Origin: a virus
DNA: 21,896 nucleotides
Virus record (IMG/VR): IMGVR_UViG_3300022931_000029
Location: 1 to 21,896 of that record
Reading direction: 5' to 3' (one strand)
Shown: piece after piece, positions 1-21,896 of the stretch
Position numbering within the stretch: position 1 is the first letter of the stretch
Layout of the letters: each line of letters opens with the position of its first letter
Notes under the pieces: generated by a model
Told to the model about the DNA's origin: nothing
What the model saw: the letters and a program-made list of their open reading frames with translations, nothing else
Database searches by the model: none
Translations under genes and position numbers: made by a program

Positions 1-10
1 AATACTTTTC

Positions 11-118
11 TTACTCAAATACCCCATCAGAACAATCTACTACTGCTCCACAATTAGGACATATTTGATGACATACAGTCATTTTATCCATATCCTCATT
101 ACAACGTTGACATTTCAT
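11..118 (-). CDS. 35-aa zinc-ribbon microprotein
   Basis: Short ORF starting MKCQRCNEDMDK, with two Cys pairs (C3-x2-C6 and C20-x2-C23), the spacing of a minimal zinc ribbon; C16, H17 and C29 are additional possible ligands. Its ATG overlaps the TGA of the preceding 45-aa gene as ATATGA, so translation is probably coupled. It is the last of four such genes in this cascade. No specific function is recognised. A small zinc-binding adaptor or regulator of an archaeal virus is the reasonable guess. Confidence rests on the Cys pattern and the gapless gene order rather than on homology. Confidence 0.6.
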   Translation of the reverse strand: MKCQRCNEDMDKMTVCHQICPNCGAVVDCSDGVFE

Positions 119-252
119 ATCTTAATACTTCTACTCATATTTGGATTAATACCCAAATAATGACAATAAAAACATTGTTGTGATGATTCCCAGCAGTGTT
201 TACCTGTACAACCACATGACTTGAATGTTTTAGAACATTTTTTGCATCTCAT
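115..252 (-). CDS. 45-aa Cys-rich zinc-finger-like microprotein
   Basis: Starts MRCKKCSKTFKSCGCTGKHC. Cysteines at 3, 6, 13, 15, 20, 27 and 30 plus H19 and H31 give enough ligands for two zinc sites (CxxC ... CxC ... C ... CxxC). The start overlaps the upstream gene's stop as TAATG, and its own TGA overlaps the next ATG. A second ATG at 259 is in another frame and closes after nine codons, so it was not used. Function is unknown. It probably belongs to the same polycistronic message as its three zinc-binding neighbours. Confidence 0.6.
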   Translation of the reverse strand: MRCKKCSKTFKSCGCTGKHCWESSQQCFYCHYLGINPNMSRSIKI

Positions 253-356
253 TATCCATTACCTATCTTATGACAAATACATCTACATGGTTCTAGACCA
301 GCATATTGAGTGGGACATTGAAAATGTTTTTTATCTTTACAAGAAGGATAAATCAT
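252..356 (-). CDS. 34-aa Cys/His-rich microprotein
   Basis: Starts MIYPSCKDKKHFQC and contains C6, H11, C14, C24, C26, C28 and H29, a dense Cys/His set suggesting metal binding (C-x4-H-x2-C ... CxCxCH). Start and stop codons overlap the neighbouring genes as TAATG on both sides. There is no recognised family. Its place in the overlapping run of four is the main evidence that it is a real gene. Confidence 0.55.
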   Translation of the reverse strand: MIYPSCKDKKHFQCPTQYAGLEPCRCICHKIGNG

Positions 357-502
357 TACTTTAATTCAGCAATCTCTTCTTCATAAGTCTTTCCTTTTTC
401 TGTACAATTACACCAATCACCATTACCTTCACTACAGTAACCTACACCATCAACACACCCATGTAATATCATACCATGACCACATTTTTTGCAGACAGTC
501 AT
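356..502 (-). CDS. 48-aa Cys-rich zinc-binding microprotein
   Basis: First gene of the four-gene cascade. It starts MTVCKKCGHGMILHGC and has C4-x2-C7, C16, C23, C31 and C33 with H9 and H14, followed by an acidic helical tail (YEEEIAELK). Its stop overlaps the next start as TAATG. It is preceded by a T-rich stretch that ends the previous transcript, and a T/A-rich element near 520-535 may be its own weak promoter. Function unknown; probable small zinc protein. Confidence 0.6.
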   Translation of the reverse strand: MTVCKKCGHGMILHGCVDGVGYCSEGNGDWCNCTEKGKTYEEEIAELK

Positions 503-541
503 AACTGTAAAAATAAAAAAATAAATAAAAAGGGGGATTCC
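503..541 (-). terminator. T-rich archaeal-type terminator
   Basis: On the minus strand the 39 bases after the 334-aa gene contain a short GGGAATCCC hairpin followed by CCTTTTTATTTATTTTTTTA. Oligo-T runs are the usual archaeal termination signal. The same stretch is the leader of the zinc microprotein cascade. Confidence 0.5.
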
Positions 542-1546
542 CTATTGTAAATCGTTTCTAAGTTGATGTTGAACAAAGTTATTGTTCTCAATCATCTCTT
601 TTGCGATTGGTTCTGCTAATTTCTCAGCGTTTACCTTATCTTCAACAGTTGCGATTTTGTTTCCATAGGATTCCATGAAAGCATGAAATTCTGTGAGTAA
701 TTCACTTTCATAATGTATTACACCATCAGTTCCAAATCGTGCATTATTCTCTGCTTCGATCTGTTCTACTGTTTTTCCATCATAGAGGACTTCACACCCG
801 AATTGTGCTTGATGTGTTAATGGAAACTGATTGTTTCCACAAATTAGTGATCTGTCAATGTTTCTATGTGTTGCAGTATGGTCTTCAAAGTTTAGTGCTC
901 GTTGTCCTTCATACTCTACAAGTAAACTGAATTGAACATCATCATCTCCTGTAGGCATATTGGAATATCCCTCACCAACTACCTTTTTCAAGGCAATTTG
1001 AGCTCGACATTCTTCTACTGCCATTACAAGTTGACCTAGATGACCTTCAACTGGAACGTTGTTGACTTGCCATAGATTGAACTCTGAAATCTCAAACTCT
1101 CTTGCTTCTTGGAATGGTGCTGTTTGTCGATCCATTCCTTGTTTACAAGTGTTGAGTTCTTTGAGCAAATTCATGTAGACACTATCTGTTGCAGTTGCAA
1201 TGCCTTTTGCTAACTTTTCTTCAATCTTTTGGATTGTTTTCTCGTTAGGTGTTAACTTTGCTTGTTCTATTGCAATTTCTGCCAAGGCTTGTTCATTGAG
1301 TTTTTGAATTTCTTGATCATATCTTTCTGCTGTCAAGAGTTCCTTGTACTCTTTGAGGTCTTCTATCGTATAGACCTCTTTGAATCCTTGCCAAACACAA
1401 TGAAACTCTACTGCAATTTCATCAAAGTTACATGTTTGTCCATGTGAATTAAATGGTACTTCAACTGTTGCTGTTTCTGCATATACACTAACACCAGAGG
1501 TCAGGGCTACACTGACCAATACTGCTAATAATATTGAATTTTTCAT
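542..1546 (-). CDS. secreted 334-aa protein with helical/coiled-coil core
   Basis: The N-terminus is a clear Sec signal peptide: K2, a hydrophobic stretch at about 5-20, then VYA/ETA with likely cleavage after A23. The mature protein opens with VEVPFNSHGQTCNFDEIAVE, then has a charged, probably coiled-coil region (about 60-115, rich in E/K/Q). Six cysteines are spread along the mature chain (about 39, 50, 133, 179, 235, 249), which would suit disulfides outside the cell. The VEVPF...C opening resembles secreted proteins I recall from marine thaumarchaea, but this is from memory. A monocistronic unit is supported by its own TATA box 26 nt upstream and a T-rich terminator. It could be a virion surface protein, a protein modifying the host envelope, or a captured host gene. 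Function unproven. Confidence 0.75.
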   Translation of the reverse strand: MKNSILLAVLVSVALTSGVSVYAETATVEVPFNSHGQTCNFDEIAVEFHCVWQGFKEVYTIEDLKEYKELLTAERYDQEIQKLNEQALAEIAIEQAKLTPNEKTIQKIEEKLAKGIATATDSVYMNLLKELNTCKQGMDRQTAPFQEAREFEISEFNLWQVNNVPVEGHLGQLVMAVEECRAQIALKKVVGEGYSNMPTGDDDVQFSLLVEYEGQRALNFEDHTATHRNIDRSLICGNNQFPLTHQAQFGCEVLYDGKTVEQIEAENNARFGTDGVIHYESELLTEFHAFMESYGNKIATVEDKVNAEKLAEPIAKEMIENNNFVQHQLRNDLQ

Positions 1547-1567
1547 ATTAGTGTAAATAAATGATGG

Positions 1568-1577
1568 ATATATATAT
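1568..1577 (-). promoter_or_regulatory. TATA box of the 334-aa secreted protein
   Basis: An ATATATATAT element followed by CC, centred about 26 nt upstream of the ATG at 1546. This predicts transcription starting at or next to the start codon (leaderless mRNA). Confidence 0.6.
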
Positions 1578-1579
1578 GT

Positions 1580-1855
1580 TTATAATTCTAATCCAAAATT
1601 CTCAGCTATGTTTGAAAACTTTTTATACTCTTCAAGATAGAGTCTGCCTTTTTCTGTTATGACAAACGTTGTCTTTCCGTCAGAGTCTATTTTATTTACT
1701 AAGTTTGATTGTGTTAATTTATTAATAAACCCTATCATTCTTTTGTGAGATAGATTAGATTTTCTAATGAGTGGTGTTATTGATACTCCTTGCATACCAC
1801 TATATGATACAACATCCAAAATATCTTCTGTTATCTGATATGAATTACGATACAT
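1580..1855 (-). CDS. 91-aa winged-helix transcription regulator
   Basis: The sequence follows a winged helix-turn-helix: helix 1 ITEDILDVVSYSG, helices in VSITPLIRKSNLSHKRMIGFINKLTQSNLV (recognition helix around HKRMIGFINKL), a beta-wing (KIDSDGKTTFVITEKG) and a terminal helix (RLYLEEYKKFSNIAENF). This resembles the small ArnR1/PadR-like archaeal regulators common in thaumarchaea. It has its own TATA box and is the last gene before the replication operon on this strand. Likely a DNA-binding repressor or activator; targets are not identifiable. Confidence 0.75.
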   Translation of the reverse strand: MYRNSYQITEDILDVVSYSGMQGVSITPLIRKSNLSHKRMIGFINKLTQSNLVNKIDSDGKTTFVITEKGRLYLEEYKKFSNIAENFGLEL

Positions 1856-1873
1856 AGTAAACGTTTATAACAC

Positions 1874-1884
1874 TTATATATAAA
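1874..1884 (-). promoter_or_regulatory. TATA box of the winged-helix gene
   Basis: TTTATATATAA on the minus strand, centred about 24 nt upstream of the ATG at 1855, consistent with a leaderless transcript. Confidence 0.6.
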
Positions 1885-2367
1885 TTAATCTAATATATTT
1901 ATATTATTTAATTCAGAATATGGTAAATTATAACAATCACTAAAGAATTTAAAATAATTTCCATCAGGATCTCCTTTCCTTGCAAAACTTGCCTTGTTAT
2001 AGAAATTTTGAGGTTTAATTATACCACAAATATAACCCTTTGAAAAATCTTTAAACACACTACAAAATACATAATAATCACATTTTTGTTTTGTATTCCA
2101 GTTGAATATTGTTGCATTGTAAAATGGCTTGGGCAATACATTTCTCTCTTTAGTCTTTACTTCTAGTTTGTTATCATTATATTTTAAATCCCATTGATAT
2201 GTATTGGAATCACCAATATTAAAATAAGATTTTACTAACTCCTCACCTAAAAATCCTATCATATTACCACCACCCCCACGGACACTTCCTTTAATTACAC
2301 CCATATCATTTGATTTTATAGTTGCATTTTCTTTCATTTGTTGAGTTATCTGTATCTCTTTAAACAT
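1885..2367 (-). CDS. PD-(D/E)XK-fold nuclease
   Basis: A 160-aa protein. The core shows a nuclease-fold pattern: helix with GFLGEELVKSYF (first acidic residue), then YQWDLKYNDNKLEVKTK, where the Asp of WDL and the E-V-K triad form the D...ExK active site, followed by Cys/Tyr-rich beta strands. The start at 2367 was chosen because it overlaps the upstream stop as TAATG; an in-frame ATG at 2451 would extend the protein 28 residues into the upstream gene without adding domain sequence. It is the last gene of the RHH-MCM-RadA-nuclease operon. Likely a DNA endonuclease acting in viral recombination, resolution or host DNA breakdown; the substrate is inferred only. Confidence 0.6.
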   Translation of the reverse strand: MFKEIQITQQMKENATIKSNDMGVIKGSVRGGGGNMIGFLGEELVKSYFNIGDSNTYQWDLKYNDNKLEVKTKERNVLPKPFYNATIFNWNTKQKCDYYVFCSVFKDFSKGYICGIIKPQNFYNKASFARKGDPDGNYFKFFSDCYNLPYSELNNINILD

Positions 2368-2756
2368 TATTCTATACTTGACTCCTTTATTGCCATTTCC
2401 AGCTCCAATCTTGACCTTTTGTTTACCTTGTCCTTCCAAAGTTCCTTGCATTCATAGTGCCAAACATCTACCACTACCCACCCATTCCATTCAAGCATAA
2501 GTTTCTGTATGTTGTCTATTGTAGCCATTCTTGCACTGGAGTGATGTTTGTCCTGCACCCTTATTGCTAGATAATCAAATGGTGTAATCACTACTATATC
2601 TATTGTTTCCTTCAACTGTCTCTCACTAAATGTTTCCAAGTATTCTTCAGTAACCATGGTTGATAATTTGACCTGAGTAAGATATTCAGAACTTTTACCA
2701 AACATATCCTTGATTATCTCAAGTGTTGCGACCTCTCCCTGTCCTATTATTTCCAT
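2367..2756 (-). CDS. Vsr/DUF559-like endonuclease candidate
   Basis: A 129-aa protein. Residues about 52-73 read IDIVVITPFDYLAIRVQDKH, a beta hairpin with an Asp and a QDK element where PD-(D/E)XK enzymes carry D...(E/Q)xK. The segment QKLMLEWNGWVVVDVWHYEC looks like the C-terminal helix-strand of Vsr/DUF559 nucleases (typically ...GWKVLRIWxxE). It is translationally coupled on both sides: TAATG with the HNH gene upstream and TAATG with the next nuclease, and a good Shine-Dalgarno (AAAGGAG) lies 8 nt before the start. Likely DNA cleavage, possibly mismatch or structure specific. The assignment rests on motif resemblance only. Confidence 0.45.
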   Translation of the reverse strand: MEIIGQGEVATLEIIKDMFGKSSEYLTQVKLSTMVTEEYLETFSERQLKETIDIVVITPFDYLAIRVQDKHHSSARMATIDNIQKLMLEWNGWVVVDVWHYECKELWKDKVNKRSRLELEMAIKESSIE

Positions 2757-3088
2757 TATTTACTCTCCTTTACCACCTTAAATAATCTTTCCAATTTATC
2801 CAACTTGAATCGCTTGAGTTTCTCTACCACTGAATGATGTGACTTACAAAGGAGGGCAAAACGGTTGGGATCTTTGTCAATTATTGGTAATATGTATAAA
2901 TTGTAGTCATATGTTGTCTTGAAATCTTTGTATATCTTCTCACCCTCAATGTATTGTTTGTGATGAAACGTAAAGAATTTACCGTATTTTTTGTGACAGA
3001 CTTTGCATTTTAAATCGAATTGTTTTTTTGCAGCGACCTTTCTCTTAAGGTTATCACTATCTTCTTTCTTCGTCATGTGTTTTTTCAT
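2756..3088 (-). CDS. HNH-type endonuclease
   Basis: A 110-aa protein with a Lys-rich N-terminus, then a zinc-braced HNH core: CKVCHKKYG (C28-x2-C31), FTFHHKQYIEG (the HH beta-beta-alpha His), and FALLCKSHHSVVEKL (second ligand pair and the terminal His). Length and motif order match stand-alone phage HNH nucleases. A GGAG lies just before the ATG at 3088; an ATG four codons downstream is an alternative start. It overlaps the C2H2 microprotein gene by 32 bp, within the replication operon. Role could be homing-like, packaging-associated or recombination-associated cleavage. Confidence 0.7.
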   Translation of the reverse strand: MKKHMTKKEDSDNLKRKVAAKKQFDLKCKVCHKKYGKFFTFHHKQYIEGEKIYKDFKTTYDYNLYILPIIDKDPNRFALLCKSHHSVVEKLKRFKLDKLERLFKVVKESK

Positions 3089-3161
3089 GCTCCAAAATAT
3101 CTTTCACTACTTGTGTCTGACCTTCTATAGTCCAATCACAAACTTCACAGGTATATCTCAT
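3057..3161 (-). CDS. 34-aa single C2H2 zinc finger microprotein
   Basis: MRYTCEVCDWTIEG... ends in LEHEKTHDEERR. C5-x2-C8 and H25-x3-H29 make one classical C2H2 finger occupying the entire protein. The ATG overlaps the RadA stop (AATGA), and the 3' end overlaps the HNH gene by 32 bp in another frame, so the gene fills the only gap in the operon. Single C2H2 fingers of this size are typical of archaeal viruses and plasmids and usually bind DNA or protein partners. Confidence 0.65.
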   Translation of the reverse strand: MRYTCEVCDWTIEGQTQVVKDILEHEKTHDEERR

Positions 3162-4201
3162 TCTACGTTAGACATTCCTCTAGCATCTAAAATGTATTCA
3201 GCATCTGCCATAGCATGTTCAGGTGAGTCTATCATTCTTGCCAGTCTTTTCTTACCACTCTTCTTAAAGTATAATCTATACGTACTTGCATGTGCTACGA
3301 CATTACCACCTATTGGTTTTATAGGATCACCAAACATCATGGCTGGATCACTTTGAACTTGATTAGTAAATACTACAGCACATCTAAAGTAAAAAGAAAT
3401 GTTCTTGATATGACTCATCAGTCTTGCTATCTGCATCTGTCTTTCTGCCAACGTTCCTCTTCCTAGATATTCTTCCCTGAACTGACCTATTGCTCCGTCT
3501 AATATCACTAGTTTAGGTTTCTTATCATCTAATATCTTACTAAGACCGTTGATAGTTCCCATTAGTTGTTCTGTATTTGGGCAGTATAGATAAGTAATTT
3601 GATTAAGATATTTACTTACCCCTTCGTCGTCTTCTGCGTATTCTCTTGCCTTTAACATCTCAGCAATTCTATTTGGTTTGAATGTATCTTCACAGTCTAT
3701 CCAAATGACATTGTTTCCATCATGGATTGTCTCAACTGTAAGAGAGTTACAGAATTGTGTTTTACCTGCTCCAAATTCTCCATATACCTCATAAGTTGCC
3801 TCTGGTCTTACACCACCGCTAATAAGGTTGTCAACTTCATCACACTTTGTTGAAATGACAGGATATGCTTTTTGATATGCCCACAGTTCATTTGTACTCA
3901 TGTCACTTCTCCTAATAAGACCGTTTTCTTCCAACAACTTTTGTGATTGAAATACCCAAGAGTCACAGGTTGGCTTTGCAACACCAGTAATTTCCTTGAT
4001 TTCCTGAGCACCTCTAATACAAAGGTCTATGAGTGAGGTTACACCGAAGGTCTCTAGTTTCTTCTGAGTGACAGAACCTACACCTTTAAGCTGATCTACC
4101 CCGAGTTCTAGATCAACAGTTTCTATCTCCGTTGTTTCCGTGGGAGTCTGAGTTTCTTCCAGTGTATTATCTGACTCGATAGAGTCGTCTTCAACAACCA
4201 T
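3158..4201 (-). CDS. radA: RadA recombinase
   Basis: A 347-aa RecA/Rad51-family recombinase that would form filaments on ssDNA and drive strand exchange. The N-terminus is acidic. A helix-hairpin-helix domain follows at about 33-60 (DQLKGVGSVTQKKLETFGV). The core has Walker A GEFGAGKT (about 141-148), the catalytic Glu in IDCEDTF, Walker B LVILD, FREEYLGRGTLAERQ, and the L2/C-terminal region TNQVQSDP...FGDPIKPIGG. The residue after the Walker B Asp is Gly, where Ser is usual. No clear FxxA polymerisation motif is seen in the linker. The ATG at 4201 was preferred over the in-frame GTG one codon upstream; a TATA-like TTAATATTG about 28 nt upstream could be an internal promoter. It lies 36-39 nt behind MCM in the replication operon. 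Confidence 0.92.
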   Translation of the reverse strand: MVVEDDSIESDNTLEETQTPTETTEIETVDLELGVDQLKGVGSVTQKKLETFGVTSLIDLCIRGAQEIKEITGVAKPTCDSWVFQSQKLLEENGLIRRSDMSTNELWAYQKAYPVISTKCDEVDNLISGGVRPEATYEVYGEFGAGKTQFCNSLTVETIHDGNNVIWIDCEDTFKPNRIAEMLKAREYAEDDEGVSKYLNQITYLYCPNTEQLMGTINGLSKILDDKKPKLVILDGAIGQFREEYLGRGTLAERQMQIARLMSHIKNISFYFRCAVVFTNQVQSDPAMMFGDPIKPIGGNVVAHASTYRLYFKKSGKKRLARMIDSPEHAMADAEYILDARGMSNVE

Positions 4202-4239
4202 CACACTAATTTAAGAAACACACTTCAATATTAATCTTG

Positions 4240-6210
4240 CTATATCCTTGTATATGTGCCGTCACCGTTGAGTTTTATGGCATTATTGTTCTCCCACTTT
4301 GATATGGTTGCCTCTGCCTTTTCCTTGGTCATGCCACTTGTTATCAATGCTTTCTCAAATTCTCTCAATTTTACATTGCCCTCTATGTTCTTACAAGAGT
4401 TCCATACTGTCAACACATCATGCTCCTTTACAGATTTACCGTCTACAAAGATCTGTGACTGTACACCACCCTGACTTATACTGCTTCCAAACGACTCGTA
4501 TTGTTTCTCAAGTAAAATTTTAATAATATTTATATCGCTTTTTTCAACTTCATTTTTAAAATGTAGTTTTGCATATGCCATACTAAGTCTTACTATTGCC
4601 TCCAACTGTCTTATACCTATTGGAATGTCACTCTTTGCACTGACATTTCTCATCTTTTCATAGATATCCAAAAGTAATTTCTTTGCTTCCTCGTTGAGTT
4701 TTGGACTGAAGGTTCTTGCATAGTTGATATACTTAGCCAAGTCATCCTCTTTTAAATAACAACGGTCACCCATAGACATTTCAAATGATTCCAAGATATG
4801 ATTTGCCTTAAGTCTGTCACTTGTCATGTTTACCTTGTCCTGAATTAACCATATCAAGTCAAACCTACTCAACAATGGTGCTGGCACGTTGATGTTATCT
4901 CTTAGAGAGTTGTCACTGTCATACATACCCCATTTTGGATTGGCTGCTGCAAGTACGCTTGTACGACTTGGTAGTGTCATTGCTATTCCTGCCTTTGCTA
5001 TGCTTACTGTCTGCTGTTCCATAGCCTCATGCATTGCACTTCTGTCCTGTTCACCCATCTTGTCAAACTCGTCTATGCATGCTAGACCGCCATCACACAT
5101 TGGCAGTACTCCTGCCTGTGCAATACTTCTTCCATCTGACATCTTTACAATACCTATCGTAAGTCCTGCTGCTGATGAACCTCTACCACTTGTGTATATT
5201 GACTTTGTAACAAGTTTGCTTGCAAATTTTAACAGTTCTGACTTTGCCATACTTGGATCTCCTATTAAAAACAGGTTGATATCCCCCCTCTTTTGAGTCT
5301 TAACTCCACCTGCCAACTGCAACAATATGCTTAACTTGATGTCATTATAGCCAAATATTGCTGGTGCAAATGAATTTATTATCTTGTCTATGAATCCGTC
5401 CTGTTTTGAGTCAACGGTAAGCTGCTTAATTTCAGTCTCTTCAGGCAGTGTTGGCTTGTTTTCATCCATATCCTGTACTGACATTACGTCTATAAACACC
5501 TCATGCTCGTTTTTCTTAAAGTCAACGGCAGTTCTAAACAAGCCTGTGATGAGTTTATTCTGTCCAACATATGATGTTCTGACCAATTTACCTACCAGTT
5601 TGCCTGTAAATATTACAGGTGAACTCTTTTTACTCTTGTCCATTGGCTCCTGCATGAGTATGGTCTGTATGTCATCTGTAATCATCTCACTGGTTCGTAT
5701 CATCATTTTTGCCTTTTTACATGCTGGATTAGAGCATATTGGAGGAACTATAACTCTATCAATATTGCACTTGGATTCATCTTCATTTCCACATAAAACA
5801 CAATCAAATTTAGCTTCTTTGATATAGGATTTTGGAGAATCTGTTGCCAATACCTGACACTCAAATGTAACTGTAGTATTTTCATGCTTGGTGTTGATAT
5901 CATGCATGTTCATAAGCAATTCACCGAGAAGATTTATTTTAATATCAGTAAATGAGGATTTGACTAATTCAAAGTCACCGTCTTTCTGTGTCTTTACACG
6001 AAAAATAGCATTACGTAATACTTCAATAAAGTCATTTGGGTACTGTAAATAAATGTCTATGAAACCATCTTGTGATGGGTTTATTGATATAGTACTGTTT
6101 GGTCTAAGACTGTCTATAACATCTGTATATCTATTATCTATTAATGCTTTAACTACACGGTCTACTTTTGCTGAGTCAGTATACTCTACTGTTTTATCAT
6201 AATCAGTCAT
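4240..6210 (-). CDS. mcm: MCM replicative DNA helicase
   Basis: A 656-aa archaeal-type minichromosome maintenance helicase, the hexameric 3'-5' replicative motor. The N-terminal domain carries a zinc motif with C137, C140, C159 and C164. The AAA+ core has Walker A GDPSMAKS (317-324; cellular MCMs usually have GDPGTAKS), Walker B ACIDEFDKM (about 377-385), sensor 1 in LAAANP (N424) and the arginine-finger motif LLSRFD (446-451). The C-terminus is a winged-helix domain of about 60 residues. Size and order match cellular archaeal MCM. Its start overlaps the RHH gene stop (ATGA, 4 bp). A viral MCM implies the virus brings its own helicase rather than borrowing the host one. Confidence 0.95.
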   Translation of the reverse strand: MTDYDKTVEYTDSAKVDRVVKALIDNRYTDVIDSLRPNSTISINPSQDGFIDIYLQYPNDFIEVLRNAIFRVKTQKDGDFELVKSSFTDIKINLLGELLMNMHDINTKHENTTVTFECQVLATDSPKSYIKEAKFDCVLCGNEDESKCNIDRVIVPPICSNPACKKAKMMIRTSEMITDDIQTILMQEPMDKSKKSSPVIFTGKLVGKLVRTSYVGQNKLITGLFRTAVDFKKNEHEVFIDVMSVQDMDENKPTLPEETEIKQLTVDSKQDGFIDKIINSFAPAIFGYNDIKLSILLQLAGGVKTQKRGDINLFLIGDPSMAKSELLKFASKLVTKSIYTSGRGSSAAGLTIGIVKMSDGRSIAQAGVLPMCDGGLACIDEFDKMGEQDRSAMHEAMEQQTVSIAKAGIAMTLPSRTSVLAAANPKWGMYDSDNSLRDNINVPAPLLSRFDLIWLIQDKVNMTSDRLKANHILESFEMSMGDRCYLKEDDLAKYINYARTFSPKLNEEAKKLLLDIYEKMRNVSAKSDIPIGIRQLEAIVRLSMAYAKLHFKNEVEKSDINIIKILLEKQYESFGSSISQGGVQSQIFVDGKSVKEHDVLTVWNSCKNIEGNVKLREFEKALITSGMTKEKAEATISKWENNNAIKLNGDGTYTRI

Positions 6211-6506
6211 ACCCTACTCTCTAACTCCATTCTTAATTTGTTTTGTAACTGAGATACTTTTTTGTTAATTTTGACCAAGTCATCATTTGTCAAGTCCTTG
6301 ATACAATCATGCCATAAATCCATTCTGTCCATAATTCTAGGATATTTTGAATTGGTTATTTTCTTGTAAGATTTTACATACTCTTCCACTGCCATTGCCA
6401 AGAAGAGACTGAATGATGTATTTTTTGGTCTAAGAGTATCAAACGATTCAAATATTGGTACAATGCTTGGACTTATTGATATTGTAGTGGTTTTCTTAAA
6501 CTGCAT
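6207..6506 (-). CDS. RHH-type DNA-binding regulator
   Basis: A 99-aa protein. Residues 5-48 follow a ribbon-helix-helix: beta strand KTTTISISP, helix IVPIFESFDTL, turn, and helix FSLFLAMAVEEYVKSY. The rest is a Lys-rich helical tail suited to oligomerisation or binding. It is the first gene of the operon and overlaps the MCM start by 4 bp. A perfect 14-bp palindrome sits between its TATA box and its start codon, and more copies lie upstream, the arrangement expected if it represses its own operon. That regulatory role is inferred; the fold is by pattern. Confidence 0.6.
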   Translation of the reverse strand: MQFKKTTTISISPSIVPIFESFDTLRPKNTSFSLFLAMAVEEYVKSYKKITNSKYPRIMDRMDLWHDCIKDLTNDDLVKINKKVSQLQNKLRMELESRV

Positions 6507-6508
6507 GA

Positions 6509-6522
6509 AAGTTAATTAACTT
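6509..6522. promoter_or_regulatory. 14-bp palindrome, putative RHH operator
   Basis: AAGTTAATTAACTT is a perfect palindrome lying between the TATA box and the start codon of the RHH-MCM-RadA operon, at the predicted transcription start. Binding here would block initiation. Confidence 0.5.
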
Positions 6523-6526
6523 GAGG

Positions 6527-6534
6527 ATATATAT
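6527..6534 (-). promoter_or_regulatory. TATA box of the replication operon
   Basis: ATATATAT followed by CC on the minus strand, centred about 24-25 nt upstream of the ATG at 6506. It has the same form as the promoter at 1568-1577. Confidence 0.6.
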
Positions 6535-6584
6535 GTGTATCTAATAAATTATATTTTAGAGAGAGTGTAGTACAAGAAAAATAA

Positions 6585-6604
6585 AGTTAATTAATTAATT
6601 AACT
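6585..6604. repeat. 20-bp perfect palindrome
   Basis: AGTTAATTAATTAATTAACT, a longer version of the operator-like palindrome at 6509-6522, lies about 79 bp further upstream (centre to centre). It may be a second binding site for the RHH protein or part of an AT-rich origin. Confidence 0.55.
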
Positions 6605-6728
6605 ATTTAGTCACGAAAAAAGTTGTAAAAAAGAAAATCCTAGGCACAAAAATGTTAATTAATTATGTAACTATGTTTGGGAAGAGAGGTGAGAGTATTA
6701 AAAAAATAAATATTGAGTAGGTTTGTAT
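6605..6728. other. AT-rich intergenic stretch with third palindrome copy
   Basis: No gene was found on either strand. At 6654-6671 lies GTTAATTAATTATGTAAC, which differs from the perfect 18-bp palindrome core at two positions. At 6697-6713 the minus strand reads TATTTATTTTTTTAATA, a probable terminator for the 46-aa gene. Position next to the MCM operon makes this the best origin candidate in the window, but nothing proves it. Confidence 0.35.
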
Positions 6729-6869
6729 TTAAGCAGTAATTTTTTCTGCTTCAAACCAAGTTTTAATGCCTTTATTTTCTAGTTCTTGAACCATATGAGT
6801 TGCTTTTTCTATAGCCATAAGTGTTTTTTTAGTTTCACCGTCTTTTGTCCAACAAATATTGATAAACAT
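6729..6869 (-). CDS. 46-aa hypothetical small protein
   Basis: Begins MFINICWTKDGETKK and continues as an amphipathic helix (TLMAIEKATHMVQELENKG), then IKTWFEAEKITA: a beta-helix-beta pattern. The start is fixed by a TATA box (TTTATATT, 6890-6899) centred 26 nt upstream, the leaderless spacing seen throughout the window. It is followed by a T-rich terminator. Family and function are unknown. The open frame continues some codons upstream without a start codon, so the ATG at 6869 is the only plausible start. Confidence 0.6.
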   Translation of the reverse strand: MFINICWTKDGETKKTLMAIEKATHMVQELENKGIKTWFEAEKITA

Positions 6870-6889
6870 ATGGATGTTTGGTTCTTTGT

Positions 6890-6899
6890 GAATATAAAC
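6890..6899 (-). promoter_or_regulatory. TATA box of the 46-aa gene
   Basis: GTTTATATTC on the minus strand, centred about 26 nt upstream of the ATG at 6869. Confidence 0.5.
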
Positions 6900-6918
6900 T
6901 TGTCTAATTATACAAGAG

Positions 6919-7194
6919 TTATATGTTCAGTTTATATAGTTCAGTGCTGTTACAATGAGAACATTTTTCTTTGTTTACCTCTCCTGCCCTGACCATGAAT
7001 TTTATTGTATGATGTAAGTTGCCCATACTGCTGATCTTTCCTTCGTACTGTATCTCAGTCAGAGGTAGTCCCTTTTTATACTCCTTTAAAACATTTATAA
7101 TTCTATCATGAGTCGACACCCTTCTAGACCTTTCTATATCCACAATACTTGTCAGATTTCTCTTATTTTTTCTGATTGGTTTAGATATGACCAC
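6919..7194 (-). CDS. winged-helix-like protein with C-terminal Cys pair
   Basis: A GTG start at 7194 is chosen because a strong Shine-Dalgarno (GGAGG, 7204-7208) lies 9 nt upstream; an in-frame ATG at 7215 adds seven residues but would put that site inside the gene. The product (91 aa from GTG) has a basic N-terminus (ISKPIRKNKRN), a helical segment typical of an HTH/winged-helix (HDRIINVLKEYKKGLPLTEIQYEGKISSMGNLHHTIKFMVRAGEV), then CSHCNSTELYKL, a half zinc-ribbon. The start overlaps the metallophosphoesterase stop by 14 bp. Probably a DNA-binding accessory of the upstream enzyme or a regulator. Confidence 0.6.
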   Translation of the reverse strand: MVISKPIRKNKRNLTSIVDIERSRRVSTHDRIINVLKEYKKGLPLTEIQYEGKISSMGNLHHTIKFMVRAGEVNKEKCSHCNSTELYKLNI

Positions 7195-7981
7195 TGATAG
7201 TTCCCTCCTCTGCATTAAATGATAACGTCATCGTACCTATCTGTGATCCTATAACCTCGTTCTTTCTGTCCATATATCCATCTGTGTTTTCTATCAAAGT
7301 CTTACAAAACGTACCTGTATTGCCTAGGTGTATGTCTCTTTCCCAAGTCTTACCACTCTTCCAGTCAAAGTCGTATACCAGTTCTGGTTGATACCTCTTT
7401 TGATGCAGGTGTCCGCAAAGGAATACGTCATAGTATGCATTATGTTTCATCTGTTCCATCATTCTTTCTGGCTTTCCGCCACCGCTTCCATGTATGAACA
7501 GTATAGACCATTGTGATAATATCTTTTTATTATGTCTAATCTCAAGTCCTATAACTCCACGGCTTCCCATGAACGTCAAGTCATTGGGAGTACACATGGT
7601 ATTTTCCAAGTATGATCTGGTAATTTGTGGTATCTTGTAATCGTGATTGCCGTGAAAGAAACCCCATATCTTTTCATTTTTGGACTTTGTATGAATGTCA
7701 ATCAATGACTGTGTCATGTCCTGCCATCTCTGTCTTTGATTGTCTATGTCGTGTTCCAAACTCATGTCAGGATTAAATCTTTTATCGTAAGTTGTAATTG
7801 CATCCAATGCATCTCCACCAAAGAACGTGTATCTGTTTTTGTCTCTGCATATTGCCTTTACTCTTTTTTTGTACAAGTCTTCATCAAAACCAACATGACC
7901 GATATGAATATCGCTTATCGGTTCTAAGTGTATTATATCATCTTTCTTTTCAAGATTAATAGTAACTTTCTTTGAAAACAT
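7181..7981 (-). CDS. calcineurin-like metallophosphoesterase
   Basis: A 266-aa protein containing the five conserved metallophosphatase blocks in order: SDIHIGH (D24, H26), FGGDALD (D57), HGNHDY (N112, H113), FIHGSG (H164) and CGHLH (H191, H193). This is the two-metal site of the family that includes Mre11/SbcD nucleases and lambda phosphatase. The chain is a bare catalytic domain with no capping or DNA-binding extension visible, so the substrate (DNA end, nucleotide or protein) cannot be read from sequence. Phage relatives are often annotated as DNA repair exonucleases. It has its own promoter and leads a small operon with the winged-helix protein. Confidence 0.85.
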   Translation of the reverse strand: MFSKKVTINLEKKDDIIHLEPISDIHIGHVGFDEDLYKKRVKAICRDKNRYTFFGGDALDAITTYDKRFNPDMSLEHDIDNQRQRWQDMTQSLIDIHTKSKNEKIWGFFHGNHDYKIPQITRSYLENTMCTPNDLTFMGSRGVIGLEIRHNKKILSQWSILFIHGSGGGKPERMMEQMKHNAYYDVFLCGHLHQKRYQPELVYDFDWKSGKTWERDIHLGNTGTFCKTLIENTDGYMDRKNEVIGSQIGTMTLSFNAEEGTISGHI

Positions 7982-8004
7982 GTTACTTAGTGATATAATT
8001 ACCT

Positions 8005-8013
8005 CAATATAAA
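8005..8013 (-). promoter_or_regulatory. probable TATA box of the metallophosphoesterase
   Basis: TTTATATTG on the minus strand, centred about 28 nt upstream of the ATG at 7981. Two other AT-rich TATA-like words nearby (about 7992-7999 and 8015-8022) make the exact element uncertain. Confidence 0.4.
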
Positions 8014-8021
8014 GTTATATA

Positions 8022-8309
8022 TCAACATTGAAAATACTCATTTGTTCTAGTCTCGCCATTTGGATGATATAATCTTTTGTGTTCTTCATACTCGGTATTC
8101 AAACAGTATCCAAAATCTGACTCGCTGCATAATGGACATATTGTAAAGTCTTTCTTTGTAAGTTTGTTTTCCTTTTGTTTTTTAACATTGTTGACACACC
8201 ATTCCCCATCACTGTTTTTATGATTGTTTAACTGCCATCTGCCACTGTATTCAAACCATGGCTTGTTCCATTCAAGGTCTCTTTTGTTACATTTCTTACA
8301 AGTCTTCAT
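8022..8309 (-). CDS. 95-aa zinc-finger protein
   Basis: The N-terminal part has CKKC (C4-x2-C7) and a second Cys in EWCVNN, with aromatic residues between (LEWNKPWFEYSGRW). The C-terminal part has CPLCSESDFGYC and EEHKRLYHPNGE, i.e. CxxC followed by H-x4-H, a C2H2-like finger. Two zinc modules in 95 residues suggest a nucleic-acid or protein binding adaptor. It has its own TATA box and lies between the 45-aa gene and the metallophosphoesterase. No named family recognised. Confidence 0.65.
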   Translation of the reverse strand: MKTCKKCNKRDLEWNKPWFEYSGRWQLNNHKNSDGEWCVNNVKKQKENKLTKKDFTICPLCSESDFGYCLNTEYEEHKRLYHPNGETRTNEYFQC

Positions 8310-8328
8310 ATGAAATTACAATGTAGAA

Positions 8329-8339
8329 GTTTATTTAAC
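8329..8339 (-). promoter_or_regulatory. TATA box of the 95-aa zinc-finger gene
   Basis: GTTAAATAAAC on the minus strand, centred about 25 nt upstream of the ATG at 8309. It overlaps the stop codon of the preceding 45-aa gene. Confidence 0.5.
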
Positions 8340-8468
8340 TGTTGCGAGCAGTCTATCACACGCAGCAATTCTTACTTCATATTTATGTTCGCCTGTTACG
8401 TTAAGCATGTCCTCGTTGTATTTCTTTACATTAGACCAATCTTCGGCATGTTGCTTGTCTATATCCAT
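8331..8468 (-). CDS. 45-aa hypothetical helical protein
   Basis: Begins MDIDKQHAEDWSNVKKY and ends RIAACDRLLATVK. The composition is acidic-to-neutral and fits one or two amphipathic helices. Codon use looks normal for the window (no rare run). A TATA box (TAATAAATAA, 8491-8500) lies 27 nt upstream of the ATG, the same leaderless spacing as other first genes, which supports expression. Function unknown. Confidence 0.6.
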   Translation of the reverse strand: MDIDKQHAEDWSNVKKYNEDMLNVTGEHKYEVRIAACDRLLATVK

Positions 8469-8490
8469 AATAAAAATAAAAAGGTAGGAG

Positions 8491-8500
8491 TTATTTATTA
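8491..8500 (-). promoter_or_regulatory. TATA box of the 45-aa gene
   Basis: TAATAAATAA on the minus strand, centred about 27 nt upstream of the ATG at 8468. It is followed by T-rich sequence (about 8470-8485) that could also terminate the upstream transcript. Confidence 0.45.
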
Positions 8501-8830
8501 GTTTTTTGGTGGAAACATGCTAAGACATAGCATCATTCTGCCTGTCTTCTCAGCTTCCCTTTCAACTACATAGGCATCCAAGCCGTCTGCTGCATCCTTG
8601 TCAACACATTTTTCTACAACATCTTTCCAGTAATCGCTTTTGGCTTGACCAATAACAGTTTTACCGAATGAATGTCGCAGTCCTTCTGTGGTTGAAATTT
8701 CAACAACTTCAGCACCTACTTCATCAACGTTCTTAATCTTAAAACCTTGGATGGTAATTTTATCACCAGCAACAAGTTTTTTAGAATTCTCATGAGAACC
8801 TTTGATGTCGAGAACTTCGCTTACGTTCAT
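8498..8830 (-). CDS. 110-aa hypothetical protein, possible OB-like beta barrel
   Basis: The central part (KLVAGDKITIQGFKIKNVDE, then VGAEVVEISTTEG) alternates short beta strands and turns as in small beta-barrel (OB-like) proteins. It is followed by a helical segment with the repeated acidic stretch CVDKDAADGLDAYVVEREAEK and a tail rich in Met/Leu. A single-stranded DNA binding role would fit the replication context, but no specific motif proves it. It is monocistronic with a canonical TATA box. Family not recognised. Confidence 0.55.
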   Translation of the reverse strand: MNVSEVLDIKGSHENSKKLVAGDKITIQGFKIKNVDEVGAEVVEISTTEGLRHSFGKTVIGQAKSDYWKDVVEKCVDKDAADGLDAYVVEREAEKTGRMMLCLSMFPPKN

Positions 8831-8850
8831 AGTTTAGTAAAAAAGGAAGG

Positions 8851-8860
8851 ATTATATAAA
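8851..8860 (-). promoter_or_regulatory. TATA box of the 110-aa gene
   Basis: TTTATATAAT on the minus strand, centred about 25 nt upstream of the ATG at 8830. Confidence 0.6.
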
Positions 8861-8861
8861 T

Positions 8862-9269
8862 CTATTTATTTAACATGTTTGTTAATCCCATAAATTGATC
8901 CATCATTTTTGATCTGATTTGACCGAACCTATCACCATTAACATCTTCTTGTGGATAAATAGACTTTGTCTTGTGATGTGCTACTACAAAAAATTGATCC
9001 CAATACTCTGTTATCTTCTTAACATCATCACTGACTTCTACATCAGGTAGTTTTGTTATTATTGGAGTTTTTCCCCACCCACCAGTACCACCTGTTAGCG
9101 TACCTTGTTGTTTATAAGGTGTGAATGTTCCACCTTGTTCCTCAAAACATTCCTTGTCAGAACAAATTGCTTTAGGTTCTTTTTGGTAATATATGTTGTC
9201 GCCTACTCTCCAGTCACTTCCACATATTTTACACTGACCTGCAAATTTGCCTTTTATTTGTGTACCCAT
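8862..9269 (-). CDS. zinc-binding protein with N-terminal four-Cys module
   Basis: A 135-aa protein from the ATG at 9269. The start was chosen over the in-frame ATG at 9281 because the TATA box at 9291-9300 is 26-27 nt from 9269 but only 14 nt from 9281. Near the N-terminus, GQCKICGSDWRVGDNIYYQ and AICSDKECF give CxxC...C-x4-C, a treble-clef/zinc-ribbon-like site. A Gly/Thr-rich linker (TLTGGTGGWGK) leads to a helical C-terminal half (VSDDVKKITEYWDQFFVVAH and FGQIRSKMMDQFMGLTNML). It is divergently transcribed from the metallopeptidase gene. Possibly a DNA-binding protein; no family assigned. Confidence 0.65.
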   Translation of the reverse strand: MGTQIKGKFAGQCKICGSDWRVGDNIYYQKEPKAICSDKECFEEQGGTFTPYKQQGTLTGGTGGWGKTPIITKLPDVEVSDDVKKITEYWDQFFVVAHHKTKSIYPQEDVNGDRFGQIRSKMMDQFMGLTNMLNK

Positions 9270-9290
9270 ACAATTAATCATATATTGGCA

Positions 9291-9300
9291 ATATTTATAT
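9291..9300. promoter_or_regulatory. shared bidirectional TATA element
   Basis: ATATTTATAT (ATATAAATAT on the minus strand) is centred at about 9296. It lies about 27 nt from the minus-strand ATG at 9269 and 27 nt from the plus-strand ATG at 9323. One near-symmetric element could serve both leaderless divergent genes. Confidence 0.5.
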
Positions 9301-9322
9301 GTTGTTGATAATATGGCTAATC

Positions 9323-9874
9323 ATGATACATTATTTTACCAAGAACATAGATGAGAAAAAATACAATGACATTATACAGCGTATCATTATGATAAACGGT
9401 CATGACGGAACCAGTAATTCTGGGTACAAGGCATGGAAGAACTTTGAGGACAACTGGGAACTTAACATAATACCTGTAACCGACCAAGAAGATTTTAAGG
9501 TATATTATAAGCATCTAAACATTGAAACCAGTGACGGAATAGCATGGGGAGTCACAGGAGTGAAAGTAATCTACATGTTTGTCAATGACGTCAAGAATCC
9601 GTTTATTATCAGACAGAATGTAATGCCACTCGGACATGAGTTGTTGCACGCTATCTATCAGGATGCCGTTGGCACTTCTCATATTACTAGGATATATGAT
9701 TCCCCAGAGGGAAGGGCAAACACTAGGGCTGCCGCTGCAACAGTTATAGTCCATGACAACTGGTATGGAAGCAAAAAGACTATCAAGATCTGGATAAGAT
9801 GGGGAATGATTTGGTTGCCAATAACCATACCATTTATTCCTGTAAAGAAGGCTAAAGAAACATATCCTATCTAA
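9323..9874 (+). CDS. HELLH metallopeptidase-like protein
   Basis: A 183-aa protein from the ATG at 9323, selected because the shared TATA box sits 27 nt upstream; an in-frame ATG at 9299 overlaps that TATA box. The segment NVMPLGHELLHAIYQD contains the zincin signature HExxH (about residues 105-109), in which two His bind zinc and Glu is catalytic. The third ligand is not certain; E129 of SPEGRANTR, H120 or D145 are candidates. The C-terminus is hydrophobic and basic (WIRWGMIWLPITIPFIPVKK) and might touch membrane. It is the only larger gene on the plus strand. It could process virion proteins, attack host surface proteins, or be an inactive structural homologue. Confidence 0.6.
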   Translation: MIHYFTKNIDEKKYNDIIQRIIMINGHDGTSNSGYKAWKNFEDNWELNIIPVTDQEDFKVYYKHLNIETSDGIAWGVTGVKVIYMFVNDVKNPFIIRQNVMPLGHELLHAIYQDAVGTSHITRIYDSPEGRANTRAAAATVIVHDNWYGSKKTIKIWIRWGMIWLPITIPFIPVKKAKETYPI

Positions 9875-9877
9875 AAG

Positions 9878-9890
9878 TTTATATATTTAT
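9878..9890 (+). promoter_or_regulatory. TATA box of the 71-aa gene
   Basis: TTTATATATTTAT, centred about 23-24 nt upstream of the ATG at 9907, immediately after the metallopeptidase stop codon. Confidence 0.5.
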
Positions 9891-9906
9891 GTATATATGA
9901 TTCAAT

Positions 9907-10122
9907 ATGGCAAGAAGAAAGATTGGTAATTCTCATACTACTATATGTGTTACTTGGGAAGACAAAGAATTGTTTAGAAAATTTGCAAAGTTTGTTAAAA
10001 AAACAAGAACTGGTGATTTGTATGAGAGTGATGCAGTGTTGTTTGCTAAAATGTTAAATCATTTTAATGGAAACAATGAGGCTGGTAATAAATCAAACAC
10101 AACTTATCCTACTAGGACTTAG
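9907..10122 (+). CDS. 71-aa RHH-like DNA-binding protein
   Basis: Basic N-terminus MARRKIG, then strand TTICVTWED, helix KELFRKFAKFVKK and helix YESDAVLFAKMLNHFN: the order and size of a ribbon-helix-helix protein. The tail is Asn/Thr-rich and disordered. It has its own promoter. The end overlaps the RNase H stop on the opposite strand by 11 bp (convergent genes). Probably a transcription regulator; the fold is inferred from pattern only. Confidence 0.6.
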   Translation: MARRKIGNSHTTICVTWEDKELFRKFAKFVKKTRTGDLYESDAVLFAKMLNHFNGNNEAGNKSNTTYPTRT

Positions 10123-10483
10123 ATTTTAATAATTTCTCTAATACCCATCCTGCTTTATTTAAATCTCTTTTAGTCCATTTTACAGTCACGTTTGGTCTGA
10201 GTAACTTAATACATTTAGAGTATAATGGTAACAATGTTGGTGTTGTAACCCTCCATTTACCATTGATTTGATTCACAACAAGCATGGAGTCACTGTATAC
10301 TGTAATTTGTTTTCTGGGATAATTGTTATTAATGTATTCTAAACCATACTTGAGTGCAAGGTATTCCAGTTCATTGTTTGTATACATAATACTGTCATTA
10401 CCCCTAGTCTTTACTATAGTCTTATCACCATCAACTAGGCATATGCGACTCTTATGAGTTCCACCGTCTATGTAGATTCTTTC
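10112..10483 (-). CDS. rnhA: RNase H type I domain (reached by frameshift?)
   Basis: The 123-residue frame begins ERIYIDGGTHKSRIC and continues through TNNELEYLALKYGLEYI, ITVYSDSMLVV and VKWTKRDLNKAGWVLEKL. These give the catalytic Asp of IDGG, Glu of NELEY and Asp of YSDS of RNase HI. The C-terminal NxAGxxLE element occurs in RNase HI relatives, where the fourth carboxylate is replaced. An ATG exists only at 10387, which would delete the first Asp and its strand, so the true N-terminus must lie upstream. No start codon exists between the in-frame TGA at 10499-10501 and IDGG. The frame is -1 relative to the overlapping zinc-ribbon gene at an A AAA AAG heptamer. Function would be removal of RNA from RNA:DNA hybrids in replication. 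Confidence 0.75.
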   Translation of the reverse strand, partial: ERIYIDGGTHKSRICLVDGDKTIVKTRGNDSIMYTNNELEYLALKYGLEYINNNYPRKQITVYSDSMLVVNQINGKWRVTTPTLLPLYSKCIKLLRPNVTVKWTKRDLNKAGWVLEKLLKSKS

Positions 10484-10605
10484 TTTTTTTTTGTATATTC
10501 ATTTCTACAGGTGTTACTACAATAAATTCTTTGTCGTCCTTTATATCTCCATGGGAGCACAGCATTACATTCTACACAATAATGATCATTATCTCGTCTT
10601 ACCAC
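10468..10605 (-). CDS. 45-aa zinc-ribbon protein, possible N-terminal part of RNase H
   Basis: GTG start at 10605. The sequence HYCVECNAVLPWRY...RIYCSNTCRNEYTKKKKEST has C10-x2-C13 and C29-x3-C33, a zinc ribbon of the kind (C-x2-C...YCSxxC) seen in phage and HNH-associated proteins. The zero frame ends in TAG at 10468-10470. Just before this, in the lysine run, the heptamer A AAA AAG would let ribosomes slip -1 into the RNase H frame, giving a 164-aa zinc ribbon-RNase H fusion. TATA-like CTTAAATAATA (10624-10634) is about 24 nt upstream of the GTG; another at 10614-10623 is too close. Confidence 0.6.
   Translation of the reverse strand: MVRRDNDHYCVECNAVLPWRYKGRQRIYCSNTCRNEYTKKKKEST
10483..10489 (-). 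other. A AAA AAG slippery heptamer, candidate -1 frameshift site
   Basis: In the zinc-ribbon frame the codons here are AAA AAG within a run of nine A. A -1 slip continues directly into GAA AGA ATC TAC ATA GAC, the start of the RNase H domain. This is the same heptamer as the classical bacterial dnaX site. Only a weak 4-bp hairpin (ACTC-ATAA-GAGT, about 10446-10457) is seen downstream. Confidence 0.5.
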
Positions 10606-10639
10606 ATTAAAAACTTATATGGGTATTATTTAAGGGTTG

Positions 10640-12391
10640 TTAGACAGGTGACACATGGTCATCTAACATTCTTTTGGCATTTTTACCTTCTTTTGTATCA
10701 GGAAGTCCCCATTCTTCATTAAATCTATCTGTCATTTGTCGTGTATCTTTTTCACCCATACCTATTTTTACGCCCTCTCTTTTCAATAATTCTTTCATAC
10801 CATCAGTCATGGAATTAATTTCATCAATAGATTTCTTTTTTGCATTTCGTGCTGCAATTCTGGCACGTATTGCTTGAGTTTTCGGATCAGCATTATCAAA
10901 CTTTTCAGTTCCTTCTTTTTCCGTTAGTGGTGCATCTCTGTGAATTGATTCTTGATACGCTGGACTGTTTGTAATATAATCCATTCTCTCTTTAAGTTCT
11001 GTTGGTGTTTTATTCTCAATTTCTTTTGACATTTGCATATCTCCTTCTAATGAAGTTTTCTTATTGCCTTTTGGTTTTACTGCTACCGTTCTTGGCTGTG
11101 TAGTTTTTACACCGTCAATTGTAACTTGTTCTGGTGTACCTACACCCTTACCTCTAACAGTATGTTGACCGTCTTGTGTACGTACTCCTTTATCATTAAT
11201 ATGATTTGGTTTACCTTTTTTTGTACCTGCTGCTACTAGAGTAGAACCTGCATTACTAGCTAATGCTTTTACCAAGTCTAACTTTAGTGATATTGCCTTG
11301 AATATTGTTTCAGAAGCAGATTTTTTAACTTTTTTACCTGCTTGTAAAATATCTAACCCTGTTTGTGGTGCATCCACAATAGAATTTTCAAATTTACCTC
11401 TTGTTTCTTCAGAACCCGAATCATGACCACTATAGAATTCTCTTGTCATAGGATTTTCTTCATCTTGATGTTCTGTCCAGTCATCCATACCACCACTCCA
11501 TTTACCTCCTTTACCTGATCTTGCTCTTGCTTTTCTCTGAGTTTCAGAAACTACTGCATTTTGAAATTCAGGTGAATCAGCCTGTTCTTTTTTCCAAGAT
11601 GCACTTCCCCTTCTTGGTGCTTTTTTCATCAAGTCTAATTTCATAATATTCATTTTTAATATAATTTCATTTGCTTTAACAATAGGTGTACCATCTGGTT
11701 TTTTATTTGAAATACCTTTATGCTCGATAGGCACATAATCTGGTGTAGATCCACCAACTGGTGTTTTTCTACTATCAGGTTTATTTGGTGTTAAAATATC
11801 TTTTGCTGGTGTTTTACCTTTTGGTGCAGTTGCTATTTTTTTTGGTGTTTCATAATTAGTTGGTTCTGGTGTATGAGAGGTTTTATCTTGAGGATTGTTT
11901 GAATTCAATGTTGGATTTTGTTTACTTTCACGTAATGTTGCTTGTGCATCTTGATGTGCTCTACCATGTAATTTGTTTCTAGGCATTTTTGGTTCTTTTC
12001 CACTATGAGTACTACCACCTTCCTGTGTAATCATATCATCATTACTTTGAGGAATATTGTCAAATACACCATCTTTAGGAGTTATTGATGATGGTGTTGT
12101 ACCTGTTGGTTTTTGTGGATCTTTATTTTCAAATTTTTTACCTGTTGCTACCTCTGCTGCTGTAGCGTTTCTAGTTGTTGGTTGGTTGGAATGTGTTAGT
12201 TTCTTTTTTGGATCTTTTTTTGCTGCTTCAGCTGCTATGTTTGATATTTTACTTTCTGCTGCATGTTCATTTTCAGTTTGATTATTACTTAAAACGTTTA
12301 TACCAGCTTTTTTATTAGTGTAATTTACTTTCTTTTCCTTGTACTGAATTCCAAAACTGTTTAGTTCAAAATCTGGTTTACCGACTACCAT
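10640..12391 (-). CDS. 583-aa hydrophilic low-complexity putative virion protein
   Basis: Rich in K, T, N, P, G and Q with almost no long hydrophobic segment, so largely disordered. Two amphipathic motifs stand out: residues 241-257 (NEIILKMNIMKLDLMKK) and 360-376 (SETIFKAISLKLDLVKA). They share E-x-I-x-K-x4-K-L-D-L-x-K and look like duplicated docking helices. The C-terminal 150 residues are more helical and charged (ELKERMDYITN, AIRARIAARNAKKK). The start overlaps the stop of the 223-aa gene (TAATG) behind an AAGGA site. It is third in line after terminase. A scaffold, internal head protein or packaged effector is plausible. No family recognised. Confidence 0.7.
   Translation of the reverse strand: MVVGKPDFELNSFGIQYKEKKVNYTNKKAGINVLSNNQTENEHAAESKISNIAAEAAKKDPKKKLTHSNQPTTRNATAAEVATGKKFENKDPQKPTGTTPSSITPKDGVFDNIPQSNDDMITQEGGSTHSGKEPKMPRNKLHGRAHQDAQATLRESKQNPTLNSNNPQDKTSHTPEPTNYETPKKIATAPKGKTPAKDILTPNKPDSRKTPVGGSTPDYVPIEHKGISNKKPDGTPIVKANEIILKMNIMKLDLMKKAPRRGSASWKKEQADSPEFQNAVVSETQRKARARSGKGGKWSGGMDDWTEHQDEENPMTREFYSGHDSGSEETRGKFENSIVDAPQTGLDILQAGKKVKKSASETIFKAISLKLDLVKALASNAGSTLVAAGTKKGKPNHINDKGVRTQDGQHTVRGKGVGTPEQVTIDGVKTTQPRTVAVKPKGNKKTSLEGDMQMSKEIENKTPTELKERMDYITNSPAYQESIHRDAPLTEKEGTEKFDNADPKTQAIRARIAARNAKKKSIDEINSMTDGMKELLKREGVKIGMGEKDTRQMTDRFNEEWGLPDTKEGKNAKRMLDDHVSPV
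11264..11314 (-). repeat. second copy of ExIxKx4KLDLxK motif
   Basis: Codes for SETIFKAISLKLDLVKA in the 583-aa protein. It aligns without gaps to the copy at 11621-11671; the intervening sequence is low complexity. Confidence 0.5.
11621..11671 (-). repeat. first copy of ExIxKx4KLDLxK motif
   Basis: Codes for NEIILKMNIMKLDLMKK in the 583-aa protein. It matches the downstream copy at the E, I, K and KLDLxK positions. Confidence 0.5.
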
Positions 12392-13062
12392 TATCCTTTC
12401 CTTTCTTTTTCTTCTTCTTTGTCTTCTTCCTTATCTTTTCCTTGACCTTTGATACGACCATCTTTACCATAGACAGCATTAAATGTATCTCCAGTTGTTT
12501 GCATACCAGTTGCTGCTGGAGGACTTCCACCACTCATACCACCGTCTTTGCTTAACCATTCTTCCCATAATTGTTCTTGCATGGATTTATCAATTGTTTT
12601 AGGTTTTTTTTCTTCATGTTTAAACTGTTCTTTCTTTTCATCTTCAGTTTGTCCTTCATAGTCTTCTGTAGCATCAATGTCCATGTTTGTTTCAGGTGCA
12701 TGACTTGCCCTGCCTGCACTGCCATAATGTCCCTGTTCTACGCTGGATTTTAATATATCTTTGAGTTCTTTTGGAAGTTGTTGCCATGTTTTTGCGAGGA
12801 ATCTAGGACTGTAGGCGTGAATTTCGTGTAATGCAACAGTTCTTTCTTCCATAGACATGTCATTCCAAGTCTTGTTTACTAGTATATCTTTAATGAAGAA
12901 CGTATCGTTAATGTGAATATCTTGTAATATACCGTCATCTTTTACAACGGTAACAAAACTGGTGTTCATTTTGACTACTGTGCCGCTATCTTCTGCACCG
13001 TTTACAAAGAAATGAATGTTATCTCCGACTCTAGTTGAAGTTATTTTGTTCAAGTCTTCCAT
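12391..13062 (-). CDS. 223-aa protein: N-terminal beta domain, acidic tail, WxxW motif
   Basis: Residues 1-62 look like a small SH3/KOW-like beta barrel (VGDNIHFFVNGAEDSGTVVKM, SFVTVVKDDGILQD). Residues 63-105 are helical with KTWNDMSMEERTVALHEIHAY and RFLAKTWQQLPKEL. The rest is disordered and highly charged, ending in an E/K run. LWEEWLSK (165-172) is a copy of the SWExWLEK motif repeated in the upstream neighbour. It is three bases from that gene and overlaps the next start as TAATG. Probably a virion assembly protein from the packaging module; exact role unknown. Confidence 0.7.
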   Translation of the reverse strand: MEDLNKITSTRVGDNIHFFVNGAEDSGTVVKMNTSFVTVVKDDGILQDIHINDTFFIKDILVNKTWNDMSMEERTVALHEIHAYSPRFLAKTWQQLPKELKDILKSSVEQGHYGSAGRASHAPETNMDIDATEDYEGQTEDEKKEQFKHEEKKPKTIDKSMQEQLWEEWLSKDGGMSGGSPPAATGMQTTGDTFNAVYGKDGRIKGQGKDKEEDKEEEKERKG

Positions 13063-13063
13063 G

Positions 13064-14263
13064 TTACTTCTTCTCAGCCTTTAATCCTTTATAAGGTTTA
13101 TCATCAGTTTCTTCATGTTTTTCTCTTTTATCGTCAGTTTTTTCCTCTTTTTCAGGTAAAATATTAGCTTCATCCTCCTCATTGTTTACTGGTTCTTGGT
13201 CTAATCCAGTCAAATGTTGGTTACCAAATCGTGCATCGCCTGCTCCCTGCATCTTTTCTAGCCAAATTGTCCATGATTTGGCTGCATGTGCTATGTCTAT
13301 GTTAAGATGTTCTTTAGATTGAGATATATCATCACCTGTTTGTTCCACACCTTTAACATATTTTGGTTTTTTTGAAGTAAAATTTGGAGTATCTGTTGGT
13401 TTAAACATGCCTGTTCGTCCAGCTTCATCCAATCTTTCGTTTGTTGCTTCTTGTCCAATTTCTGCATTTAACTCGTTGACTTCAACTCTTGTATCTCTTC
13501 CTGATTCTTCTTTTAAATGAGTGTCAGTAGCAGTACTTTTAGGTTCATCCCATCTACCTTTTTCCAACCATGCTTCCCAACTCTTTAGTTTCTCTATCTC
13601 TTCCAACTTACCGTCAGTCAATTCCTCTAGTGATTCTTCCTCACTTTGTGCCTTTTCATCCTTTGCATCATCTCTGATAGTGGAACTGCTGAACTTACCA
13701 TCCCATTCATGCTTTTTTTCATCCTCTTTATGAGATGTTTCTATGGCATTGTTCTTTTCTAACCAATCTTCCCATGAAGCAGTTTTATTATCATATACCA
13801 TTGGATCTTCTTTTTCATCAGGAAATTCTCGTATAATTCTAGGAAACATTGTTGGTTTTTTCTTTATTGGAGGGTTTCCTTTTGGGAAATCATCATTAAT
13901 AGTTCTATTTTTTTTCTCTAACCATGATTCCCATGATTTTTTTCTACCTAACATTGGGTGTCTAGTGTCTTTTCCACTAGTTTTTGGTAATTCTTTAGAA
14001 CTTTCAGTTAAATCTTGTTCATATTTTAATCCTTTTAGATCTCTTTTTTTATTATTTTCATCATCAAATCTATTATTAAGTAATTTTGTTGGTATTTTTT
14101 TAAGTCCTTCTTCCATTGCAGCTCTTGACCTATGTCTACCTTCATGACCTACCACTTTATTATTTTTAAGATCTGTATCTAAAGTTGGTTTTGCTACAGT
14201 TCCACCATGTCTCAATCTATATTTATAATGTTCAACTGCACCTAATTCATCACCCCTTCTCAT
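13064..14263 (-). CDS. large hydrophilic protein with four SWExWLEK motifs
   Basis: In the uninterrupted frame from the ATG at 14263 this is 399 aa. The first 60 residues (HYKYRLRHGG..., VVGHEGRHRSRAAMEEGLKKIPT) resemble the ParB/Srx-like GHEGRHRxRAA element found in phage polyvalent proteins. The remainder is charged and disordered, punctuated by SWESWLEK (110-117), SWEDWLEK (163-170), SWEAWLEK (228-235) and SWTIWLEK (330-337). The same frame stays open for about 75 codons upstream (to about 14493), and a one-base shift there joins it to a leaderless 36-aa N-terminal fragment. The real protein is therefore probably 507 aa. Its place directly after TerL suggests a head-assembly or portal-associated role, but no portal domain is recognised. 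Confidence 0.7.
   Translation of the reverse strand: MRRGDELGAVEHYKYRLRHGGTVAKPTLDTDLKNNKVVGHEGRHRSRAAMEEGLKKIPTKLLNNRFDDENNKKRDLKGLKYEQDLTESSKELPKTSGKDTRHPMLGRKKSWESWLEKKNRTINDDFPKGNPPIKKKPTMFPRIIREFPDEKEDPMVYDNKTASWEDWLEKNNAIETSHKEDEKKHEWDGKFSSSTIRDDAKDEKAQSEEESLEELTDGKLEEIEKLKSWEAWLEKGRWDEPKSTATDTHLKEESGRDTRVEVNELNAEIGQEATNERLDEAGRTGMFKPTDTPNFTSKKPKYVKGVEQTGDDISQSKEHLNIDIAHAAKSWTIWLEKMQGAGDARFGNQHLTGLDQEPVNNEEDEANILPEKEEKTDDKREKHEETDDKPYKGLKAEKK
13253..13276 (-). repeat. SWTIWLEK motif, fourth copy
   Basis: The most divergent copy of the 8-residue WxxWLEK motif, residues 330-337 of the protein. Confidence 0.6.
13559..13582 (-). repeat. SWEAWLEK motif, third copy
   Basis: Residues 228-235, preceded by an acidic helix (LEELTDGKLEEIEKLK). 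Confidence 0.65.
13754..13777 (-). repeat. SWEDWLEK motif, second copy
   Basis: Residues 163-170, flanked by unrelated low-complexity sequence, so only the motif itself is conserved. Confidence 0.65.
13913..13936 (-). repeat. SWESWLEK motif, first copy
   Basis: Residues 110-117. The spacing between the four motifs is irregular (about 53, 65 and 102 residues), unlike a tandem domain repeat. Confidence 0.65.
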
Positions 14264-14477
14264 ATCATATTGACCTTTTCTTGGTTTAGAGCCATCAAAT
14301 TCTGGATTACTGTGTGCATCATTTAATCCTGTTGTTTTACCATCATTAACTTGTCTTCTAGTAAGTTTTTTACTATCTTCTGTTTGAGCTAAAGGATCTT
14401 TTGATCCTTCTGGTCTAGTAGGTGTACTTGCATTTCTTGCAGTTCTTAAAAATTTTTTAGGAGTTATTTTTATATCT

Positions 14478-14588
14478 TTAATGTCCTTCTTCTACTGGTG
14501 GATCATCATGCCATTTTGGATCTTTAATCTTATCATTAGCACCTTTACCGTCTAAAGCATCCTTTTCTAAAAATTCACGCCAATCCAT
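14478..14588 (-). CDS. N-terminal fragment of the WxxWLEK protein, broken by a frameshift
   Basis: The ATG at 14588 opens with MDWREFLEKDALDGKGANDK, itself a variant of the SWExWLEK motif, and has a TATA box 26 nt upstream, so it is the real start. The frame reaches VEEGH-stop at 14478. Removing one G of the GG at 14485-14486 would read VEEDIKDIKITP and run straight into the frame of the 399-aa ORF. In that downstream frame a TAG lies immediately before the junction and no ATG occurs until 14263. A sequencing or assembly indel, a real mutation, or +1 frameshifting are all possible. Confidence 0.6.
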   Translation of the reverse strand: MDWREFLEKDALDGKGANDKIKDPKWHDDPPVEEGH

Positions 14589-14608
14589 ATATAAACCACT
14601 ATGTATTA

Positions 14609-14618
14609 TTATATAAAT
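14609..14618 (-). promoter_or_regulatory. TATA box of the WxxWLEK gene operon
   Basis: TTTATATAAT on the minus strand, centred about 26 nt upstream of the ATG at 14588. It lies just past the TerL stop codon and implies that the three downstream genes can be expressed separately from terminase. Confidence 0.6.
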
Positions 14619-16001
14619 TTAACCGAATAGTGACTCTTTTAGAGCCTTACCCATACTCATAACATACCAACCTTCACCTGTATTCACTGCCCTACAGGCA
14701 AGTACAAGACTGTCGGGATAGTCGTCATGCTCATATGATTTAATCTTCATAATACCACTTTCTGTATACTCCCTTCTAAGATATGACAGTTGATATACCA
14801 TTTTGTTAATATTCTTTAGTTTAATCTTGTGATTTTCAAACAATAATCTGAGATTCTTGTACATGTCTGCCTTTTCCTGCAATGAGAACATTACACCTCT
14901 TGTAGGAATATCTCTTTCCCTGCACAAGTCTACCAGTCCACCACCTAGACCTGTCTCGTCTATGAACACGGTTTCCAAATGGAACTGTTGTACAAAGTCT
15001 CCTATTCTGCCTGCCACATCAACAACGTTACTTTGTGACTCTGCATATACTTCTTCAAGGTATACCACATCGTCCTCATCAACTCCTACAACCGTGAACA
15101 CTGTCTCATCACGACCTGTTCTGGCAACGTCCACACCCATATAGTATTTTACCCTGCCTTTAGGATGACCGTCAGTAAGTGCTTCCATGATTAGTGAGTT
15201 TGGTATGAGTGCATCTCCTATATCTAGGAACTCACCCTCTACCTCTTGCACATACTCCTCCTTTGTAAGTCTCTTAATTTCCTCAATGAATACAGGATCT
15301 TCCGCAATCAGTGGATTCATCATGGACTTGACATGGAACTCTGTCCACATGCCTTCTGGATTGTTAGGTTTGCTGTTCATACACGCCTCATAGAAGTAAC
15401 CTGACTTGGAGAACGGAGTTGACGTAAGCCATACCTTTGCCTGCGTAGCCATACCAGATGGAAGGAATGCCCTGAGTATGTCGGTCTTGATGAAGGAACA
15501 TTCGTCCGCAATAATAACGTGAGGAGAATAACCTCTCAGTCCAACACCAGTCTCACCTGTTGCTCTTGTGATGATCTTGCTCATTCCAGTATTGTCTAGG
15601 AAGTTAATCCACAGTTCACTCTGTGTGTTTCTTACTATGTAGCCTTTGAGAAATGCATTGTTGATAACCAGACTTCTAATCCTGTCGAACATGATGGTAG
15701 CCTGATTTTGTGTAGGTGCAGCGATAACTATTGTACACTCATGTTTTACCGTCTTTAACATTAGAGGTGCAAAGAATGCAAAGTGTACTGCCTTGGCGGC
15801 AGTTGACATGGTTTTACCCACCTGTCTTCCACTTCTATACACTATGAAACGGTCTTTACAGTTAACATATTTTTGATTGTAATCAAACAGTTTGTGTCCC
15901 AAAAATACTTCACTAAATAGACTGGGGTTCTTTGCACAGTCTGCAATGGTTTGCATGAACTCCTGTCTTTCTTCTACTTCCTCATTTGTTGGACGAGTCA
16001 T
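14619..16001 (-). CDS. terL: terminase large subunit (TerL)
   Basis: The 460-aa DNA-packaging motor of tailed viruses. The N-terminal ATPase has Walker A SGRQVGKT (57-64), Walker B VIIADE (162-167) and the coupling motif TSTP (193-196). The C-terminal RNase H-fold nuclease shows the acidic residues in GVDVARTGRDE (D291), VFIDETGLGGG (D348) and HDDYPDSLVLA (about D430). Length and domain order match T4-like/Terminase_6 family enzymes, and both activities look intact. It starts inside the 3' end of the TerS candidate gene (20-bp overlap) behind an AAGGGG site. It cuts concatemeric genomes and pumps DNA into the prohead. Confidence 0.97.
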   Translation of the reverse strand: MTRPTNEEVEERQEFMQTIADCAKNPSLFSEVFLGHKLFDYNQKYVNCKDRFIVYRSGRQVGKTMSTAAKAVHFAFFAPLMLKTVKHECTIVIAAPTQNQATIMFDRIRSLVINNAFLKGYIVRNTQSELWINFLDNTGMSKIITRATGETGVGLRGYSPHVIIADECSFIKTDILRAFLPSGMATQAKVWLTSTPFSKSGYFYEACMNSKPNNPEGMWTEFHVKSMMNPLIAEDPVFIEEIKRLTKEEYVQEVEGEFLDIGDALIPNSLIMEALTDGHPKGRVKYYMGVDVARTGRDETVFTVVGVDEDDVVYLEEVYAESQSNVVDVAGRIGDFVQQFHLETVFIDETGLGGGLVDLCRERDIPTRGVMFSLQEKADMYKNLRLLFENHKIKLKNINKMVYQLSYLRREYTESGIMKIKSYEHDDYPDSLVLACRAVNTGEGWYVMSMGKALKESLFG

Positions 16002-16515
16002 CTATACCCCTTGCCTTTATCTGTCTAAATATTGTATTGATATCACCCTCCTTTGTAAACTCTTTTCTTTCTGTAACTGTAATTTTATTGTTAAGGTCAC
16101 TTAGTGATTTTACTAAATTCATCAGCACATTAATTTCACTTCTTCCATTCTTATCTGGTACACCACCATCAAACTTTGATTGTGTTGCTGTCATCATTAC
16201 ATTTTCAAATGTGATTTTAGTTACTATATCCATAATCTCTTTTAGGTCTTCTGGGTTTCTAGTATCTAACTCATTGATGAATGATATGTAATCTTTTCTA
16301 ATAACACAAACTGCATCCTCTTCATATTTGGGACACTTGCCATTACCCCCTGCATCAATGCTTCTATATTTACATTGGTCACATAGTGCTGGTATGTCGG
16401 CTTCTCTAAAATGTTTTAAACTGTTGTGTGGTGATATTGTTTTTCTCTTATCCTCACTGACTACAAACTTGTTTCCAACACTCTTAATTTTAAAAATATC
16501 GCCATTTTCTTCCAT
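15982..16515 (-). CDS. putative terminase small subunit (TerS)
   Basis: A 177-aa protein directly upstream of and overlapping TerL, the usual place of TerS. The N-terminal third contains a four-Cys cluster: CDQCKYRSIDAGGNGKC and then C70 in DAVCVIRKD, a zinc knuckle. The rest is helical (DYISFINELDTRNPEDLKEIMDIV and INVLMNLVKSLSDLNNKI), suitable for an oligomerising DNA-recognition ring. The sequence does not show an obvious HTH, so the call rests on position, size and helical content. It has its own TATA box, making it the first gene of the packaging operon. Confidence 0.6.
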   Translation of the reverse strand: MEENGDIFKIKSVGNKFVVSEDKRKTISPHNSLKHFREADIPALCDQCKYRSIDAGGNGKCPKYEEDAVCVIRKDYISFINELDTRNPEDLKEIMDIVTKITFENVMMTATQSKFDGGVPDKNGRSEINVLMNLVKSLSDLNNKITVTERKEFTKEGDINTIFRQIKARGIDDSSNK

Positions 16516-16532
16516 TATATGACAGTTATTAT

Positions 16533-16551
16533 AAACTATTATTTATAGTTT
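16533..16551. promoter_or_regulatory. TATA box inside a palindrome, promoter of TerS-TerL
   Basis: On the minus strand CTATAAATAATAG is centred about 27 nt upstream of the TerS ATG at 16515. It sits within an inverted repeat with 7-bp arms (AAACTAT and ATAGTTT separated by 5 bases), so a dimeric regulator binding here would compete with TATA-binding protein. This could time late expression; that is an inference. Confidence 0.45.
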
Positions 16552-16553
16552 TT

Positions 16554-17318
16554 TTAATCAAAGGTTGACCTTTCATCTGTAAAACAGACACTTGCATAAT
16601 CACACATACCGTCACATAAAAAACATTTTGTTCTCTCAGGTAATATTTTATTGTTTAATGAATCTTTAATTATATTAGACTTGTCTATCATATCTACCAA
16701 TGTTTCTTCAACAGGTCTTAATTTGAATGATAGTATAGATGGTTTATCTCTCTTGTCTTTTTCAATTCTATTGCTAATGTAAATTACACATCCAAACTCT
16801 GCATCTATGTCGTAACATTTCTTTAAGAGTACCCTGTATCTGTTAATCTGATCCTTATGTGAATCACTAGCTTTTGATGTTGCCTTTGAAAAATAATCTA
16901 TACTTCCAGTTGTTTTTTTATCACATATAACCCATTTACCACCAATCTTTAACACATCATCTGCACTGCCATAAATAATATCAAGATGTCTCTCATCTTC
17001 AAGTGGTATCTCTAATGCTTCTTCTCGTGTCAATGATACATCTCTAACATAATCATAAGCAAAAAACATTTCGTGATATTTCTCATCCTTTGCAACCTGT
17101 GAATTACTATGAACCACCTGTCCAAAATATAAAGACTTTGTACTCTCCGTATTCATTCCAGTGTTTGGCATTGTTTTTTTGTAAATCACATTTCTCATAC
17201 AAGGTTTGATAATATCACTGACATGTATGACTCCTAACCTTTCGGTATGCATAGCCTCCATTTGGCTTCTTCGGAACTGAAAATAGACCTCCTCATTAAT
17301 ATCATCGATCTTTAGCAT
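16554..17318 (-). CDS. Cas4/RecB-like Fe-S nuclease
   Basis: A 254-aa PD-(D/E)XK exonuclease of the Cas4/RecB group. An upstream Cys (C40, IKPCMRN) and a C-terminal cluster CFLCDGMC...C (C232, C235, C239, C245) match the four-Cys iron-sulfur site, with one spare Cys. The nuclease core shows H70 (FGQVVH), Asp in YGSADDVL, D-x-K in VICDKKT (133-135) and the QxxxY motif in DQINRYRVLL (157-161). Viral relatives resect DNA ends for recombination or packaging, and there is no CRISPR array or other cas gene here. It is transcribed from its own TATA box between the packaging and tail modules. Confidence 0.82.
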   Translation of the reverse strand: MLKIDDINEEVYFQFRRSQMEAMHTERLGVIHVSDIIKPCMRNVIYKKTMPNTGMNTESTKSLYFGQVVHSNSQVAKDEKYHEMFFAYDYVRDVSLTREEALEIPLEDERHLDIIYGSADDVLKIGGKWVICDKKTTGSIDYFSKATSKASDSHKDQINRYRVLLKKCYDIDAEFGCVIYISNRIEKDKRDKPSILSFKLRPVEETLVDMIDKSNIIKDSLNNKILPERTKCFLCDGMCDYASVCFTDERSTFD

Positions 17319-17338
17319 GATGAATATTATGAAGAGTG

Positions 17339-17348
17339 TTATATAAAT
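17339..17348 (-). promoter_or_regulatory. TATA box of the Cas4-like gene
   Basis: ATTTATATAA on the minus strand, centred about 25 nt upstream of the ATG at 17318. Confidence 0.6.
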
Positions 17349-17468
17349 CTATTGAAGTCCTCTTGATTGACAGTCACATGCACTACATCCATCTGGAGAT
17401 GAATGTTGATTCTGATGGTGTTCGCAAACATCACATTTGCCACCGACCGTATTTGTTAAATTTGCCAT
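17349..17468 (-). CDS. 39-aa Cys/His-rich microprotein
   Basis: MANLTNTVGGKCDVCEHHQN... with C12-x2-C15, H17, H18, H22, then C28-x2-C31-x-C33. This pattern fits a zinc ribbon or knuckle. It starts at a TAATG overlap with the BppU-like gene and has a strong Shine-Dalgarno (GAGGAG) 8 nt upstream, so it is the last gene of the tail operon. Function unknown; perhaps a small tail assembly factor or regulator. Confidence 0.6.
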   Translation of the reverse strand: MANLTNTVGGKCDVCEHHQNQHSSPDGCSACDCQSRGLQ

Positions 17469-17821
17469 TAATAACTCTCCTCAATGGTGAAATTAAAAGT
17501 TTTCGTTTGTTCACTCATGTCACCATCACCGTCAAATATCTCTACTTCACCCTCCCAAATACCTGCTTTTTCTATTGTCACGTCAGATGCTGCTAGTCTA
17601 TATGAGACTATTCCGTTTGGTCTGTCCTCAAATACCAGTACACCGTCTATTATAAGGGTTCCATCTGGCTTCCATACCTTCCATTTACCTGTAGTATATG
17701 TCATATTATCTTGTAGAGACTTTTTGACATTGTTAGAATCCACTATGGTGATGGTCAATACTGCCCTGTTTCCCACTTTTACAAAGAACTCTGTGGCTCT
17801 TCCTGTTAAATTCATGCTCAT
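17468..17821 (-). CDS. BppU-like / Ig-like tail protein
   Basis: A 117-aa all-beta protein: ATEFFVKVGNRAVLTITIVD..., WKVWKPDGTLIIDGVLVFED, GIVSYRLAASD, AGIWEGEVEIFDGDGDM. This is the layout of the N-terminal domain of phage baseplate upper protein BppU (DUF2479-like), where the phrase x-PDGT-hhhDG is followed by an A.GxWxGEhxh strand. The domain normally attaches receptor-binding tips to the tail. It follows the large repeat protein with a 4-bp overlap and a GGAG site 8-9 nt upstream. Probable baseplate or fibre connector; residue identity is by eye only. Confidence 0.65.
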   Translation of the reverse strand: MSMNLTGRATEFFVKVGNRAVLTITIVDSNNVKKSLQDNMTYTTGKWKVWKPDGTLIIDGVLVFEDRPNGIVSYRLAASDVTIEKAGIWEGEVEIFDGDGDMSEQTKTFNFTIEESY

Positions 17822-20502
17822 CGGTCTACTCCTTTGGTTGTCTCATCTCGTTTAAATAGTTTTACATCGACTGCTCTTGCGAATGTGCCTACATCTCTGG
17901 TCGTTCTGTTAAGACCATATCTTAGTACTTTTACCAATGAATGTACAGCATTTACTGTTTCACTAATAATTATTACCTTTCCTATTGCACTTTCCAATGT
18001 CTCTGATGATGACATACTCTCACTGATCATTCTGACCATGACTCTAATTCTTCCTCTGAACTGAGATACGTTTACAGTATCGTTGTTGGTTACGAATATA
18101 CGTTTAAAGTAATTCATTGACTCTGATGGTATTATTATATCTGCAATCATTCTGACTATGTTTCTTATCCTGCCTCTAAAGTCTGTTACTCCAACACTGT
18201 CATTTCTAATCCTGTTAAGTACTCTGACTCTGTCATTGACTTCTAATAATGTGGTAACCTCGCTTATCATTCTGTTGATTAACTTGACTCTGACATTGGT
18301 TTCGACCAATGATATACTGTCACCAATCATTCTGACCATTACCTTAACTCTGCCTCTGAACTGAGTAACACCTACAGATTCGTCTCTTATTCTGTTAAGT
18401 ACTCTGACTCTGACATTGGTTTCAGATGGGGTGACTAACTCACTGATCATTCTTACAATCTGTCTTATTCTGCCTCTGAACATGTCAATGGCAACACTTT
18501 CTGTAATCATACGGTTAATCAATCTGGCTCTATTATTGGCTTCACTTATTGACAATATGGCACTGTCTATTCTGTTGATTATTTTTGTTCTTGTGTTAAC
18601 TTCTGCCAATGACATGCTCTCACTAATCATTCTAACTATGGTCTTAATCCTGCCTCTAAAGTCACTTACAGATACTGAGTTAGATATTATTCTGTTGATG
18701 AGTTTAACTCTGTCATTTACCTCTGACATGTTTATAATATCACTAATTACTCTAATAATCTCCTTAATCCTGCCTCTAAAGTCATCTACGTTGACACTTT
18801 CATCTCTTATTCTGCTAAGTGTTCTAACTCTATCATGTGCTTCTGTTAATGATACACTTTGACTTAACATTCTAATCATGGTCTTGACCCTGTCGTTGAC
18901 CTCACTGATTGACAATGAGTCAGATATCATTCTGTTTATCACTTTGACTCTGTCATTTATTTCACTGATTGACAACGAGTTGGATACAATTCTATTGATT
19001 ACCTTGACCCTGTCGTTGACCTCACTGATGGATAAGTTGTTGCTAATTATTCTAACGATATCTCTAATTCTTCCTCTAAAGTCAGCTACATCTACACTGT
19101 CCACTATATGTCTTAGTAATACTCTAGATCTGTCATTGACCTCACTCATAGACATGTCGTCAGACAACATTCTGATAAGACTCTTAAATATACTAGTAAC
19201 TTCGCTTACTGCAACACTTTCTCCTATTGCCCTTACAACGTCTCTAATTCTTCCTCTAAAGTCATCTACAGATATGGATTCATTTCTCATTCTGTTAAGT
19301 TCTCTAACTCTTATAGGTTCAGCAGTAATATTCCATTGGAATACATTATTTTGATATACTGTATATTTTTGTATTGATATTACATCATTGTTAATTCTAT
19401 TCTTAATCATTGATGTTATTGGGAAGTCAATATAGAATACAATCTTACTGAATACATTTCCTTGGAAGTGACTAATACCAGCATATACTGTCTCCACAAT
19501 ACTTCTAATGAGTGGTCTAACCCTGTCATTAATCTCTGTCATATTAACAGTTAGTTGCACAGCCTTGTTCAATCCTCTGGTAATATTATTAGTTACAGTC
19601 ATTCCTATTGAATCTGAAATCATACGGTTGATTATCTTAGCCCTATCGTTAGTTTCTACCGTGTTTATTGTGTCAGATGTCGTGTTGAAACGGTCTCTAT
19701 ATGTGTTGAAACTGTCACTCATATTGGAAATCTCACTAATAATTCTGCTGATTAATCTACCTGTTCCTCTAAAGTCAGTTGAGTTTATAATATCACTAAT
19801 GGCACGACCAAGTACTCTACTTCTATCAACACTAAGTGTGATACCAACAGTGGCAGAAGTCATTCTACTCATCACTTTACTTCTATAGTTTGTAACAGTC
19901 ATACCTACTGTTTCACCAATCACGCGTGCCAAGAGGGCTCTTGCTCTATCTATAGACTCCGTTATTCCTACAGTGTCACCAACAACTGCACCCCTGCCTC
20001 TAAGTTTAAGACTTGTTAAAGTAATGTTTATGATATCACTTACTGTTCTTGCAAGTACCCTGCCAGTTCCTCTATAGTCAGCCGAGTTTATAGTTTCTGA
20101 TATCATTCTTGCTAACATTCTTGAGGATGATATTATGTGAGACGAACTTATAGTCTCTATTATTACCCTAACAATGCTTTTTCCTGACGTCGACTGGAAC
20201 ACATTGACATCAGCCATGTTGTCTTGGAATACTGTGAGTGAAATTTCATATCCTTGGAATGTACCCCTGCCATTGCCTGTGAATACACCACTGACATCAA
20301 ACACATCATCTTGAAAGTTTGCAACAAGTCTTTGAAACACGCCTATTTGGAATACAGCACCAATGATTTTACGAAATATTGTTTGGTAGGCATTGCCTGC
20401 AAATGTATTGGCTTGAAATACCTTTTTAGTACCTAATAATGTCTGAGCCTGATAAGTGTCTTTTTGACATACAGTCTCTTGGAATACTGCTCTAAGAGCC
20501 AT
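17818..20502 (-). CDS. 894-aa tail/fibre protein made of 20-residue repeats
   Basis: The protein has four parts. Residues 1-105 hold FQ-centred repeats (AVFQETVCQ, KVFQANTFAG, AVFQIGVFQ, TVFQDN, NVFQS). Residues about 102-340 hold 12 units of about 20 aa. Residues 341-391 hold a second FQ-type island (HFQGNVFSKIVF, VYQNNVFQW). Residues 392-850 hold 23 further units with no length drift. Two unit types alternate: S-x-SEVNDRVKxINRxISxS and S-V-x-DFRGRIRxIVRMISES. A perfectly regular 20-aa period with small polar/hydrophobic alternation suggests a beta-solenoid or fibrous shaft. The FQ segments resemble AFQ repeats seen in phage structural proteins. It sits between the fibre proteins and the BppU-like protein, so a tail shaft, fibre or tape-like role fits. 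Confidence 0.75.
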   Translation of the reverse strand: MALRAVFQETVCQKDTYQAQTLLGTKKVFQANTFAGNAYQTIFRKIIGAVFQIGVFQRLVANFQDDVFDVSGVFTGNGRGTFQGYEISLTVFQDNMADVNVFQSTSGKSIVRVIIETISSSHIISSSRMLARMISETINSADYRGTGRVLARTVSDIINITLTSLKLRGRGAVVGDTVGITESIDRARALLARVIGETVGMTVTNYRSKVMSRMTSATVGITLSVDRSRVLGRAISDIINSTDFRGTGRLISRIISEISNMSDSFNTYRDRFNTTSDTINTVETNDRAKIINRMISDSIGMTVTNNITRGLNKAVQLTVNMTEINDRVRPLIRSIVETVYAGISHFQGNVFSKIVFYIDFPITSMIKNRINNDVISIQKYTVYQNNVFQWNITAEPIRVRELNRMRNESISVDDFRGRIRDVVRAIGESVAVSEVTSIFKSLIRMLSDDMSMSEVNDRSRVLLRHIVDSVDVADFRGRIRDIVRIISNNLSISEVNDRVKVINRIVSNSLSISEINDRVKVINRMISDSLSISEVNDRVKTMIRMLSQSVSLTEAHDRVRTLSRIRDESVNVDDFRGRIKEIIRVISDIINMSEVNDRVKLINRIISNSVSVSDFRGRIKTIVRMISESMSLAEVNTRTKIINRIDSAILSISEANNRARLINRMITESVAIDMFRGRIRQIVRMISELVTPSETNVRVRVLNRIRDESVGVTQFRGRVKVMVRMIGDSISLVETNVRVKLINRMISEVTTLLEVNDRVRVLNRIRNDSVGVTDFRGRIRNIVRMIADIIIPSESMNYFKRIFVTNNDTVNVSQFRGRIRVMVRMISESMSSSETLESAIGKVIIISETVNAVHSLVKVLRYGLNRTTRDVGTFARAVDVKLFKRDETTKGVDR
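17953..19329 (-). repeat. 60-bp coding tandem repeats, 23 units
   Basis: Exactly 20 codons per unit, in register across the whole block. Runs such as NDRVKVINR and DFRGRIR recur. DNA copies are diverged but share stretches like CCTCTAAAGTCA and TCTGTCATTGAC, so the array probably grew by duplication and then drifted. Confidence 0.85.
19483..20199 (-). repeat. 60-bp coding tandem repeats, 12 more diverged units
   Basis: Same 20-residue period, with one unit of 21 residues near residues 180-200. The units are more diverged than in the other block, with TV/TI in place of SL/SM and the FRG type rare. Confidence 0.75.
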
Positions 20503-20505
20503 TGG

Positions 20506-21174
20506 TTATACCTCAGTCCAAGTGCCTGAATTTAATACATAGGATTTGTTAGTGTCAGTTTCATAGAATATAGAGCCATCTTGAATATTTAATGCGACAA
20601 CTGCTGATGCAGGACTACTATCAAACTTTTGTTTAATATTTCTATCAGGTCTATAAGCGAATGGGTTTTTCCAAACAGGTGTTGTATTTGTAATTAAACT
20701 ATTTGAAGAAGAATAACCTAAAAGATGATTTGAAGAATCACCACCAGCATAAGTAAAAGCTATTACATCACCTGATGCAATTTGGTGAAACGTTGTTAAG
20801 GTATGTTCATTATTAGCTCTAGTTCCATTAGTTCCACCACCATTAAGTAAAGATATATCTTGCCCTGAACTTGTAGCTACTTCAACATTAGAACTATTGA
20901 AAATTTTACAATAATAAGTTCCTGTTGGACTACCTTCTTTATTTCCATAAAAAATAACTTTATTGATATATTTACCAATTCCACTATGTCCAGCATCTAT
21001 TCGAACACCTGTTCTTCCATCACTTGCTCCTGATCCATAAATTGCAGATGTTGATACATCGGATTCAGATAGTGCATCATAAATTGCCTCTGTAGCTGGT
21101 GATACATTAATTGTTAAACTTGTTTTTTCAGCACTCGTTCCTCTTATCCTATTACCTGCAAGATATTCCACCAT
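20506..21174 (-). CDS. 222-aa beta-sandwich tail fibre protein
   Basis: The N-terminus MVEYLAGNRIRGTSAEKT is a phrase I associate with marine viral fibre proteins. The middle is Ser/Thr/Gly-rich beta sequence (INKVIFYGNKEGSPTGTYYCKIF, IASGDVIAFTYAGG) like a carbohydrate-binding jelly-roll. The C-terminus (GSIFYETDTNKSYVLNSGTWTEV) matches the short beta motif that ends many phage tail proteins (DxFxETDTNKxYxxxxxxW). It is followed after 3 bp by the repeat protein, preceded there by a GAGGT site. Likely host-recognition or fibre decoration. Confidence 0.7.
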   Translation of the reverse strand: MVEYLAGNRIRGTSAEKTSLTINVSPATEAIYDALSESDVSTSAIYGSGASDGRTGVRIDAGHSGIGKYINKVIFYGNKEGSPTGTYYCKIFNSSNVEVATSSGQDISLLNGGGTNGTRANNEHTLTTFHQIASGDVIAFTYAGGDSSNHLLGYSSSNSLITNTTPVWKNPFAYRPDRNIKQKFDSSPASAVVALNIQDGSIFYETDTNKSYVLNSGTWTEV

Positions 21175-21176
21175 GT

Positions 21177-21248
21177 CTATACATTCACTCCGATATTAGA
21201 TAAAGATTCTTTCCCCTCGTTTAAGTGGTCATAGTATTCTTGGCTCAA
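21177..21248 (-). CDS. possible 23-aa ORF with TTG start
   Basis: TTG AGC CAA GAA opens a short frame (MSQEYYDHLNEGKESLSNIG...) whose TTG overlaps the TGA of the upstream gene and which ends just before the 222-aa gene. It fills the only gap in the fibre operon, and a GTG lies inside it. With 23 residues and a rare start, this could be chance. Confidence 0.25.
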   Translation of the reverse strand: MSQEYYDHLNEGKESLSNIGVNV

Positions 21249-21896
21249 TTATAATACCCCAAATATACGTTGAAATGACCACCGTTACTTGATACATCTC
21301 TTGTCCAAGTTGAAGGCATACCATTTGAAACAGTATTACTAGCCTTTATGCTTCTTGCTGTTAAAGTTGAATTTGCAAATAATCTTGCACTACCTGAATC
21401 ATGGGCTATTGCAACTGTAATAACACCATTTGAAATATCTGTTGCTGTTAATACATAAGGTGTTGTCAAATCAATATATTGTATTCCTGCTACCATTGTA
21501 GTAGAAGCTGTTTCTGCTAATTTAGTAGCTCCTGTTGGTAATGGATTTACACCTTGATACAAACCTAATAAAACATTTCCTGCGGCTGTTCCTGCATTAA
21601 TACCTATTGATACAATTTCAGCTCCTGCTGTTAATGATGATATATCAATAGCAGTTGAAAGTGTATTAGATTGGTCATACCCACCTGTTGCTGTTGCACT
21701 TTCAGCATAAGCTTGTAATGTTCCATAACCCTCTCTAGTCCAAGTAGCAGGTGTTACTGATGTTACTCCGTTGTAAAATTCAAAGTCATCTATTGTTCCA
21801 ATTAAGTTTCCTGCTGTAGTTTGATTATTAAGATTACGACAATTAAAATATCTAAGACCGACAATAGTAGATGCACAAGTTCCAGTACCATTAACT
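21245..21896 (-). CDS. LamG/concanavalin-like fibre protein, 5' end outside the window
   Basis: The frame is open to the right edge, giving 216 visible residues with no start in the window; the TTG at 21562 lies inside the domain and is not the true start. Near the visible N-terminus, VGLRYFNCRNLNNQTTAGNL and IGTIDDFEFYNGV match the closing strands of LamG/concanavalin-like domains (GxIDDhxhYN). The remainder is a Ser/Thr/Ala-rich beta domain (IDISSLTAGAEIVSIGINAG, YVLTATDISNGVITVAIAHD) ending GGHFNVYLGYYN. Such domains usually bind glycans at fibre tips. It is the first visible gene of the fibre operon. Confidence 0.65.
   Translation of the reverse strand, partial: VNGTGTCASTIVGLRYFNCRNLNNQTTAGNLIGTIDDFEFYNGVTSVTPATWTREGYGTLQAYAESATATGGYDQSNTLSTAIDISSLTAGAEIVSIGINAGTAAGNVLLGLYQGVNPLPTGATKLAETASTTMVAGIQYIDLTTPYVLTATDISNGVITVAIAHDSGSARLFANSTLTARSIKASNTVSNGMPSTWTRDVSSNGGHFNVYLGYYN

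Follow-up and report, generated by a model that had tools for sequence, protein, structure and literature searches.

A conserved RNase H frame without a start codon in a clade of probable archaeal viruses: putative slippage on an A run in the overlapping zinc-ribbon gene

Organisation of the locus

The DNA analysed, hereafter the window, is the whole 21,896-nucleotide stretch covering positions 1 to 21,896 of the IMG/VR record IMGVR_UViG_3300022931_000029. On its minus strand, the 3' end of a small zinc-ribbon ORF is overlapped by an RNase H frame (Table 1). The zinc-ribbon protein contains a CVEC...CSNTC motif, has weak Pfam and PHROG matches to treble-clef and zinc-ribbon families, and terminates in ...NEYTKKKKEST. 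At its 3' end the ORF reads ...TAT ACA AAA AAA AAG AAA GAA TCT ACA TAG, with a run of nine adenines that includes, in the zero frame, A AAA AAG, the classical -1 heptamer of dnaX.

The RNase H frame reads TGA ATA TAC AAA AAA AAA GAA AGA ATC TAC ATA GAC GGT GGA through the same region. Between the TGA and the GAA with which the domain begins there is only ATA TAC AAA AAA AAA, and ATG, GTG and TTG are all absent from the TGA to the first catalytic Asp. A -1 shift after AAG would join 41 zinc-ribbon residues to the 123 residues of the RNase H, giving a zinc-ribbon/RNase H fusion of 164 residues with the predicted junction NEYTKKKERIYIDGG. The overlapping frames, the missing start before the Asp, the TGA, the position of the heptamer and the length of the fusion had all been described in the original prediction and are correct to the base. 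In a transcript short of one A, the RNase H would be readable from the ATG at 10502, as MNIQKK-ERIYIDGG (MNIQKKERIYIDGG).

Table 1. Features of the zinc-ribbon/RNase H overlap in the window.
Feature	Positions	Strand	Remarks
Zinc-ribbon ORF, 45 aa, zero frame	10605-10468	minus	GTG start; TAG stop 10470-10468
A9 run	10492-10484	minus	followed by G at 10483; CA8 in relative L017
Heptamer A AAA AAG, in zinc-ribbon frame	10489-10483	minus	also in L002, L003, L004 and L017
RNase H domain without start codon, 123 aa from ERIYIDGG, -1 frame	10115-10483	minus	stop TAG 10114-10112
TGA closing the RNase H frame upstream	10501-10499	minus	followed by ATA TAC AAA AAA AAA, then GAA
ATG, third frame	10502-10500	minus	also in sister lineages, there leading into a C2H2-like small ORF

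The RNase H domain

The domain encoded in the -1 frame matches Pfam RVT_3 (E 1.2e-9) and the PHROG RNase H family (E 1.1e-11). Its AlphaFold model has a pLDDT of 94.5, with strand 1 formed by residues 2-8 and beginning at the junction; in Foldseek, the best matches of the model are the archaeal RNase HI structures 3aly and 2ehg (E 3.5e-9 for 3aly). The catalytic Asp, Glu and Asp (D6, E38/E40 and D65) are invariant in 39 of 39 sequences. The predicted fold, together with these residues, identifies the product of the -1 frame as an RNase HI-type domain. RNases HI usually have an NxxAD motif at the fourth catalytic Asp; in the window RNase H and all of its relatives the C-terminal motif is NxAG[WH]VLE, and the family, judged from these sequences, seems to be without this residue.

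The first in-frame start codon of the RNase H is an ATG at 10387. It is located 3' of the first Asp and of strands 1 to 3, all of which would be missing from a product begun there. Initiation there was ruled out, as this ATG is absent from the more distant relative L017 and the first strands are under selection. Comparison of the window with L017 gave a dN of 0.17 and a dS of 2.29 for the whole RNase H (dN/dS about 0.075), and a dN of 0.165 and a dS of 2.21 for the first 30 codons alone, substitution patterns which place the RNase H under strong purifying selection in both lineages. Because this constraint includes the first codons and neither lineage has a start codon there, the whole domain appears to be translated, and its sequence maintained, from the junction onwards in both. 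Synonymous sites adjoining the A run are also kept in both the window and L017 (permutation p about 0.03). A separate stimulatory signal 5' of the run was considered and set aside, the synonymous sites there being only weakly conserved (p 0.03-0.08).

Related loci and origin of the startless state

Searches of IMG/VR yielded 48 related loci, in nearly all of which a zinc-ribbon ORF lies directly 5' of the RNase H. In about 33 other distinct relatives the two genes are side by side and the RNase H has an ATG, GTG or TTG of its own. Outside the startless clade, the gap between the genes reaches about 180 nt, and where they overlap, as they do in L030 (with its ATG present), they share no more than about 20 nt. 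Among the approximately 33 distinct zinc-ribbon tails whose RNase H has a normal start, no A run is longer than seven.

The startless RNase H is limited to the window and the contigs L002, L003, L004 and L017 (the exception outside the clade being L057, which has no zinc ribbon). The run is A9 in the window, L002, L003 and L004, four assemblies that correspond to two virus populations, 97.5% identical over about 7 kb. The RNase H of L017 has 75% protein identity to that of the window. Its locus reads ACC AAA AAA AAG AAA GAA TCT ATG TAG, with the heptamer and the frame offset as in the window and CA8 in place of A9, and there is no canonical start until after TNNELEY, that is, none before the central helix. 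These five contigs form one clade (tree support 100/94), with no further members among the INPHARED or GTDB genomes searched and only the four beside the window in IMG/VR.

Because the other relatives have their own start codons and short A runs, and given the support for the clade, the startless arrangement is, from these sequence comparisons, a derived state with a single origin. Separation of the two ORFs in relatives had been put forward as a finding that would speak against recoding. It is indeed the arrangement in most relatives; as these have their own start codons and no long A run, they are ancestral in state, and recoding within the clade is not refuted by them. Conservation of the run and of the -1 offset in related contigs, named at the outset as a point to check, holds for two lineages (as CA8 in L017), both of them in the one clade.

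An extra small C2H2-like ORF (MKYxCxxCDFT...) is present between the zinc ribbon and the RNase H in L005, L009 and L013. It occupies roughly the last 110 nt before the RNase H, and its frame is readable from an ATG that is present in the window too, at 10502. The start codon of the startless clade was probably lost, as we infer from these arrangements, through a deletion between A-rich stretches that took the intervening ORF along.

At about 3980-4010, L057 encodes a distant RNase H relative that has neither a zinc ribbon nor a canonical start codon (ACG ATA AAA CTA TAC GTA GAC). Its frame is -1 with respect to the 3' end of the ORF before it (CGA TAA), and there is no A run. A near-cognate, coupled start or an error is possible in this contig.

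Long A runs in coding sequences

In 416 non-redundant viral genes totalling 263 kb, A-run frequencies were compared with those obtained after shuffling of synonymous codons. Observed-to-expected ratios were 0.97 for A6, 0.91 for A7, 0.21 for A8 and 0.20 for A9, with none of 19 expected runs of A10 or longer; altogether, 21 runs of at least eight were observed versus about 121 expected. In genes of related viruses, 21 of the 566 A runs of at least six reach eight, compared with 56 of 302 in non-coding viral DNA, where the drop seen in genes is absent. A Nitrosopumilus genome (G029) follows a similar trend (A9 0.22, T8 0.19); T runs of at least eight are avoided in this genome as well. With the rarity of such runs in genes and the limit of seven in related tails with a normal start, the A run of the window is, by these counts, above chance.

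On exactly six A's in the viral genes, the in-frame A_AAA_AAG has a ratio of 0.79, and the other two phases have 1.16 and 0.64. The avoidance thus appears to follow run length, from eight upwards, with the phase of the heptamer hardly avoided, a pattern that would fit RNA-polymerase slippage at least as well as ribosomal slippage. Avoidance of A runs in coding sequences has been described as a signature of polymerase slippage to which replication slippage contributes, so replication errors may also be reflected in it (PMC1088944).

Stimulatory elements and tRNAs

Pseudoknot-free folding of 59 nt downstream of the heptamer gave z-scores of -0.67 for the window and -0.22 for L017, with structures that differ between the two. 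Rfam had no match. With nothing significant or common to both lineages in these folds, a downstream stem-loop or pseudoknot found no support, in agreement with the original prediction, which had seen by eye no dedicated pseudoknot, only a 4-bp hairpin. By eye, no Shine-Dalgarno-like element is apparent in the upstream sequence CACCTGTAGAAATGAATATAC. The Nitrosopumilus genome G029 has tRNA-Lys with both UUU and CUU anticodons, although the exact host of the window virus may differ.

Of the elements of dnaX-type -1 frameshifting, the locus has a zero-frame heptamer of the form X XXY YYZ and an overlapping -1 ORF that would be entered before the zero-frame stop. A structure 5-9 nt downstream and an upstream Shine-Dalgarno-like element were not found, and tRNA-Lys(UUU) is not the only tRNA available for AAG in Nitrosopumilus. 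Of those of transcriptional slippage, it has a run of about eight to nine A's kept across the clade, of a kind avoided in genes. In Thermus, the presence of both tRNA-Lys has been suggested as something that might explain the reliance of dnaX on polymerase slippage at its nine A's (PMC5009743).

Proposed mechanism and alternatives

We propose that an ancestor of the clade lost the RNase H start codon through a deletion, which placed the body of the gene directly onto the Lys-rich end of the zinc ribbon, in the -1 frame. From then on, slippage on the A8-A9 run would be the only way of making the RNase H: either the RNA polymerase adds one A, or the ribosome moves back by one base at A AAA AAG. 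The two routes would give the identical fusion of about 164 residues, and without slippage the 45-residue zinc ribbon would be made alone. Slippage on the A run is probably the best explanation of a conserved RNase H that has no start. In its favour, the frame offset is kept in spite of the difference between the lineages in the run itself (A9 versus CA8). Against it, the arrangement is confined to one clade (two independent lineages), L057 does without both a canonical start and an A run, and no in-frame zinc-ribbon/RNase H fusion was encountered among the relatives found.

Slippage by the polymerase is slightly favoured over ribosomal frameshifting as the cause, a preference short of an even chance and not a firm separation; the A8 of L017 counts against it, being a weaker site for the polymerase. 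The fuller statement, that slippage of the host archaeal RNA polymerase on A8-A9 is the sole route to the conserved enzyme and fuses two formerly separate genes, is put forward tentatively. A purely ribosomal programmed -1 frameshift at A AAA AAG, itself a version of slippage on the run, is a possibility of slightly less weight. Both lineages have the exact dnaX heptamer in the zero frame, and ribosomal -1 shifts at A-rich heptamers have been documented in archaea (PMC8037382, PMC8211752), with precedents in Sulfolobus fucA at A-AAA-AAT (PMC8037382) and in archaeal magnesium chelatase at A_AAA_AAR and the g-t genes of haloviruses (PMC5009743). However, neither a structure shared by the lineages and exceeding shuffles nor an upstream Shine-Dalgarno-like element was seen, both tRNA-Lys occur in Nitrosopumilus, the in-frame heptamer is no more avoided than its other phases, and A-rich stretches are common anyway in Lys-rich zinc-ribbon tails. 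Of the recoding originally predicted, slippage at the A run is retained, with the offset kept in L017, and the ribosome is one of two candidates for the slipping machine.

Other explanations dispense with slippage. Translation from a near-cognate AUA after the TGA, coupled to that of the zinc-ribbon gene, is unlikely: the AUA is present in both lineages, coupling is plausible as most relatives use a weak GTG or TTG near the zinc-ribbon stop, and L057 also lacks a canonical start (ACG ATA AAA), but the AUA lies within the NEYT codons that separate-gene relatives keep, and so shows no sign of being constrained in its own right, ATG, GTG or TTG is the start in nearly all other relatives, and the run of at least eight A's, kept only in the startless clade, is left unexplained. 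Long A runs are hypermutable, and if run length varied in the population DNA, A8 would open the start at ATG 10502 and A10 the fusion, each restoring the RNase H; such phase variation is decidedly improbable, the 'off' frame being present in 5 of 5 available contigs and selection on the RNase H in both lineages pointing to regular expression. A one-base assembly or sequencing error, raised at the outset as an alternative and for which a homopolymer is the classic site, is very unlikely given the agreement of four assemblies on A9 and the same offset with CA8 in L017. Loss of the start codon might also mark a decaying pseudogene, or an RNase H made only from a later in-frame start. There is hardly any room for this either: dN/dS is low both across the domain and within its first 30 codons, the D, E, D residues are kept throughout, no later start of this kind precedes the central helix in L017, and the first strands form an integral part of the fold.

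Virus and host

The contig represents part of the genome of a tailed virus. The best-covered match of its large terminase is in Halogranum tailed virus 1, and all matches to its MCM helicase in the phage collection belong to archaeal viruses. Five related contigs with the zinc-ribbon/RNase H pair carry amoC (L066-L070, from the records of L030, L060, L025, L044 and L034), and the viral AmoC is up to 97% identical, over the best segment, to that of Nitrosopumilaceae. Because of amoC and its match, ammonia-oxidising archaea are the likely hosts of the virus group, and by extension probably of the window virus itself. Elsewhere in the window, positions 17818-20502 (minus strand) encode an 894-residue protein built from numerous degenerate repeats resembling RMISESVSISEVNDRVR, which may be a fibre or structural protein.

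Significance and comparison with known systems

Archaeal recoding rests on very few cases, with one programmed -1 frameshift reported in a cellular gene according to a 2021 review (PMC8211752). Functional transcriptional slippage in archaea was not found in the literature searched, and slippage by the polymerase, if true here, would be its first example as far as that literature shows. Both the ancestral state (two genes, each with its own start) and the derived one (no start, long A run) are clear for this locus, a natural example from which one could learn how a deletion gives rise to recoding and whether the archaeal RNA polymerase slips on runs of A. The locus would also correct gene calling in viruses of ammonia-oxidising archaea, in which the RNase H of this clade would be annotated as truncated or missing.

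Slippage on A runs is itself known; in these viruses and for an RNase H gene it would be new, and probably also for the host group. The best match to the enzyme by both sequence and fold is the archaeal RNase HI ST0753 of Sulfolobus tokodaii (2ehg/3aly), with about 26% identity, which is a single stand-alone protein. Thermus thermophilus dnaX likewise has nine sense-strand A's and two products, and both tRNA-Lys are present there as in the likely host here (PMC5009743, PMC1088944); its long product is in the unslipped frame, whereas here the second domain would need slippage. Escherichia coli dnaX shares A AAA AAG in the zero frame and the -1 shift, but differs in its tRNA-Lys set and in having a stem-loop and internal Shine-Dalgarno element, neither of which was found here, and the shift here would add a domain rather than truncate the product. 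In Saccharolobus solfataricus fucA, a proven archaeal -1 frameshift, overlapping -1 ORFs and an A-rich heptamer are likewise read by an archaeal translation system; unlike the present locus, fucA combines the heptamer A-AAA-AAT with tandem rare codons and a putative stem-loop, and its relatives have one continuous ORF, in contrast to the two separately started genes of the relatives here. Finally, -1 recoding has been suggested for other tailed archaeal viruses, in the g-t frameshift of HVTV-1 and HCTV-1/2/5; those are tail assembly genes with other slippery sites, whereas the present pair consists of a nucleic-acid enzyme and a zinc ribbon.

Follow-up and report, generated by a model that had tools for sequence, protein, structure and literature searches.

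A gene in the stretch of viral DNA analyzed here (a virus record of 21,896 bases, from now on the window) codes for a protein made of repeated units of about 20 residues, and similar arrays are found in the same genomic place in many related viruses. The repeat family is real, widespread and apparently unnamed. Judging from the sequences and the gene neighborhood, the protein probably forms the shaft of a fiber on the tail or baseplate of a marine archaeal tailed virus, and the family looks like an undescribed one of adjustable attachment fibers. Repeat-built viral fibers are already known, but this repeat fits none of the families searched and holds a strict 20-residue register through hundreds of units. 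The viruses that carry it are marine, and ammonia oxidizers are their probable hosts.

Layout of the array protein

The features of the gene and its neighbors are collected in Table 1. A preliminary description of this DNA had proposed a 20-residue period for the product of the gene at 17818-20502, and this is borne out. The BLOSUM62 self-similarity of the protein peaks at lags of 100, 40, 20, 60, 80 and 120 residues (from 0.74 to 0.31, with 0.74 at lag 100 and 0.66 at lag 20), while the best value reached at any lag by 1000 composition shuffles was -0.40, which puts the period far beyond chance. In the FQ region at the N terminus (residues 1-105), taken alone, the 20-residue period is absent. 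The near absence of drift described earlier applies in full to residues 392-851, but the first array contains a slip and the units are interrupted by stretches that do not repeat. The parse also placed one isolated unit near residue 357.

Table 1. Features of the array gene, its product and nearby genes in the window.
Feature	Residues	Coordinates	Strand	Details	Basis
Array protein	894 aa	17818..20502	(-)	36 units of ~20 residues	ORF and dynamic-programming parse
N-terminal FQ region	1-105	20188..20502	(-)	10 FQ/YQ
First array	100-340	19483..20205	(-)	4 + 8 units, one 1-residue slip	Parse
Irregular stretch and second FQ island	341-391	19330..19482	(-)	3 FQ/YQ
Second array	392-851	17950..19329	(-)	23 units, exact 20-residue register
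Two C-terminal 9-residue repeats		17830..17883	(-)	FARAVDVKL FKRDETTKG	Read by eye
BppU_N-like baseplate protein		17468..17821	(-)	Start overlaps the stop of the array gene	Pfam match
Upstream fiber-like protein		20506..21174	(-)	No family match	Context
Large terminase subunit		14619..16001	(-)	Anchor for finding relatives

Two other elements of that description have to be given up. The two types of unit do not alternate but form an irregular mix, in which the Phe-type units of the second array lie 2 to 5 units apart and are never adjacent. Nor is an FQ block followed by an array a special, duplicated module, because in the relatives FQ clusters occur from 0 to 6 times, at many places or nowhere.

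A family of repeat proteins in related viruses

Relatives were collected by means of the terminase of the window, giving 60 distinct loci in viral contigs. One of them, a 34,069-base IMG/VR contig (L002), has the array gene at 100% identity and reaches further upstream of it than the window does; the contig of the window was counted once, and L001 and L009 (the same contig as L002) were left out before the array scan. An ORF with the 20-residue array was present in 42 of the 60 loci, the weakest case being L039 (E 0.004). Among the remaining 18, three (L031, L034 and L052) carry there another giant repetitive ORF, whose rhythm is 13 residues. Most of the other array-less loci (L049 aside) stop short of the site or at neighboring genes. 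These different giant proteins at the place of the array (L034:1-3678 and L052:2-6097, and also in L031; e.g., LAKVVYTQTVDTD) have 1226 and 2032 aa in L034 and L052, respectively, both cut at the 5' end. It is as if the entire shaft had been exchanged for another repeat protein.

After removal of copies (L011, L056, L026 and L061), 38 proteins were left for the unit counts, with 1046 units. The step from one unit to the next is exactly 20 residues in 900 of 1009 cases and 38 residues in 49 of the 1009. Genes uncut at the 5' end contain between 11 and 57 units, and the cut gene of L012 at least 105. A unit number varying between relatives had been put forward as support for length control, and such variation was indeed found, with whole-unit differences in close pairs.

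The protein had also been described as belonging to no recognized named family, which agrees with the libraries searched: the sequence families of Pfam, PHROG, NCBIfam and PDB gave scattered, mutually inconsistent weak matches and none that was consistent over the array. BLAST of the array protein and two relatives against named phages gave no match, a weak negative because the low-complexity filter may partly mask the query. A literature search found no paper on the protein, which is not proof of absence. Ser/Val-rich 20-residue repeats of a similar kind may occur in archaeal surface proteins.

Anatomy of the repeat unit

The consensus of the unit across the family is ISESRNRLRGLVRIINETVS. 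Its strongest positions are 13, occupied by Arg or Lys (0.90), and 11, 15 and 19, which are hydrophobic (0.89-0.91); positions 17 and 3 are acidic (0.75 and 0.63, respectively) and Ser or Thr is found at 18. Apart from the ordinary (b) units there is a variant with Phe at position 4, often as Phe-Asp-Gly or Phe-Arg-Gly, an 18-residue type near ISESFRKSWSRSFSETVS, units of 21 residues, and the FQ islands of about 15-20 residues. The extra residue of the 21-aa units falls at positions 2-8 in 14 of 18, and the 2-residue deletions fall there in 23 of 32 (the 18-residue set, n = 32, takes in a few poorly fitting segments). Of 20 island entries, 18 come after position 19 or 1-3. In the 732 b units, 69 of 104 prolines are at positions 5-8, and the glycines of ordinary units concentrate at 4, 10 and 20. 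Taken together, the length changes, the entry of the islands and the placement of proline and glycine suggest that the unit has two zones: positions 11-1 are conserved and rigid, whereas those from about 2 to 10 are variable, loop-like and tolerant of change.

The sole strong neighbor effect between units is the mutual exclusion of the Phe type. No two Phe units are adjacent in 807 neighbor pairs, against 23.5 expected from shuffling the units within runs (n = 2000, sd 3.7, minimum 11). For this test L038, L008 and L017 were also dropped and L042 (inside L040) and L062 (a part-copy of L017) were kept; the count is zero with the last two dropped as well. Spacings between Phe units of 2, 3, 4, 5, 6 and 7 were found 15, 27, 17, 5, 11 and 7 times, with no preference for odd or even. 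The exclusion might be caused by bulky loops that clash between adjacent rungs.

Possible fold of the array

Two structural models, both of low confidence, disagree. AlphaFold2 on the array alone (monomer, 67 in-register rows, namely 65 of 68 relative segments, the query and one further segment of the window) modeled each of the 8 units as one helix, at about positions 2-18, followed by a break at 19-20 (pLDDT 47.7, pTM 0.19). With the full-length protein (monomer, 22 rows) the array was modeled as strands with a 20-residue rhythm (pLDDT 42.7, pTM 0.29). Foldseek with the latter model retrieved nothing at E <= 0.001 (best E 0.088, TM 0.24 or less), and its listing, mainly of beta-solenoids, should be taken to describe the shape of a low-confidence model and not as a sign of kinship.

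Sequence statistics are also mixed. Small-polar residues alternate with a period of 2 (power 0.70 in b units and 0.49 in F units), a near-2 band reached by none of 2000 position permutations. Hydropathy alone gives no inside/outside alternation and has a period of 3.33 residues (power 0.45; near-3.6 band p = 0.013). The units have 17% of A+K+Q+E versus 47% of T+S+V+N+I. Covariation, computed without L001, L009, L011, L056, L026, L061, L038, L008, L017, L042 and L062, contains many helix-like i+3/i+4 pairs (1-5, 5-9, 3-7, 9-12, 14-17); a search for pairs typical of antiparallel hairpins gave a weak signal. Between equivalent positions of neighboring units (i,i+20) it is about zero (mean z 0.1 and -0.06), and this counts against a stacked solenoid because stacking would predict coupling.

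We consider that the fold is probably mostly beta, with the units forming either the rungs of a solenoid or a trimeric beta fiber, and prefer it over an alpha/beta coiled coil because of the strands of the full-length model, the composition together with the placement of Pro and Gly, the period-2 alternation and the loop-like indels. The two beta forms would differ in length: by general figures a rung of a solenoid would add about 0.5 nm, making about 17 nm for 36 units, and an extended trimer about 1.5 to 2.7 nm per unit, or about 50 to 100 nm in total. The preliminary idea of one unit being one rung of a beta-solenoid stands as possible; the full-length strands speak for it, and the helices of the array-only model and the near-zero i,i+20 covariation against it.

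A trimeric alpha/beta coiled coil, the best of the alternatives and an unlikely one, would build each unit from a helix over positions 1-17, some 17 residues long, and a beta-layer of 3 residues at 18-20, the chain crossing round the trimer axis every 20 residues, with 20 = 9 + 11 or 6 + 14 (heptad/hendecad). Passages of PMC4786415 (Hartmann et al., 2016) describe beta-layers in phage fibers, and the breaks at 19-20 of the array-only helices and the helix-like covariation are what such a structure would give. For the hydrophobic positions 1, 8, 11, 15 and 19, the register e-(h)-a-d-a-beta2 is a better match than one alternative tried, in a mapping that is our own reasoning from those passages, but the beta2 and e residues are unlike the published motif and the 18-residue units do not fit 6+7n or 9+7n in a simple way. 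Among the 732 b units there are 69 Pro at positions 5-8 and 189 Gly at position 10, all inside the would-be helix, and A/K/Q/E are few. A Ser/Thr/Asn/Asp-x-x-Asp/Glu capping box shows no enrichment (0.346 observed vs. 0.395 expected). The array-only model, moreover, has a pLDDT of only 47.7. 

Far less probable is a monomeric alpha-solenoid of paired up and down helices with a structural repeat of 40 residues. The linker would measure only 2-3 residues, and the spacing of Phe units lacks the odd/even preference; what points to such a solenoid are the helices of the array-only model and some weak hits of phmmer/hmmsearch on designed helical repeat proteins, none of them better than E 0.2. Alpha-solenoid folds are usually predicted well, and here the confidence of the model stayed low.

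Gain and loss of units

Indels were surveyed in 23 pairs of relatives with more than 50% identity, leaving out proteins of more than 1500 or less than 200 aa. Among the 71 indels, which come from overlapping pairs and are not independent events, 20 residues was the commonest length (15), with 13 of 1 residue, 7 of 2, 7 of 9 and 2 of 18. Those of 9 and 18 residues were mostly at the C terminus. L033 and L038 (90% identity) differ by one 20 gained, one 20 lost and one C-terminal 9-residue repeat gained, and L054 and L055 (84%) by 20, 21, 1 and 18. Whole units thus come and go in the array, and 9-residue repeats are added at the C terminus.

The C-terminal 9-residue module is seen as tandem repeats in many relatives (e.g., L025:5796-7052 and L050:2385-6650, FNRVKSSRL YNRVRGAKL FNRRKSTKG), and its copy number differs between close relatives.

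The changes between L033 and L038 at codon positions 1, 2 and 3 (81, 45 and 78) are unlike those of other pairs, for example L005 and L008 (27, 12 and 72), and may reflect relaxed or diversifying selection, or unit exchange. The array could also be taken for low-complexity coding sequence that slippage of the DNA has expanded and that has no ordered function as a shaft. The tandem 60-bp period of the DNA and the nearly equal first- and third-position changes of L033/L038 could be cited for this view, but it is very unlikely: in the array gene of the window, identity between the DNA copies at lag 60 is only about 43% while the protein register is kept, other pairs change mostly at third positions, and diverged viruses keep the register too (900 of 1009 steps).

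Neighboring genes and probable host

A BppU_N-like gene directly follows the array gene in all 38 of the kept relatives, its frame starting between -142 and +32 bases from the end of the array gene; the profile was built from 24 motif-found cases, so that 14 of the 38 are independent. The window neighbor passes the Pfam cut-off (PF10651, 29.9 bits vs. 23.1, E 5e-7). In L002:653-9997, upstream of the array gene, one gene looks by eye like a tryptophan halogenase, and several others code for glycine-rich or fiber-like proteins, some with a common short start, e.g., YLAGNRIRGTSAEKT.

The host is likely a marine ammonia-oxidizing archaeon. The best named-phage match of the terminase is Halogranum tailed virus 1 (30.5%), and amoC was found in 3 of 28 related records, the window's own virus not being among these. 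Passages of PMC7678222 deal with radA-bearing marthaviruses of marine ammonia-oxidizing archaea, and parts of PMC5474096 and PMC8651126 provide background. The terminase alignment found no relative and no provirus in genome_contigs.

Other genes of the window can be described briefly. Archaeal-type recombination and replication genes are seen at 3158-4204 (RadA-like, by eye) and 4240-6210 (MCM). After the terminase come highly charged proteins (13064-14263, 12391-13062 and 10640-12391), the first of which repeats a K-SWE-WLEK motif; none had a convincing family match. A 334-aa protein (542-1546) looks secreted, with a signal-like start (by eye), and no relative of it was found in genome_contigs.

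The FQ regions

The pattern FQxx[AV]FQxx[AV]FQ occurs in viral contigs in at least 71 ORFs, among the 80 loci listed. Among the matches listed it mostly opens short unrelated viral proteins, and 3 of the ORFs with the motif have the 20-residue array. This fits the N-terminal FQ region being a docking motif common to many viral proteins. A search of named phages with the motif gave no useful match (one at E 5 in one search and none in another), and no paper on it was found in the literature search.

A putative adjustable fiber

The fibrous shaft suggested earlier finds support in the gene context, the length of the array and its variation by whole units, with context carrying the assignment to a fiber. 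Each 20-residue unit would be one structural block, whose loop zone would take the Phe-Arg/Asp-Gly variants, the prolines and the length changes of 1-2 residues, with FQ islands near its start. The count of whole units, gained and lost in evolution, would set the length of the shaft. The N-terminal FQ region probably docks the fiber, with the BppU_N-like neighbor as the probable socket on the baseplate, and the distal part is probably made up of the 9-residue repeats at the C terminus.

A bolder reading, which we put forward as doubtful, is that of a new fiber fold in which a few kinds of block are combined by a kind of grammar; the virus might add, drop or reorder whole blocks and so tune how far it reaches and how its surface loops are spaced. 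The exchangeable block types would be plain, Phe-loop, the 18-residue Trp type and FQ island, and the rule that Phe-loop blocks are never neighbors would, just as tentatively, belong to this grammar. The Phe exclusion and the whole-unit indels are in any case testable handles on how a virus sets the length of its fiber, and the 20-residue block could serve as a regular protein building unit.

Comparison with known systems

The triple beta-spiral shafts of the adenovirus fiber and reovirus sigma1 are similar in having short strands, a tight turn plus a variable exposed loop, and a length set by the number of repeats. Their repeats have about 15 residues and a conserved Gly/Pro turn; the array repeat has 20 residues, and no sequence match was found in the searches. 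Closest in shape to the low-confidence full-length model are RsaA, CsgA, GH55 and the IcsA passenger, which we take to be of the beta-solenoid class, but with no Foldseek match at E <= 0.001 and no i,i+20 stacking signal in the array.

The alpha/beta coiled coils share with the array protein the construction of a fiber from repeats and, in the array-only model, a break of ~3 residues per repeat. As given in passages of PMC4786415, their repeats are motifs of 6-9 residues within heptads, [aliphatic]-A-T-K-[polar]-[DE], whereas the array has [ST]-[VIL]-[SNQ]-[IVL]-[ST]-[DE], a 20-residue repeat and Pro and Gly inside the would-be helix. The BppU_N modules of phage baseplate and receptor-binding proteins (PF10651) have a counterpart in the neighbor of the array gene; here, however, the domain is a stand-alone protein of 117 aa and the array protein itself has none. 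Finally, set beside published genomes by description, these viruses have radA, a marine origin, a tailed morphotype and archaeal replication genes in common with the marthaviruses and other tailed viruses of marine Thaumarchaeota, as these appear in passages of PMC7678222, and some of the relatives resemble them also in carrying amoC.
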